A stretch of 64,000 nt of DNA from Corynebacterium resistens DSM 45100 (GTDB lineage: Bacteria; Actinomycetota; Actinomycetes; Mycobacteriales; Mycobacteriaceae): the NCBI RefSeq assembly GCF_000177535.2, contig NC_015673.1, forward strand, positions 62,001-126,000. Reading direction: 5' to 3'. This document shows, in pieces, positions 1 to 64,000 of the stretch; position 1 is the first letter of the stretch, and each line of letters begins with the position of its first letter. Position numbers and translations under genes: made by a program. The notes under the pieces are model-generated. The model searched no databases. It was not told the origin of the DNA and saw only the letters and a program-made list of their open reading frames with translations.

Positions 1-2523
1 ATTCCAGCGGGTGCGAATGTGGTGATCCGTGGGCTGGCGCTGACGTTCATCGACGCATGTTTGGCACTGACGGAAGGCCGCGGTGGAAAATTCGTGCCGG
101 CAGAAACTGGGCAAACGGCTGATTCCGCGCACCCCGATCCGGCTCAGCCCGGCGGCCCTGCGCATGCTCCGTTGCGTTATATCCCCTCGGGGCGTGAACC
201 CGCCCGGATATTCCCATACAGCCGCTCCGGCGAACTGATGCATGTGAAGCCCGATCCATCCAGTCCGTGGATCGATATTGAAATCCCCGGCCAAAAGGAA
301 TACGAAAAACGCATTCGGAACTGCGCAGATGTCAGTGAGCTTCGCGTTATCCTGAATGAGGTCACGGATGAAGTGATGAATGTAGCTTGTCACCGGGCAC
401 AGCAGGATTCCGCTACCCATATGCGACAGCTTCCTGCCCAGGAGTGGGCACGGGGAGAGGTGTGGCGTCGGGTATATCCCGCGATCGTCGAACGAGCCAG
501 CTACCTAAGCGAAGGCGATCTCGATGGGTTCTTTGAGCTGGAGCGGGAGCTTGAACCCATTGCTTTCGGCCCGCCGCCAGTTACTGCCAAGCGGATCGAC
601 GCCCTCGTGGAAGCCGAAATCGTGGTGCTGCCGCAGGGCGGGGGCGAACCACAGGAGGTGCCATCCGATGTGATCCATGTGGACGCAGTGGTCTCGCCAC
701 CGGGGCTGCAACCGAACACGGTTCTCGCGGGATTAGTTGATCATGGGGAGATCACCATGCTGCCGCAGGGCGGACCGAATGTGGGCCGCGACGGCAAGGT
801 ACCGAATAAACGCATTGCGGTGATCGGTCGCGATGTAGAACCACGCGTGATAGGGCACGATACACTGAATCGCACGATGCATAAAGAGATTCCGAACTGG
901 GCAAATGGGGTTTTCGACCGCGCTTTTAGGCGCATGCACGCCACCGAGCCGCTCACGGGGCGGCTGGAACCGTGGATGCATCAACTGCTGCGCAACCCGC
1001 AGCAGTGCACGGACTTGATTGAGACTTATGATTCCCCAGTCAATGTACTTGCTCCGCACGTGCTGTCACGCAATGCTGAAGATTTGGTGCGCGCTGGGCA
1101 GGCAAACGGGGTGGACGTGCGCGTGTTCTATGCACGCAAGGCGAATAAGGGCTTGAGCTTCGTGGATGCGGCTCTAGCAGCCGGCCACGGCGTTGACGTG
1201 GCCAGTGAGCGGGAGTTGCAGCAAGTGCTTTCCCGCGGTGCGCAGCCCGACCAAGTGATCCTTTCGGCGGCTGTGAAGCCGGATCGTTTGCTTCAGTTGG
1301 CAGTGAATGCGGGCGTGTACATCAGCGTGGATAGTGTGGCTGAGCTGCACCGTATTGAGGCGATCGTGGGGGACACATCCGGCAGCGCCCGCGTTGTCCC
1401 GCGCATCGCGCCCAACCCGAACCTGCTTCCGCCCACGCGCTTCGGCGAGCTCGTTGAGACATGGGAACGCGAAGTACAGCGGGATTTCACCCCGGGTGTT
1501 GAGGTCCACGGTGTGCATCTGCACCTGCACGGATACTCGGAAGCGGATCGTCGCATCGCATTGGCGGACGCGATCGCGATCGTGGATGCCGCCACGTTGG
1601 CGGGCCATCCGGTGAGCTTCATCGATCTCGGCGGCGGTGTTCCTATGTCCTATCTCGACGCCAAACCGGAGTGGGACAATTTCCAGGAACAGTTAAAGGC
1701 TGCCCGTGCGGGCGAGCGGGCACCATTTACTTGGAAGGGTGATCCGCTGAACAACACGTATCCGTTCTGGCAGGAACCAACGCGGGAAGAATGGCTAAAA
1801 CAGCTGCTGGCGGGCCAGTTGGGTGGCGATCTTGAGAATGCGCAGCCTTCCACCGGTACCGGCGTTCCCGTCGCGGAGGCTCTCCGCAGTCGAAACTTGC
1901 GCTTGCATATGGAACCGGGGCGTAGCTTGCTTGATGGTGGCGGTGTGATTCTGGCGCGTGTGGCATTTGTGAAGAAGCGAAGCGATGGCGTGGGCCTCGT
2001 GGGCCTGGAAATGAATCGCACGCAATGCCGAACCACCTCCGATGACATCCTGGTCGATCCGATCTTGGTTCCGGCGGCCGACGGTAGTCAAACTACCCAG
2101 CCGGCGAAGGATTCCGAGAAGAAGAACACGGCCACCCATGCGCGTGAAAACGCAGGCCTGAATGCCTTTTTGGTGGGTGCCTACTGCATCGAGGATGAAG
2201 TCATCATTCGTCGCGAAATGCACTTCCCCGAAGGCGTGGAATCCGGTGACATCATCGCGATCCCGAATACTGCGGGCTACTTCATGCACATCCTGGAAAG
2301 CGCTTCGCACCAGATCCCGCTGGCGCGAAATGTCTTCGTTGCTGCACCAAGCGAGGCCCAAGACGAAGCGCCCAGCAATGCGCATGCTGAAGCAGTGGCC
2401 GACAGCAGCGGTGATGATGAAACGGTGAATTCCGCCAACACCTCACCGTTGACCATCCGTCCCGACGATATTGACCTGGTGAACGCCTCGCGTACGAATA
2501 GCGATTCCGCGCGTGCCGAGTAA
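1..2523 (+). CDS. FAD/NAD(P)-binding domain fused to PLP-dependent decarboxylase (5' end outside window)
   Basis: The frame is open from base 1, so the start lies upstream of the window. The first ~310 codons resemble the C-terminal part of actinobacterial FAD/NAD(P)-binding proteins (motifs GRGGKF and YIPSGREP near the start, GHDTLNRTMH near 850). From about base 975 onward the protein is a fold-III PLP enzyme of the Orn/DAP decarboxylase or Y4yA type. FYARKANKG carries the PLP lysine at 1138-1140, a GGG motif follows DL near 1630, EPGR lies near 1913, and a C-terminal AYCIEDE block near 2180 is the decarboxylase active-site region. The family acts on amino or diamino acids with a C-alpha carboxylate; the substrate is not evident. 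The SulP gene overlaps its end by 11 nt. The fusion is read directly from one uninterrupted frame; the domain names rest on family motifs. Confidence 0.75.
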   Translation: MPAGANVVIRGLALTFIDACLALTEGRGGKFVPAETGQTADSAHPDPAQPGGPAHAPLRYIPSGREPARIFPYSRSGELMHVKPDPSSPWIDIEIPGQKEYEKRIRNCADVSELRVILNEVTDEVMNVACHRAQQDSATHMRQLPAQEWARGEVWRRVYPAIVERASYLSEGDLDGFFELERELEPIAFGPPPVTAKRIDALVEAEIVVLPQGGGEPQEVPSDVIHVDAVVSPPGLQPNTVLAGLVDHGEITMLPQGGPNVGRDGKVPNKRIAVIGRDVEPRVIGHDTLNRTMHKEIPNWANGVFDRAFRRMHATEPLTGRLEPWMHQLLRNPQQCTDLIETYDSPVNVLAPHVLSRNAEDLVRAGQANGVDVRVFYARKANKGLSFVDAALAAGHGVDVASERELQQVLSRGAQPDQVILSAAVKPDRLLQLAVNAGVYISVDSVAELHRIEAIVGDTSGSARVVPRIAPNPNLLPPTRFGELVETWEREVQRDFTPGVEVHGVHLHLHGYSEADRRIALADAIAIVDAATLAGHPVSFIDLGGGVPMSYLDAKPEWDNFQEQLKAARAGERAPFTWKGDPLNNTYPFWQEPTREEWLKQLLAGQLGGDLENAQPSTGTGVPVAEALRSRNLRLHMEPGRSLLDGGGVILARVAFVKKRSDGVGLVGLEMNRTQCRTTSDDILVDPILVPAADGSQTTQPAKDSEKKNTATHARENAGLNAFLVGAYCIEDEVIIRREMHFPEGVESGDIIAIPNTAGYFMHILESASHQIPLARNVFVAAPSEAQDEAPSNAHAEAVADSSGDDETVNSANTSPLTIRPDDIDLVNASRTNSDSARAE

Positions 2524-3826
2524 TCCTTCAGGTAATTTCGCGCGCCGCAAGATCGCCTCGAACCCCTCCGCCATGAACTCGTCCGTTGCAAATTCGTCTG
2601 TTACGAACACGACCGCCACCGCCTCGGTGGTCCCCACCAGCGTGTTCGGTTCGTTCCGCTACGCGTTTTCCACCCTGAGCCGACTGCGCATGGAGGTTTT
2701 CGGTGGAATTGCGGTTTCGTTAGCCCTCATTCCGGAGACCATCGCGTTTTCCGTGCTGGCGGGCGTGGATCCGGCGGTGGGACTGTACACATCGGTCATC
2801 ATGGCGCTGGCCATCGCTTTCACCGGCGGGCGTCCCGCGATGATCACCGCAGCGGCCGGAGCCGTAGCCCTAGTCTCGGCGCCATTGGTGAAGGCCCATG
2901 GCGTCGAATACCTCATCGCCGCAGCCCTCCTAGCTGGAGTGATCCAGATAGTCCTCAGCGCTTTAGGCGTGGCCAAACTCATGCGGTTTATCACGATGCC
3001 GGTAATGCGTGGTTTCGTCAATGCGCTGGGTATCTTGATCTTCACAGCGCAGCTCGAGCATGTGGTGGATAAACCATGGATGGTGTTTGTGCTGCTCGCG
3101 ATTGGTATTGCATTGATGTTCGTGGTGCCACGGTTCCTCCGCGCGATCCCAGCGCCACTCATCGTGGTCATCGTGGTGACTATTACAGCTTTAGCCACTG
3201 GTTGGCGTGTTCCGACGGTGGGGGAGATGGGCGAGCTACCGCACTCACTGCCCCACATTAATGTGCCGAGTGTGCCTTTGAGTTGGCAGTCGTTCGGCAT
3301 CATCGCGCCTTATGCGGTCGCGATGGCGATTGTGGGATTGGTGGAATCGTTATTAACCGCGCAGCTTGTGGATGAGATCACCGAAACCCCCTCCAGCAAG
3401 ACCCACGAAGCGTGCGGCTTGGGGCTCGCGAATATCGCGGGCGGCATCTTTGGTGGCATGGGCGGATGCGCCATGATCGGTCAAACCATGATTGGCGTGC
3501 AGGATTCCGGCGCCCGCACACGCTTATCTACTTTGGTTGCGGGCCTTACTTTGCTGGTTCTGCTCTTACTTTTTAATGACGCCGTCGGCGCTATCCCCAT
3601 GATTGCTCTTGTGGCCGTGATGATGGTGGTTGCGGTGCGAACCGTCAATTGGCGCTCGGTAAACCCGCTACACATTAAACGAGCGCCATGGCCCGAGACA
3701 GTCGTCATGTTGGTCACCGTGATCCCGACCCTTGCCACTCACAATCTTGCGGTAGGCGTGGTGTTGGGCAGTGTGGTTGCGGCCATGCTCAACAGGGGTC
3801 GTGGCTATGCGCAGCAGGAACAATAG
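2513..3826 (+). CDS. SulP-family inorganic anion transporter
   Basis: A membrane protein of 437 residues with about 10-11 hydrophobic segments. The SulP signature region is present (ALIPETIAFSVLAGVDPAVGLY, residues ~70-92), followed by a Gly/Ala-rich helix (GGRPAMITAAAGAVALV). It would import sulfate or bicarbonate-type anions by symport. There is no C-terminal STAS domain: the chain ends shortly after the last helix, as in short bacterial SulP proteins. The GTG start at 2513 overlaps the upstream gene by 11 nt, which suggests translational coupling. An ATG at 2573 gives a protein 20 residues shorter and is a real alternative, because residues 1-40 are Ser/Asn/Thr-rich and poorly conserved-looking. 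Confidence 0.85.
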   Translation: MPSNPSGNFARRKIASNPSAMNSSVANSSVTNTTATASVVPTSVFGSFRYAFSTLSRLRMEVFGGIAVSLALIPETIAFSVLAGVDPAVGLYTSVIMALAIAFTGGRPAMITAAAGAVALVSAPLVKAHGVEYLIAAALLAGVIQIVLSALGVAKLMRFITMPVMRGFVNALGILIFTAQLEHVVDKPWMVFVLLAIGIALMFVVPRFLRAIPAPLIVVIVVTITALATGWRVPTVGEMGELPHSLPHINVPSVPLSWQSFGIIAPYAVAMAIVGLVESLLTAQLVDEITETPSSKTHEACGLGLANIAGGIFGGMGGCAMIGQTMIGVQDSGARTRLSTLVAGLTLLVLLLLFNDAVGAIPMIALVAVMMVVAVRTVNWRSVNPLHIKRAPWPETVVMLVTVIPTLATHNLAVGVVLGSVVAAMLNRGRGYAQQEQ

Positions 3827-3876
3827 GGGAAAGCGCGGTAACACAGCCAATCTATAACCTGACCTTTATTGAAAAT

Positions 3877-3892
3877 GCCCCCACATGGGGGC
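3877..3892 (+). terminator. GC hairpin after the SulP gene
   Basis: GCCCCC and GGGGGC arms surround ACAT, 50 nt past the SulP stop. There is no clear U tract, so it may be a weak or Rho-assisted terminator. Confidence 0.4.
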
Positions 3893-3928
3893 TGCATTGA
3901 GCTGGGGTAATGTTTCCTATTGAATCCT

Positions 3929-3943
3929 TACTGAAAATCAGTA
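3929..3943. promoter_or_regulatory. Perfect 15-bp palindrome upstream of His-rich gene
   Basis: TACTGA-AAA-TCAGTA is a perfect inverted repeat about 150 nt upstream of the His-rich protein start. The size and symmetry suit a dimeric repressor. A metal regulator (Zur or similar) is an inference from the product downstream; the sequence does not match a consensus I can name with certainty. Confidence 0.4.
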
Positions 3944-4090
3944 GGGTGAGAGTTGACGGCAGGGTTCCAGCCACGGAAAACCCGCCCCCGGCTGAAGACA
4001 ACTTCGCGGTAGCGCGTGGTGGCGTCGAAATGAAAGCCGGCAACCAAGCACCGCAGCAAGTGCGGCAGCACAAGACGATAGGAGACGGCA

Positions 4091-4381
4091 ATGTCCTGCA
4101 AGACTCACGAGAGCCACGATCACAAGCACGGTCCGAATTGCGGCCACGTAGCAGTGCCACACGGCGATCACGTTGACTACGTGCACGATGGTCACCTGCA
4201 CCGCGAGCACGACGGCCACTGGGATGAGTGCGAGGTAGCCGAGCACCATGTCCACGAGGATCACGACCACGAGCATGGCCCGAATTGTGGCCACGTAGCA
4301 GTGCCACACGGCGATCACGTTGACTACATCCACGATGGCCACCGCCACGCTGCCCACGACGGCCACTGGTGCGAGCACTAA
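4091..4381 (+). CDS. His-rich tandem-duplicated metal-binding protein
   Basis: A protein of 96 residues with very high His and Asp content and few Cys. It consists of two near-identical halves: HGPNCGHVAVPHGDHVDY followed by a (V/I)HDGHxH...HDGHW block, at residues ~14-44 and ~61-94. There is no signal peptide and no membrane helix, so it is probably a cytosolic zinc (or nickel/cobalt) buffer. Small proteins of this kind occur in corynebacteria, sometimes annotated loosely as zinc transporter parts; this one has no transporter features. A purine-rich GATAGGAGAC lies just upstream of ATG 4091. It stands alone between the SulP gene and a membrane protein and is preceded by a perfect palindrome. 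Metal identity is inference. Confidence 0.75.
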   Translation: MSCKTHESHDHKHGPNCGHVAVPHGDHVDYVHDGHLHREHDGHWDECEVAEHHVHEDHDHEHGPNCGHVAVPHGDHVDYIHDGHRHAAHDGHWCEH

Positions 4382-4523
4382 TTCAGACCCGGGTGGGCTG
4401 TAACGCCTGATTTGGGGCGCTCACAGGCTTTCGCCGGCTACTTCTTAGGATGCATTCCTAGGGGGTGGCCGGTTTTTCCTTTAAGCTGGGCTGGTCGAAG
4501 AATAATTCAGGAGTGATTCTCTC

Positions 4524-5174
4524 ATGAGCAACCAGCCGAACAGCGGCCGAGGTTATGGCCAGAGCTACGGGCAAGGGTATGGCGACGGCTACGGCGATGA
4601 CCAAACCCGCGTTTTCAATAACCAGGCTGGCTACAACCAAAGCTATGACCAAGGTTATGACCGCCAGTACGAGCAAGCCCACAACGATTACGGCTCGGGT
4701 TACGAAACAAGCTACCGGCCCCCGGTGAATCGGGGAAGGCGAAATGGTGGCGACGATTCTGGCTTGTTGGCGGGTCGATTCGATGGCAAGCGCGTAGCTA
4801 TCAATCTGATCGTCCTTGCAGTGTTGGCGGCGGCAGTTACCTTCGCGGTCGTTTTTGTAGTTGATTTGTTGGTGGGAATGCTGCCTAATCAGTACTCTTC
4901 CGGAGCTTCAGCGGCCGGTTTGGCAGCAGTGGTTGCTGGCGCCATCGGTGTGCTGGCGGGTCTGCTTTACATTCCGGTGTCTGGAACCGGCAATGAGCGT
5001 TTGTTCGGAATGGCCGTGGTGGCCCTAGCGGTTGTCGCGATCATCCTATGGGTGATTTTGGGTGGTTTATTGGACGGCGAATGGGGCACGCTCGTCACGC
5101 TCACCAGCATTATCTGTACCGCTGCAATTGCGCGACTGGCGCCGAGCCGGATTGAGGCCGCAGCAGTGCGGTAG
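4524..5174 (+). CDS. Membrane protein with Tyr/Gly/Gln-rich cytoplasmic tail
   Basis: A protein of 216 residues. Residues 1-75 are low-complexity with repeated GYG, YGQ and YDQ motifs. Residues ~90-205 hold four hydrophobic helices (NLIVLAVLAAAVTFAVVFVV, then three more). AGGAG sits 11 nt before ATG 4524. The architecture (disordered Tyr/Gly N-terminus plus four helices) is common in corynebacterial proteins of unknown function. No catalytic motif is visible and I do not assign a role. Confidence 0.75.
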   Translation: MSNQPNSGRGYGQSYGQGYGDGYGDDQTRVFNNQAGYNQSYDQGYDRQYEQAHNDYGSGYETSYRPPVNRGRRNGGDDSGLLAGRFDGKRVAINLIVLAVLAAAVTFAVVFVVDLLVGMLPNQYSSGASAAGLAAVVAGAIGVLAGLLYIPVSGTGNERLFGMAVVALAVVAIILWVILGGLLDGEWGTLVTLTSIICTAAIARLAPSRIEAAAVR

Positions 5175-5392
5175 CGCACCGCATCTACGAGTGAATCGCT
5201 GCCTGACCGTCTGGTTCCGCCAATGGACAGGGGATTCACAGAAACGCACGTGAGGGAGCCTAAATGGCTCTCTCTTTGTTCTTCCTTCAGCACCTTTTTT
5301 GCTTTTTTTACTTGACGCCACCCCGTGGCCAATCGGTACGTTAGGCGACCTGTAACCGAATTGTTACCGAACGACGAAGGAGCGATTTTTCA

Positions 5393-5731
5393 ATGCGCAA
5401 GAACGTCAAAACCAACCTCACCCGCTTCGCGCTGGCCGCTGGCGTAGTGGCCGCACCAGCACTGGTTGCCCCTGCCGCTAATGCAGCAAGCGTTGGTCAG
5501 TGGGATCAGGTCGCAGCATGTGAGTCCGGCGGCGACTGGCACATCAATACCGGAAACGGCTACCAAGGTGGTCTGCAGTTCAGTCCACAGACGTGGGCTG
5601 GCCACGGTGGTACCCAGTATGCTCCAACTGCAGATCAGGCTACGAAGGCGCAGCAGATCGAGATCGCGGAGAAGGTTCTGGCATCCCAGGGTGCTGGCGC
5701 ATGGCCAAACTGCGGCGGTCCAGTTGGGTAA
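5393..5731 (+). CDS. Small resuscitation-promoting factor (Rpf) domain protein
   Basis: A secreted protein of 112 residues: signal peptide (residues 1-~32, cleavage near ANAA) followed directly by a transglycosylase-like Rpf domain (WDQVAACESGGDWHINTGNG, then YQGGLQFSPQTWAGHGG). E44 in CESGGDW matches the catalytic Glu of the lysozyme-like Rpf fold, and the two Cys (C43 and C107 in PNCGG) match the conserved disulfide. Rpf proteins cleave peptidoglycan and stimulate regrowth and daughter-cell separation. Unlike the larger family members it has no LysM or other extra domain. The start follows GAAGGAG at 5377-5383. It is monocistronic, with an iron-regulated locus downstream. Confidence 0.9.
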   Translation: MRKNVKTNLTRFALAAGVVAAPALVAPAANAASVGQWDQVAACESGGDWHINTGNGYQGGLQFSPQTWAGHGGTQYAPTADQATKAQQIEIAEKVLASQGAGAWPNCGGPVG

Positions 5732-5791
5732 TCGTTCGGTCGCCTAAAGGTCTTGATTGGCACTAAAAGATCGCCGAGGGACTTACGACAT

Positions 5792-5818
5792 CAGGAGGAT
5801 CTTCTTTTAAGCCTCCTG
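5792..5818 (+). terminator. Hairpin downstream of rpf-like gene
   Basis: CAGGAGG and CCTCCTG arms surround a T-rich 13-nt loop, 60 nt past the stop. There is no trailing U run. Confidence 0.35.
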
Positions 5819-5838
5819 GTGAACGAAAGCCAAGCCTT

Positions 5839-5876
5839 ATAGGTTAGGGTTACCTTGCTAGGCAAGGATAACTCCT
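5839..5876. promoter_or_regulatory. Two abutting DtxR/IdeR-like iron boxes
   Basis: Box 1 (5839-5857) carries AGGTTAG-G-GTTACCT, close to the DtxR consensus TTAGGTTAGSCTAACCTAA. Box 2 (5858-5876, CTAGGCAAGGATAAC...) is a weaker match of about 11 of 19 positions. A perfect CCTTGC-TAG-GCAAGG repeat spans the junction. They lie directly upstream of the iron-uptake lipoprotein start. DtxR-Fe2+ repression in high iron is the established logic; occupancy here is inferred. Confidence 0.75.
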
Positions 5877-5890
5877 GTATATGTATAGAC

Positions 5891-6817
5891 ATGCAGATGT
5901 CTACTACTAACTTCCGCTCGCGTTCCGCGGGCCGCGAGGCCGGACAGCGCTCCGGCCTCCTTCGCATGTTCGCTCTCCTAGTGGCTGCAATCTTCGGTTC
6001 CGCAATGCTGGTAGCGTGCGGTACCGATTCGGAAGATGGCGGTAAGGGGGATTCCGACCAGAAGCGGGTCGTCGCGCTGGATTGGCGCTACGAAGAAATT
6101 CTCGAAGCACTGGGTGTGAAGCCGGTTGGCATCGTAGAAATTGGAAAGTCCGCTGCCCCCAAGACCTTGGAAGGCAAGCTGGATGGCGTGAAATCCGTCG
6201 GCCAGGCTAAGCAGCCGAACCTAGAAGTGATCCAGTCGCTGGAACCAGATTTGATCCTAGCTAGCCCCACCCGTCAAGAAGCGATCATGCCGCAGCTGAA
6301 GGAGATCGCAGAGACCAAGTCCTACTCCGATGCGTCCTACACCGATGTTCTCGATTCCATGGATGACATCGCTAAGCAGCTGGGTAAGGAAGATAAGGCC
6401 AAGGAAATTCGCGATCGTATTGAAGGCAAAATCGATCAGGCCAAGAAGGAAGTAAAGCCAGGCACGCGCGCGGCGCTGGTCGGGTGGTCCAAGAACACGC
6501 TATACACCTGGATTGAGAAGTCTTTCGCAGGTTCCCTGCTGACCGCGGCTGGCTATAAATACGGCTACCAAGGCGAACGTTCCGCAATTGAATCCAAGAC
6601 GGACGTTGCCGAACTGACCGGTGACAAGCTGCCCAGCATGAAGCTGGACACCATGTACCTCTACAACGACGTCGAAGGGTTTAAGTCCAGCCCGTACAAG
6701 GACGTAGTGAAGCACATCGTGGACGTGGAGCAGGATACGTGGTCCCGTTCCCGTGGCCCACTGGCCGCTGAAGCAATGCTGGATCAGATCATCGAGACTG
6801 CAAAGGAAAAATCCTAA
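5891..6817 (+). CDS. Iron-siderophore ABC transporter substrate-binding lipoprotein
   Basis: A lipoprotein with a lipobox (MLVAC) about 40 residues from the start and then a FecB/FepB-type periplasmic-binding fold (VVALDWRYEEILEALGVKPVG; SLEPDLILAS). It captures Fe3+-siderophore outside the membrane and delivers it to the permeases encoded next. The open frame extends upstream to TTG 5855, but that lies inside the operator. ATG 5891 (or 5897, MSTTN) is the sensible start, giving 306-308 residues. A strong terminator follows, so it is separated transcriptionally from the permease genes. The ligand is not deducible. Confidence 0.88.
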   Translation: MQMSTTNFRSRSAGREAGQRSGLLRMFALLVAAIFGSAMLVACGTDSEDGGKGDSDQKRVVALDWRYEEILEALGVKPVGIVEIGKSAAPKTLEGKLDGVKSVGQAKQPNLEVIQSLEPDLILASPTRQEAIMPQLKEIAETKSYSDASYTDVLDSMDDIAKQLGKEDKAKEIRDRIEGKIDQAKKEVKPGTRAALVGWSKNTLYTWIEKSFAGSLLTAAGYKYGYQGERSAIESKTDVAELTGDKLPSMKLDTMYLYNDVEGFKSSPYKDVVKHIVDVEQDTWSRSRGPLAAEAMLDQIIETAKEKS

Positions 6818-6879
6818 ACAACGGACCAGCGGGGCGTCGGCACTAAAAATCCCCCATGCCAGCGTTTCGCCAGCAAGCA

Positions 6880-6912
6880 AAAATCAGGCCCCGAAAACGG
6901 AGGCCTGATTTT
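6880..6912 (+). terminator. Strong intrinsic terminator between lipoprotein and permease genes
   Basis: A stem AAAATCAGGCC / GGCCTGATTTT with an inner CCG-AAAA-CGG helix (one bulged A) ends in TTTT. It ends 3 nt before ATG 6915, so it either sharply reduces permease expression relative to the binding protein or the permeases use another promoter. Confidence 0.8.
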
Positions 6913-6947
6913 CGATGCAGCGAGGAGGGAGAACTACCATCGCTGTC

Positions 6948-7970
6948 GTGAATATCCCGAAGCGCAACCACGCAGCAACATCGACGATCATTGCAGTGCT
7001 GCTATGCCTCGCGGTGATTGTGGGGATGTGGATATGGCGCATGGGCGCGGTGGAAGTTCCTGCAGATGCTCCGCAGCTGGCAGATGAAGTGCATGCCGTG
7101 ATGCGGGACCGACTGCTGGCGGCGACCGTGATTGGCTTGGCGCTAGGTGCAGCCGGCGTGCTGCTGCGTACCGCTACGCATAACCCGCTGGCGGACCCGG
7201 AGATTACCGGCGTGAATTCGGGCGCAGCCTTCGGCGCGGTCGTGGGGACGACCGTGACGGGATCGGTTTCCGGCGCCGCCGTGCTGCCGGGCGCGTTGGC
7301 GGGTGCGGGGTTGGCGGCGCTGATCACTGTGGGTATCGGCCTACGTGCGAACTCTGCTGACCCCACCGGCGCTGCTGCCGTGCAGCGGATGATTTTGCTG
7401 GGTATCGCGATTTCCGCGCTATTCTCGGCGCTCACCGCCGTGACCCTCGTGATTGACGAAGCTCAACTATCTACAGTGTTGTCTTGGCTATCCGGGCGTT
7501 TGGGTGGGGTGCGTTTGAGTGACCTCGTGCCCAGCCTCATCGCAGTAGCGGTGGTATGGCCACTGATGTGGGTTTCTGGCCGGGGTCTGGATACTCTCGC
7601 CGCCGGTGATGCGCTCGCGAGTTCCGTGGGCGCCAATCCGCGCCGCACCCGGGCTTTGGCGGTACTGGGATCCGTGATGTTGGTGGCCCCGGCCGTCGCC
7701 GCTGCAGGTCCCATCGGTTTTCTGGGGCTCATGGCCGCTGTGGTGGCCCATCGCGTGGCCGGGCCACGGCACCGCTTAGGGTTGTTGGTCGCGCCTGCCG
7801 TGGGTGCTGCGGTTCTCTTGGTTGCGGACACCACTGCTCAAGCACTATGGGCTCCCGCCGAAACCCCGGTGGGAGTGGTGACGTCGATTGCAGGCGTGCC
7901 CTTGTTGCTGTGGGGAATTAATCGTTTGCAACCGCGTTCGGACCGGCGCGTGTTGGGAGGTGAGCGCTGA
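6948..7970 (+). CDS. FecCD-family iron-siderophore ABC permease 1
   Basis: A BtuC/FecCD-type permease with about 9-10 helices. Family motifs are visible: RDRLLAATVIGLALGAAGVL, then HNPLADPEITGVNSGAAFGA, and a C-terminal GPIGFLGLMAAVVAHRVAGP loop that contacts the ATPase. It forms the channel with the next gene product. The frame is open from ATG 6915, but the Shine-Dalgarno-like GAGGAGGGA (6922-6930) lies inside that extension and the terminator ends at 6912. GTG 6948 is therefore preferred, though the spacing to the GGAGGG is long (17 nt). The TGATG stop/start junction overlaps the second permease by 1 nt. Confidence 0.88.
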   Translation: MNIPKRNHAATSTIIAVLLCLAVIVGMWIWRMGAVEVPADAPQLADEVHAVMRDRLLAATVIGLALGAAGVLLRTATHNPLADPEITGVNSGAAFGAVVGTTVTGSVSGAAVLPGALAGAGLAALITVGIGLRANSADPTGAAAVQRMILLGIAISALFSALTAVTLVIDEAQLSTVLSWLSGRLGGVRLSDLVPSLIAVAVVWPLMWVSGRGLDTLAAGDALASSVGANPRRTRALAVLGSVMLVAPAVAAAGPIGFLGLMAAVVAHRVAGPRHRLGLLVAPAVGAAVLLVADTTAQALWAPAETPVGVVTSIAGVPLLLWGINRLQPRSDRRVLGGER

Positions 7971-8998
7971 TGATCACACGTAGGCGTTTCTGGACCGTCG
8001 TTGCGATCCTGATCGTGGCTTTGTTCGTGGCGGTGGTGCTGGCCCTTGGGGTGGGCGCGGTCATGAAGCCGCCCGCAGAGGTTATCGACGAGCTCTTTTC
8101 CGGCGGAAAGCTGGTGTGGCGTTACCGCATGCCGCGCGTATTGGTGGGAATCCTTGCCGGGGCAGCGATGGCGGTTTCCGGTGCGTTACTGCAGTTGGCG
8201 CTGCGGAACCCGCTCGCGGCTCCCGACACGGTAGGCGTCACCGCGGGTGGTGGTTTGGCGGCGGTAGCGGCACTGCTGAGCGTGGGCTCGCTTCCGGCTC
8301 AGGCGTTAACACCCGTGGCGTTTATCGGCGCGATGGTCGGCGCAGGATTGGTGTTGCTGCTCGCGGGACGGGGTGCCAGCGATCCGATTCGGCTGACACT
8401 TACAGGTGTGGCTGTATCGGTGGGCTTGGGTGCGTTAACGCAATTACTACTGGTGAAAGCCGCGCCTGAAGCCGGTGCAGCTATGACGTGGCTGAAGGGT
8501 TCGCTATATGCGCGGACGATTTCGGACGCACAGATCATCGCGCCGGTCGTTATCGCCGTCATTGTGGTGACCGTGATTATCGCCCGGCACTTGGACATGC
8601 TGAACCTAGATTCCTCCGCCATGGCTGGCGTGGGAGTGAATGAGAAACTGTGGCGCGCGATAGCCGTCGTATGCGCCATTGCATTGGGTGCAGCTGCCGT
8701 GGCCGCGGCAGGCGTGCTGGGCTTCGCCGGATTGATCGTGCCCCATGCGGCGCGGCTGCTGGTGGGTAGCGCGGGGCGTCGAGTAATACCGGTATCCGCC
8801 CTAGCCGGAGCCACCCTTGTTACGGTGTGTGACGCCTTGGGCCGGTGGGCCTTCGCACCCACGGAAATCCCGGTGGGTGCGCTGATCGCCGTTGTTGGTG
8901 CGCCGTACTTCGTGTACCTGTTGCTGCGAATGTCCCGGGGTAACCCGATCGTGGCAGGGCAATCCGAACGTGGTCAGCGCGGAGCTGGCGCAAGCTAA
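7970..8998 (+). CDS. FecCD-family iron-siderophore ABC permease 2
   Basis: The second FecCD permease (342 residues), with RMPRVLVGILAGAAMAVSGALLQ, RNPLAAPDTVGVTAGGGLAA and the ATPase-contact segment VLGFAGLIVPHAARLLVG. It pairs with permease 1 to form a heterodimeric channel. Its start overlaps the previous stop and its stop overlaps a possible ATG at 8998, typical of a tightly coupled uptake operon. Confidence 0.9.
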   Translation: MITRRRFWTVVAILIVALFVAVVLALGVGAVMKPPAEVIDELFSGGKLVWRYRMPRVLVGILAGAAMAVSGALLQLALRNPLAAPDTVGVTAGGGLAAVAALLSVGSLPAQALTPVAFIGAMVGAGLVLLLAGRGASDPIRLTLTGVAVSVGLGALTQLLLVKAAPEAGAAMTWLKGSLYARTISDAQIIAPVVIAVIVVTVIIARHLDMLNLDSSAMAGVGVNEKLWRAIAVVCAIALGAAAVAAAGVLGFAGLIVPHAARLLVGSAGRRVIPVSALAGATLVTVCDALGRWAFAPTEIPVGALIAVVGAPYFVYLLLRMSRGNPIVAGQSERGQRGAGAS

Positions 8999-9057
8999 TG
9001 CCACCAAGGGTGGTCGGGGCAAACCGAGGAAATAGGAAAGAAGGAGACAGTCAGGCG

Positions 9058-9846
9058 ATGACGGAGCAGCAGGTACAGCAGCTGAGCGCCGAATCCATCA
9101 CCGTGGGTTATGGCGGGCCCGACATCCTGCGCGATGTGGATCTGCGGATTCCGGCGGGGAAAATTACCGCGCTGATCGGCCCCAATGGTTGTGGCAAGTC
9201 GACGCTGCTACGTGCGCTTGGCCGGCAGCAGCCGCTTAGCGCGGGTTGCGTTCGCCTGGGTGAGGCCTCCATTCGCGACCTCTCGGCGCGCCAGTTCGCT
9301 CGCCATGTTGCCTTCCTGCCACAGCAGCCTGTGACGCCGGAAGGGGTGACCGTTCGCGAAGTCATTGCGTATGGCCGCTATCCGTACACGGGAGCCTTTG
9401 CATCCTTGAGTACTCGTGATCATGAGGCCATCGAAAAGGCTGCAGTGAAAGCGGGGGTGGAGCAGCTGCTGGATGTGCCTGCCACGGAACTATCAGGCGG
9501 TCAGCGCCAACGGATTTGGGTGGCGATGACTGTGGCTCAGCAGACTCCGGTGTTGCTATTGGATGAACCCACCACGTATCTGGATCCGGCGCATCAGATT
9601 GCGATTCTGGATCTGGTGCGGGAGTTGAACGCTGCTGGGCGCACAGTGGTGATGGTAGTGCACGATATGACTCACGCGGCGCGCTTCGCCGACCATATTG
9701 TGGCGATGCGCGATGGACAGATCGTGGCGGCGGGGGAGACCGAGGCTGTGATGTCGGCGGAGTTGGTCAACGAAGTGTTCGGGATCAGTTGTCTGACGGT
9801 GGAGGATCCGGAAACCGGGCGTGTGCTGCCGGTGCCGTATAGGTAG
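9058..9846 (+). CDS. Iron-siderophore ABC transporter ATP-binding protein
   Basis: An FecE/FepC-type ATPase of 262 residues. Visible motifs are Walker A GPNGCGKST, Q-loop FLPQQP, signature LSGGQRQRIWVAM, Walker B VLLLDEPTTYLD and H-loop VVHD. It powers uptake through the two preceding permeases. ATG 9058 follows GAAGGAGA at good spacing. A longer frame from 8998 begins in poorly conserved sequence and is less likely. It is the last gene of the uptake cluster. Confidence 0.92.
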   Translation: MTEQQVQQLSAESITVGYGGPDILRDVDLRIPAGKITALIGPNGCGKSTLLRALGRQQPLSAGCVRLGEASIRDLSARQFARHVAFLPQQPVTPEGVTVREVIAYGRYPYTGAFASLSTRDHEAIEKAAVKAGVEQLLDVPATELSGGQRQRIWVAMTVAQQTPVLLLDEPTTYLDPAHQIAILDLVRELNAAGRTVVMVVHDMTHAARFADHIVAMRDGQIVAAGETEAVMSAELVNEVFGISCLTVEDPETGRVLPVPYR

Positions 9847-10095
9847 AGCGTGAGCGCATAGCGCCCCAACTGGGCACCTTGGTGGTCAATTGCACGGGTG
9901 AACGGGCTCTCCACAAAGGGTGGAGCAGAAGTATCTCAACGTGTCTACTAGAGCGCCATAAAAATGTCCAGCAAAGTCGATTCAAAGTGTCGACCGCGAG
10001 TCAAGCTATGGTGATCACCTGGAGGGGTTCTGCGGTGGCATGTGCAGCATCACCGGGTTGATCAGCTTTCCCATCTACGCGATGAGGTGAGAACC

Positions 10096-10914
10096 ATGAC
10101 CGGACACCATGCCCCGCAACAGCCACAGAAACCGGAACAAGCCTTTTCTAGCGGACGTGAACTCATTGAGGCGGTCGTTGCTCGTAGGGAGCAGGCTACA
10201 CAAGCCCGTGAGATCCTTGCTTCTTTGGACGGGGATTTGCCTAATGCTGAGGCACTCGATGGGGATCGTATTGATGGTGTGAAGGTGTTGTGGATCACCG
10301 AGACGCGGGCTGCTCGTGATGAAACCGCGTTCCGCCATGCGCTGGCTACCGCGCATCAGTTGCGGGAGGCAGGCAAGAAGATGACGGATGCGGCGATCAT
10401 TGACGCCTACGAGCGCGCCTACACTATTGCCCAGGCGGTGGGGGCGGATCACCGTGAGCCGGAGATGCCAACAATGCGGGATCGTCTCACAATGGCCAGA
10501 CGCGTACGAGGCTACGACCTAGGCCATAAGAAGAACACGGGCTCTAGCTCCTTCGCGGGGAGTGCAGGGCATGCCACAGCGCGTGAGCGTAAGGCGTTAG
10601 CCACTATGGGCCGCAGGGGCGGCCAGAAGGCCGCACAACGCTGTTACGATAGAGACAGTGACTATGTGAAGGCTGAAACAGCCAAACTAAAACAGGCGAA
10701 TGCAAAGCGTGCGATGAGTGGTCGGGTTACTGCCCGACAAATTGCCAACTACTTTGATGACACCATGCTTCAAACTGGTTCGTATCCATCTATTTCCGAA
10801 GCTATGCAAGAGTTTAGCGTGTCCCGTCCAACCGTCAATAGAGCTTTAAAAAGGCTGGGATATCGCTACCTCGAGGACGTAGGACAGCCTCAAAATAAAT
10901 GTGTCAGGCCGTAA
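10096..10914 (+). CDS. Plasmid-type protein with C-terminal helix-turn-helix
   Basis: A protein of 272 residues from ATG 10096, which follows GAGGTGAG; a frame extension to 10042 is less likely. The N-terminal half is charged and helical (ATQAREILASLDGDLPNAEA). The middle is basic and Gly-rich (ERKALATMGRRGGQKAAQR). Residues ~230-262 form a helix-turn-helix of the form SISEAMQEFSVSRPTVNRAL. The layout resembles accessory replication or regulatory proteins of corynebacterial plasmids, but I cannot name the family. It borders a decayed IS6 element and a truncated small gene, which supports an acquired, perhaps plasmid-derived, segment. Its exact function is unknown. Confidence 0.6.
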   Translation: MTGHHAPQQPQKPEQAFSSGRELIEAVVARREQATQAREILASLDGDLPNAEALDGDRIDGVKVLWITETRAARDETAFRHALATAHQLREAGKKMTDAAIIDAYERAYTIAQAVGADHREPEMPTMRDRLTMARRVRGYDLGHKKNTGSSSFAGSAGHATARERKALATMGRRGGQKAAQRCYDRDSDYVKAETAKLKQANAKRAMSGRVTARQIANYFDDTMLQTGSYPSISEAMQEFSVSRPTVNRALKRLGYRYLEDVGQPQNKCVRP

Positions 10915-11087
10915 GCAATACACGGTTCCCCTGCCTCTGAAAGAGGCAGTAAGTCTTTATTCCCCTACACCTCGTGCATACCTACTGGGTAGCTGTCGAT
11001 GGTTCTCTCTTTCTCGATCGTATGCGGGTGCGGGATTCTGGAATATTCTTACTAGAGAAGATCGTTTGGTGGTTGGAGGAATTGGTT

Positions 11088-11195
11088 ATGACAGTAAAGA
11101 ACTCGCCTTCTCCTCGGGTTGTCCGTGCGAGGGCGCGGGCCGCGGTGACAGCAAGTCATAAGACAGGCGGTGCTGTTGCAAAGTTGGGGCAGTAG
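11088..11195 (+). pseudogene. 5' stub of a small basic protein, cut by IS6
   Basis: ATG 11088 with GGAGGA 8 nt upstream encodes MTVKNSPSPRVVRARARA... for 27 residues before the IS6 terminal repeat begins at 11169. The remaining codons to the stop at 11195 are IS sequence. The 3' part of the gene is not found on the other side of the IS. Together with the lack of an 8-bp target duplication, this suggests loss of adjacent DNA. Confidence 0.45.
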
Positions 11196-12005
11196 AAAGA
11201 CCGGCGTGAAATAATCAGAGCCATGGGCATCTTCTCCGGTCGGCATTTCCCCCGTGACATCATCCTGTGGGCGGTGCGGTGGTACTGCCGCTACGGGGTG
11301 AGCTACCGCGATCTGGAGGAAATGAGACCGAGCGGGGTGTGCCGGTCGATCACACCACGATCTACCGCTGGGTGCAGAAATACGCCCCTGAGCTGGACAA
11401 GCAAACACGGTGGTACCGGCAGGTACCCGACTGGCAGGCCCGGTCCTGGCGGGTGGATGAGACCTATATTCGGGTCGGCGGCACGTGGTGCTATCTCTAC
11501 CGGGCTATTACCGCCGGTGGGCAGACCCTGGACTTTTATTTCTCTGCGAAGCGCAATGTCGCGGCGGCCGAGCGTTTCCTGGCCAAGACGCTGCGATCGA
11601 ATACGACAGCCGGGTCCCCGCGGGTCATCAACACCGACAAGGCACCAGCTCTGGCCAAGGCAATATCCGAGCTGAAGGCGGAGGGAATCTGCCCTCAGAC
11701 GGTGGAGCACCGGCAGGTGAAATACCTGAACAACGTTCTCGAGGGAGATCATGGCCGACTTAAAAGAATCCTGGGGTCGAAGGGAGCGTTCAAAAACCGA
11801 ATTTCCGCCTACCGGACGTTGAAAGGGATCGAAGCGATGCATTCATTACGGAAAGGCTAGGGCACGATGTTTGCCTACGGGCACCCGAACCCAGACGCGG
11901 TGATCGTCAGCCGGATATTCGAGACAGCTTAAGCACCCCGGAGCAAGGACAACTAATGTCTTGAGGTTGGGCTTTTCGACCCTGGCCCAACTTTGCAACA
12001 GCACC
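11169..12005 (+). mobile_element. IS6-family element (decayed, IS6100/IS1628-like)
   Basis: The 837-bp element is bounded by perfect 20-bp inverted repeats beginning GGTGCTGTTGCAAAGTTG, the IS6-type end. The flanking octamers (AGACAGGC and TTATTAAT) differ, so there is no target duplication, as seen after IS6-mediated cointegration, deletion or recombination. The transposase is broken. Confidence 0.9.
11223..11932 (+). pseudogene. IS6-family transposase, frameshift plus nonsense mutation
   Basis: It encodes MGIFSGRHFPRDIILWAVRW, then the DDE domain (RVDETYIRVGG, INTDKAPAL, KYLNNVLEGDHG). A 1-nt deletion near 11323 (GAAATGA-GACC where GAAATGATGACC is expected) shifts the frame after residue ~34. 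A TAG at 11858-11860 stands where a Gln codon is usual, with the remaining tail GTMFAYGHPNPDAVIVSR still readable to TAA 11930. The element cannot move by itself. The family assignment rests on sequence I recognise; the exact IS name is not certain. Confidence 0.85.
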
Positions 12006-12120
12006 TTATTAATTATGTTTATTTACCTCACGAATGAGGGTAAAGTGCTTGTTGCGGCTCGAAGGTATTCGCCTGCTCTCGGTTGAAATATTTCTAGAAA
12101 AAGAATAGGTGCATTGCGTC

Positions 12121-12663
12121 ATGAGGATTTCACATCCTAAGTCACTGACCGCGGCAACGGTCATTGTCTCTTTGGCACTTTCGGCAGGAGGGCTCGCGCC
12201 TGCCATGGCTGCCAGTACTGCCGAATCCGGTGCCAACATCGTGCAGTCGGCTGCTACGGCGCCAGATGGTCAGATGTCGGAAGAACAGTTCCAGCACACG
12301 ATTGAGGTGCTTGACCAGCTTCCTGAGGATCTGAAGACGGCAGACCCTAAGACGACACCCAACTATGAGCAGAGACTGACCGAAGCTATCGACCAGATCG
12401 AAGGCATCCAAGCCGGTGGTACCACCACATACGTGAACTGGATATCTTGCGGCGCTGCCCTTGCCGGTGTTGTCGCGCAGTACGGGATTCCAGTGGCCAA
12501 AGTCGTCAAATGGCTGAAAGACGGTTATAAGATCTTTGGTGGAATCAAGGGGCTTATTGCCGCTGTTCGCAGCGGTGCGGCCGCCGCTGAGATCGGAGAA
12601 GATGCTGTGAACGTGCTCGAAGGCATACTTGGTGTCGATGGAGTCGTGTCAGCCTGCAGCTAG
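12121..12663 (+). CDS. Secreted protein with Gly/Ala-rich amphipathic C-terminus (possible bacteriocin-like)
   Basis: A protein of 180 residues from ATG 12121; an in-frame ATG at 12109 adds four residues. A clear signal peptide (TAATVIVSLALSAGGLAPAMA) is followed by an acidic segment (residues ~30-100). A hydrophobic Gly/Ala/Val region follows (AALAGVVAQYGIPVAKVV, then GGIKGLIAAVRSGAAAA). Two Cys, one at the start of that region (NWISCG) and one at the last-but-one position, could form a disulfide. No enzyme motif is present. The next gene encodes a small membrane protein after a hairpin, an arrangement common to secreted toxin or bacteriocin genes and their immunity genes. Function is inferred from form and neighbourhood only. 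Confidence 0.6.
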   Translation: MRISHPKSLTAATVIVSLALSAGGLAPAMAASTAESGANIVQSAATAPDGQMSEEQFQHTIEVLDQLPEDLKTADPKTTPNYEQRLTEAIDQIEGIQAGGTTTYVNWISCGAALAGVVAQYGIPVAKVVKWLKDGYKIFGGIKGLIAAVRSGAAAAEIGEDAVNVLEGILGVDGVVSACS

Positions 12664-12680
12664 TTGATTTTCACTTGTGT

Positions 12681-12718
12681 ATGCCCCGGGGCAGGGTGTC
12701 GGATCTGCTCCGGGGCAT
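12681..12718 (+). terminator. Hairpin between secreted-protein and membrane-protein genes
   Basis: ATGCCCCGG-GGCAG and CTGC-TCCGGGGCAT arms are followed by GCCTGTTTT. It could end or attenuate transcription before the membrane-protein gene. A near-identical core occurs after cysK at 62283. Confidence 0.65.
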
Positions 12719-12736
12719 GCCTGTTTTGGAGGTGCC

Positions 12737-13306
12737 ATGGGATTCAAGCCAGTTTCCCTCAAATATGCCCTGTCGGGATCAGTTGTCATTGGTACGTTTA
12801 ATGCCGTTCCAGCTTTTGTTGCGCTCTTTATTCTCAACCTGACTGTCGTTGGAGAGTCAGTACGGTTGAATTTCGGTACAGAGATAGTAGTCGCCATACT
12901 TGTCGGTGTCTTGGGAACGTGTTTGACAACGATTCTGAACCGTCATGAACAGGTCAAACAGCAGAAAACCATGCCACATGGTGGTCTTGTGGCTGTGGCA
13001 GAGCTTGCTGGAATGACGATAGCTGGTGCCATCGTTACGCCCCTGTTCGGGATGGATCCGCGGTTCATGTGGATTGGTGCCCTGGCCGGGATGGTGGGGT
13101 CACTGCCCAGCTTCTTTATCCTGTCGCCATGGAAGGAAAGTGAATCTGAGGACGAGTTCCAGCAGCGCAACAAAGAGTTTGGTGAGATGACCCGGGACAC
13201 TGCCCGTGAGTACAAGGAGGAGCTTCGTCAGAAGCAACAAGAAAAAATGAGAAAGAAGCAAGGCGATCCCTGGGATCAGGGGTCGAACCAGGACTGGTGG
13301 AAGTAG
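12737..13306 (+). CDS. Small four-helix membrane protein (candidate immunity or accessory protein)
   Basis: A protein of 189 residues from ATG 12737 behind GGAGGT. Four hydrophobic segments lie at ~8-38, 46-65, 85-110 and 115-135, followed by a charged, Gln/Glu/Lys-rich cytoplasmic tail ending QDWWK. It lies 73 nt after the secreted protein, same strand. No family is recognised. A role in protection from, or export of, the secreted protein is plausible but unproven. Confidence 0.6.
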   Translation: MGFKPVSLKYALSGSVVIGTFNAVPAFVALFILNLTVVGESVRLNFGTEIVVAILVGVLGTCLTTILNRHEQVKQQKTMPHGGLVAVAELAGMTIAGAIVTPLFGMDPRFMWIGALAGMVGSLPSFFILSPWKESESEDEFQQRNKEFGEMTRDTAREYKEELRQKQQEKMRKKQGDPWDQGSNQDWWK

Positions 13307-13690
13307 GGGGCTCAAGGTTAGGCATTGCACTTTAGGTGGCGACTTGGCTCGGGCGTGTTGTGCGCCTATGAAACTGGGTGGATCCTTCTGGCTTTTTGGA
13401 GGGGTCGCTATCGGCAGGACACGACCATGACAGGACTCGAATCCAAGCGCAGGGGTAGGGATCCCCAAACAGGTATGGGCCCTCCAACGGGGAATCGAGG
13501 GGTGGAGGAAATCTGTATGCGGACCGAAGTCGCGCGGTGCAAGTCAGGGTCGGGAAAAATACGTTTCGTAACGTGTCCCTATGTTTTTGTCAAGTGTCGG
13601 GCCGATGTTGATGAGAACAGTCTTGGGAGTAGTTTCTTAGGCGTGCCTAGGGGCCGGCCAGCGTGTGCTGGGCGGCTTTGTCTTTGGGCT
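13307..13690. other. Intergenic stretch without recognised gene
   Basis: The 384 bases between the membrane protein and the decayed IS110 contain only short frames without ribosome sites or family likeness. Part of it near 13560-13690 is probably IS110 end sequence. Confidence 0.4.
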
Positions 13691-14904
13691 TTATGCGGCG
13701 ACGGGGCGTGGCGGGATTTCGCGGAAGTACTCCTTGTTTTTCAGCATCGCGTAGATGACATTGCATCGGCGTCGTGTCAGGCAGATGACTGCTGCGTTGT
13801 GGTGTTTCCTTCAGCGCGTTTGCGTTCGTAATACTGCCGTGACGGTTCGTGGCTGCGGATAACCGCGAATGCGGGGTAGAATAAGGCGTTTTTCAGTCGT
13901 TTATTGCCTGACCGTGCTGGGAACTCACCTCTGATCGACGAACCTGATCGTCTAGTGACGAGCGCTATTCCAGCATAAGCAGCTCAGTGGCCAGCACTAT
14001 CGAAGTCGGAGCCATCACCGATCGCCAAAAGGATCTGCGCTGCGGTCAAGATAGCCGACTCTGGGCATCTTCGATCCAAGTCCTCACACAGAGGGAAATC
14101 AGCGAGTATTTCTTCAACCTGTTCAGCGATGGTGTTTCGTTGCTCTTTGAGGGCCTTGATGTTTGCAGCCAGTTGAGGAATTACTAACTCGGCGGCATCG
14201 CTTCCAGGCACGGTGACTGTTTGAGTTTTCGGTGCTGCAAAAATGTCGTCTACCAGCGGGGTGGGGTCTTTACGTGTGCGCTTGATCATCCAGTTCAACA
14301 CTCGTTGGTATCCGGCTCTTTTTAGCCCCTGCGGTCCCTTGTAATGGATCAATAAATCCAGGATCGGCGTGCGAGTCAGGGTGCTACCAGCAAGAACACG
14401 TTCCAGGCTGGGATAGATCTGGGTGAGGATACTGCGAAGTCGATTGACAGTACGAGTGCAATCGCGGGCGATGTCATCATCGAAGACGGACAGCATCTTT
14501 AGGGCGGAAAGTACCTCATCATTGCGGTCGACGGCGCGTAGCGTGTGGGGCATTGTGCGGGCGGTGTCGGCGATGGATATTGCGTCGCGTGTGTCTGTTT
14601 TTGCACGCCCCGGATAGAGATCTGCAGCTTTGCGCATCGCAAGACCTGGCAGGTATCCGACCTCGCAAACGCAGTCCCGGGCTACAGCAATTGGTAGTGT
14701 GCCGATGGTGTTGGGTTGGTCGACGATCACGAGCACGGTTCCACGTGCCTGAAGCTGGTGAAAACCGCCTGCTAGTTTGGATTCGAGTTGAGGCAACGAT
14801 TTGTCGAAGACCTTGTTGCCATCACGGTTTAAGGCGCAGGCGTGGTGTTCAGATCTGCTGACGTCTAGGCCAAGGAATATGTCGATGGAATGCTCCGGAG
14901 ACAT
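13691..14904 (-). pseudogene. IS110-family transposase, decayed copy
   Basis: The DEDD transposase N-terminus (IDIFLGLDVSRSEHHACALN, VIVDQP, LPGLAMRKAADLYPGRAKTD) is readable from ATG 14904. The frame meets TGA at 13984-13986 inside DSAGH-stop-AAYAGIALVTRRSGSSIRGE, where a Leu codon is expected. Downstream codons remain recognisable until a 1-nt loss near 13805 shifts the frame; the original end is TAA at 13691-13693 (EIPPRPVAA). A garbled stretch near 14030-14080, where family members read MPGVG, suggests a pair of compensating indels. It is inactive. It is related to, but clearly different from, the IS110 transposase downstream. Confidence 0.85.
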
Positions 14905-15389
14905 GATGAGCTCCTAGAAAACGAGATGGGTATGGCGTTGTTCCAGCCGCTGGCGTCATGACCCTCGTTGCAAGCACCCACGTTACAAAGAGGCCTAGTT
15001 TGAAACTGGCCGTGTCCCTATCAGCTGTCATCGAAAGTCTTGGAACCCGGCGGCAGCACCCATTACGTTGTTAGCAGTTCCGCTTGAAGGAGCCTAGGGT
15101 TCGTACTCCTCGCCCCATGCTGGGGCAGGCTATGTTTATCTGCGTTCCTTCTGCCTTGTGGCAGTGGAACTAGTCGCTGGCTTCGGTATGGCTTGTTTTC
15201 GTCCCTGTCTGAAAATGATCCGGGGGGTGATGCCGCCGAAGGCAGTGACATACTCCAGACTGCTAATAGGAACCTGACCCGCACAGTATGCGCGAGGTCT
15301 CAAAGTAATGTGGATGCCAGCGTGAAGTATGTCCGACCACCAGCGATGAAATAAGTCTCATACTCGTTTAATTCGCTAGGAGGTCTGGC
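14905..15389. other. Spacer between two IS110-family genes
   Basis: 485 bases, presumably the 5' flanks of two IS110 elements placed back to back. IS110 elements lack terminal inverted repeats, so limits cannot be set. A CCCCATGCTGGGG hairpin lies near 15112. AGGAGG at 15380 serves the transposase start at 15390. No other gene is seen. Confidence 0.45.
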
Positions 15390-16439
15390 ATGACCTACGA
15401 CTATGTCATCGGCATGGACGTTGGCAAATACTTTCACCACGCTTGCGTCTTAGATATCGACGGCGCCCAAGTACTATCAAAGCGCATCAACCAAAACGAA
15501 AAGTCCCTGCGCACACTCTTTTCAACGTTCAGCGCAAACGACCACAAGGTCCTTGTCGTCGTGGACCAGCCCAATAACATTGGGCGACTAACTGTCGCGG
15601 TTGCCCAAGATATCGGAATCGACGTGCGCTATCTTCCAGGTTTGGCTATGCGCCAACTCTCACGCATCCACGCTGGTAATGCCAAAACTGATATCCGGGA
15701 TGCATATATCATCGCCCACGCTGCACAGAACCTTCCGGAATCCCTCCGCAGTGTCGACCGCGTCGAAGAAGCCTTCCTCCAGTTGAAAGTCCTCAACGGC
15801 ATCGACGAAGACTTAGCACGCTCCTACACCAGGCTCATCAATCAGATTCGAAGTGCACTAGTTGGCTGCTACCCGCAATTCGAACAAGCCCTTCGCGGCC
15901 AAATAATCCACCGCAAGTGGGTTCTGCACCTACTTGCACGCTACGGCGGGCCCACCAAAATAAAGCGCCTCGGAAAAGCCAAAGCAGCTGCCTTTGCTCG
16001 ACGCTATAAGGCACGCAATCCCGAGCCCGTCATCGACGCCATATTCGCTGCCATCTCTGAGCAAACAGTCGCCATTGCTGGTGCAAAATATGCCGAAATG
16101 GGCGTAGCAATGTCGGCGAAGGACGCGCTCTTAAAGCTCGAGCACCGCAAACAAATCGAGCAGGAAGTCATCGAACTCATCAACGACATCCCCCACACTC
16201 AAATCCTGCTATCCATGCCGGGAATCGGGCCGAAGACGGCTGCCCAAATTCTCATGACCGCGGGCGACATGTCCGGCTTCCCGACAGCTGGGCACCTAGC
16301 CTCTTACGCTGGCTTATCACCCCGAACGAATCAGTCCGGAACCTCAATCATGTCGAACTCACTGAACAGAGCTGGTTAAGCGACAAAATGTGTGTCCGGA
16401 ATCGTTGATTTTCATGCTCTGAACTCCGCGTTTGCGGAA

Positions 16440-16464
16440 AATATATGCTCCAAAAGCATATATT
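16440..16464 (+). promoter_or_regulatory. Hairpin in IS1249 leader (copy A)
   Basis: A perfect 10-bp stem (AATATATGCT / AGCATATATT) with a CCAAA loop lies between the left end and the transposase start. The same structure occurs in copy B at 20470-20494. In copies C (21872-21892) and D it has a shorter 8-bp stem and a CCGGA loop. It may limit transposase expression from outside promoters. Confidence 0.5.
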
Positions 16465-16533
16465 GGCCCTCTCTTGCGAAAATCCCCGGTGTGGCTGCCA
16501 TGGTGTGCTACGGAGCGGTGGTTCGGTTGCCCA

Positions 16534-17712
16534 ATGCCAAAGAACCGACCACGCTGCCATTGTGGCGGCGATATGAAACGAAACGGCACCACCAGCAACG
16601 GGACGACCCGGTGGCGGTGCAAAATCTGCGGTGCTTCACTGACCAAGCAGCGCAGCGATATCACCAACGCAGCCCTATTTCGTGCGTTCATCCAGCACCT
16701 GACCGCCGGGACCAGTCTTGCGGCGATCGCCGGCAACATGAGCTGCTCGACACGTACGCTGCAGCGCAAATTCGATGCCTTTTGGCTGGTTGACGTGCCT
16801 GACCCGACCATCGGCCATACAGGCAGGGTCTACGACCAGATCTTCATCGACGGCACCTACACCGCAGGTGGCTGTCTGATCGTGGCGGCAACGCTCGACC
16901 ACGTCATCGCCTGGCACTGGTGCAAACAAGAAACCACACACGACTACAAGCGCCTGCTCGAGCGCATCGAAGCACCGTTGATCGCTGTGATCGACGGTGG
17001 CCGAGGAGCCACAAGCGCAATTAAAACGTGCTGGCCAAACACCAAAATCCAACGCTGCCTCGTGCACGCCCAACGCAGAGTACGCCGCTACACCACCTCA
17101 CGACCACGCACTGATGCTGGCCGCACCATCTACCGACTCGCGCTGAAACTCACCCGCATCACCACCCTGGACGAGGCTGCACAATGGGGTGCACAACTGC
17201 AAGAGTTTCACACGCTCTACAAGGATTGGCTCAACGAAAAGACACAGGTCAAAGACCCGAAAACAGCAAAAGACACACTCGTGTGGACCCATGTCAACGT
17301 GCGCAAGGCCTACAACAGTCTCAACCACCTGTGGCGCAATGACCTGCTGTTTGTCTACCTCAAGCCCCCGAAAGGTGTGCTCGAGCCGCACCGGATCAAA
17401 TCCACCACCAACAGTCTTGAAGGCGGCATCAACGCCCAGCTGAAGCTCCTTGCAAGAACTCATCGCGGCAGACGCGGTGAGCACCAACGCAAAATGCTGG
17501 ATTGGTGGCTGTATCTGAAAACGGAACTGCCTGGCGATCCAATAGAAATCGCCAGACAGTCCAACTGGGGCCAGAACCAACTCGCCAAAGTTACAACCCT
17601 GACCCGAAACGAGAACCAAGCCGACTATGAAACAGGACAACCAGCCCTCTACGACAACGGTATCGATACCGAGTACACACACTCAATCGGCATCCAAAAA
17701 GGCCACATCTAA
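16534..17712 (+). CDS. IS1249-family transposase (copy A)
   Basis: A protein of 392 residues from ATG 16534 (MPKNRPRCHCGGDMKRNGTT). An N-terminal zinc-ribbon-like CxC...CxxC motif is followed by a Mutator/IS256-type DDE catalytic domain: FIDGTYTAGGC, AVIDGGRGA, and the NSLEGGINAQLK helix bearing the last acidic residue. The frame is open 34 codons further up to 16432, but that part crosses the leader hairpin and is unlikely to be translated. The protein is identical to that of copy B. Nothing visible disables it. Confidence 0.9.
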   Translation: MPKNRPRCHCGGDMKRNGTTSNGTTRWRCKICGASLTKQRSDITNAALFRAFIQHLTAGTSLAAIAGNMSCSTRTLQRKFDAFWLVDVPDPTIGHTGRVYDQIFIDGTYTAGGCLIVAATLDHVIAWHWCKQETTHDYKRLLERIEAPLIAVIDGGRGATSAIKTCWPNTKIQRCLVHAQRRVRRYTTSRPRTDAGRTIYRLALKLTRITTLDEAAQWGAQLQEFHTLYKDWLNEKTQVKDPKTAKDTLVWTHVNVRKAYNSLNHLWRNDLLFVYLKPPKGVLEPHRIKSTTNSLEGGINAQLKLLARTHRGRRGEHQRKMLDWWLYLKTELPGDPIEIARQSNWGQNQLAKVTTLTRNENQADYETGQPALYDNGIDTEYTHSIGIQKGHI

Positions 17713-17960
17713 CCCCGCGACACGCCGATAGCAGACACACATTTTGTCGCTTAACCCACAGAGCTGGCAATAAAAAATTAAAGAACGCCCTATGGCAATC
17801 ATCTTTTGCATCCATCAGATTCCACGAGCGTTCACGGCAATTCTATGAACGAAAGCGCCGTGAAGGCAAGAGACACAACGCCGCAGTAGTAGCACTAGCC
17901 CGCAGACGGCTCAACGTCCTATACGCCATGATGAGCAATGAAGTGCCCCGGGTTTTGTTC

Positions 17961-18881
17961 CTAGGCGTTTGCCTTGATTTCTATTATTGCTTGCGGCGGG
18001 TGCTGGTCCCAAAATTCGGTTTCCACTTCAGCTGGCGTGCGGTAGCCCAAGCTTTGGTGAAGCCTCGTCTCGTTCCACCATGACACCCACTCAAACGTCG
18101 CGATTTCCACCTCGACAACCTCATCCCACCTGCGAGTATGGATCAGCTCGTTTTTGTAGGAACCATTAACGTTTTCCGCCAGAGCATTGTCATAGGAGTC
18201 GCCAACAGTTCCGGTGGAAGCGGCAATCCCGTGCTGGGCAAGACGCTCGTTGTAGACAACGCTGACATACTGCGAGCCGTGATCCGAATGATGAATGAGA
18301 CCTGTTGTTTCCTCAGCAGACGCGATCGCCTGGTTGAGAGCTTGCAGCGGCAACGCTTCGGTGCGCATGGAATCTGATAACGCCCACCCAACGATCCGTC
18401 GGGAGTAAACATCGGTGACAAACGCGGCATACACAAAGCCTTTCTTCGTGCGCACGTAGGTAATATCAGCCACCCACAGCTTGTTCGGGCCTTCGGCTTT
18501 GAATTCTCGCTCCACCAAGTCCGGGCGCAAATCCGGCCTTTGAGGTGTGCGAGTGGTCATAGGCGAGCGGCCTTTGCCTTTGCCTGATACACCGGCTAGA
18601 CGCATCAGCCGCGCGGTTTGTTCACGACCGATATCGATTCCGTCACGATGAAGAGCATGCCACATTTTCCGCACACCGTAGATGCCGTAATTATCCCGAT
18701 GGATAGCACTAATGCGTTCAACCAGCACAGCATCACGAAGGCCGCGAGCACTTACCCCACGGGCCTTGGACTGACGATACCCACGCGAGGTGATGAACCC
18801 ACCAGCGCGGTTTTTCTTCAACGTCTTACAGATGAACTCGACAGAGAAACGATTCCGGTATTCATCGATGAACCGGATCAT
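17961..18881 (-). CDS. IS3-family transposase OrfB (copy 1)
   Basis: A protein of 306 residues with HTH_21-like N-terminal part and an rve integrase core. DDE residues are visible in LWVADITYVRT, HHSDHGSQY and the glutamate of NALAENVNGSYKNE. It catalyses IS3 transposition, normally as an OrfAB fusion. Its start overlaps the OrfA stop by ATGA, which allows re-initiation or frameshifting. Confidence 0.93.
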   Translation of the reverse strand: MIRFIDEYRNRFSVEFICKTLKKNRAGGFITSRGYRQSKARGVSARGLRDAVLVERISAIHRDNYGIYGVRKMWHALHRDGIDIGREQTARLMRLAGVSGKGKGRSPMTTRTPQRPDLRPDLVEREFKAEGPNKLWVADITYVRTKKGFVYAAFVTDVYSRRIVGWALSDSMRTEALPLQALNQAIASAEETTGLIHHSDHGSQYVSVVYNERLAQHGIAASTGTVGDSYDNALAENVNGSYKNELIHTRRWDEVVEVEIATFEWVSWWNETRLHQSLGYRTPAEVETEFWDQHPPQAIIEIKANA

Positions 18882-19195
18882 TTCCGACGTTTTGGGTCGA
18901 GTTCCGACGCGAAAAAAGCTGAGGCAGCCTTTAAAAGTTCATTGGTGTCGCGTAGCTCTTGATTTTCACGGCGAAGCCTCGCGTTTTCGGCGGCCAGATC
19001 TTCAGGCACGGGTTCTGGGATGTTTCCCGCACGGCGGGCCTGTTGGGTCCATTGACGGGCTGTGTGCCATGACACCCCCAGCTTTGGGGCTACTGCCTGG
19101 CACGCGGCTTGCATCGACATATTTTCCGCCAAGATGCGGTCCTCTACAAGACGGACCACACGATCCTTCGCATCCTGGTCAAATTTTCTTGGCAT
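18878..19195 (-). CDS. IS3-family transposase OrfA (copy 1)
   Basis: A protein of 105 residues starting MPRKFDQDAKDRVVRLVEDR. A helix-turn-helix (LGVSWHTARQWTQQARRAG) is followed by a leucine-zipper-like coiled coil (AAENARLRRENQELRDTNEL). It binds the terminal repeats and partners OrfB. ATG 19195 lies just inside the element end; longer frames would begin outside the element. Confidence 0.92.
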   Translation of the reverse strand: MPRKFDQDAKDRVVRLVEDRILAENMSMQAACQAVAPKLGVSWHTARQWTQQARRAGNIPEPVPEDLAAENARLRRENQELRDTNELLKAASAFFASELDPKRRK

Positions 19196-19314
19196 ATTCC
19201 AGATTTCCCATCTACTCAAACGGAACAAAACCTGGGACACTTCACAACCACGAGTACTACCGCGACCCCGACCAATCACAGGAAGTCAAAGCAGCCTAAA
19301 CACCAAGAACCAAA

Positions 19315-19344
19315 TAGCCGACTGGGTAAAATCCCAGTCGGCTA
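19315..19344 (+). terminator. Hairpin after the IS110 gene
   Basis: A 12-bp stem TAGCCGACTGGG / CCCAGTCGGCTA with loop TAAAAT lies 15 nt beyond the reconstructed transposase stop. There is no U run. Confidence 0.45.
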
Positions 19345-19570
19345 ACAGCCATGCCAGAAAACAACACGTCCAAACGGCCCCGGCTGAAAAACCAACCCCG
19401 GCAAATCCACCCGCGAGGTTGACAAACTATATAGGAACACCCCCCCCCCAGGAGGGTTTTTCCCAGACGAAAGAAGATTCGATGAAGTTCGTAGTTCCCT
19501 ACGGATGATTGCCCAAAGAAGTCTCGGAGTTGCCCAGCGATTCCGTCCAGCGCGGTGTAATCTTTCGCCC

Positions 19571-20402
19571 ATGTTTGGATTGTTTGGAAAGAAAAACAAG
19601 AAGGAACAAGTCACTCACACGTCCGCTCCGCACGATGCGAATCAAGGTTCGCATAGTGGACAAGCGACGACTTCCGATGGGGGTGCAACGCCACCGCAAA
19701 CGGGAGTGTTGCGCTACCAGCAGCGCGGTGAAGGGCCAGGGGTTCTCACCACCGGGTATGGGGAGCAGGTATATGCTTTCATCACCCCAGTCGCCCCATT
19801 CGTAACCAGCAATCAGTATGTGCGGGAGTTCCTCCCCGGCGTATATCGGATGCTGGCGACCCTTGATACGGAGCACTTCAACCCGCTTACTGACGCGCAT
19901 CTTCCTCGTGATGTGGATATGGATTCCTCGCCACTGGGTGGGGACTATTTTCCGGGGGTGCAGCTTCCGGGAGGGCAGCACACGATCTGGGAGATCGCTT
20001 ATGCAGCTACTGAGAGCAAAGCATTTGAGCAGTGCCAGCTCCAACATAGCGCGGACAAAGTTTTCTATCGTGTGGAGTTTGCTTTGCCATTTGCGGCCGC
20101 ATTGGTAACAAATTTCCCGCGCTTCCTTCAAAAGACTGGCATTCCTGATCATGGCCACGGCCACGTCGTTTCAGTGCCGGGCGGACGCGTGGTCTTGGTA
20201 TACCCCGTTCGGCCAAATCAGCCCGTGGACGAGCTTATGAAGCAAGTTGCGATGGTCAACTACGAACTTCCAAAGCATCCAGTCAACATCACCCCACAGA
20301 CGTTTTGGGTGCGAGGTAGCGATTGGAAGTCCCTCAATGCGGAAGACGGAACTTCGCTGTTTGTACCGGAGTCTTATCCAGCACTACGCGATGCGCAAGG
20401 CG
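19571..20402 (+). pseudogene. Host gene of unknown function, 3' end cut by IS1249
   Basis: From ATG 19571 it encodes MFGLFGKKNKKEQ, then ~50 polar residues, then an alpha/beta-looking domain (residues ~45-275) with VYAFITPVAPFVTSNQYVRE and FLPGVYRMLATLD. It resembles uncharacterised cytosolic actinobacterial proteins; no motif reveals an activity. The native frame ends at DAQGGV where IS1249 copy B begins. The IS adds codons for KGQKVCPESLIFML before a stop. If the sequence right of copy C (from 23194) is the original continuation, it would read NPEKAQWLVHVEVN then TAG. No target duplication supports that join, so it remains uncertain. No convincing ribosome site precedes the ATG. Confidence 0.6.
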
Positions 20403-21787
20403 GGGTTAAGGGTCAAAAAGTGTGTCCGGAATCGTTGATTTTCATGCTCTGAACTCCGCGTTTGCGGAAAATATATGCTCCAAAAGCATATATTGGCCCT
20501 CTCTTGCGAAAATCCCCGGTGTGGCTGCCATGGTGTGCTACGGAGCGGTGGTTCGGTTGCCCAATGCCAAAGAACCGACCACGCTGCCATTGTGGCGGCG
20601 ATATGAAACGAAACGGCACCACCAGCAACGGGACGACCCGGTGGCGGTGCAAAATCTGCGGTGCTTCACTGACCAAGCAGCGCAGCGATATCACCAACGC
20701 AGCCCTATTTCGTGCGTTCATCCAGCACCTGACCGCCGGGACCAGTCTTGCGGCGATCGCCGGCAACATGAGCTGCTCGACACGTACGCTGCAGCGCAAA
20801 TTCGATGCCTTTTGGCTGGTTGACGTGCCTGACCCGACCATCGGCCATACAGGCAGGGTCTACGACCAGATCTTCATCGACGGCACCTACACCGCAGGTG
20901 GCTGTCTGATCGTGGCGGCAACGCTCGACCACGTCATCGCCTGGCACTGGTGCAAACAAGAAACCACACACGACTACAAGCGCCTGCTCGAGCGCATCGA
21001 AGCACCGTTGATCGCTGTGATCGACGGTGGCCGAGGAGCCACAAGCGCAATTAAAACGTGCTGGCCAAACACCAAAATCCAACGCTGCCTCGTGCACGCC
21101 CAACGCAGAGTACGCCGCTACACCACCTCACGACCACGCACTGATGCTGGCCGCACCATCTACCGACTCGCGCTGAAACTCACCCGCATCACCACCCTGG
21201 ACGAGGCTGCACAATGGGGTGCACAACTGCAAGAGTTTCACACGCTCTACAAGGATTGGCTCAACGAAAAGACACAGGTCAAAGACCCGAAAACAGCAAA
21301 AGACACACTCGTGTGGACCCATGTCAACGTGCGCAAGGCCTACAACAGTCTCAACCACCTGTGGCGCAATGACCTGCTGTTTGTCTACCTCAAGCCCCCG
21401 AAAGGTGTGCTCGAGCCGCACCGGATCAAATCCACCACCAACAGTCTTGAAGGCGGCATCAACGCCCAGCTGAAGCTCCTTGCAAGAACTCATCGCGGCA
21501 GACGCGGTGAGCACCAACGCAAAATGCTGGATTGGTGGCTGTATCTGAAAACGGAACTGCCTGGCGATCCAATAGAAATCGCCAGACAGTCCAACTGGGG
21601 CCAGAACCAACTCGCCAAAGTTACAACCCTGACCCGAAACGAGAACCAAGCCGACTATGAAACAGGACAACCAGCCCTCTACGACAACGGTATCGATACC
21701 GAGTACACACACTCAATCGGCATCCAAAAAGGCCACATCTAACCCCGCGACACGCCGATAGCAGACACACATTTTGTCGCTTAACCC
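20403..21787 (+). mobile_element. IS1249-family element, copy B (mosaic ends)
   Basis: 1385 bp, with a body matching copy A. The left end reads GGGTTAAGGGTCAAAAAGTG, as in copies C and D; the right end carries CATTTTGTCGCTTAACCC, as in copy A. The ends therefore do not match each other. Flanking octamers differ. Immediately to the right is a 15-nt relic (21788-21802, CATTTTGACCCTTAA) of another IS1249 right end. Confidence 0.88.
20564..21742 (+). CDS. IS1249-family transposase (copy B)
   Basis: A 392-residue protein identical to that of copy A, including zinc-ribbon-like N-terminus and DDE motifs. The 25-nt leader hairpin is at 20470-20494. It is potentially functional, although the terminal repeats of its own element are mismatched. 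Confidence 0.9.
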   Translation: MPKNRPRCHCGGDMKRNGTTSNGTTRWRCKICGASLTKQRSDITNAALFRAFIQHLTAGTSLAAIAGNMSCSTRTLQRKFDAFWLVDVPDPTIGHTGRVYDQIFIDGTYTAGGCLIVAATLDHVIAWHWCKQETTHDYKRLLERIEAPLIAVIDGGRGATSAIKTCWPNTKIQRCLVHAQRRVRRYTTSRPRTDAGRTIYRLALKLTRITTLDEAAQWGAQLQEFHTLYKDWLNEKTQVKDPKTAKDTLVWTHVNVRKAYNSLNHLWRNDLLFVYLKPPKGVLEPHRIKSTTNSLEGGINAQLKLLARTHRGRRGEHQRKMLDWWLYLKTELPGDPIEIARQSNWGQNQLAKVTTLTRNENQADYETGQPALYDNGIDTEYTHSIGIQKGHI

Positions 21788-21802
21788 CATTTTGACCCTT
21801 AA

Positions 21803-23187
21803 GGGTTAAGGGTCAAAAAGTGTGTCCGGAATCGCGGATTTTCACGGATTGACCTGTAGGTTTCCGGAAAGTATATGCTCCGGAAGCATATATCTAGCCC
21901 CCGACGGGAAATCCTCGGTGTGGCAGCCGTGATGTGCTATGCGCGGCGTGGTGTGGTGTCGCAATGTCGAAGAACCAACCACGCTGCCACTGCGGCGGTG
22001 AAATGAAACGCAACGGCACCACCAGCAAAGGCACCACCAGATGGCGCTGCAAACAATGCGGCGCCTCCAGCGTCAAACGTCGAAACGACATCACCAACGC
22101 GGCAGTGTTCACCCAGTTCATCGAGCATTGCACCACCGCAATATCACTCGACGACCTAGCCAAACGAAACGGTGTTAGCCGCGCCACCATGAAGCGGCGC
22201 TTCAAGTGGTGCTGGCTCGTTGATGTGCCTGACCCCACCGCCGGCCACCACAAGCGGATCTACGACCAGGTATTTCTCGATGGCACCTACACCGCCGGTG
22301 GCTGCCTGATCGTCGCGGCGACCATCGACCACGTGATCGCCTGGCACTGGTGCAAACACGAAACCACCCGCGACTACCAACTGCTGCTTGAACGCATCGA
22401 AGCCCCACTCATCGCCGTCATCGACGGCGGCCAAGGCGCATACAGCGCAATCAAAAAGTGCTGGCCGACTACGAAAATTCAACGCTGCCTCGTCCACGCC
22501 CAACGCGTGGTCCGCCGCTACACCACCACCAACCCACGCACCGATGCCGGGCGCACCATCTACCGACTTGCGCTGAAACTGACCCGGATCACCACACTGG
22601 ATGAAGCCGCCGCGTGGGGTGTGCAACTGCACGAGTTTTCAACGATCTACCGGGAATGGATGAACGAGAAAACCATGATCAAAGACCCCAAAACAGGTGC
22701 ATGGACCCGCGTGTGGACCCACCACAACGTGCGCAAGGCCTACAACAGCCTCAACCATCTTTGGCGGTCCGAGATGCTGTTTGTCTACCTCAACCCGCCA
22801 GCAGGAGTCCTTGCGCCCGAGCGGATCAAATCCACCACCAACAGCTTAGAAGGCGGCATCAACGCCCAGCTCAAACTGCTCGCCAGAACCCACCGCGGCA
22901 GATCAGGCGAACGACAACGCCGCATGCTGGATTGGTGGCTCTACTTAAAAACGGAACTGCCTGACGATCCAGTACGAATCGCCAGGCAGTCCGACTGGGG
23001 CCAGGGCCAACTCGCCAAAGTATCCACCCTGACCCAAACCGAGAACCAAGCCGACCACGAAACAGGACGCCCAGCCCTCTACGACAACGCTATCGACACC
23101 GACTACACCCACTCAATCGGCATTCAAAAAGGCCAAATCTAACCCCCGCGACACGCCGAGCCAGACACACATTTTGACCCTTAACCC
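21803..23187 (+). mobile_element. IS1249-family element, copy C
   Basis: 1385 bp with matching ends (GGGTTAAGGGTCAAAA.GTGTG). It has a perfect 8-bp duplication ACCCTTAA at 21795-21802 and 23188-23195. That octamer belongs to the right end of an older IS1249, so copy C landed within another copy's terminal repeat. Confidence 0.92.
21964..23142 (+). CDS. IS1249-family transposase (copy C)
   Basis: A 392-residue protein, MSKNQPRCHCGGEMKRNGTT, with the same architecture as copies A and B (FLDGTYTAGGC, AVIDGGQGA, NSLEGGINAQLK). It differs at numerous positions, especially in residues 35-75. It represents a second IS1249 lineage, the same as the copy at the right window edge. Confidence 0.9.
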   Translation: MSKNQPRCHCGGEMKRNGTTSKGTTRWRCKQCGASSVKRRNDITNAAVFTQFIEHCTTAISLDDLAKRNGVSRATMKRRFKWCWLVDVPDPTAGHHKRIYDQVFLDGTYTAGGCLIVAATIDHVIAWHWCKHETTRDYQLLLERIEAPLIAVIDGGQGAYSAIKKCWPTTKIQRCLVHAQRVVRRYTTTNPRTDAGRTIYRLALKLTRITTLDEAAAWGVQLHEFSTIYREWMNEKTMIKDPKTGAWTRVWTHHNVRKAYNSLNHLWRSEMLFVYLNPPAGVLAPERIKSTTNSLEGGINAQLKLLARTHRGRSGERQRRMLDWWLYLKTELPDDPVRIARQSDWGQGQLAKVSTLTQTENQADHETGRPALYDNAIDTDYTHSIGIQKGQI

Positions 23188-23211
23188 ACCCTTAACCCTG
23201 AAAAGGCTCAG

Positions 23212-23241
23212 TGGCTAGTCCACGTAGAAGTGAACTAGCCA
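23212..23241 (-). terminator. Hairpin downstream of alaT
   Basis: A TGGCTAGT / ACTAGCCA stem is extended by CAC/GTG around a 6-nt loop. It lies 150 nt beyond the alaT stop and could end transcription from either side. Confidence 0.4.
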
Positions 23242-23394
23242 CCGGAATTAGCGCGGTACGTGTGTTTCAACGCCGCCACTTCACTTGCAACTATAGTGGG
23301 GATGGTGTGTTGGGGGCAACTAATATTCAGAGGTTGTGGATGAGCTTGGATGATCGTGATGGGGGCGGGGTGTTTTGAATCGTTTTCTGGAACT

Positions 23395-24639
23395 CTACTG
23401 CCGGTAGCTCGCCAAGAAGTTACCCAGGCGCTCGATAGCATCCGCCAGATCGCGCGCCCACGGCAACGTCACAATGCGGAAGTGATCCGGCGTGGGCCAG
23501 TTGAAGCCGGTGCCCTGCACCATGTGGATCTTTTCCTGGCGCAGCAGATCGAACATGAACTGCTCATCGTCGTGGATTTCGTGCACATTCGGATCCAGCT
23601 TCGGGAAAGCGTAAAGCGCACCCATCGGTTTCACACAGCTCACACCGGGAATCTCATTGAGCTTCTCATAAGTCACATTGCGTTGCTCCAGCAGTCGCCC
23701 GCCCGGTAGCACAAGATCATCAATGGACTGGCGCCCGGAAATCGCCACCTGGATCGCGTGCTGAGCTGGCACGTTCGGGCACAAGCGCGTTCCCGCCAGC
23801 ATTGTGAGCCCTTCGATGAAGCCCTGTGCGTGCCCCTTCGGGCCAGTCAGCACCATCCATCCGGAGCGGTAGCCGGCCACGCGGTAAGCCTTGGACAGAC
23901 CGTTGTACGTGATGCACAGCAAATCTGGGCACAAGCTGGCGATGTTGATGTGTTGGGCGTCATCATAAAGAATCTTGTCGTAGATCTCATCGGCCAAGAT
24001 AAGCAAGGAGTGTTCACGCGCGATATCCACGATCTGCTGCAGAATCTCGCGTGGGTACACGGCACCTGTTGGGTTATTGGGGTTGATGACGACGATTGCC
24101 TTCGTGCGTTCCGTGACCTTCGCCTTGATGTCCTCGATGGAGGGGTTCCAGTTGTCTTCCTCGTCGCACAGGTAATGCACGGGACGGCCACCGGACAGGG
24201 AGGTGGAAGCGGTCCACAGCGGATAGTCCGGTGAAGGAATCAGAACTTCATCGCCATCATTGAGCAGCGCCTGCATGGTCATGGTGATGAGTTCGGAAAC
24301 ACCGTTGCCCAAGTAGATATCTTCCACATCGAAGGTCGGGAAGCCGGGGATGACCTCATAGCGGGAAAAAATTGCCCGACGTGCGGAAATGATGCCTTTG
24401 GAGGTGGAATAGCCCTGCGCCGTTGGCAATGCCGCGATCATATCGCGCATGATGACATCCGGAGCTTCGAAGCCGAACACCGCTGGGTTGCCGGTGTTGA
24501 GTTTCAGAACGCGGTGGCCATCGGCCTCCATCCGCTCCGCCTCCGCGTTCACCGGTCCGCGAATCTCGTAAAGGACGTTCTTCAGCTTCGTGGATTGATC
24601 CAGGGAACGGAGTTCACTGGGGCGCTTTGGTGTACTCAT
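23395..24639 (-). CDS. alaT: Alanine-type aminotransferase AlaT
   Basis: A fold-I PLP aminotransferase of 414 residues. Visible motifs are GYSTSKGI, PNNPTGAVYP, DEIYDKILYD, the PLP lysine in YNGLSKAYRVAGYR, and the C-terminal arginine region FRIVTLPW. It converts pyruvate and glutamate to alanine and 2-oxoglutarate in the AlaT/AlaA family. The start MSTPKRPSEL at 24639 is preferred; ATG 24648 adds three residues. In mycobacteria the equivalent gene (Rv0337c) adjoins the etfD homologue Rv0338c near dnaK. Here the same order survives over 22 kb with inserted genes. Confidence 0.88.
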   Translation of the reverse strand: MSTPKRPSELRSLDQSTKLKNVLYEIRGPVNAEAERMEADGHRVLKLNTGNPAVFGFEAPDVIMRDMIAALPTAQGYSTSKGIISARRAIFSRYEVIPGFPTFDVEDIYLGNGVSELITMTMQALLNDGDEVLIPSPDYPLWTASTSLSGGRPVHYLCDEEDNWNPSIEDIKAKVTERTKAIVVINPNNPTGAVYPREILQQIVDIAREHSLLILADEIYDKILYDDAQHINIASLCPDLLCITYNGLSKAYRVAGYRSGWMVLTGPKGHAQGFIEGLTMLAGTRLCPNVPAQHAIQVAISGRQSIDDLVLPGGRLLEQRNVTYEKLNEIPGVSCVKPMGALYAFPKLDPNVHEIHDDEQFMFDLLRQEKIHMVQGTGFNWPTPDHFRIVTLPWARDLADAIERLGNFLASYRQ

Positions 24640-24679
24640 TCTCCCCATTGTGCCAGTTGGGGAGTCGCTAGGGGTGCGA

Positions 24680-24719
24680 AACCCCGCGCAGAAGGTCCAA
24701 AGATCCTCCGCGCGGGGTT
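24680..24719 (-). terminator. GC-rich hairpin downstream of the Pro/Asn/Gly-rich protein gene
   Basis: AACCCCGCGC / GCGCGGGGTT arms with a 20-nt loop, followed on the minus strand by TTCGC. It ends the minus-strand gene at 24762-25445 just ahead of alaT. Confidence 0.65.
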
Positions 24720-24761
24720 GCTGGCAGCGCTAGGGGTAGTTAGCTAGTTGCCTTCGTCTAG

Positions 24762-25445
24762 CTAGTTGCCCTCGTCCGCGCCGTTGTTGCCTTGCCCATT
24801 TCCTCGGGTATTACCAGTGCCAGCGTCATCGCCCGCTCCGGTATTTCCTCCAGTGTTTCCACCGTTTGTTCTGCCCGAGTTTCCATTGCCGGAATTGCCA
24901 CCAATCGTCCCGCCGATGCCCGTGTTATTGCGGCCGTTGCCGTTGCCAGTACTTGGGCTGTTCGGTGAATTATTCGGGACCGATGGGCGGCGGCTATCGG
25001 GGCGCTGTTGGGAGCGATTCCCATCGCCGCGGTTATTTTGCGGCTTGGGTTTTTCTGTTGTTTTCTTTTCCGACGCCGAGGTCTCCGTGGGCGCAGTCTC
25101 CACCGGAACCTGTGGTTGTGCTGGGGGAATGTAGCCGCTATTGGGTGGCTGTACGGGAGCGGTTTCGCGTTCCTTATCGTATTTGCCGGTTGTCGTGGCG
25201 GCGGGATAGGTACGGCTTTCGCCCACTGGCTCGGATTGCGAAGAACCTGGCTTGCCTTGCCCAGATTTCATCATGGCAAAAGCTAGTGCCGAGGCCAGTA
25301 CTGCTGCGATAAGGCCCAAAACCAAAATCCACGCCCACCACGGCATGATTGCGCGCAGCTTATCCCTAATTGGGCGGGAGCGCTTTGGCTGCGGGGCCCC
25401 CTTTTTCTCGGGCGCCCCAGATGGTGTAGAAGGCGTGGAATTCAT
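24762..25445 (-). CDS. Single-pass membrane protein with Pro/Asn/Gly-rich extracellular tail
   Basis: A protein of 227 residues: basic cytoplasmic N-terminus (KRSRPIRDKLRAIMPWW), one membrane helix (~38-62), then ~165 residues of disordered Pro/Thr/Ser and finally Asn/Gly-rich sequence (GNGNGRNNTGIGG). It looks like a surface or cell-wall-spanning protein with no catalytic domain. The last codons with the stop (GACGAGGGCAACTAG) are repeated once just downstream with one change. Function unknown. Confidence 0.6.
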   Translation of the reverse strand: MNSTPSTPSGAPEKKGAPQPKRSRPIRDKLRAIMPWWAWILVLGLIAAVLASALAFAMMKSGQGKPGSSQSEPVGESRTYPAATTTGKYDKERETAPVQPPNSGYIPPAQPQVPVETAPTETSASEKKTTEKPKPQNNRGDGNRSQQRPDSRRPSVPNNSPNSPSTGNGNGRNNTGIGGTIGGNSGNGNSGRTNGGNTGGNTGAGDDAGTGNTRGNGQGNNGADEGN

Positions 25446-25603
25446 TACTTCAGTTTAAGTGATGGGGGGAGCGAAGCCCTAGTCTTAAAATTGCTGTGAC
25501 CAGTGGGGTTGGAGTGAAAAATGAGACTTCATTATCTGAGAAAATTAGGTGGGGGTAGTGGGTTTGCTGTATCTGTTTATATGCAGATAGGAAGTGTTTT
25601 AGG

Positions 25604-26692
25604 GTGCTTTGTGTGAGAAATAACCTTATTACATGCGCAAAAAATCTTAAGCGAGCAAGTATTACGGCGCTCGCGACACTCACCGTGTTGGGCGGTGTGA
25701 GTGTTGCTCCAACAGCGGCCGAGCTGACAGGGACACAAGCTCAGGCACAGCCATCCCTGCCGAAAATTCCACCGATTCCGGGATCTTCTAACCCGCAGCT
25801 GCCGGATGTGCGGTTACCCAATGGGCAGATGTTGTCGCAGGCGATCCCTGGGGCGTCGAACTTCATTAAGAAGCCTGCCAAGAAAGCCCGCCCAGCTGCG
25901 CCTAGCAACGTGAAGCCGGCGCCGCGTATCGGCAATGGCCGGGCACTGTGGGTGCATACTCGATCCACGGGGCGCGACCGCCGCTACCTGGTTCACATGC
26001 CGACTCACTACAATCCTCGCCGTCCGGCGCCAGTGGTATTCGGATTTGATGGCTGGCGCGATACTCCGGAGAATTTCCGTCGCTACTCCCGTTTGAATGA
26101 AACTGGCGCAGCACGCGAGGCCATCCGTATCTACCCAGAGTCCATTAACCACGGTTGGGAAGGTGCACCATACGCGGTGGTGCGCCCCGGTGAGGACTTG
26201 AAATTCATTCAGCAGATCATTGCCGAGGTTGCGCGGACGTACAACGTGGACCGCGGGCGGATCTACGCGACCGGGCACTCCAATGGTGGTGGCATGACTG
26301 CCGTTGTTGCGTGCCACCTGCCGCACGTGTTCGCCGGTGTAGCTGCCGTGGGCGGTGCCTTCTACGATCCGGTGAATCGGGGATGCTCCAACCGCCCGAT
26401 CCCATTCCTGATCTCTCACGGCACGGGGGACACGATGATGAAGTACAACGGTGGCTACCGGCACAATGGGGCGCACTACTTGGCTGTTCCCACGCTGGTC
26501 AACAGCTATAAGAAGCGCAATGGCTGCGTTGGTGCCCCACGCGTGACGAATATCCCGGGTGGCAAGCGCCACGTGTACCCATGTACGCGCAAGGAACTGC
26601 AACTGCTGACGAACCCGCAGAATCACACGTGGAATCGCGTGCCTGACGCTAGCCAGGAAGTGTGGAACTTCCTGAAGCGCCAGCGGCTGTAG
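25604..26692 (+). CDS. Secreted esterase of the PHB-depolymerase/LpqC type
   Basis: A protein of up to 362 residues, starting GTG 25604 or GTG 25613. The signal peptide spans about residues 15-48 (ending AQAQ). A Pro-rich linker follows, then an alpha/beta-hydrolase of the esterase PHB-depolymerase family: FGFDGWRDTPENF, nucleophile Ser in ATGHSNGGGM, acid in SHGTGDTMM, and His in NPQNHTWN near the C-terminus. It hydrolyses extracellular esters, perhaps feruloyl-type or envelope substrates. It is divergent from the gene at 24762 across a 158-bp promoter region. Confidence 0.85.
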   Translation: MLCVRNNLITCAKNLKRASITALATLTVLGGVSVAPTAAELTGTQAQAQPSLPKIPPIPGSSNPQLPDVRLPNGQMLSQAIPGASNFIKKPAKKARPAAPSNVKPAPRIGNGRALWVHTRSTGRDRRYLVHMPTHYNPRRPAPVVFGFDGWRDTPENFRRYSRLNETGAAREAIRIYPESINHGWEGAPYAVVRPGEDLKFIQQIIAEVARTYNVDRGRIYATGHSNGGGMTAVVACHLPHVFAGVAAVGGAFYDPVNRGCSNRPIPFLISHGTGDTMMKYNGGYRHNGAHYLAVPTLVNSYKKRNGCVGAPRVTNIPGGKRHVYPCTRKELQLLTNPQNHTWNRVPDASQEVWNFLKRQRL

Positions 26693-26772
26693 TTTTTCAG
26701 GTTGTCACTGGATACGCGCGCGGTCAGTTCTGCCGGTTCAGCTGGTTTGGTTGCTTGAGTAGGTTCTCCTGG

Positions 26773-26890
26773 TCGGTGTGTGGCAGGTGTAACTGGTGTG
26801 GTGCGCAGGTGTAACTGGCCCGTGTGTGGCAGGTTTGATTGGCCAATGTGTAGCAGGTGTGAATGGCTTGGTGAGCAGTTGGCATACACT
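26773..26890. repeat. Degenerate ~24-bp tandem repeats upstream of the glycosylase gene
   Basis: About four and a half units of the type GTGTGGCAGGTGTAACTGG with drifted copies (GTGCGCAGGTGTAACTGG, GTGTGGCAGGTTTGATTGG, GTGTAGCAGGTGTGAATGG) run up to 8 nt before the start codon. Confidence 0.7.
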
Positions 26891-26897
26891 AGCGGGC

Positions 26898-27617
26898 ATG
26901 ATTGATGGTGTTTCGAATGCTTCCCACAATGCCCTGATTGATTTTGATGCCTCGGCCGATATTGTCGCCCCGCAATTGCTGGGCGGCATTTTGCGTTTGG
27001 GGGATGTCGCCATTCGGATCACCGAAGTGGAGGCCTACTTGGGGGAATCCGACCCGGCTTCGCACGCTTACAAGGGGCCTACGCCACGGTGCGCGACCAT
27101 GTTTGGCCCGTCTTCGCGGTTGTATGTGTACGCAAGTTACGGGATTCATCGCGCGGGTAATTTGGTTTGCCAGCCCGATGGCATAGCCGGGGGAGTGCTG
27201 CTTCGGGGCGGGGAGGTTGTCGATGGCTATGAGGTCGCTCGCCTCCGCCGTGGTCCGAGGGCCTCCGATGTTGCACTTGCCCGCGGGCCCGGAAACCTGG
27301 GGCAAGCGATGGGGTTCGATCTCGAACTCAATGGGGCGGAGATCCGGCAGGGGAGGGCACCGGAAAAGGTTTCCGCATTCGGTTCATCTGAGGCACCCGC
27401 ATCGCCTGATGGGCCCGCATCGCCTGACTTACCGGTACAGCCTAATCCATCGGTTGTGGTCGATCCGCCGATTCTGTATTTCCAGCGGGCGCCCGAGCCG
27501 GTGAGCTTTGTGGCCGGAAAACGTATCGGGATCAGCAAGAATGTGGATGCACCATTGCGCTTCTGGATTCCCGGCGATCCCACGGTCAGCTCTCCGCGCG
27601 GCCGCCCGAGAAAATGA
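26898..27617 (+). CDS. DNA-3-methyladenine glycosylase (AAG/MPG family)
   Basis: A protein of 239 residues, beginning ATG 26898. AAG fold motifs are visible: LLGGILRLGDVAIRITEVEA with the catalytic Glu, YLGESDPASHAYKGPTPR, YVYASYGIHRAGNLVC and GVLLRGGE. It excises alkylated purines in base-excision repair. An insertion rich in Ala/Ser/Pro (residues ~165-190) is unusual. The frame is open upstream through the tandem repeats (to 26796), but that part has no family likeness. Confidence 0.88.
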   Translation: MIDGVSNASHNALIDFDASADIVAPQLLGGILRLGDVAIRITEVEAYLGESDPASHAYKGPTPRCATMFGPSSRLYVYASYGIHRAGNLVCQPDGIAGGVLLRGGEVVDGYEVARLRRGPRASDVALARGPGNLGQAMGFDLELNGAEIRQGRAPEKVSAFGSSEAPASPDGPASPDLPVQPNPSVVVDPPILYFQRAPEPVSFVAGKRIGISKNVDAPLRFWIPGDPTVSSPRGRPRK

Positions 27618-27775
27618 TGCCCATTGGAAGAAGCGCCCGCTCCGATCTCTGTCTGCCGTGCTTTCGCGCTCTATGCTTTGGAGCTACCGGCCGGCTTCCT
27701 CACCATCGGCGCGAGTGAGCGCAGAGCTTTCAGTTCAAAAGTTGAATTTGCAGAACGAGATGACCTCCCAACGTG

Positions 27776-29283
27776 GGTGGGGTCAGGCGGTGAATGCAAC
27801 GTTTTCGGATGGGTCGAGGTTAAAGAATACTTCCCGTGGGGTCAGCCCATCTAGCACCACCCGTGGGGTGTCGTTGATGAGGTCTTCGTACTCCTGGAGT
27901 TGTTTGTGGGTCACCGTGGTGAGGTCAGTTCCTTTGGGGATGAATCGGCGCAGCTCGGCGTTGATGTTTTCGTTGCTGGGGCGTTGCCAGGGTGAGTGCG
28001 GATCGCAGAAATACGTTTTTAACCCCTCAATATGGTCAGCCAGTTGGCTGCTGGTGGCCATTTCCGCGCCCTGGTCCCAGGTCAGAGTTTTCACCCGGTG
28101 ATCTGGGCTGGTGGCCATCTGGTTGATCTGCCCGAGCATATCTTTCAACGCGGTGACTACCGTGTGGGAGGAATGATCGGTGGTTAACAACCTCGCCATG
28201 AACAACCTGCTGTGTCGTTCGATCAAGGTGATGATCGCGTGTTTACCGCCATGGGCGCCGAGTACGAGGTCGCCTTCCCAATGTCCGGGTACAGCCCGGT
28301 CAGCTGCTTGTGGTGGACGGGTGGAATACTCCGCACCATGAACCCATGGTTTCGCCCCGCGTCCACGCGTCGGTAATTTCGAGCGGGGTCGTCGCCCCGT
28401 ACGCCCTGATCGTAAGGCGTAATCAACGGTTAATTCATGGCGTAGCGCGCCTGCTGCTTGAACGTACAGGGCTTGGTAAATCGTTTCGTGGGACACGGTC
28501 AACTCCTTATGGATACCGGATAAACGTTTCAGCCTCGCCACAATACGTTTCGGTGAGACCTGCCGGTTGAGCAGTCGGATGACCATACGCCGCAAGACGG
28601 GATTGGCATCAAGCTTGCGCGCTTTCGGGCGTTTGGCCGCATCGATGCTGCGTTGCTGGGCAATCAGTGGGTGATACACCCCGTCGAGACTGTTGCGGGT
28701 GATTTCGCGGCTGATGACACTGGGATGCCTGCCAAGTTGCCGGCCAATCTGGCGGATGGAATAGGACTGATCCAGACAGAACTTGATGTACACCCGGTCG
28801 AACGCGGTTAACCGCATACCCCGGCCGACTTTGACCGTAGCAGGTTGATAATTCACCATCACGGGGTCTATGGACACCACAATGGGTTGATCACGGTTAC
28901 TCGTCGATGTTACCGGTGGGCGGGAAACAGGCATGCCAGAATTATGTATCCACCGGTACACAGTGGCCGGATGGACACCGGTTACAGCGGCGATATCGTG
29001 ATCACTTCGCCCAGCGCACGCCAAAAACATCACCATCACCCGGGCAGTCGCATTATACGTGGCAAGGCCACCACCACGACCCCGCGCAAGGCGCACCCCT
29101 TGGGTTTTGATGTAGTCCCGCAACGCACGCTCGGCACATCCGGTGGCCTGGCACGCGTGCAGCACGCTGTAGCGGTAGGTGGCAATCAGATCGAAAGCAG
29201 CAACAACAGCAGGATCAGGCAGATAGGTCAATTCAACACCTCATAAACAAATCAAGGTGTCGCAATCACCACTAGACCCCACC
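27776..29283 (-). mobile_element. IS30-family element
   Basis: Imperfect ~26-bp terminal repeats beginning GGTGGGGTC on both sides, with the possible 3-bp duplication GTG (27773-27775, 29284-29286). It carries one transposase. It is inserted in the loop of a palindromic repeat, consistent with the known preference of IS30 for palindromic targets. Confidence 0.82.
27783..29231 (-). CDS. IS30-family transposase
   Basis: A protein of 482 residues. The N-terminal extra HTH region (HDIAAVTGVHPATVYRWIHN) is followed by the IS30 HTH (YSIRQIGRQLGRHPSVISRE) and DDE core: WEGDLVLG, TWDQGAEMA, and PHSPWQRPSNENINAELRR with the last Glu. It is longer than the ~380 residues typical of the family because of the N-terminal domain. 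It reads through without damage. Confidence 0.92.
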   Translation of the reverse strand: MTYLPDPAVVAAFDLIATYRYSVLHACQATGCAERALRDYIKTQGVRLARGRGGGLATYNATARVMVMFLACAGRSDHDIAAVTGVHPATVYRWIHNSGMPVSRPPVTSTSNRDQPIVVSIDPVMVNYQPATVKVGRGMRLTAFDRVYIKFCLDQSYSIRQIGRQLGRHPSVISREITRNSLDGVYHPLIAQQRSIDAAKRPKARKLDANPVLRRMVIRLLNRQVSPKRIVARLKRLSGIHKELTVSHETIYQALYVQAAGALRHELTVDYALRSGRTGRRPRSKLPTRGRGAKPWVHGAEYSTRPPQAADRAVPGHWEGDLVLGAHGGKHAIITLIERHSRLFMARLLTTDHSSHTVVTALKDMLGQINQMATSPDHRVKTLTWDQGAEMATSSQLADHIEGLKTYFCDPHSPWQRPSNENINAELRRFIPKGTDLTTVTHKQLQEYEDLINDTPRVVLDGLTPREVFFNLDPSENVAFTA

Positions 29284-29437
29284 GTGAATTCTGGGGCATT
29301 TCGTTCTGCTTTTCGCGCAACTTTGGGGAAGGAACCGCCGGGAAGGGCGGCAAGGCCCTGTATCGGTGGCACCTTCCTGTACCGGCACCCCGACATCGGC
29401 CCCCTGCAACGCTGCCCCCTACAACGCTGGTATTCCC

Positions 29438-30127
29438 CTACGTCGGTGGCACCTCGCCACTCATGATCACGCGGTTTTCTGCCTCGCTCCACCGGAAGCT
29501 CGCATGCGCCTCCCCGGAACGGTTCGCGTTGCTTTCACCAGGCAGCGGGTAATGATAAACCACGTTAATCGCATTATCGCTGGCTCGTGTCACTGTAGGC
29601 ATGAACCCGTAGGCATCTGACGTGCCCGTTCCGAGGTACTCACCGTGGTGGAACAGCATGATCTGGTATGGCGACGAGCCCGTAGCACCGTTAATGGTGA
29701 CCGTGATCCAGGACAGGGCTGCGCACGGGTCGTAGCCGTCGGTATCGGCATAGTCTGCAGTCCAGTCCCAATGGGAGGGCTTGACCTGCGAGATATTCTC
29801 GCGGACGGCTTGATTGGCACTGGCAGTGCCACATGTGGAGCCACTCGGGTTGGGCTTGTGCCCGCGCCCGCCACCGGCGCCCTCGGACGCGCCTTCGCCC
29901 GCATTCCCCTCCGCCCGGTCGCGCGAGGTCTTCACGTTCGGCGGCAAGCTTCGCTTCGTCGGCGCCGGCGAAGCCTTCTCCTTTTCCTGAGTTTCCTTCG
30001 CCGTTTCCTGAACGCTTTCTGTGGTGCTCGGGTTTTCTTGTGGTGCCGACGCCGAGTCGTCCTCATTCGAGGAGCATCCGGCAAGGCAGATTCCCGCTGC
30101 CACGAGCATTGCTGTGATCCGCTTCAT
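29438..30127 (-). CDS. LppP/LprE-type lipoprotein
   Basis: A lipoprotein of 229 residues with lipobox ICLAGC near residue 19, a disordered Ser/Glu/Lys/Pro linker, and a C-terminal domain (STCGTASANQAVRENISQVK... WITVTINGATGSSPYQIMLFHHG) of the LppP/LprE family known from mycobacteria and corynebacteria. Function is unknown. Start ATG 30127 overlaps the upstream stop (TAATG), so it is translated with the J-like membrane protein. Confidence 0.75.
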   Translation of the reverse strand: MKRITAMLVAAGICLAGCSSNEDDSASAPQENPSTTESVQETAKETQEKEKASPAPTKRSLPPNVKTSRDRAEGNAGEGASEGAGGGRGHKPNPSGSTCGTASANQAVRENISQVKPSHWDWTADYADTDGYDPCAALSWITVTINGATGSSPYQIMLFHHGEYLGTGTSDAYGFMPTVTRASDNAINVVYHYPLPGESNANRSGEAHASFRWSEAENRVIMSGEVPPT

Positions 30128-30804
30128 TACTTCAGTTTCCTTCCGAGGTAACCGCGCAAGTGCCATAGGAAATTCAATACCACGAGTATGGCTGCCGTGT
30201 GAAGGATTGTGAACACGAGGATTGAGATTAGGTCTTCTGTGTGCTCAAGTGATTCTAGGAAAGCATCAGAGTCGTGTTCTCCGAAGAGGAATACCAACAG
30301 AAAATAGAGCCACGGCAACAGGATGAGCCCCCATCCAATGAGCCACATCAGGGACTGGGTGCGCTTGCGATCTGCGGGTACAGCGATTGCGGCCAGATTT
30401 AGGTTGAGTTGTGCCGAGTGCTCTGGGGTGAGTCCAGTGCGATTGTCGTGGGGGTAGGAAATCGCATTGGTGGATTTCGGCGGAATCGCATTAGCAGACT
30501 GCGGAGATGCGGTGTAGTGATCCTCTGTGGTCGCCCAAGGGTTTTGCTTTTGTGGAGCGTGATCAGCGAACGCGCGGAACTTGCTGATCGTGATGTCCGG
30601 TTGGTTCGGATCGTCTAGTGCTTTGTCGTACGCGGCCCGGCGGGCGTCGTCCTCAAAAAGTCGGCGAGAAGTGCTGAGGCGGTCATGTTCTGCGGAGTTG
30701 TCGTGCGGAGTGGAGGCAAGGCGTTCGTCGATGAGGTTGACGATGCGTGCGGAGTCGAGGGAGCGGTCGATGCCGAGGTCATCGTAGATGTCGTAGTGGG
30801 CCAC
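30127..30804 (-). CDS. Membrane protein with degenerate J-like N-terminal domain
   Basis: A protein of 225 residues. Residues 1-70 resemble an actinobacterial J-like fold (YDIYDDLGIDRSLDSARIV ... RRLFEDDARRAAYDKAL), but the HPD motif needed to stimulate DnaK is absent. After a polar linker, two membrane helices (~155-175, ~195-215) follow. It is probably a scaffold or envelope protein and not a co-chaperone. It lies between the single-pass protein gene upstream and the lipoprotein gene it overlaps. Confidence 0.65.
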   Translation of the reverse strand: MAHYDIYDDLGIDRSLDSARIVNLIDERLASTPHDNSAEHDRLSTSRRLFEDDARRAAYDKALDDPNQPDITISKFRAFADHAPQKQNPWATTEDHYTASPQSANAIPPKSTNAISYPHDNRTGLTPEHSAQLNLNLAAIAVPADRKRTQSLMWLIGWGLILLPWLYFLLVFLFGEHDSDAFLESLEHTEDLISILVFTILHTAAILVVLNFLWHLRGYLGRKLK

Positions 30805-30960
30805 GAGGGGTTCCTTTCTTCAGGCGAGCTGAGCTGGGGTTGGAGTGAGGTGGGATTCGCGGTTTTGAGACGGTGTGGAGTAGCGGGAGCGTTCAACGTG
30901 GCGGGGTTCGCGCGGTCATACCTGATGTGGGGCTCACGGGATTACGGCTGCAGCGCTTTG

Positions 30961-32079
30961 CTAGCAAGGGGAGCTGTAGTCGGCGGCGGACTGGAGCTTG
31001 CGGGCGTTGCCCTCGCCACGAGCCTCAGCGGCGCATGCGCCGGCGCGGTCGCTGCCGTAATCGCGGTAGACGGGGTAGACGTCGGCGCCGTCGACGGACG
31101 CGCGCAGGGATCCACATGCACCGGGAGATGTCGCCTTCGCGCCGGGGTTGGCGACGAGGCTGGCGTTCACGAAGGGACTTGGATCTTGGCCTGGGTACAC
31201 CAGCACGGAGTCCACGATCACAACGTAGCGGCCATCGCACTGGACGCTGGAAAATCGTCCGCTTCCACGGTTTTCGTCTGCAGGAGGCTTCCGTGGTTGA
31301 GAGAGACGTGGGGTGCTGTCGGTGTCAGAATCCATGCGTGCGGCATCTTCGCAGAGCATGGTTTTGTTGTCCAGTAGATCTAGTAAATGAGTGGGTGCAT
31401 TGGCGTCTTTGAGTTTGCCGTAGGAGTAGCAACGACCTTGCGATCCGGTTCTGTGGTTTCCATCGGTTTCGTAGCTGCCCCACTCATCGCCGGTCCAATA
31501 GTAGAGCCCCAAGGCATCAGTGCCGTACGCACCCGCAAGCATCCATTGACCATCACAGAACAGTGTGCTCGTCCTAGCTACGTTGGGAGCTACGAGCGTT
31601 GGATCGCAGGGGCCTTTGTCCTGGGCAGCTGCTTCCTCCGTGGATGTTTGGGCCGCGGAGCTTTCTTCGGCGGATTTGGTGGTGGGAGCGCCTGCCTTGG
31701 AATCTTTAGAGTCCTTGGCGTCCTTCTTGTCCGCAGCCTCGTCGGCGGTCACGGATTTTTCGTTGGAATCATCACGCTGAGCGAAGTGCCAACCACCCGC
31801 AGCGATTCCCACGAGGGCTAGGACTGCAAGGGCCGCGAGGACGATGCGGGACTTCGAAGACTTCCCAGCGGCGGGAGTGGCGGGAGCGGCAGGGGCGGCA
31901 GGGGCGGCGGGAGTGGCAGGAGTGGCAGGGGCGGCCGAGGTCGAAGGTGAATTTCCGGACGCTGGCGCCGGGGATCCCCATTGGTCATTGTGGGCATTGC
32001 CGCGCGCATTGCCCGAGCCCCATTGATCATTCGGCTCGTTGTTCTCGCCCCATTGGTTATTTGGGTTCTTGTTCACCAC
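30961..32079 (-). CDS. Single-pass membrane protein with QWG repeats and extracellular domain
   Basis: About 372 residues from GTG 32079 (or 32076); a longer frame to 32130 is possible. The cytoplasmic N-terminus has three (N/D)QWG motifs and a Pro/Ala stretch. One membrane helix (IVLAALAVLALVGIAAGGW) follows, then an Asp/Lys/Ser linker and a Cys-containing extracellular domain (GPCDPTLVAPNVARTS, FCDGQWMLAGAYG, ARKLQSAADYSSPC). The domain is unrecognised. Same strand as, and 156 nt upstream of, the J-like gene, so all three envelope genes may be one operon. Confidence 0.65.
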   Translation of the reverse strand: MVNKNPNNQWGENNEPNDQWGSGNARGNAHNDQWGSPAPASGNSPSTSAAPATPATPAAPAAPAAPATPAAGKSSKSRIVLAALAVLALVGIAAGGWHFAQRDDSNEKSVTADEAADKKDAKDSKDSKAGAPTTKSAEESSAAQTSTEEAAAQDKGPCDPTLVAPNVARTSTLFCDGQWMLAGAYGTDALGLYYWTGDEWGSYETDGNHRTGSQGRCYSYGKLKDANAPTHLLDLLDNKTMLCEDAARMDSDTDSTPRLSQPRKPPADENRGSGRFSSVQCDGRYVVIVDSVLVYPGQDPSPFVNASLVANPGAKATSPGACGSLRASVDGADVYPVYRDYGSDRAGACAAEARGEGNARKLQSAADYSSPC

Positions 32080-32516
32080 GTCGTAATCAGCTCCACCAAG
32101 TCGCCAGGAGTGCCGCGGTCGGGGACGCATTCGGCGTCAAGCCCCCGAAGGAAAAGGGAGAATCTTCGCCCAGGGAACTCTTCCACGACACTGCTGTACC
32201 AAATCCATCAGCGCTCTTTCATTGACTTTGAAAGTGCGCCATTGAACGGTGTAAGTGTGTGATACTTACGGCGTAGACCTTACGGTTTGGCGTTGGTTTT
32301 CGTGTGTGTGCTGCGGTTATCAGATTGGGGGCGTTAGTGTTAATCCGCAAACTTCACACTAGGGCTGGTTAACTACGTGGCGGATCATGTATTTTCCCTG
32401 ACATTTCCCCATTAAATAGCCTTAAAAACGCTGTGATTCAGCTTTGTTGAACAGTGCGATGGTGATGACTAGTCCAAACCATGACGCTCCCACGTAGGGG
32501 GAACGAAGGAGCCTCG
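32080..32516. other. Divergent intergenic region
   Basis: 437 bases between divergent genes. AT-rich parts near 32290-32440 presumably hold both promoters; GAAGGAG serves the gene at 32517. No convincing operator or small gene is seen. Confidence 0.4.
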
Positions 32517-33506
32517 ATGCCTACTCCGTCCCACGTTAACCGCGATCTTAACGCGGCGGAGCTGATCGGCACCCACAATCGGCTCACGATATCTTCTGAC
32601 ATTATCCGCGACATCGCCACCGAACTGGGGTACGCGAATCAGCCGGCGTTCGATGGGGAAGAGCCGGCATCGCTGGCGCATCTGTTCGATGTGTCCGATG
32701 TGCTGGAGCTTCTGGTGCGCGCGAAGCTCAGCGAAGTTCGGGTGGTCAACACCCCGGCCCAAGCCGCGGAGGCGCGTAAGGCGAACGAGATCCTCAATCG
32801 CATCATCGCCGGCGATTACCTCACGCGCGCCAAGGTTCACGACAAGCTGCCGCCCGAGACCGTGATCCTGTTCAAAATGGGCCCACCCCGCCTGTGGGGT
32901 TATGCCGTGCGCCAGCGCCTGCCCCGCCGCGCGGAGGAGGCCATTCCTTCTTCGTTCCACAAGGATGCGACGGGGCCTTTTACCGACGCCGAAGAGGCCT
33001 GGCTCGGGGCCAATGTCATTGATGCTTCCAACGTGGAGGAGCTGCGCACCATAGTTGACGACGTACCTGTCGACCACGATCGCTACCAGCGCTTACGGCT
33101 GGGGATGGCGCTTTCGGATAACTTTGACCAGGTGTGGAGTTCGGCCCGCGGGCATTGGCGGTTGAGTCCGGAGACGCGGTACATCGTTCCCTCGCGCTAT
33201 GGGTGGTGCCCGTATGTGTTTCGTGTGGCTGATGGCGGGTGGCGCCGCGATGAATTTGAGCGTAGTAATGATCGTTTCATGGCGACGCGTGGTTACTACA
33301 TCGATTACAAGAACAATAGGCTGATCGAGATGGGGGAGCCGGATCCGGACAATGCGTGGCGACCGCGGTTGAAGATTTCCGCGGAACCTCCGACGGAGCG
33401 CGATCTGGAAGTGGCTGAGGTGATCGCGGATTCGGTTATTGCGCTGGGATCCGCGCAGCGCAACCCCGTGATCCGGTTGCGGCAGCGGGGGCGGCGGCTG
33501 TTCTGA
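32517..33506 (+). CDS. Conserved-looking cytosolic protein of unknown function
   Basis: A protein of 329 residues from ATG 32517 behind GAAGGAG. No signal peptide or helices. It is predicted mixed alpha/beta, with SLAHLFDVSDVLELLVRAKL, PPRLWGYAVRQRLPRR and SRYGWCPYVFRVADGGWRRDEFE. Three Trp-rich stretches could form a ligand pocket. I do not recognise the family. It is convergent with etfD. Confidence 0.6.
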   Translation: MPTPSHVNRDLNAAELIGTHNRLTISSDIIRDIATELGYANQPAFDGEEPASLAHLFDVSDVLELLVRAKLSEVRVVNTPAQAAEARKANEILNRIIAGDYLTRAKVHDKLPPETVILFKMGPPRLWGYAVRQRLPRRAEEAIPSSFHKDATGPFTDAEEAWLGANVIDASNVEELRTIVDDVPVDHDRYQRLRLGMALSDNFDQVWSSARGHWRLSPETRYIVPSRYGWCPYVFRVADGGWRRDEFERSNDRFMATRGYYIDYKNNRLIEMGEPDPDNAWRPRLKISAEPPTERDLEVAEVIADSVIALGSAQRNPVIRLRQRGRRLF

Positions 33507-33625
33507 GGGGGTGGTTGAGCTGGGGGTGAGCTGGGGGTGAGCTGGGGCCGCTTTACTCCCGCGATGTAGGGCGACTGCCCCCTGCTTCGCATTTTGGGCC
33601 GCTGCCCCCCCCAGCTTCGCGATTT

Positions 33626-33674
33626 GCAGAACGAGATGCGCCGTGGAGCCGATTTCTGGGGCATCTCATTCTGC
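33626..33674. repeat. Intact palindromic repeat element
   Basis: Arms GCAGAACGAGATGCGCC and GGGGCATCTCATTCTGC (17 bp, two mismatches) around a 15-nt loop, followed by TTTTCG. It lies between convergent genes and could double as a terminator. The second copy in this window hosts the IS30. Confidence 0.8.
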
Positions 33675-33864
33675 TTTTCGAATCCGGAAGCCTTGCGTGT
33701 GCTGATTGTGGCCTCCCTGTGTTTGCACACGCAGAGTTCGTACTTACCGGGCAAGATTCGTCGAGCGAGGGTGTTTTGAGAAAAGAAACAACCGCACCTG
33801 CTCTCTCGAGCAGATGCGGTTGCTGCCGTTACTGGAAGTTCTCCCCAGTTTTAGGCTCTAGCCC

Positions 33865-36800
33865 TTAAGCGTTGGGAGCGCCCGGCGTACCTGGTGCACC
33901 CGGGACGTTAGGCGTGATCTTGATGATGCCGCCTTCCGTCTTCGCCTGGGATTGACCCTGCTCTTGCGTAGGAGTGTTGTCCTCGACTGGAGCTTCCTCG
34001 GCTGCTGGCGCAGCTGGAGCCGGCGGTGCCACAGGAGCGCCCGGCGCTGCCGGTGCGGGGGCCTTTGGAGTTTCAGGTGCTGCAGGTGCTTGAGCTTCGG
34101 CCGGCGCCTCATCCTCAGCCGGTGCCTCGTCTTGTGCCGGCGCAGCTGGGGCAGCTGCAGGAGCTGACGGAGCAGCAGGTGCGGAGGCACCCGGCGCGCC
34201 GGGGGTCATCGCGCCCAACTTGATGACGCCACCTTCAGTGCTTGCGCTCGACTTTGCTGGTGCGGAAGGCGTAGCTGGTTCGGACTTCTCTGCAGATGGT
34301 GCTTCCGGCGTTTCCGTTGCAGCAGACGCAGCTGGTGCCACTGGAGCCGAAGGAGCCGCAGGGGCAGCTGGTGCCACTGGTGCCGAAGGGGCCGCAGGGG
34401 CAGCTGGTGCCGCTGGAGCCGAAGGAGTTGCTGGCGCGCCAGGGGTGCTTGGAGCTCCCGGTGCTGCTGGAGCGGTTGCGCCGAGCTTGATCTTGCCGTC
34501 AGAAGTGGTCTCGGCTGCGGCCGGCGCAGTCGGGGTAGTCGCTGCAGTGGACTCTTCCCGGGAGGGCTCTTCCTTAGCTGGAGCTGCCGGAGCACCCGGT
34601 GCGGCTGGAGCACCTGGAGCAGCTGGAGCGCCTGCGGATGGAGCCTGTGGTGCACCCGGTGCGACTGGAGCACCTGGAGCGGCCGGAGCGCCTGGAGCAG
34701 CTGGGGCGCCTGCGGATGGAGCCTGTGGTGCACCCGGTGCGGCTGGAGCACCCGGAGCAGCTGGGGCGCCTGCGGATGGAGCCTGTGGTGCACCCGGTGC
34801 TGCCGGTGCGGACGGAGCCTTTGGTGCAGCCGGTGCGGCTGGAGCACCCGGAGCTGCTGGGGCACCCGGAGCACCCGGAGCACCCGCACCCGCCGCCACA
34901 CCAGCAGCACCTGCCGCGGCAGCGCCAGCCGCAGCAGTTTCCTTCTTCTTCGCGTCCTCGGCAGCCTTCTGCTCTGCCTTACGCTTCTTTTCCTCCTCAG
35001 CGCGACGCTTCGCCTCTTCCTCGGCCTTGCGCTCAGCTTCCTCGCGGGCAAGCTTCTCCTCGTCTACCCAGCCACGCTCAGGGGCAACCAAGAACTCGGG
35101 TTCCTTGGCAGCCGGCAGCTCGCCGTCCACCAAGATGGACTCGCGGAACATCTGCGCGATGTCCACAACCTGGGTGCGCTCGCTCTTGTCCTCGATATCG
35201 GACTGGCGGTTGTTTACACCGTCGTTCATCATCGTCTTACAGAACGGGCAGCCCACGGCAATGGTGTCGGATCCGGTAGCCAGCGCCTCATCCGTACGGT
35301 TCAGGTTGATGCGCTCACCAATGTGCTCTTCCATCCACATGCGGGCACCACCAGCACCACAGCAGAAGCCGGTGTTACGGTTACGTTCCATCTCCACCAG
35401 GTTCGCGCCGGATGCTCCGATCAGCTCACGTGGAGCTTCGAAGACCTTGTTGTGGCGGCCCAGGAAGCATGGGTCGTGGTAGGTGACCTGACGCCCAGCC
35501 TGCGGACTGTTCACAGGTTCCAGTCGGCCCTCGCGGATCAGCTTGTTAAGCAGCTGCGTGTGGTGGACCACGTCGTAGTTGCCACCCATCTCTGGGTATT
35601 CATTACGCAGGGTGTTGAAGCAGTGTGCACAGGTCACAACGATCTTGCGCTGCTTTGGTGGCACGCCCTCGAAGGCATCATCCAGAACCTCAATGTTCTG
35701 TTCTGCCATCATCTGGAACAGGAACTCGTTACCAGCGCGGCGGGCGGAGTCACCGGTACAACCTTCGCCCTCACCAAGCACAGCGAACTTCACACCAGCG
35801 GTGTACAGCAGGTCGGCAACTGCGCGGGTGGTCTTAGTTGCGTTGTCATCGTAAACGCCGGCGCAACCAACCCAGAATAGGTACTCGGTATCGTCGAAGT
35901 TTTCAATGTCCTGGCCGTAAACCGGAATGTCGATGCCATCGGCCTTAGCGGCCTCAATCCACTCGGAACGCTTGTTGTTGTTCTGGCCCCAAGGGTTGCC
36001 CTTGGTCTCCATGTTCTTGAACAGGCCGCCCAGCTCGGTGGGGAACTCGGAATCAACCAGCACCTGGTAGCGGCGCATATCGACGATGTGGTCGATGTGC
36101 TCAATATCCACTGGGCACTGCTCAACACAAGCACCACAGTTGGTGCAGGACCACAGAATGTCGGGGTCGATTACACCCTGTTCGCCGGAAGCCACCAACT
36201 GCAGCAGTGGCATATCAGCGTGTGCATCCATCGCGGGGTCATCCAGAACGGCAGTGTCACCGGAGAACATGCCAGCGCCGCGAGCACCTTCAGCCTTAGC
36301 GGCCTTCAGGTAAGGAGCAGACTCGATCGCATTATCGCGCAGCGCAGTGATAAGTAGCTTCGGGCTCAGAGGCTTAGCAGTGTTCCACGCAGGGCACTGT
36401 TCCTGGCAACGTCCACACTCCGTGCAGGAGGTGAAGTCCATCCAGCCCTTCCAAGTGAAGTCATCAATCGTGCCCGCACCGATCTTGTCGGTCTCTGGGT
36501 CGGCATTCTCCATGGTGAGCACGCGACCCTTGGAGGTCATCGGCTTTGCAGCGCCCAAGGCGTTACGGCCGTCAGAGTTGCGCTTCAGGAAGATGTTGAA
36601 GAACGCCATGAAGCGGTGCCATGCCACGCCCCACTTGACGTTCTGGCCAACGATGAACAACCAGATCATGCCGGAAAGCAGCTTGATTAGCGCGAAGATA
36701 GAAACCAGCAGCGGGGATTCCGGCAGAATCTTGGCGACCTGCATGGTGAAGAAGTCAGTTGCTACGTGGCCACCTTCGTAGCTGGCGAAAGTAGCAATCT

Positions 36801-37362
36801 TGGAGGACTTCACCAAGATCATGCCCAAGCCCTCGATGAGCACAACGGCTTCAACGAAGTACGCGGCCTTCGAGTTGGAACCGTAGAAGCGTGCCTTCTT
36901 ATCTTTATCGCCAATCTTCTGGCGGATGATGATTAGGGCGATAATGCCAAGGACGGTGCCCAGGCCCAGCAGTTCGTCAACGAAGTGGTACAGGCCCCAA
37001 TCGCCGATGATTGGCCAGCCGCCCTCGGGATCGAAAATCTGGATGTAGGCCTCGAACCACACCATCGATCCCAGCAGGAATCCGACCATCACTAGCCAGT
37101 GGGCAATGGCCACGCCGGGCTTCTTTGCCATCTTGGTGTGGCCGACGATCTCCTTGATCAGGTTCATCAGTCGGCCGGCGGGGTTGTCCGTCCTCTTCAG
37201 CGCCGGTTGGCCGAGGCGGATCGTGGTAAAGATCTGCGCCGCGCCACGGATGAAGAAAATCCAGGCGGGCAGTGAAAGCAGCGCGCCAATGATGCCCAGT
37301 GGAACGGTGATGTTCCATGGAATGTCATTGGAGGTCGCCTGCCCTGCTGCAAGCAGGTCCAT
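33865..37362 (-). CDS. EtfD-like membrane iron-sulfur oxidoreductase with Pro/Ala tail
   Basis: A protein of 1165 residues. Residues 1-260 hold about six membrane helices of the NarI/HdrE type. Two 4Fe-4S motifs (CTECGRCQEQCP ~315, CTNCGACVEQCP ~405) follow, then two CCG heterodisulfide-reductase domains (CAHCFNTLRNEYP; FCCGAGGARMW). This matches Rv0338c/EtfD, which passes electrons from fatty-acid oxidation via EtfBA to quinone. From ~residue 765 a charged helix (EEKLAREEAERKAEEEAKRR) leads into ~350 residues of Pro/Ala/Gly with three spaced IK(L/I) motifs (GKIKLGATAP, GGVIKLGAMTP, GGIIKITPNVP). GAGGAG precedes ATG 37362. The tail is far longer than the usual family end. Confidence 0.88.
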   Translation of the reverse strand: MDLLAAGQATSNDIPWNITVPLGIIGALLSLPAWIFFIRGAAQIFTTIRLGQPALKRTDNPAGRLMNLIKEIVGHTKMAKKPGVAIAHWLVMVGFLLGSMVWFEAYIQIFDPEGGWPIIGDWGLYHFVDELLGLGTVLGIIALIIIRQKIGDKDKKARFYGSNSKAAYFVEAVVLIEGLGMILVKSSKIATFASYEGGHVATDFFTMQVAKILPESPLLVSIFALIKLLSGMIWLFIVGQNVKWGVAWHRFMAFFNIFLKRNSDGRNALGAAKPMTSKGRVLTMENADPETDKIGAGTIDDFTWKGWMDFTSCTECGRCQEQCPAWNTAKPLSPKLLITALRDNAIESAPYLKAAKAEGARGAGMFSGDTAVLDDPAMDAHADMPLLQLVASGEQGVIDPDILWSCTNCGACVEQCPVDIEHIDHIVDMRRYQVLVDSEFPTELGGLFKNMETKGNPWGQNNNKRSEWIEAAKADGIDIPVYGQDIENFDDTEYLFWVGCAGVYDDNATKTTRAVADLLYTAGVKFAVLGEGEGCTGDSARRAGNEFLFQMMAEQNIEVLDDAFEGVPPKQRKIVVTCAHCFNTLRNEYPEMGGNYDVVHHTQLLNKLIREGRLEPVNSPQAGRQVTYHDPCFLGRHNKVFEAPRELIGASGANLVEMERNRNTGFCCGAGGARMWMEEHIGERINLNRTDEALATGSDTIAVGCPFCKTMMNDGVNNRQSDIEDKSERTQVVDIAQMFRESILVDGELPAAKEPEFLVAPERGWVDEEKLAREEAERKAEEEAKRRAEEEKKRKAEQKAAEDAKKKETAAAGAAAAGAAGVAAGAGAPGAPGAPAAPGAPAAPAAPKAPSAPAAPGAPQAPSAGAPAAPGAPAAPGAPQAPSAGAPAAPGAPAAPGAPVAPGAPQAPSAGAPAAPGAPAAPGAPAAPAKEEPSREESTAATTPTAPAAAETTSDGKIKLGATAPAAPGAPSTPGAPATPSAPAAPAAPAAPSAPVAPAAPAAPSAPVAPAASAATETPEAPSAEKSEPATPSAPAKSSASTEGGVIKLGAMTPGAPGASAPAAPSAPAAAPAAPAQDEAPAEDEAPAEAQAPAAPETPKAPAPAAPGAPVAPPAPAAPAAEEAPVEDNTPTQEQGQSQAKTEGGIIKITPNVPGAPGTPGAPNA
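34621..34800 (-). repeat. 60-bp tandem repeats within etfD tail
   Basis: Bases 34681-34740 and 34741-34800 are near-identical 60-mers in register, and 34621-34680 carries a related copy. They encode GAPQAPSAGAPAAPGAPAAP units. Repeat number may vary between strains. Confidence 0.8.
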
Positions 37363-37550
37363 GTTGTGCTCCTCGCAAGTCCTGTATGAGCCACGTTGAC
37401 TCAGTCAAGTAGTTCACATCCGAGCTGGAATCGGAATATGTATGAACTAATTACTTGCTAGGTAGATTAACAATTGAACAGGGCTTTGGTGAAGTTTTCT
37501 CCGCTGGTCGCACCTATTTTTTGGTAGTATTTTAGAAACGGTGATGTTGC

Positions 37551-38510
37551 TTAAATATCCCGAGCTGCTGTGTTGTGCGCCACAGAAATGATCGCTTTCC
37601 GGGCTGCGCGCCCTGCCTTTGAATGTCGCAGATGGTATAGGCGGTTGCCGCTAGCGCCTTCGTGGAGGATGACTGTGGCTCCATTTTTCTTTAATTTCGA
37701 CGCCTCGTCGACGATCCCCGGGCTTCCCTTATCCTTCTTGGCGAAGAAGATGTGTACTTCAGTGTCTAACGCACGGTCTGTGATCGGGCTATCGGCTCCG
37801 TAGAGCTGTTTCAGTAGGGTTATGTCTTTAGCTTGGGGCGCCAGCAGCACAATGGTGCGCGGTGCGGTCGCTTCCTGGAGTGCGTCCAATAACTCGGGGA
37901 TGCATGACGATTCCGCTATGGCTGTTACGAGTTGAGGGCCGTGGTCCGTTAGGAGGTTGCGGTAAGTCTGGCGAATGGTCGCAGAGCCTGTGGGGGAGGC
38001 GGTAGCGGTTGAAGATGCTGTGCCGGGGTGCGTTGAAGATGCTGTGGTGGGGTGTGGGGGAGGAGCGGAAGGTGATGTGGAAGTTTTATTGGCGCGGGGG
38101 ATTGGTATTTCAACTCGAAGATCGGTTTCCGCGAGTTGCCAGGCGAGGTCCCAATGTCTGTTTGTGAATGGCTCCGAGGGGGAGTGTGGCGCAATAAAAA
38201 GAACAGCCTGTGAAGCTGCGTGTTCGGGTGGAATCTCCGCCAAGGCGGAAGTGTGCGGGCTGTAGCGCGTGGCGTCGGTGGAATGAGAGCCCCTGAACTG
38301 CATAGGGGCAATGGAGTAGACGGTATGTGTATCGCAGGGGTGGGAGCTCATTGTGAAATGCTGTCGCAACGCATGAGGGGGTTCAGGGGTGGCGCGGGTG
38401 AAGATGTCCATGGCGTCCAAGCTTAAGGCACCCTGCGGTGCTGTCGAGAAAAGTTCAAGGGGTTGAAATCTAAAGATGCCGTCAGGTAATTTCTTTTCTA
38501 ATAAGGACAA
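37551..38510 (-). CDS. Protein of unknown function, alpha/beta type
   Basis: A protein of 319 residues without signal peptide. The first ~130 residues include AVLFIAPHSPSEPFTNRHWD; a Ser/Thr/Pro/His linker (~140-170) separates a C-terminal alpha/beta domain (RTIVLLAPQAKDITLLKQLYGAD, EVHIFFAKKDKG, GATVILHEGASGNRLYHLR). The C-terminal strand-turn pattern recalls hydrolase-like folds, but no catalytic triad is clear. It is divergent from the oligopeptide ABC operon. Unrecognised. Confidence 0.55.
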   Translation of the reverse strand: MSLLEKKLPDGIFRFQPLELFSTAPQGALSLDAMDIFTRATPEPPHALRQHFTMSSHPCDTHTVYSIAPMQFRGSHSTDATRYSPHTSALAEIPPEHAASQAVLFIAPHSPSEPFTNRHWDLAWQLAETDLRVEIPIPRANKTSTSPSAPPPHPTTASSTHPGTASSTATASPTGSATIRQTYRNLLTDHGPQLVTAIAESSCIPELLDALQEATAPRTIVLLAPQAKDITLLKQLYGADSPITDRALDTEVHIFFAKKDKGSPGIVDEASKLKKNGATVILHEGASGNRLYHLRHSKAGRAARKAIISVAHNTAARDI

Positions 38511-38557
38511 TGAATTGCAATAAGCGCCTTAAATAGGGTGCTGGACAGGAATGACGT

Positions 38558-40174
38558 ATGCGAACAAAACTGCGGCGAGGGGCAGCATGTGCCTTAACCA
38601 GCGTGATGATTGGAGGGGCGCTGGTAGCCTGCGGTGACCCGAGTCGCCAAGCTTCCGGTGGGGAGGGCCAGTACCCCACCCGGCTGGTTTTGGCAGACCG
38701 TAAAGCTGGCGATGGATTCCACCCAGCGACGGGATATGCCCAAACCGGGGTGAGCCCGATCTACGACGGTCTGCTGCGACCAGAGCCATCGTCGTCAGAC
38801 AAGGTTCCGAACTTTGTGCCAGCACTGGCTGCGGAAATGCCGAAACACAATGCTGACTCCACGAAGTGGACTGTGAAGCTCAAAGAGGGAGTGAAGTTCA
38901 GCGATGGTTCTGATTTCGATGCCGAAGATGTGAAGGCATCGTACGACGTAGCCAAAGACATTTCCGTCGGTTCCGAAGTAGTCAGCCGCTACGACATCAT
39001 CGACGAGGTGCAGATCCAAGATCCGCACACCGTGGTGTTTAAGTTGCGTTCCCCACTTGCCGAAATGTTGTCGCGACTCACCTACGCGATCGCTCCCTCC
39101 GAGATGCTGGGCAAAGGGGCAATTACCCAAAGCAAGCTGAATACCGAACCCGTGGGCACTGGCGCTTACCACCTGAAGGAGCGCCGGGGTGATGAAACGA
39201 TCTTTGAAGCCAACGACAACTATTTTGACGGTGCGCCGGAAGTCAAGGAATTGGTTGTTACGACCGCTGCGGATGATACGGCCCGCGCGCAGCGCGTAGC
39301 TGCTGGTGAAATTGATGGTGCGGCTATTCCGCCCAGCCAACTGAAGGGGTTAGAAGGTAAGGATGGCATCAGCGTGGATGTCACCAAGACGGCTGATTGG
39401 CGGGGTATTTCCTTCCCTGAAACGCCCGAGTTCGCCGATCCGAAGGTGCGCTTGGCATTGAACCTCGCCGCTGATCGGCAGGCATTTATTGATGGACCAT
39501 TGGCAGGGCAGGGCACTCCGATCTCTGGACTATTGTCCTCAATCTACGGTGATGCCCACGATCCATCTCTGGATTTCCAACACGACGTGGCCAAAGCGGA
39601 GAAACTACTCGATGAAGCTGGGTGGAAGAAGAACAGCCAGGGTGTGCGGGAAAAAGACGGTAAGCCCTTCCACGTAGACCTCTACTATGCAGGCAACGAC
39701 ACGCTACGCCGAGACATCGCCATCGAGTTCGCCTCGCAGATGAAGAAGCTGGGCCTAGAGTTCGAAACCAAGTCCAGCACGTGGCATGACATCGAACCGA
39801 AGGTACACGATGTGTCGGTCGTTTTGGGCGGCGGATCGGCCCCTTATGACGCCACGGTGATGGCCTATGAGTATTTGCACACACGCACACCCGCGACGGG
39901 TAAGTGGGCCAATCCAGGCAACTACGGCTCCAAGAAAATGGATGACCTGCTGGATGAGACGCGCAGTGAGAACGACGAGGCGAAGCGCAACCAACTGTGG
40001 CGCAAGATCCAAGCCGAGCACGCAGAAAACCCATCCATGCTGGCTTTGGCGAACGTCAACCACATTTACGTCTCAAAGGAAAATTCGTGGAAGAAACCGA
40101 ATCTCCTGCTCGAGCCCCATATTCACGGCGTGACGTGGGGGCCTTGGTGGCGCCTAGCCGCTTGGAAGAAATAA
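38558..40174 (+). CDS. Oligopeptide-type ABC substrate-binding lipoprotein
   Basis: A family-5 extracellular solute-binding protein of 538 residues. Lipobox LVAC with Cys at residue 25; family features TKWTVKLKEGVKFSDGSDFDAEDVKASYD, PVGTGAYHLKE and NGLSI-type variable pocket. It binds peptides or a related ligand outside the membrane and feeds the permease encoded 4 nt downstream. The ligand is not evident. First gene of a four-gene operon. Confidence 0.88.
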   Translation: MRTKLRRGAACALTSVMIGGALVACGDPSRQASGGEGQYPTRLVLADRKAGDGFHPATGYAQTGVSPIYDGLLRPEPSSSDKVPNFVPALAAEMPKHNADSTKWTVKLKEGVKFSDGSDFDAEDVKASYDVAKDISVGSEVVSRYDIIDEVQIQDPHTVVFKLRSPLAEMLSRLTYAIAPSEMLGKGAITQSKLNTEPVGTGAYHLKERRGDETIFEANDNYFDGAPEVKELVVTTAADDTARAQRVAAGEIDGAAIPPSQLKGLEGKDGISVDVTKTADWRGISFPETPEFADPKVRLALNLAADRQAFIDGPLAGQGTPISGLLSSIYGDAHDPSLDFQHDVAKAEKLLDEAGWKKNSQGVREKDGKPFHVDLYYAGNDTLRRDIAIEFASQMKKLGLEFETKSSTWHDIEPKVHDVSVVLGGGSAPYDATVMAYEYLHTRTPATGKWANPGNYGSKKMDDLLDETRSENDEAKRNQLWRKIQAEHAENPSMLALANVNHIYVSKENSWKKPNLLLEPHIHGVTWGPWWRLAAWKK

Positions 40175-40177
40175 CTC

Positions 40178-41413
40178 ATGAGAGCGGTTTCTACCACTTC
40201 TTCTGCTGCTAACTCCGCTCATGGCAGAGCCGCTGTGAACACTGCGGACGTTCACACCGCTGAAGGTCACACTGGTGCTGGTCATCCTGCTCCTGGTCAC
40301 GTTGGTGCTGTTCGGATTGCAGATAAGACAAGCTCGGCTGGAGCATCTCATTCAAACGGAGTTTCCGGTTCAGACGGGGCACCCACTTCAGCAAAAACTC
40401 GGCAGTCCTGGCGCAGGTTTGTATTGCCGGGGCGCCGGGATAACCTCGGCGGGATCGGCCGGATGGTTGGTACGCGCTTGTTGCTCATTGCCGTGACAAC
40501 CGTGGTGGTCAGCTTCATCATGTTCGGCCTCGCTGCCTTGTCGCCGTTTGATCCCCTTGCGCACCACCTCGGCGCGAACTACGGCAACTACACTGCCGAA
40601 GAACGCGCGAGCATTGCCTCTTCTTTGGGGCTCGACGCCCCGTGGTACCAGCAATGGGCCTCCTGGTGGGGGCACGTTTTTACAGGTGATCTGGGTTGGT
40701 CCCGGGTGTACAGCAAACCGGTTGTTGAAGTTATTGGCGAGCGCCTGCCGTGGACGATGCTGCTATCCGGAGCGGGCCTGTTGCTGATGCTGGCGATTGC
40801 AGCGCTTCTCGGCTTGAGTGCTGCTCGCCGACCCGGCGGAGTGGTGGATCGGGCGATAACCGCGTTGGGCGTATTTGTGGCAGCTACTCCTTCCTACATT
40901 TATGCCCTAGGAAGCGTGCTATTTTTTGGCGTGTTCTGGCACCTCATCCCCGTGGGAGGAGCCGCGCCGGTCGGTATGTCCCCGTCACTGGGAACGGTGG
41001 GGCCATATCTCATCGCACCGGCTGTCGTTCTAGCGATCTCGCAGCTGTCGTGGCCTTTGTTGACGATGCAACGCGCTACTGCCGAAGCCGTTGAGTCGCC
41101 AGCGGTTGCCAACGCGCGCTTGCGTGGTCTCTCCGAACACACGATCCTCGTTCGGCATGTGCTGCCTATGTCGCTCATGCCGCTGATCACTTTGATCGGA
41201 GCGCGCCTCGGCGAGATGGTCGTCGGAGCAGTGATTGTGGAAACGGTTTTCTCCTGGCCGGGGTTGGCGCAAGCCACGGTGGAATCGGCTGTGGCCGTGG
41301 ACTTTCACCTGCTGGCATTCACCACGGTCGCGACCACGGTAGTGGTGATGTTGGGATCTCTATTGAGCGATCTGTCCTACGTATTGATCGACCCGAGGGT
41401 AAGCGATGTCTAA
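40178..41413 (+). CDS. Oligopeptide-type ABC permease (DppB-like)
   Basis: A protein of 411 residues. The unusual first ~85 residues are His/Ala/Ser-rich (NTADVHTAEGHTGAGHPAPG) and disordered. A DppB-type permease follows with RLLLIAVTTVVVSFIMFGLA, LGLDAPWYQQWASWWGHVFTGDLGWS and the EAA loop ARLRGLSEHTILVRHVLPMS. The His-rich tail could bind metal, hinting at a metal or metal-chelate substrate, but this is speculative. It overlaps the next gene by 8 nt. Confidence 0.87.
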   Translation: MRAVSTTSSAANSAHGRAAVNTADVHTAEGHTGAGHPAPGHVGAVRIADKTSSAGASHSNGVSGSDGAPTSAKTRQSWRRFVLPGRRDNLGGIGRMVGTRLLLIAVTTVVVSFIMFGLAALSPFDPLAHHLGANYGNYTAEERASIASSLGLDAPWYQQWASWWGHVFTGDLGWSRVYSKPVVEVIGERLPWTMLLSGAGLLLMLAIAALLGLSAARRPGGVVDRAITALGVFVAATPSYIYALGSVLFFGVFWHLIPVGGAAPVGMSPSLGTVGPYLIAPAVVLAISQLSWPLLTMQRATAEAVESPAVANARLRGLSEHTILVRHVLPMSLMPLITLIGARLGEMVVGAVIVETVFSWPGLAQATVESAVAVDFHLLAFTTVATTVVVMLGSLLSDLSYVLIDPRVSDV

Positions 41414-43358
41414 CAAGAGTTCTCTTTCCTCCGATGAGCACAGCCCTAGTTCGAATAACTCAGCCTTGAAAGCACACAGTGCTCATCTAGATATTGGCAG
41501 CGCTGAAGCACAGGGGTTTAGCACGCATTCGCGGACACAGAGTGTCCGCAGGTGGATGCGTGGGCACCTCATTGGATTAAGCGTTTTTGCACTTCTGGTG
41601 TTGTATGCAGCTATAGTTCCCGCCATCTTCGAGGCGGGAACTCCAAGTTTTGCCAATTCCCTGTGTTCACCGACTGCCGCGCATATTTTCGGTACTGATC
41701 ACTTTGGGTTCGACCTATTCGTACGAACCGCAGAAAGCTTGCGGGTTTCCCTTTTCATCGGGCTTACGGCTGCGGTTGCCGCTACGACATTGGGCGTGCT
41801 CGTCGGCTTATTGGCGGCGGGGCTCGGTGGCGTGGTCGATCGCATTGTTATGCGCATCAACGATGCCGTGAATGCCATTCCGCACCTCATTTTGACAGTG
41901 GTTATTGTCGCACTATTCCAGGGATCCGTTGCTGCCATCGTGGGGTCCATCGCTGTGACTCACTGGTCACCGGTTGCGCGTATCGTGCGATCTGCGGTGT
42001 TGACGGTCCGCGCGTCCGAAACGGTGCAGTGCTCGTACGGTGCAGGGGCCTCGTTTGGCTGGGTGCTGCGAAAGCATTTGGCACCAGCGGCTTCTGGTCA
42101 AGCACTGGTAGCGATGGCGATGCTCACTCCCCACGCTGTGTGGCACGAATCCACCGTGTCCTTCCTTGGCCTGGGCATCCAGGCTGACGAGCCATCACTG
42201 GGAACGCTCATGGATTTGGCGCGCGAAGACATCACCCGTGGGGCGTGGTGGGCTTTGGTTTTCCCAGCGATGATCTTGCTGCTCACCACGATGTCTGGGG
42301 TATCGCTGACCCGAGGAGCGACAGCGCGGGCAGAGCGTGGCGTCGGAAAGCAAAAGAAGAAGTCAGCACTGCAGAAAGAAGCCGGGGCAGGCCGCAGAGG
42401 GCGTAGGTCGGAGCCTGCGGAGCCAACTGAGGCGACGAGCGAGTTGGGGGAGCTCCGTGCTCGCGGGCTTGGCGTAGAGGTGGGGGCAAAAAACATTGTG
42501 TGTGGGGTGAACCTGACCGTGCGCCGTGGGGAAGTGGCCGGGCTGATCGGAACCTCCGGTTCTGGCAAATCGACCGTGGGGCGCGCGTTAATTGGGGTGG
42601 TCCCAACAGGGGCTCGAGTAGAAGGGAAGGTCTCGCTTTATCCGGCTGAGGTGCCTGATGGGAATTGTGTAGCGCACGGGGCGGCCAAAGGGCACCTTGA
42701 ACCCAGCGGGGTCACCCAAGATACGGAAGCTGGTGGATCCGCTCACGTTGCGGAAGCCGATGAAACCACTGCTGATGAAGCAGACTGGAACAGTACTGAT
42801 TTCGCTAGTGTGCGGGGCTCAACGGTGGGTTTTGTTCCCCAAGCCGCGGCCTTGTCCTTTACGCCCGTGAGGAGGATTGGATCCCAGCTCCAGGAGATTA
42901 TCGATCGGCATGGCAGTGGCTTGGATGTGGAGGAGTTGTTAGAACGCGTTCACCTTGACTCTGAGGTCAGCGAGTATTTCCCACACCAGCTATCGGGCGG
43001 CATGGCGCAGCGAGCGGCGCTTGCTGCGGCGTTGGCGGGAGATCCGCAATTCCTTATCGCAGACGAGCCCACCGCAGCATTGGACCCACAATTGACGAAG
43101 GAGACGCTGGAGCTACTGCGGTCCGCGGCCAAGGATCTGGGGCTCGGAGTAATGCTGATAAGTCACGATCTAGAGGACCTTCGAGAATGGGAAGCGTGCG
43201 ACCACATTTTTGTGCTGCATGAGGGCGAAGTAGTGGAAAGTAGACAGGCCAGCGAGTTTTGGGCTGCACCGCAAACCGACTTTGGTCACGCGTTGGTTGG
43301 GGCTTTGCCCAGCGGAGGCCTTGAATACCAAACCGAGGTAGGGGAGAGAAATGCTTAA
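41406..43358 (+). CDS. Fused ABC permease and ATPase (DppC-DppD fusion)
   Basis: A protein of 650 residues. Residues ~55-305 are a DppC-type permease (GTDHFGFDLFVRTAESLRVSL; EAA region QCSYGAGASFGWVLRKHLAPA). A basic linker (~310-345) joins an ABC ATPase with Walker A GTSGSGKSTVG, signature LSGGMAQRAALA and Walker B FLIADEPTAALD. Between Walker A and signature there is a ~60-residue acidic insertion (~405-460). Permease and ATPase in one chain is seen in some actinobacterial peptide transporters. It overlaps the upstream and downstream genes by 8 nt each. Confidence 0.88.
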   Translation: MSNKSSLSSDEHSPSSNNSALKAHSAHLDIGSAEAQGFSTHSRTQSVRRWMRGHLIGLSVFALLVLYAAIVPAIFEAGTPSFANSLCSPTAAHIFGTDHFGFDLFVRTAESLRVSLFIGLTAAVAATTLGVLVGLLAAGLGGVVDRIVMRINDAVNAIPHLILTVVIVALFQGSVAAIVGSIAVTHWSPVARIVRSAVLTVRASETVQCSYGAGASFGWVLRKHLAPAASGQALVAMAMLTPHAVWHESTVSFLGLGIQADEPSLGTLMDLAREDITRGAWWALVFPAMILLLTTMSGVSLTRGATARAERGVGKQKKKSALQKEAGAGRRGRRSEPAEPTEATSELGELRARGLGVEVGAKNIVCGVNLTVRRGEVAGLIGTSGSGKSTVGRALIGVVPTGARVEGKVSLYPAEVPDGNCVAHGAAKGHLEPSGVTQDTEAGGSAHVAEADETTADEADWNSTDFASVRGSTVGFVPQAAALSFTPVRRIGSQLQEIIDRHGSGLDVEELLERVHLDSEVSEYFPHQLSGGMAQRAALAAALAGDPQFLIADEPTAALDPQLTKETLELLRSAAKDLGLGVMLISHDLEDLREWEACDHIFVLHEGEVVESRQASEFWAAPQTDFGHALVGALPSGGLEYQTEVGERNA

Positions 43359-43998
43359 AGCTACCGAGGTGACCTATTCCTATGCGGGGAAACCCGTCTT
43401 GGAGAAAATTGAACTGAACATTGAACGCGGTGAGCTCGTGGGGCTGATCGGACCTTCAGGATCTGGCAAAACGACGTTGGCCAAGTTGCTTTCCGGGCGT
43501 TTCCTCCCAGATTCGGGAAAGGTCACGATTGACGGAGAACCTGTGGTGACGGGGCGAGATCGCCGGCGATCACGAATAGCGTTGGTGAGCCAATCCCCTC
43601 GGGATGCGTGCAATCCGCGGTGGACTCTCCGAGAGATCATCGCTGAACCTTTATTGATCGCCGGGGAGCACAATAGGGAAGTGATTCGCGAGTGCGTGGA
43701 GGATCATACGAAGCGAGCAATGCTGGATAGGGAATTGCTTGATCGCCGACCAGCACAGGTAAGCGATGGGCAACTGCAGCGAGCATGCTTGGCCCGCGCA
43801 ACTGTGATGGATCCCGCCTTCCTCATCTGCGATGAACCGACTTCAATGCTCGACCCCATTGCGACGGCGAAAATTGTGGAGATGTTGCGCGAGACCGTGC
43901 GGGCGAACCGCGGAGTGCTATTGATTTCCCACGACCATCGGTTATTGGCAGCGTGCGCTGACCGGACAGTGACTATCGAAACCACCCCGCAGGCTTAG
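43351..43998 (+). CDS. Oligopeptide-type ABC ATPase (DppF-like)
   Basis: An ATPase of 215 residues: Walker A GPSGSGKTTLAK, Q-loop VSQSPRD, signature VSDGQLQRACLA, Walker B FLICDEPTSMLD, H-loop ISHDH. It is shorter than usual DppF (~320 residues), lacking the C-terminal oligopeptide domain. The second S of LSGGQ is replaced (VSDGQ), common in this subfamily. It pairs with the ATPase half of the preceding fusion. Last gene of the operon. Confidence 0.9.
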   Translation: MLKATEVTYSYAGKPVLEKIELNIERGELVGLIGPSGSGKTTLAKLLSGRFLPDSGKVTIDGEPVVTGRDRRRSRIALVSQSPRDACNPRWTLREIIAEPLLIAGEHNREVIRECVEDHTKRAMLDRELLDRRPAQVSDGQLQRACLARATVMDPAFLICDEPTSMLDPIATAKIVEMLRETVRANRGVLLISHDHRLLAACADRTVTIETTPQA

Positions 43999-44037
43999 AA
44001 CTTTGCGTTCCGCGCCTGTGCTGGTGAGGAGCGATAA

Positions 44038-45453
44038 TTAGCGCTGGGGGATGTCCAAAGAATGGAGCAACGTACGCTGCGAATCACTAAAGTTATCGTC
44101 CGAGATTAAGTACACGCGGTTTAACTTCGCCGGGGAAGTGGAGCTGCCGGCGTGGTTTCCGATGGCGGAGGAGCCCGCAGGAAGGGAGCCGGTGGTGACG
44201 GAACCGTGAGCCGGCACATCTGTGGAGTGGGCAGGCGGGGCCGCGAAGGTTAAGCCTTCAACATTTTCGGGGGATGCAGAGATGTTGGGGCTTGCCTCAG
44301 TGTTAGCCTTATCGCCACTCGAGCTTTGGTTGTCACCGAGCTTGTGAATGTCACTGGGTTTTTGTCCAGCGAAATCGAAGACCTTCTCGCGGTTAACGGG
44401 CACCTCGCTACCGTCCAAGCGCTCCCGGCCAAGCACATTGGTGGCCCCTTCCAAACTCAAACGGTAGATTTCGGCGCGGTTACCTTGTTTGGGGATGTAA
44501 CCCCGCTGCAGCGCGTAGAGGCTGCCATCCGGGGAAGTAGCCAAGGAAGCGTACCCGCGATCGGCCTTGGGGGCGTACGTGGGGTCCACCTCGACCACAT
44601 ACTCGGCCTTGGGCTTGCCGGTTGCAGTGCTGTAAGCGGTCAACCGAGTTTTGGAACCCGCCTCGGGAGTATTGATTGGCCCATCCTGCACCAATGAGTT
44701 CTCGTTGAGAGTGTAAAAAGTTTCCTCATCAGGAGAAATTGTCATGCCCTCCGGGCCTTTGTTGGGGCTTATCCCTTTAGTTTGTTCAATATCCTTTGCT
44801 GCATTGTGGTCGGGGACGTGATAGCTCGGGGGATGGATGCGCCGGATTTCCCGCCCGTTGCTATCGGATTCGATGACAAGGGGTGAGCGGTTCTTCGATC
44901 CCTTTGATTCGCCCTCGGTGGTCCATAGCAAATGGCCGTTAGGTAGCTGCTGGATCTCCTCCGCATCGTATTCCTTGGGGTTGTATGCGCTGCCATCTGG
45001 CTTGGTGAAATTAACTTGTCCAGTGACCTTTGCCCGCCCGTTGTTGTCGATGTTCAAGCGGTAGGCGCGCGTGGGGCCATGATCGCCTTTGTCATCCGAG
45101 ATGGCGAGGTAGGAGCCATCGGCGAGGGCAGTAAGCCCGGATAGTCCACCCACGTTGGGATCCTTGCTCGCTTGGCCGAGGTCGAATGCGCCGTTGTAGT
45201 GAGCTTGTTCCTGGCCGCCAGTTTTCAGAGCGCCGGAAGATGGGAAAGTCGATCCTGCGGGGAGTTGCGGTGCGGAGAGTGAGGCGTCGGAACCAAAAGG
45301 GGTAGCGGAAGAAAAAGGGGCGGCGGCTGCGGTTGCACCAAAGGCTGTGGGGGCGGCAATGACCGACCCAGCGAGGATCGAGGTAGCGACAAGCGGGGCG
45401 GCTACCAACGGGGTGGAAATGAGGGCGCGGTTTATGCGTATGCGGTTTTTCAT
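44038..45453 (-). CDS. Secreted esterase-like/phytase-like protein
   Basis: A protein of 471 residues from ATG 45453, with a signal peptide (ALISTPLVAAPLVATSILAG ... AFGA). The remainder has the beta-propeller-like phytase-like/esterase-like pattern: GGLSGLTALADGSYLAISDDKGDHGPTRAY, EEIQQLPNGHLLWTTEGE, GPEGMTISPDEETFYTLNEN. The substrate is uncertain (phosphoesters in related proteins). A Ser/Ala-rich insertion (~385-440) is unusual. It is convergent with the peptide ABC operon and divergent from dnaK. Confidence 0.75.
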   Translation of the reverse strand: MKNRIRINRALISTPLVAAPLVATSILAGSVIAAPTAFGATAAAAPFSSATPFGSDASLSAPQLPAGSTFPSSGALKTGGQEQAHYNGAFDLGQASKDPNVGGLSGLTALADGSYLAISDDKGDHGPTRAYRLNIDNNGRAKVTGQVNFTKPDGSAYNPKEYDAEEIQQLPNGHLLWTTEGESKGSKNRSPLVIESDSNGREIRRIHPPSYHVPDHNAAKDIEQTKGISPNKGPEGMTISPDEETFYTLNENSLVQDGPINTPEAGSKTRLTAYSTATGKPKAEYVVEVDPTYAPKADRGYASLATSPDGSLYALQRGYIPKQGNRAEIYRLSLEGATNVLGRERLDGSEVPVNREKVFDFAGQKPSDIHKLGDNQSSSGDKANTEASPNISASPENVEGLTFAAPPAHSTDVPAHGSVTTGSLPAGSSAIGNHAGSSTSPAKLNRVYLISDDNFSDSQRTLLHSLDIPQR

Positions 45454-45590
45454 GCCCACTATCAAAACAGGTGGGGCGGGTTTGCGCATTTCGGGGAAGG
45501 TTCAGGGGTGAATCTGTAAAAAATTTTCAAAAAAGTTGAGCCGATCGGGAACAAGTTTGACGTGCGATGAGTTGAGTAGGGTGTGAGCAG

Positions 45591-45676
45591 GTTGAGTGTG
45601 GATGACTCAAGAAGATTTGACTAGAGAGAAAAACTCCGGATACTGGAGAGCATGAGTTGAGTCGTCCACACTAAAG
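45591..45676. promoter_or_regulatory. Two HspR (HAIR) operators upstream of dnaK
   Basis: Site 1 (45591-45611) is GTTGAGT-N7-ACTCAAG; site 2 (45656-45676) is GTTGAGT-N7-ACTAAAG. Both match the HAIR consensus CTTGAGT-N7-ACTCAAG with one or two changes. A further half-site GTTGAGT lies at 45571. HspR repression of dnaK is established in actinobacteria. Confidence 0.88.
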
Positions 45677-45735
45677 GCTCGATGACTGACAACAACAATC
45701 CGACGAAGGATTAAAACAACAGGAGGTACCCCACT

Positions 45736-47598
45736 ATGGGACGTGCAGTAGGTATTGACTTGGGAACCACCAACTCTGTGGTCTCCGTTCTTGAAGGTGG
45801 CGAAGCAACTGTTATCGCTAACTCCGAGGGTTCACGTACCACCCCATCCGTCGTTGCTTTCGCAAAGAACGGCGAGGTTTTGGTTGGTCAGTCCGCTAAG
45901 AACCAGGCGGTAGCCAACGTGGATCGCACCATTCGTTCCGTTAAGCGCCACATCGGCGAAGACTGGAAGACGACCATTGATGAAAAGGATTACACCGCGC
46001 AGGAGATTTCCGCTCGCACGCTGATGAAGCTGAAGCGCGATGCTGAGTCCTACTTGGGCGAGGATGTCACCGACGCGGTGATCACCGTTCCTGCATACTT
46101 CAATGACGCCCAGCGCCAGGCCACCAAGGATGCTGGCCAGATTGCCGGTTTGAATGTGCTGCGTATTGTGAACGAGCCAACCGCTGCGGCTCTGGCTTAC
46201 GGCCTGGAGAAGGGCGACAAGGAGCAGACCATTCTGGTCTTCGACCTCGGTGGCGGTACTTTCGACGTCTCCCTGCTGGAGATCGGTGATGGTGTTGTTG
46301 AGGTTCGCGCAACCTCCGGTGATAACGAGCTGGGTGGCGATGACTGGGATCAGCGCATCGTTGACTGGTTGGTAGAGAAGTTCAAGTCCAGCAACGGTGT
46401 GGACCTGTCCAAGGACAAGATGGCAATGCAGCGCCTGCGCGAGTCCGCGGAGAAGGCGAAGATCGAGCTGTCCAGCTCCCAGCAGGCTTCCATCAACCTG
46501 CCATACATCTCCGTTGATGCTGACAAGAACCCACTGTTCCTCGACGAGACCCTGTCTCGTACCGAGTTCCAGCGCATCACCCAGGATCTGCTGGACCGCA
46601 CCAAGAAGCCATTCGAGGCCGTGCTGAAGGATGCGGACGTGGATGTCAACGAGATTGATCACGTTGTGCTGGTCGGTGGTTCCACCCGTATGCCAGCTGT
46701 TTCTGACCTGGTTAAGGAGCTGACCGGCGGCAAGGAGCCAAACAAGGGCGTGAACCCAGATGAGGTCGTGGCCGTTGGTGCTGCTTTGCAGGCAGGTGTG
46801 CTGCGTGGTGAGGTTAAGGACGTTCTGCTGCTGGACGTCACCCCACTGTCCCTCGGTATCGAGACCAAGGGTGGCGTGATGACTAAGCTGATCGAGCGCA
46901 ACACCACCATCCCAACCAAGCGTTCTGAGACCTTCACCACTGCCGAAGACAATCAGCCTTCCGTGCAGATCCAGGTCTTCCAGGGTGAGCGCGAGATGGC
47001 CGCACACAACAAGTTGCTGGGCTCCTTCGAGCTGGGCGGTATTGCACCGGCACCTCGCGGTTTGCCACAGATCGAGGTCACCTTTGATATTGACGCCAAC
47101 GGCATCGTTCACGTCACTGCGAAGGACAAGGGCACTGGTAAGGAAAACACCATCAAGATTCAGGATGGTTCCGGCCTGTCCCAGGACGAGATCGATCGCA
47201 TGGTGAAGGACGCCGAAGCACACGCTGAGGAGGACAAGAAGCGCCGCGAGGAGCAGGAAGTCCGCAACTCCGCTGAGTCCATGGCATACCAGACCCGCAA
47301 GTTCGTCGAGGACAACAAGGAGAAGGTTTCCGACGAACTGCAGACCAAGGTTGAGGATGCTGCCAAAGCTGTCGACGAGGCGCTGAAGGGCGATGACATC
47401 GAGGCCATCAAGGATGCAGTGGAGAAGCTGTCTGCTGAGTCCCAGGAGATGGGCAAGGCCATCTACGAGGCAGAGGCCGCTGAGGGTGCTGCTGGTGCCG
47501 GTGCTGCTGGCGCTGGTGCCGAGGGTGCCGACTCCGCTAGCCAGGATCCCAACGTTGTCGACGCTGAGGTAGTCGACGAGGAGGATGAGAAGAAGTAA
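45736..47598 (+). CDS. dnaK: Chaperone DnaK (Hsp70)
   Basis: A protein of 620 residues. The ATPase domain starts [20 protein letters not shown] and contains [15 protein letters not shown] and [18 protein letters not shown]; the linker [16 protein letters not shown] precedes the substrate-binding domain and helical lid. The C-terminal tail is acidic ([14 protein letters not shown]). It refolds and stabilises proteins with GrpE and DnaJ. AGGAGG sits 9 nt before ATG. Controlled by the two HAIR sites. grpE overlaps its stop (TAATG). Confidence 0.97.
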
Positions 47599-48248
47599 TG
47601 GCTGATAATCAGAACGTGAACCCGGGAGACCCCGGCTCCACCGATGAGGAAGCCATCGCTCAGGATTTCGCCAACATCGACGCCGACGAGGCCGCTGAGG
47701 CTCTGATCGACGAGGCTTCCGAGGAGGGCTCCGCAGCCGCTCAGGCTGCAGAGGCAGAGCAGTCTGCCAGCGACGAAGCTCGTGAGGCTGAAGAGGTTGC
47801 GATGGAAAACGGTGCAACGGCCGATCCGCAGGAAGCGCTGTCCAAGGAGCTGGCTGAACGCACTGAGGATCTGCAGCGCGTGACGGCGGAGTACACCAAC
47901 TACCGTCGCCGCGTGGAGCGCGATCGCGTTTCCGTCATCGCCGGAGCTAAGGCAGATATTGCTTCTCAGCTGCTGCCGATCTTGGATGACCTTGACCTAG
48001 CCGAGTCCCATGGAGACCTCAATGGCCCACTGAAGGCGATGGCCGACAAGCTCCAGGGCGTCATTAATTCTCTAAAGGTGGAGGCCTTCGGTGCAGAGGG
48101 CGACGAATTCGATCCCGAGCTACACGAGGCTGTGCAGGATACCTCCACTGGCGACGAGAAGGTCGTGGGCACCGTGCTGCGCAAGGGTTACCGCATGCCA
48201 GAGCGTGTTCTGCGACACGCCATGATTATTTTGGCCGACCCGCAGTAA
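47598..48248 (+). CDS. grpE: DnaK nucleotide-exchange factor GrpE
   Basis: A protein of 216 residues. An acidic, disordered N-terminus (~75 residues), a long coiled coil ([20 protein letters not shown]) and the C-terminal beta domain ([20 protein letters not shown] ... [17 protein letters not shown]). It accelerates ADP release from DnaK. The expected dnaJ and hspR do not follow; after 125 nt of unrecognised DNA an IS element begins. Confidence 0.95.
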
Positions 48249-48407
48249 GGCGGTCGTGCAGAAGCTCTAGTCGTTAGCGCGCTTGGGGCTGTGGTTAGTT
48301 TGCCTTTCGAGCTCCGAGCCGCAAGCCGTCTATTTGTAGCTGGGCGCTGAGCTTCAAGGTCCCGTGGACATGTTGAACTAGCCCCCGAAAGTTGGACTGG
48401 TTTAATT

Positions 48408-49230
48408 CTAGGCGGTTAGGGCTTCAAGGGTCTGATTCCGATATTGCATCGGGGTCAGGCCCTTGAGTCGTTGTTGGACGCGTTCGGTGTTGTACCACCC
48501 GATGTACTCGTCGATCGCTTGGTTGAACTCTGCGACCGTGTCGAAGACTTCACCGTGGTACATCTCGGTTTTCAAGTGCCCGAAGAAGTTCTCCATGACC
48601 GCGTTGTCGTAACAGTTGGCTTTACGCGACATCGACTGAACACCACCGTTGTCACCGATCAGATCACGCCACGAGGCATGCTGGTACTGGAAACCTTGGT
48701 CAGTGTGCATCATCCACCCGGGTTCAGGCGCACTCGCCGCGATCGCCTTGGACAAAGAATCGGTGGTCAACGCTGTCGACGGTGATGTAGCCACGGTGTG
48801 GGCGACGATTGAGCGGTCGAACAGGTCCATCACCGGCGACAAATACACTTTGCGGCCTTGGACCCTGAACTCGGTGACGTCGCTGACAAAGACGGTGTTT
48901 GGCTGATCCGGGCTGAACGTTGCGGTCAAGTTTGTTGTCAGCGATGTGGCTGATCGTCCCGGTGTAGGAAACATAAGGTCTACGTTGGCGAATCTTGGCT
49001 CGCAGACCCATCTCACGCATGAGTTTGTAGACGAGTTTGTGGTTGACCACCCAGCCTTGGTTACGCAGGTCAAGTAGCACTCGTCGATAGCCGTAGCGAT
49101 GCTTGTTACGTTCAAAACTTGCCCGGATCGCGTCTTTGAGCTCGGCGTGCTTATCTGGCTGGCCGAGGCGTTTCTGGTGGTAGAAGAACGTCGACCGTGG
49201 GATACCTGCTGCCTCTAGGAGGTACTCCAA
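48408..49230 (-). pseudogene. IS150-type transposase OrfB, frameshifted
   Basis: The first part (EYLLEAAGIPRSTFFYHQKR ... YVSYTGTISHIADNKLDRN) and the second part (FSPDQPNTVFVSDVTEFRV, MHTDQGFQYQH, NCYDNAVMENFFGHLKTE) are in different frames. One extra G near 48922 separates them; without it the rve/DDE domain would be whole. Transposition by this copy is therefore unlikely. Confidence 0.85.
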
Positions 49231-49268
49231 GCGGTGGTGCGTCTTGAGGATGACAATCGCCTGGACTT

Positions 49269-49751
49269 TTAGGCGCGTCCCTGATTCCTCAAGTCCCGCA
49301 ATTTTTTTAGATAAGCGTTTTCCGCTTCCAATCGCGCGATCCGGCGCCGCAGCTTCTCCTCTTCGGTCAGCGGCTTTGGCACAGCCGAGCCTTTGGGTCT
49401 GCCCTTCGGCTTCGGTTTTAACGCCTCATCGCCACCGTTACGCCATTGCCGCGACCAATAGCTGACCAGCTGATCTGACGACAGGCCAAACTCACGCGCA
49501 AGATCCATCTTTGTCTCGCCGGCAAGATAGCGTTGGACAACTTCCTTCTTGACCTCGAACGAGTACTGCTGCTTAATCGGTTTCTCCACAAGACATAGCC
49601 TGCCATGCAGCTTAAACCGACGACAGAGCATACGGGCGGCATACTTGGAGACACCAAGGGCATTGGCAGCGGCTGTATAACCCATGCCTTGCTCAAATAG
49701 TTCAACCAACTGCTCGCGCTGATGCTCACTTAGCGAACTTCGTGCTCTCAA
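49269..49751 (-). CDS. IS150-type transposase OrfA
   Basis: A protein of 160 residues with two helix-turn-helix segments (YTAAANALGVSKYAARMLCR; KMDLAREFGLSSDQLVSYWS) and a terminal coiled coil (TEEEKLRRRIARLEAENAYL). An A7 run near its end (minus strand, around 49306) is the usual -1 frameshift site used to make OrfAB in IS150-group elements. Confidence 0.88.
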   Translation of the reverse strand: MRARSSLSEHQREQLVELFEQGMGYTAAANALGVSKYAARMLCRRFKLHGRLCLVEKPIKQQYSFEVKKEVVQRYLAGETKMDLAREFGLSSDQLVSYWSRQWRNGGDEALKPKPKGRPKGSAVPKPLTEEEKLRRRIARLEAENAYLKKLRDLRNQGRA

Positions 49752-49861
49752 TGAAAACTACTCCCCACTAGTCGGTAACTGATTTCTCAGTCCAACTAAT
49801 GGGGAGCAGTTCAAGGCAGCAGGGGTGTTTACCTCTGTACATATTCTATTTTTTTAGGTTG

Positions 49862-49977
49862 TGATGCCGGCGGCGACCTACTCTCCCACACCCTCCCGAG
49901 TGCAGTACCATCGGCGCGGATAGGCTTAGCTTCCGGGTTCGGAAAGGGACCGGGCGTGACCCCATCGCAAAAACCAC
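49862..49977 (-). rRNA. rrf: 5S ribosomal RNA
   Basis: On the minus strand it reads GTGGTTTTTGCGATGGGGTC to CGCCGCCGGCATCACAA; the loop A/E sequences ACGCCCGGTCCC and GGGAGAGTAGGTCGCCGCC match actinobacterial 5S. Ends are approximate. Only ~50 nt separate it from the IS150-type element, so part of the natural rrn terminator may be lost. Confidence 0.92.
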
Positions 49978-50269
49978 CGACAAAAACATCAGGAACCCAA
50001 ACACACCCACACACTCAACACCGGCCACAAAGACCAGGTGGTTTGGTGGTGTGCCGTGGTATTCCAGACACTGCATAACAGACGCGAGTACACACTCTTT
50101 TCAATGTTCACACCTCACACACGCAGAGTGTGTCGTGGTTGGTGTGTTGTGATAGCTACGACCGTGTATCTATCTACATTGCACGACAAGTATGATGATG
50201 CACAACACTCAACACTCAGATTGAGTTTGTATCCCCACACAACCACTCTCATAGTGTTGGTGGTGGGTT

Positions 50270-53810
<3,541 letters not shown>

Positions 53811-53878
53811 ATCGCCGATCCCACCTTCGACAGCTCCCTAACGAGTTTGGGCCACTGGCTTCGGGTGTTACCAACTTT

Positions 53879-53928
<50 letters not shown>

Positions 53929-53955
53929 CGTTGCTGATCTGCGATTACTAGCGAC

Positions 53956-53997
<42 letters not shown>

Positions 53998-54178
53998 AGA
54001 CCGGCTTTAAGGGATTAGCTCCACCTCACGGCATCGCAACCCACTGTACCGACCATTGTAGCATGTGTGAAGCCCTGGACATAAGGGGCATGATGATTTG
54101 ACGTCATCCCCACCTTCCTCCGAGTTAACCCCGGCAGTCTCTCGCGAGTCCCCACCATAACGTGCTGGCAACACAAGA

Positions 54179-54244
<66 letters not shown>

Positions 54245-54307
54245 CCACCTGTATACGAGCCACAAGGGAAAACGTATCTCTACGCCGATCCCGTATATGT
54301 CAAGCCC

Positions 54308-54338
<31 letters not shown>

Positions 54339-54351
54339 TCCACATGCTCCG

Positions 54352-54415
<64 letters not shown>

Positions 54416-54594
54416 GGCGCTTAATGCGTTAGCTACGGCACGGAAGTCGTGAAAAACCCCCACACCTAGCGCCCACCGTTTACGGCATGGACTACCAGGG
54501 TATCTAATCCTGTTCGCTACCCATGCTTTCGCTCCTCAGCGTCAGTTACTGCCCAGAGACCTGCCTTCGCCATCGGTGTTCCTCCTGATATCTG

Positions 54595-54625
<31 letters not shown>

Positions 54626-54754
54626 CTCCCCTACAGCACTCAAGTTATGCCCGTATCGCCAGCAGACCCGGAGTTAAGCCCCGGGCTTTCACTAACGACG
54701 CGACAAACCACCTACGAGCTCTTTACGCCCAGTAATTCCGGACAACGCTTGCAC

Positions 54755-54798
<44 letters not shown>

Positions 54799-54909
54799 CT
54801 TATCCAGGTACCGTCACCAAAAAGGCTTCTTCCCTAGCGAAAGAGGTTTACAACCCGAAGGCCGTCATCCCTCACGCGGCGTCGCTGCATCAGGCTTCCG
54901 CCCATTGTG

Positions 54910-54962
<53 letters not shown>

Positions 54963-55122
54963 ATGTGGCCGTACACCCTCTCAGGCCGGCTACCCGTCGT
55001 CGCCTTGGTAGGCCATTACCCCACCAACAAGCTGATAGGCCGCGGGCTCATCTCGTACCGAAAAACTTTCCACTGAAGTGTCCCAGGTTTTGTTCCGTTT
55101 GAGTAGATGGGAAATCTGGAAT

Positions 55123-55440
55123 ATGCCAAGAAAATTTGACCAGGATGCGAAGGATCGTGTGGTCCGTCTTGTAGAGGACCGCATCTTGGCGGAAAATATG
55201 TCGATGCAAGCCGCGTGCCAGGCAGTAGCCCCAAAGCTGGGGGTGTCATGGCACACAGCCCGTCAATGGACCCAACAGGCCCGCCGTGCGGGAAACATCC
55301 CAGAACCCGTGCCTGAAGATCTGGCCGCCGAAAACGCGAGGCTTCGCCGTGAAAATCAAGAGCTACGCGACACCAATGAACTTTTAAAGGCTGCCTCAGC
55401 TTTTTTCGCGTCGGAACTCGACCCAAAACGTCGGAAATGA
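55123..55440 (+). CDS. IS3-family transposase OrfA (copy 2)
   Basis: A 105-residue protein identical to OrfA of copy 1, with the LGVSWHTARQWTQQARRAG helix-turn-helix and coiled coil. It starts 49 nt inside the element. Confidence 0.93.
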   Translation: MPRKFDQDAKDRVVRLVEDRILAENMSMQAACQAVAPKLGVSWHTARQWTQQARRAGNIPEPVPEDLAAENARLRRENQELRDTNELLKAASAFFASELDPKRRK

Positions 55441-56357
55441 TCCGGTTCATCGATGAATACCGGAATCGTTTCTCTGTCGAGTTCATCTGTAAGACGTTGA
55501 AGAAAAACCGCGCTGGTGGGTTCATCACCTCGCGTGGGTATCGTCAGTCCAAGGCCCGTGGGGTAAGTGCTCGCGGCCTTCGTGATGCTGTGCTGGTTGA
55601 ACGCATTAGTGCTATCCATCGGGATAATTACGGCATCTACGGTGTGCGGAAAATGTGGCATGCTCTTCATCGTGACGGAATCGATATCGGTCGTGAACAA
55701 ACCGCGCGGCTGATGCGTCTAGCCGGTGTATCAGGCAAAGGCAAAGGCCGCTCGCCTATGACCACTCGCACACCTCAAAGGCCGGATTTGCGCCCGGACT
55801 TGGTGGAGCGAGAATTCAAAGCCGAAGGCCCGAACAAGCTGTGGGTGGCTGATATTACCTACGTGCGCACGAAGAAAGGCTTTGTGTATGCCGCGTTTGT
55901 CACCGATGTTTACTCCCGACGGATCGTTGGGTGGGCGTTATCAGATTCCATGCGCACCGAAGCGTTGCCGCTGCAAGCTCTCAACCAGGCGATCGCGTCT
56001 GCTGAGGAAACAACAGGTCTCATTCATCATTCGGATCACGGCTCGCAGTATGTCAGCGTTGTCTACAACGAGCGTCTTGCCCAGCACGGGATTGCCGCTT
56101 CCACCGGAACTGTTGGCGACTCCTATGACAATGCTCTGGCGGAAAACGTTAATGGTTCCTACAAAAACGAGCTGATCCATACTCGCAGGTGGGATGAGGT
56201 TGTCGAGGTGGAAATCGCGACGTTTGAGTGGGTGTCATGGTGGAACGAGACGAGGCTTCACCAAAGCTTGGGCTACCGCACGCCAGCTGAAGTGGAAACC
56301 GAATTTTGGGACCAGCACCCGCCGCAAGCAATAATAGAAATCAAGGCAAACGCCTAG
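55437..56357 (+). CDS. IS3-family transposase OrfB (copy 2)
   Basis: A 306-residue rve-domain transposase identical to that of copy 1, DDE residues present (VADITYV, HHSDHGSQY, NALAENVNG). It overlaps orfA by ATGA. It is intact, so this insertion is probably recent. Confidence 0.93.
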   Translation: MIRFIDEYRNRFSVEFICKTLKKNRAGGFITSRGYRQSKARGVSARGLRDAVLVERISAIHRDNYGIYGVRKMWHALHRDGIDIGREQTARLMRLAGVSGKGKGRSPMTTRTPQRPDLRPDLVEREFKAEGPNKLWVADITYVRTKKGFVYAAFVTDVYSRRIVGWALSDSMRTEALPLQALNQAIASAEETTGLIHHSDHGSQYVSVVYNERLAQHGIAASTGTVGDSYDNALAENVNGSYKNELIHTRRWDEVVEVEIATFEWVSWWNETRLHQSLGYRTPAEVETEFWDQHPPQAIIEIKANA

Positions 56358-56536
56358 GAACAAAACCCGGGGCACTTCACCACCAACCACACTAAAGATT
56401 GGTCCTATCCGGTATTAGACCCAGTTTCCCAGGCTTATCCCGAAGTACAAGGCAGATCACCCACGTGTTACTCACCCGTTCGCCACTCGAGTACCCCTGC
56501 AAGCAGAGGCCTTTCCGTTCGACTTGCATGTGTTAA

Positions 56537-56580
<44 letters not shown>

Positions 56581-56583
56581 AAA

Positions 56584-57441
56584 AGCCAAAAAGCCCAACA
56601 AAGAGCCAAAATACTCTGGCAAAAAAACAAAATAAGAACTACTGATCAAAAAACAATCAAAAAACGTGTATCAGCTCCAAACGGCCACGGGGGTGACCTC
56701 ACCAACACACAAAAAACCTTTCAATCATCCAATCAAGCAGACAACCACACCCCAAAAACAAGAGCATGACTGATTACAATTCATACCAACCCCACAACAC
56801 ACACAACCACTGCATGCACCATGAAGCATCACCGTGCGAGTTACCACACGACCGGCACAACCACCACAACACAAAAACACACGACAACCCAAACAACCAC
56901 AGGATGCTGGTATCACACCCCACACAAAGTCACCCAGGCACCACACACAACATGTAGTACGCATGCCCTGTCAACACCGACACACCCACACCAACAAAAG
57001 CATGAATGCATGTCATGGCAAAACACTTGATGGACATAAAACACAAAAGGTTTTGGTTCATCACGCTATTGAGTTCTCAAACAACACTCGCACACAACAA
57101 CCACACCCCAAAACAAAAAACTTAAGGAATGAACCGTTGCGACGGAAACACAGTGTAACCTAGACCCAAACAAAAAACAAAATCCGGGTAAACACCACCC
57201 CACACTGCACAGGGCAACACGGTGTCCACAAACTCTAGGACAACAACAACCAACCAAACCACACTCACCCACAACCCACACACCAACCAAACCGGTCAGA
57301 AAACACAGGTCAAAGGAAACTCAGTGGCTCAGCTCGTCGCGCTGACTCCGATAAATCTACACACACCCCACAACAACCACAAATCCCCAGCTCACAACCA
57401 CAAAACACCACACACCAACACAACAACCTCACCAAAAACAA
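56584..57441 (-). promoter_or_regulatory. rRNA operon leader and promoter region
   Basis: An ~860-nt stretch between murA and 16S. On the minus strand TTTGAGAACTCAATAGCG (57081-57064) is the conserved actinobacterial rRNA leader box linked to antitermination and processing. The region is strongly C/A-rich on the plus strand (G/T-rich in the transcript). Promoters must lie near 57100-57200, but I cannot fix -35/-10 elements confidently. No protein gene is seen. Confidence 0.7.
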
Positions 57442-57443
57442 AA

Positions 57444-57469
57444 CAAACCCCGCCAAACGGCGGGGTTTG
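57444..57469 (-). terminator. Intrinsic terminator of murA
   Basis: Read on the minus strand, CAAACCCCGCC / GGCGGGGTTTG forms an 11-bp stem followed by TTTTGTTTTTGG. A textbook terminator 19 nt past the murA stop, isolating murA from the rrn operon. Confidence 0.88.
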
Positions 57470-57487
57470 AGAGGCAGTACCGGCGAG

Positions 57488-58753
57488 CTAGCGGACTTTT
57501 CGTTCGATGGTTGCCCCCAAGCTACGAAGCTGATCTTCGAAGCCAGGGTAACCACGGTCAATGTGGTACACATCGTGAACTTCGGTTACCCCGTCTGCGA
57601 CGAGTCCCGCCAGAACTAGACCCGCACCAGCGCGGATATCGGAGCTCCACACAGGGGCGCTGGATAACTCCTTAACTCCCCTGAGGACCACGTGATGGCC
57701 ATCAATGCTGGCATCGGCACCAAGGCGCATCATTTCGTCGACAAAGCGGAACCGAGACTCGAAGATGTTCTCGGTGATAACGCTCAATCCGTTGCTAACT
57801 GTGCATAGCGCGATTGCCATAGGTTGCAAATCCGTCGGAAAACCAGGAAACGGCAGAGTCTGGTAATCCACTGCAGCAGGCTTTTCATTTTGGACTACGC
57901 GGAAACCTTGCGGGTACGTCTCCACCTGAGCGCCAGCCAACTTCAGCTTCTCTAACACAAGGTGCAAGTGCTGCGGATCGATACCGCCTACCGTGATATC
58001 TCCCTGAGTCATCGCCGCCGCATAAGCCCATGTGCCCGCAACAATACGGTCGCCCACCACTTCAAATGTCGTGGGATTGAGCTTTTCCACTCCCTCCACG
58101 GTGATGGTGTTACTTCCCCCTCCAGAGATCTTCGCCCCCATCGTGTTCAGCATGTTGCACAAGTCGACGATCTCGGGTTCACGAGCCGCGTTGTCTAAGA
58201 CGGTCGTACCTTCCGCCAAAACCGCCGCGGTCAAAATATTCTCTGTCGCACCTACGGAAGGGAAATCAAGCTTAATTTCGGCGCCTCGCAAACGCTGTGC
58301 CTCTGCAACTACACAACCATGCTCAATTCGAGTGGTCGCACCCAGTTTCTCCAGACCAGACTGGTGCATATCCAAGGGGCGCGATCCGATGGCATCACCG
58401 CCCGGCAGAGCAACCCTCGCTTTGAGGCATCGGGCAGTCAACGGCCCCAGTACAGCCACCGAGGCGCGGAACTGACGCACGGCATCGAAATCCGCATTGT
58501 GCTCCACCTGATCAGGAACGGTGATCTGAACCTTGCTGCCTTCGAGTTCAACTTCCGCCCCCAGGCCACGGAGCACCTCGGCCATGTAAGGCACGTCCGC
58601 AATCTCTGGGCAGTTCGTCAGCGTGGTTGTACCCTCTGCCAATAAAGCAGCTGACATCAGTTTGAGCACACTGTTTTTCGCGCCACTCACTCTTACCGCG
58701 CCGACAAGGCGCGCTCCACCGGTAACTAGGAAGCTATCTTTCACGTATCCCAC
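57488..58753 (-). CDS. murA: UDP-N-acetylglucosamine 1-carboxyvinyltransferase MurA
   Basis: A protein of 421 residues, first committed enzyme of peptidoglycan synthesis. EPSP-synthase-like inside-out barrel motifs include [29 protein letters not shown] and a Lys22-type lysine in GAKNS. The active-site loop reads [10 protein letters not shown]: Asp120 stands where Cys115 is usual (PGGCAIG). Asp variants are active but not alkylated by fosfomycin, as known for Mycobacterium tuberculosis. GTG start at 58753. It lies upstream of the rRNA operon, an order known in actinobacteria. Confidence 0.95.
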
Positions 58754-58765
58754 CCTAGATACTTT

Positions 58766-58798
58766 TTGGGGCGCCCGTCAGATTGACGGGCGCCCCAA
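58766..58798 (-). terminator. Long perfect hairpin between ramA and murA
   Basis: TTGGGGCGCCCGTCA / TGACGGGCGCCCCAA, 15 bp, loop of 3. On the minus strand it follows the ramA stop by 3 nt and is itself followed by an A run, so termination may rely on the stem alone. Confidence 0.6.
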
Positions 58799-58801
58799 GG
58801 G

Positions 58802-59650
58802 TCAAGGCAGTGCCCCGATACGGCGGGCGGCATTCACCGCTTCATACCTCGTATGCGCACCAAGCTTGCGCATCACCGATCGCAGATAGCTCTTCACGGT
58901 TTCGGCACCAATGCCCATCTCCGCAGCAGCCTCCACGTTGGTATGCCCCAAAGCCACGCAAGCCAGAACGTCAAGCTCACGAGCAGAGAGCTTAGTGGTT
59001 TGCTTCACGCGTACCGGTGAAACCATCTGGTCGCACAAAACTTCGAGGTCGCGACGTAGCGTTTCATCCTCCACACGATTAGCGAGCATGCGCAACTTCG
59101 AATGTGTAGCGCGGACCTGTTCCCATTCCGCACCGCTCATGGAACGAACCTGCTTCACCCCACTGCCAGCTGCGGGACCGGTTTTTATGGTCTTCGTGGC
59201 GTCAAGAACCGCAAGGTCCTGTTCTAGGCAGCGAGCTGTCATGGTGACTTCTTCCAGCACCTTGTCCCCCAACCGAGCACGCGAATGCACACCACCATAA
59301 AGCACACCCCGCATCTCGCGGTTCACAATCACCGGCACTGCCACGATGGAAAACAGCCCTTCGTCGCGAACAGGGCGATCCATCTCGTGGGTGATTGCTT
59401 TGGCGCGGAGGTAATCGGAGACACCTACCGGACGACGTGTAGCCGCGACGCGGCCGCCGATACCCACACCTGCCGGAATCTCTAGGTTATGTAGAGCTGG
59501 GGTCCGTAGGCCAAGCCACTTGCCGATCCGGATCTTTCCATCCGGCTGGATGTCGCCATACATTGTCACGGGAATTCCCGTTGCATTCTTCAGAGAGCTC
59601 AATGCAGACAGAATGGCTTCATCTTCGTCGCGGGGACGCTGTTGGTCCAC
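58802..59650 (-). CDS. ramA: LuxR-type regulator RamA
   Basis: A protein of 282 residues. The N-terminal GAF-like domain (GIPVTMYGD ... GVGIGGRVAATRRPVGVSDY ... SIVAVPVIVNREMRGVLYGG) and C-terminal LuxR helix-turn-helix (TKLSARELDVLACVALGHTN, EMGIGAETVKSYLRSVMRKL) closely match RamA of Corynebacterium glutamicum, the global regulator of acetate and carbon metabolism, also 282 residues. Location near cysK/cysE agrees with that genome as I recall it. Single gene, ended by the hairpin at 58766. Confidence 0.9.
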   Translation of the reverse strand: MDQQRPRDEDEAILSALSSLKNATGIPVTMYGDIQPDGKIRIGKWLGLRTPALHNLEIPAGVGIGGRVAATRRPVGVSDYLRAKAITHEMDRPVRDEGLFSIVAVPVIVNREMRGVLYGGVHSRARLGDKVLEEVTMTARCLEQDLAVLDATKTIKTGPAAGSGVKQVRSMSGAEWEQVRATHSKLRMLANRVEDETLRRDLEVLCDQMVSPVRVKQTTKLSARELDVLACVALGHTNVEAAAEMGIGAETVKSYLRSVMRKLGAHTRYEAVNAARRIGALP

Positions 59651-59756
59651 GTAAATACTCCCTCAACCAAGTTTCCACTATCAGGTGGTGAGTATAGAAC
59701 ACAGCCCAACTACCCCCAAAATTGCCCCCGAACTCTGCCAGTAACCTGCAAAGGAG

Positions 59757-60260
59757 CTAGGAGAACCTGCGGATCCGCTCCAGAGAATTATCGATAGTCT
59801 TCTCCGAGTTCTCAATCACGTTATCCTCGAGTTTTTTACCCACAAATGGCAATTTGCATTCAACCTCAACTACGGTCTCTACCTTCGTGGAAGCCCCATC
59901 GGGCGCGCTCTCAACAAAGTGATAGTGCGTTTGCACCTTGCCGATATTTCCGGGCAGGGGCAGGTCGGAGGTCAAGTCAAACTCACGCTCACCGGGGTTC
60001 CCAGTCACAGTTGTGATCACGGAATCCTGCTGCGTGCGCATTTCCGGCACGCCCTGCTCTTCATCCTCGGCGCGCACGACCTCCGCATGTGCACGTACCT
60101 TTCCGTCTGCTTCCACTTCACGAGAACCATTCTCGATCTCGGTGTTGCCAGCATCGACCATTTTCTCTGTGGTCGTCAGAAACACCTCGGAAGTCACGAT
60201 CTCCCAAATCCGGTCGATGGGCAGATCCAGGGTTCGGCTAATTCGCTTTGTTTGTGCCAT
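59757..60260 (-). CDS. DUF2505 domain protein
   Basis: A protein of 167 residues of the DUF2505 (START-like fold) family: LDLPIDRIWEIVTSEVFLTT near the N-terminus and ECKLPFVGKKLEDNVIENSE near the C-terminus. Likely binds a lipophilic ligand; function is not established. Cytosolic, no signal peptide. It lies between ramA and the enoyl-CoA hydratase gene. Confidence 0.85.
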   Translation of the reverse strand: MAQTKRISRTLDLPIDRIWEIVTSEVFLTTTEKMVDAGNTEIENGSREVEADGKVRAHAEVVRAEDEEQGVPEMRTQQDSVITTVTGNPGEREFDLTSDLPLPGNIGKVQTHYHFVESAPDGASTKVETVVEVECKLPFVGKKLEDNVIENSEKTIDNSLERIRRFS

Positions 60261-60332
60261 GCACCCTATTGTGCCAGCCCTGTTGGGCCGACGCCCCGCG
60301 CTTTCGGCTCGGCACCAATCCCGACTAGTTCA

Positions 60333-61109
60333 CTAGCGGTGCTTCCACTCGGGCTTGCGCTTCTCCACGAAGGCATTCATACCTTCCTTCTGATCCTCAG
60401 AAGCAAACAATCCCCAGAACGCTTGACGCTCGGATTCCAACCCCTCAGTCAGAGTCGACTGGTAGGCCTCATCCACCATTTCCGTCGCAGCGGCTGTAGC
60501 TACAGTACTCATGGAAGCCACCTTGGCGGCGATCTTCTGAACTTCTTCGTCGAAACCCTCAGCAGGAAGCACTCGAGATACGAGGCCACTGCGTTCGGCC
60601 TCATCAGCGTCCATCATGCGCCCAGTGAGGATCAAATCCATCGCCTTGTACTTACCAACCGCGCGCGTCAGCCGTTGGGTACCACCCATGCCTGGAATCA
60701 CTCCCAGCGTGATCTCGGGCTGACCGAATTTTGCGGTCTCGCTAGCCAACAAAATGTCGCCGATCATAGCTACCTCGCAGCCGCCACCGAGAGCGAAACC
60801 GCTCACCGCAGTAATGATTGGGGTTTTTACCGCAGCGAGCTTCTCCCACTCTGCAAATAGACGCTTATCCCGAATTTCAGGGAACGTTTCATCCTTCATT
60901 TCTTTGATATCAGCACCGGCGGCGAAAGCTTTCTCACCGCCGGTGATCACGATGGCACCAATGTTTTCTTGCGCGTCGAACGTTTCCACTGCAGCGGTTA
61001 CATCAGCCAATAGCTGGCTATTCAGCGCGTTCAGCGCCTTGGGTCGGTTCAACGTAATCGTGGCCACGCGGCCGTTGGTTTCGGTCAAAATCGTTTCGTA
61101 TTCAGCCAT
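60333..61109 (-). CDS. Enoyl-CoA hydratase
   Basis: A crotonase of 258 residues from ATG 61109 ([20 protein letters not shown]). The oxyanion hole motif is [11 protein letters not shown] and the catalytic Glu residues lie in [12 protein letters not shown] and [15 protein letters not shown]. It hydrates trans-2-enoyl-CoA in beta-oxidation. The frame continues upstream to 61136 without homology. It is divergent from cysK. Confidence 0.9.
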
Positions 61110-61215
61110 GGATCCCATTGTGGCAGAAAACGACACGAGCCAAGCTGGATTTTCACTAGCGGAACGTGGTGGCGTCGGTATGACAACAGGTGTAGAGTGG
61201 CCAAGGTAACCAAAA

Positions 61216-61231
61216 TAGACAGATTGGTCTG
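61216..61231. promoter_or_regulatory. McbR-like operator upstream of cysK
   Basis: TAGAC-AGATTG-GTCTG matches the McbR motif TAGAC-N6-GTCTA in 9 of 10 fixed positions, 79 nt upstream of the cysK start. McbR represses methionine and cysteine genes in corynebacteria; the assignment here is by motif. Confidence 0.75.
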
Positions 61232-61309
61232 CAAGGGTAAGTCCAACGACCTACCAACCTAGATTCTGCAGATAGTTCGAGATCTAGCAAAGGAAAGCGA
61301 GCCGAGAAA

Positions 61310-62245
61310 ATGGCAAAGATTTACGAGAACCTCACCGACCTGATTGGCAATACACCACTAGTGAAGCTGAACAAGCTTACCGAGGGCTTGGGCGCCACTG
61401 TAGCCGTGAAACTAGAGTCCGCTAACCCAGGTAACTCGGTGAAGGACCGCATCGGCCGAGCCATCATTGAGGCAGCTGAAAAGGATGGCAGCCTCAAGCC
61501 CGGTGGCACCATCGTGGAGGCAACTTCCGGAAATACTGGAATTGCACTCGCGCTGGTTGGTGCAGCTCGTGGCTACAAGGTCATCTTGACGATGCCCGAA
61601 ACCATGTCCAACGAGCGCCGCGTGATGCTTCGCGCGCTCGGCGCTGAGCTGGTACTTACCCCAGGGCCAGGCGGCATGCAGGGTGCAGTCGACAAGGCCA
61701 ACGAGATCGTTGATTCCACCGACAATGCAATCCTGGCTCGCCAGTTCTCCAACCCAGCCAACCCAGAGGTGCACTACAACACCACTGGTAAGGAAATCTG
61801 GGAGGATACCGATGGCGATGTCGACATCTTCGTTGCAGGTGTTGGCACCGGCGGAACCGTTTCCGGTGTGGGCAAGTACCTGAAGGAGCAGTCCGACAAG
61901 GTAGAAATCGTCGGTGTTGAGCCTGCCGATTCCCCACTGTTGACTGAGGGCCACTTCGGTCCACACAAGATCCAGGGCTTGGGGACGAACTTCTTCCCAG
62001 AGAACCTGAACAAGGACATCCTGGATCGTGTTCACGATGCGCCACTCGATGAGGCTGTACGGGTTGCCCGCGAGCTGGCAGCCAAGGAAGGCATTCTGGC
62101 CGGTATTTCCACCGGCGCTAACGTTTGGGCTGCATTGGAAGAGGCTAAAAAGCCAGAAAACGAAGGCAAGCTGATCGTTGTCGTAGTCTGCGACTTCGGC
62201 GAGCGTTACGTCTCCACCCTGCTGTTCGACGACCTGCGCGACTAG
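61310..62245 (+). CDS. cysK: O-acetylserine sulfhydrylase (cysteine synthase A)
   Basis: A fold-II PLP enzyme of 311 residues: ESANPGNSVKDRIGRAIIEA carries the PLP lysine, TSGNTGIALALVGA the phosphate/substrate loop, and GVGTGGTVSGVGKYLKE the cofactor phosphate cup. It makes cysteine from O-acetylserine and sulfide. AGGAAAG precedes ATG 61310. With cysE, 272 nt downstream, it forms the cysteine pathway; the hairpin at 62283 separates them. Confidence 0.95.
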   Translation: MAKIYENLTDLIGNTPLVKLNKLTEGLGATVAVKLESANPGNSVKDRIGRAIIEAAEKDGSLKPGGTIVEATSGNTGIALALVGAARGYKVILTMPETMSNERRVMLRALGAELVLTPGPGGMQGAVDKANEIVDSTDNAILARQFSNPANPEVHYNTTGKEIWEDTDGDVDIFVAGVGTGGTVSGVGKYLKEQSDKVEIVGVEPADSPLLTEGHFGPHKIQGLGTNFFPENLNKDILDRVHDAPLDEAVRVARELAAKEGILAGISTGANVWAALEEAKKPENEGKLIVVVVCDFGERYVSTLLFDDLRD

Positions 62246-62282
62246 TTCGCGCGCTGCAACACAGTTTGGCGACAGCCGCGCG

Positions 62283-62313
62283 TGCCCCGGGGCAAATCCC
62301 TTGCTCCGGGGCA
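62283..62313 (+). terminator. Terminator after cysK
   Basis: TGCCCCGG-GGCAA and TTGC-TCCGGGGCA arms, followed by TTTGC. The core is almost the same as the hairpin at 12681. Confidence 0.7.
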
Positions 62314-62517
62314 TTTGCTTACGGCAGATTGCGCACCACCCCAGGTAAACCGGCAATCATGGAATAAAGCGCTGAGTTGTCGGTTGTACCAGTAAATTAG
62401 ACCTTTACAATCCCCGCTCCGCGTGCCCCACACCCACGGCGAGGAATTTCCCTCACCGAATCGCGGGCGGCACCACTACAGCTTTGCGATTGCACTAACG
62501 AAAGGACACTCCGCACC

Positions 62518-63102
62518 GTGAACATCCTAGGACGCATCCGGGAAGACCTCCACAATGCCCGACTACACGACCCAGCTGCCCGTGGCGACGTAGAAAATGC
62601 CATTGTCTATTCGGGCCTGCACGCCATCTGGTCCCACCGTGTAGCGAACAAGCTGTGGAACCGGGGCCACAAGGGCATAGCGCGTGTCCTCAGCCAAATC
62701 ACCCGTGGTCTCACGGGGATCGAGATTCACCCCGGCGCCACGATCGGCCGGCGCTTCTTCATTGACCACGGCATGGGCATCGTCATCGGTGAGACAGCCG
62801 AGATTGGCGATGACGTCATGCTCTACCACGGCGTAACCCTCGGAGGTTCGGAGCTCGTCCAGCGCAAGCGCCACCCCACCATCGGCAATGGCGTAATGAT
62901 CGGCGCGGGAGCCAAGGTGCTGGGTCCAATCACAATCGGTGACGGCTCGGCGATCGGCGCCAACGCTGTCGTAACCAAGGATGCCTCACCAAACTCCATC
63001 CTCACCGGCATCCCAGCCAAGATCCGTCCCCGCAGGCCGGATCAAACCACTCCCCTGGTCGACGCCGTGAAGTGGGTCGACGACATGCAGAACAACATCT
63101 AA
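62518..63102 (+). CDS. cysE: Serine O-acetyltransferase CysE
   Basis: A short-form protein of 194 residues with GTG start 62518 behind GAAAGGA. The left-handed beta-helix of hexapeptide repeats is visible ([54 protein letters not shown]). It acetylates serine to supply CysK. It lacks the longer N-terminal domain of enteric CysE, as usual in actinobacteria. Confidence 0.95.
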
Positions 63103-63130
63103 TCACCCGGCTACGCCGCCGTAGATACAC

Positions 63131-63189
63131 GAAGGCCGGTACGTGCCTCGCCCCTTATTTGCTGGGGGCAGGTTCGTACCGGCTTTCTT
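63131..63189. terminator. Bidirectional hairpin between cysE and the acetyltransferase gene
   Basis: GCCGGTACG / CGTACCGGC arms with inner GCC/GGC pairing and a T-rich tail (TTTCTTTT) on the plus side. Confidence 0.65.
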
Positions 63190-63205
63190 TTATACCGACG
63201 CCGCG

Positions 63206-63511
63206 CTATTCCGCCACGAGGTCCGCGTACTCTTGGTTCTTCTCTACGAAGCCCTCCACTGCGCTGCACGTAGGGCGAATCTTCATTCCCTCAGCACGAG
63301 TGATGTCAAGCGCGTGGGAAATCAGTGGCTTAGACAGCCCCTGGCCACGGAAGGCGGGATCCACGACCGTGTGGTTGAAGTCGCGGATATCGTTACCGTT
63401 AGCGTCTTTAGCCGGAGCGTACTCCGCGAAGCCAGCCTCCTGGCCATCTACCGAGATCACGAACCGATGCCGATCTTGCTGATGGGTTACCTCAATGGTG
63501 CTCTCGCTCAT
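63206..63511 (-). CDS. Small GNAT-type N-acetyltransferase (YjdJ-like)
   Basis: A protein of 101 residues of the single-domain N-acetyltransferase family 14/YjdJ type: AGFAEYAPAKDANG, FNHTVVDPAFRGQGLSKPLI (acetyl-CoA loop RGQGLS) and MKIRPTCSAVEGFVEKNQEY with the conserved Cys. Its acceptor is unknown. Start ATG 63511; the frame extends to 63577 without likeness. Confidence 0.85.
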   Translation of the reverse strand: MSESTIEVTHQQDRHRFVISVDGQEAGFAEYAPAKDANGNDIRDFNHTVVDPAFRGQGLSKPLISHALDITRAEGMKIRPTCSAVEGFVEKNQEYADLVAE

Positions 63512-63649
63512 GGCTCCAACCTTCCTTATTCGGGTATGCCGTGTTCCTCCCCCATTGTGCCAGCGTGTGGGAATCATGGTCGGGGCCTGTGGGAGTTAGC
63601 TAAAGCCACGCGCGCAAGCACCTGCGGGCGGGGATGTTCGGAGCCTATT
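63512..63649. other. Short spacer before IS1249 copy D
   Basis: 138 bases holding the promoter of the acetyltransferase gene and the left flank (AGCCTATT) of the IS. Nothing else is seen. Confidence 0.4.
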
Positions 63650-64000
63650 GGGTTAAGGGTCAAAAAGTGTGTCCGGAATCGCGGATTTTCACGGATTGAC
63701 CTGTAGGTTTCCGGAAAGTATATGCTCCGGAAGCATATATCTAGCCCCCGACGGGAAATCCTCGGTGTGGCAGCCGTGATGTGCTATGCGCGGCGTGGTG
63801 TGGTGTCGCAATGTCGAAGAACCAACCACGCTGCCACTGCGGCGGTGAAATGAAACGCAACGGCACCACCAGCAAAGGCACCACCAGATGGCGCTGCAAA
63901 CAATGCGGCGCCTCCAGCGTCAAACGTCGAAACGACATCACCAACGCGGCAGTGTTCACCCAGTTCATCGAGCATTGCACCACCGCAATATCACTCGACG
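63650..64000 (+). mobile_element. IS1249-family element, copy D (runs off window)
   Basis: The left end GGGTTAAGGGTCAAAAAGTG and the next ~350 bases match copy C, including the leader hairpin with CCGGA loop. The right end lies outside the window. Confidence 0.93.
63811..64000 (+). CDS. IS1249-family transposase (copy D, 5' part)
   Basis: It starts MSKNQPRCHCGGEMKRNGTT at ATG 63811 and is identical to copy C for the 63 codons visible. Confidence 0.92.
   Translation, partial: MSKNQPRCHCGGEMKRNGTTSKGTTRWRCKQCGASSVKRRNDITNAAVFTQFIEHCTTAISLD

Follow-up and report, generated by a model that had tools for sequence, protein, structure and literature searches.

A complete IS3-family element in one 16S rRNA gene of Corynebacterium resistens DSM 45100, and a lone terminal repeat at the corresponding nucleotide of a second, in the deposited genome

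The deposited genome of Corynebacterium resistens DSM 45100 contains three 16S rRNA genes, of which one is clean, another is interrupted by a complete 1306-bp IS3-family element, and the third carries a 28-nucleotide (nt) insertion. The reading that we favor, with a probability of about 0.7, is that a real insertion took place in one operon and that a further copy of the element has left a remnant in another. The complete element was found in the window under study, a 64,000-nt stretch of the chromosome (G000:C1:62001-126000).

The original prediction had described a complete IS3 copy with a CCAC duplication, at 55070-56383 and about 200 nt into a 16S gene. The terminal repeats and the empty-site alignment both agree with that description; the coordinates are correct when both duplications are counted in, and the element starts 196 nt past the 16S start motif GAGTTTGATCC. 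Its ends read TG...CA, and CCAC flanks it on both sides. Removal of the element restores a normal 16S sequence, as had been anticipated: without it and one CCAC, both flanks equal those of the uninterrupted copy at G000:C1:1170589-1172109. It was also borne out that the transposase genes oppose rRNA transcription, their open reading frames (ORFs) being on the plus strand and the 16S gene on the minus strand. No tRNA gene was found by ARAGORN in the 64-kb window, the 16S-23S spacer included. The full 1306-bp insertion in the 16S gene of the window is, in our judgment, very probably real. The features concerned are as follows (positions are those of the window, except for the last line).

55074..56379, plus strand: complete IS3-family element, probably IS3504, 1306 bp (from terminal repeats, empty-site comparison and identical copies)
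55070..55073: target-site duplication CCAC, left
56380..56383: target-site duplication CCAC, right
55074..55096, plus strand: left terminal inverted repeat, 23 bp
56357..56379, minus strand: right terminal inverted repeat, 23 bp, identical to the left at 21/23 positions
55123..55440, plus strand: orfA, 105 aa, HTH_Tnp_1 (PF01527; Pfam scan on the longer frame from 55078)
55401..55407, plus strand: T_TTT_TTC, candidate -1 slippery site between orfA and orfB (from sequence)
55437..56357, plus strand: orfB, 306 aa, rve catalytic domain with D139, D200 and E236 (Pfam and translation)
53753..56583, minus strand: 16S rRNA gene including the element (G000:C1:115753-118583)
56380..56583, minus strand: 16S rRNA gene, 5' piece
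53753..55073, minus strand: 16S rRNA gene, 3' piece
50271..53354, minus strand: downstream 23S rRNA gene, score equal to those of the other two copies
49865..49981, minus strand: 5S rRNA gene of the same operon as the interrupted 16S gene
17939..19244, minus strand: second chromosomal copy of the element, identical, flanked by CAA (3 bp)
G000:C1:605515-605542 (L011:1216-1243): 28-nt insertion in the 16S gene of a second operon; left terminal repeat, GTGG and T

The two ORFs of the element are both open and overlap by four bases, orfB lying in the -1 frame, and the overlap is preceded by T_TTT_TTC, which we take from IS3-family biology to be a putative -1 frameshift site yielding OrfAB. The orfB product scored 286.7 bits against NF033516 transpos_IS3 (cut-off 160) and 85.1 bits against PF00665, and its translation contains the DD(35)E triad. 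By sequence, orfA and orfB belong to IS3-type families, and the element combines an rve transposase, two overlapping ORFs, the DD(35)E triad, and terminal repeats with a short target duplication. In the IS3 family, target duplications are 3 to 5 bp long. The suggestion that the element is apparently active holds in an indirect sense, through its intact frames and the occurrence of three 100% identical copies.

Two of these identical full copies are chromosomal, as seen in the element search, and the third resides on the plasmid pJA144188 of DSM 45100, upstream of erm(X). The second chromosomal copy sits downstream of a Mutator-type transposase ORF (16432-17712). The plasmid copy was probably rearranged since its insertion, because it is without a flanking duplication. 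In the accessible parts of the genome paper, IS3504 is placed upstream of erm(X) on pJA144188 (PMC3350403), the very place occupied by the identical plasmid copy. The element is thus probably IS3504, a name that comes from this position. Seven plasmid records contain the element at 90-100% identity, five from Corynebacterium and two from Rothia. The copies on the Rothia plasmids (NZ_CP062957.1 and NZ_CP062962.1) are about 98% identical, pointing, on sequence grounds, to recent spread between genera. The 44 copies that were aligned at both ends comprise 12 with a 3-bp flanking repeat, two with a 4-bp repeat, and 30 with none of 3 bp or more; the 4-bp duplication in the 16S gene is therefore of the rarer length. 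All three C. resistens copies differ from the 11 relatives aligned (11/11) by one A fewer in the A-run at element position 41, ahead of orfA. The missing A may be either a 454 homopolymer undercall or a real shared change.

The rrn operon count, which the original prediction had suggested taking, is three: the genome contains three 23S and three 16S genes, a fourth row in the 16S search being the split copy. The operons are referred to herein as a (16S at C1:605311), b (C1:1170589) and c (in the window). All three are identical over the 701 bp that precede the 16S start motif, over 196 nt into the 16S gene, and over at least 4806 bp past the site. In an alignment of about 5.7 kb, every difference among the three falls at one point, at which the 16S gene of operon b is clean, that of operon c contains the full element, and that of operon a has 28 extra nt at exactly the nucleotide of the operon c insertion. 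As the sequence stands, one 16S gene out of three is clean. The accessible parts of the genome paper give three 16S-23S-5S sets and do not mention an interruption (PMC3350403). Divergence among the operons was rejected as a means of dating the event; the operons are identical, yet a collapsed 454 consensus would look identical too.

Of the 28 nt in operon a, 23 are the left terminal repeat, four are a second GTGG, and one is an additional T within a T-run. This solo repeat is oriented oppositely to the element in the window, and the same GTGG is duplicated. In the element search it appeared as a 25-bp perfect match within a second 16S gene, and a search for the 23-bp repeat with up to three mismatches found five perfect sites in the chromosome, namely two per full copy and the one in operon a, together with one further site with three mismatches. 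The bases of the solo repeat are those of the left end (T at position 8, A at position 12), whereas the 5' junction of the full copy, read in the rRNA sense, has right-end bases (C at 8 and G at 12). Simple carry-over from the full copy is thereby excluded. Left-end bases following the same 16S bases would instead imply that an element was inserted at this nucleotide the other way round, or that the template was switched between the ends. The T-run beside the site is T6 in operon a, versus T5. In relatives, T5 was read directly in 3/9 and T6 in 4/9, with an extra T in one more by alignment; the T5/T6 difference was accordingly discarded as a test of remnant versus artefact, both lengths being present. 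We take the solo repeat to be what a deletion left of a second insertion, or else an error made in finishing, with slightly better than even odds that it is real. Short left-end relics also occur elsewhere: Corynebacterium sp. KPL1814 (L015:999-1027) and sp. ACRQK (L019:5553-5581) both contain the element's first 29 bases alone, in flanking sequence that is common to both and without a flanking duplication.

Relatives were searched for a hot spot or for the same lesion. rRNA was absent from the flanks (up to 3 kb) of all 80 loci of element relatives so inspected (0/80, of 364 confirmed), and a target hot spot was set aside as unsupported. Among 242 Corynebacterium genomes, the junction pattern was exact only in that of C. 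resistens, where it occurs twice; with up to two mismatches it matched in 40/242. When 121 genomes were searched with a 201-nt 16S query spanning the site, 98 gave a match, and among the matches listed, 148 from 49 other genomes span 201-204 bp, corresponding to no insertion at the site. As interrupted 16S copies would rank lower than the matches listed, this result shows only that the site is usually clean in relatives.

The bacterial SSU model places the insertion site, with a low posterior (about 0.4 to 0.6), in the 5' domain, where unpaired sequence separates two short variable hairpins; we take these hairpins to be 16S helices 9 and 10. With the 28-nt insertion, the 16S covariance score drops only from 1560.0 to 1548.9 bits, so that the operon a 16S might still work. 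The 28-nt insertion itself gave no signal of a special fold (z-scores of -0.98 and -0.21 relative to shuffles). Promoter-like sites in the element number two, versus 2.0 in shuffles, and terminator-like sites eight, versus 5.2 (sd 2.3), which is nothing notable.

The course of events that we propose begins with the transposition of the element, probably IS3504 from the resistance plasmid pJA144188, into one 16S gene, with duplication of 4 bp; this step is the one for which the sequence itself speaks. Operon c would still be transcribed from its unchanged leader and would still yield 23S and 5S rRNA, in line with the expectation that these two may still be made, since both genes are intact downstream and the leader is the same as in the other operons. 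Its 16S gene, broken by 1.3 kb, is most likely lost as a normal 16S. Unbalanced rRNA stoichiometry and transposase expression swamped by rRNA transcription, both put forward in the original prediction, would be possible consequences. The solo repeat of operon a would be what is left of a second element copy at the same spot, the rest having been deleted, from base 24 as far as the distal GTGG, perhaps by way of the two bases GT that element positions 24-25 share with the duplicated GTGG; a template switch from one inverted end to the other may have produced the same outcome. The cell would in that case rely on a single clean 16S, along with a 28-nt-longer 16S if that insertion is tolerated between the variable hairpins.

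Several observations agree with this course of events: the duplication, the ends and the reading frames of the full copy; the fact that perfect repeats number only five; and the single point at which the three operons differ, taken together with the solo repeat bases that exclude carry-over and the small fall in covariance score. Weighing against it, our conclusions come from an assembly, which was made in 2012 from a quarter 454 run, in 73 large contigs with gaps closed by PCR, according to the accessible parts of the genome paper (PMC3350403), which count three complete 16S-23S-5S sets. Moreover, that one nucleotide was hit twice independently and in opposite orientations is improbable unless a hot spot, gene conversion or an artefact is involved, and no hot spot emerged from the 80 loci. 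A finishing or PCR artefact in operon a, hiding either a full element of opposite orientation or a normal 16S gene while the insertion in operon c is real, is a serious contender, with somewhat less than an even chance of being correct. The contig number and the PCR closure make such an error conceivable, the solo piece stops exactly at the inner edge of the repeat, where the left and right ends cease to agree, beside the T6-versus-T5 homopolymer difference, as a faulty join might, and the missing A in all three element copies fits a 454 undercall, a real shared change being possible as well. On the other hand, left-end bases following the 5' piece of 16S are seen at no other 16S junction in the assembly, so a real molecule should have carried this junction, and the extra T need not be an error, since T5 and T6 are both natural in relatives. 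An error reaching further, with all 16S genes intact and the entire arrangement produced by joining contigs through the repeated element, appears very improbable. Both the rrn operons and the element are repeats in a 454 assembly of 2012, but a plain misjoin would give no perfect target duplication. Here the 4-bp duplication is perfect, the two flanks come from one 16S site, and in another operon that site has a solo end of this element.

A different view is that the element acts as an rRNA intervening sequence whose end stem is cut by RNase III, with the 16S rRNA working in two pieces. In the minimum-energy fold of a 1391-nt rRNA-sense stretch of operon c, 22/23 end pairs are predicted (21.8 expected) and the preceding hairpin is intact, so that a stable terminal stem in the precursor, a trait of intervening sequences, is present in the predicted fold; the site falls between two variable hairpins, if with low posterior, and RNase III is encoded in the genome. 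The precedent is found in 23S rRNA of Coxiella, where RNase III cuts intervening sequences that have a 28-bp terminal stem, and the fragmented rRNA that results is functional (accessible parts of PMC4990558). Yet the end pairing stays in 12/12 folds of interior-shuffled controls and is non-specific, as the terminal repeats alone account for it; any transcript containing such an element would show the same pairing. The insertion in Coxiella burnetii, in helix 45, is like that of C. resistens in its complementary ends, long stem and variable rRNA location (same paper, accessible parts), but the C. resistens insert is far larger at 1.3 kb, bears a transposase on the opposite strand, and is in 16S, with excision a possibility. 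Excision from the operon c transcript in this fashion is possible, going by the fold; a working two-piece 16S is unlikely. Slightly less likely still is that the element is a newborn intervening sequence, removed by RNase III, of which the operon a remnant would represent the next stage. If that were true, the genome would show several steps from mobile element to rRNA intervening sequence, and the 23-bp remnant would be an element shrunk to a short, tolerated expansion.

A real insertion in one operon, with a remnant in another, would not be without parallel. Transposase-bearing inserts in single 23S copies have been described in Deinococcus radiodurans and Nostoc, the insert of PCC 7120 being 1471 nt long (PMC2672173). 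As in C. resistens, a complete element with terminal inverted repeats is present in one rrn copy, and the genome has further copies, near-identical or homologous, at other places. The other rrn copies are uninterrupted in these cases; in C. resistens one other 16S gene is clean and the third bears the 28-nt insertion. Differences are that 23S and not 16S is affected and that other transposase families are involved; a solo end at the same nucleotide in a second operon is not described in the accessible parts of that paper, on which this whole comparison draws. The statement that rRNA insertions are rarely reported is fair for 16S within our searches; for 23S, published cases exist. For 16S, our literature search, with most subscription journals outside it, yielded no insertion sequence in a Corynebacterium 16S gene, and none is reported in the accessible parts of PMC3914690, PMC5496347, PMC6579920, PMC3669393 and PMC5529391. 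As insertion sequences in 23S genes were already published, the C. resistens 16S case is a further example.

Should the deposited sequence be correct, this clinical corynebacterium gets by on a single clean 16S gene among three, and both lesions go back to one mobile element carried by a plasmid; the published figure of three 16S-23S-5S sets is then too high as a count of intact rRNA genes. For 16S-based typing, the operon with the 28-nt insertion, if real, is a greater concern than the one with the full element, since its amplification product is of almost normal length. If the solo repeat instead arose as an error in finishing, the reference genome holds a wrong 16S sequence, which was possibly taken up by 16S databases. 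In both cases, DSM 45100 lends itself to testing whether 16S rRNA tolerates large inserts at this position and by what route rRNA intervening sequences might arise from mobile elements.
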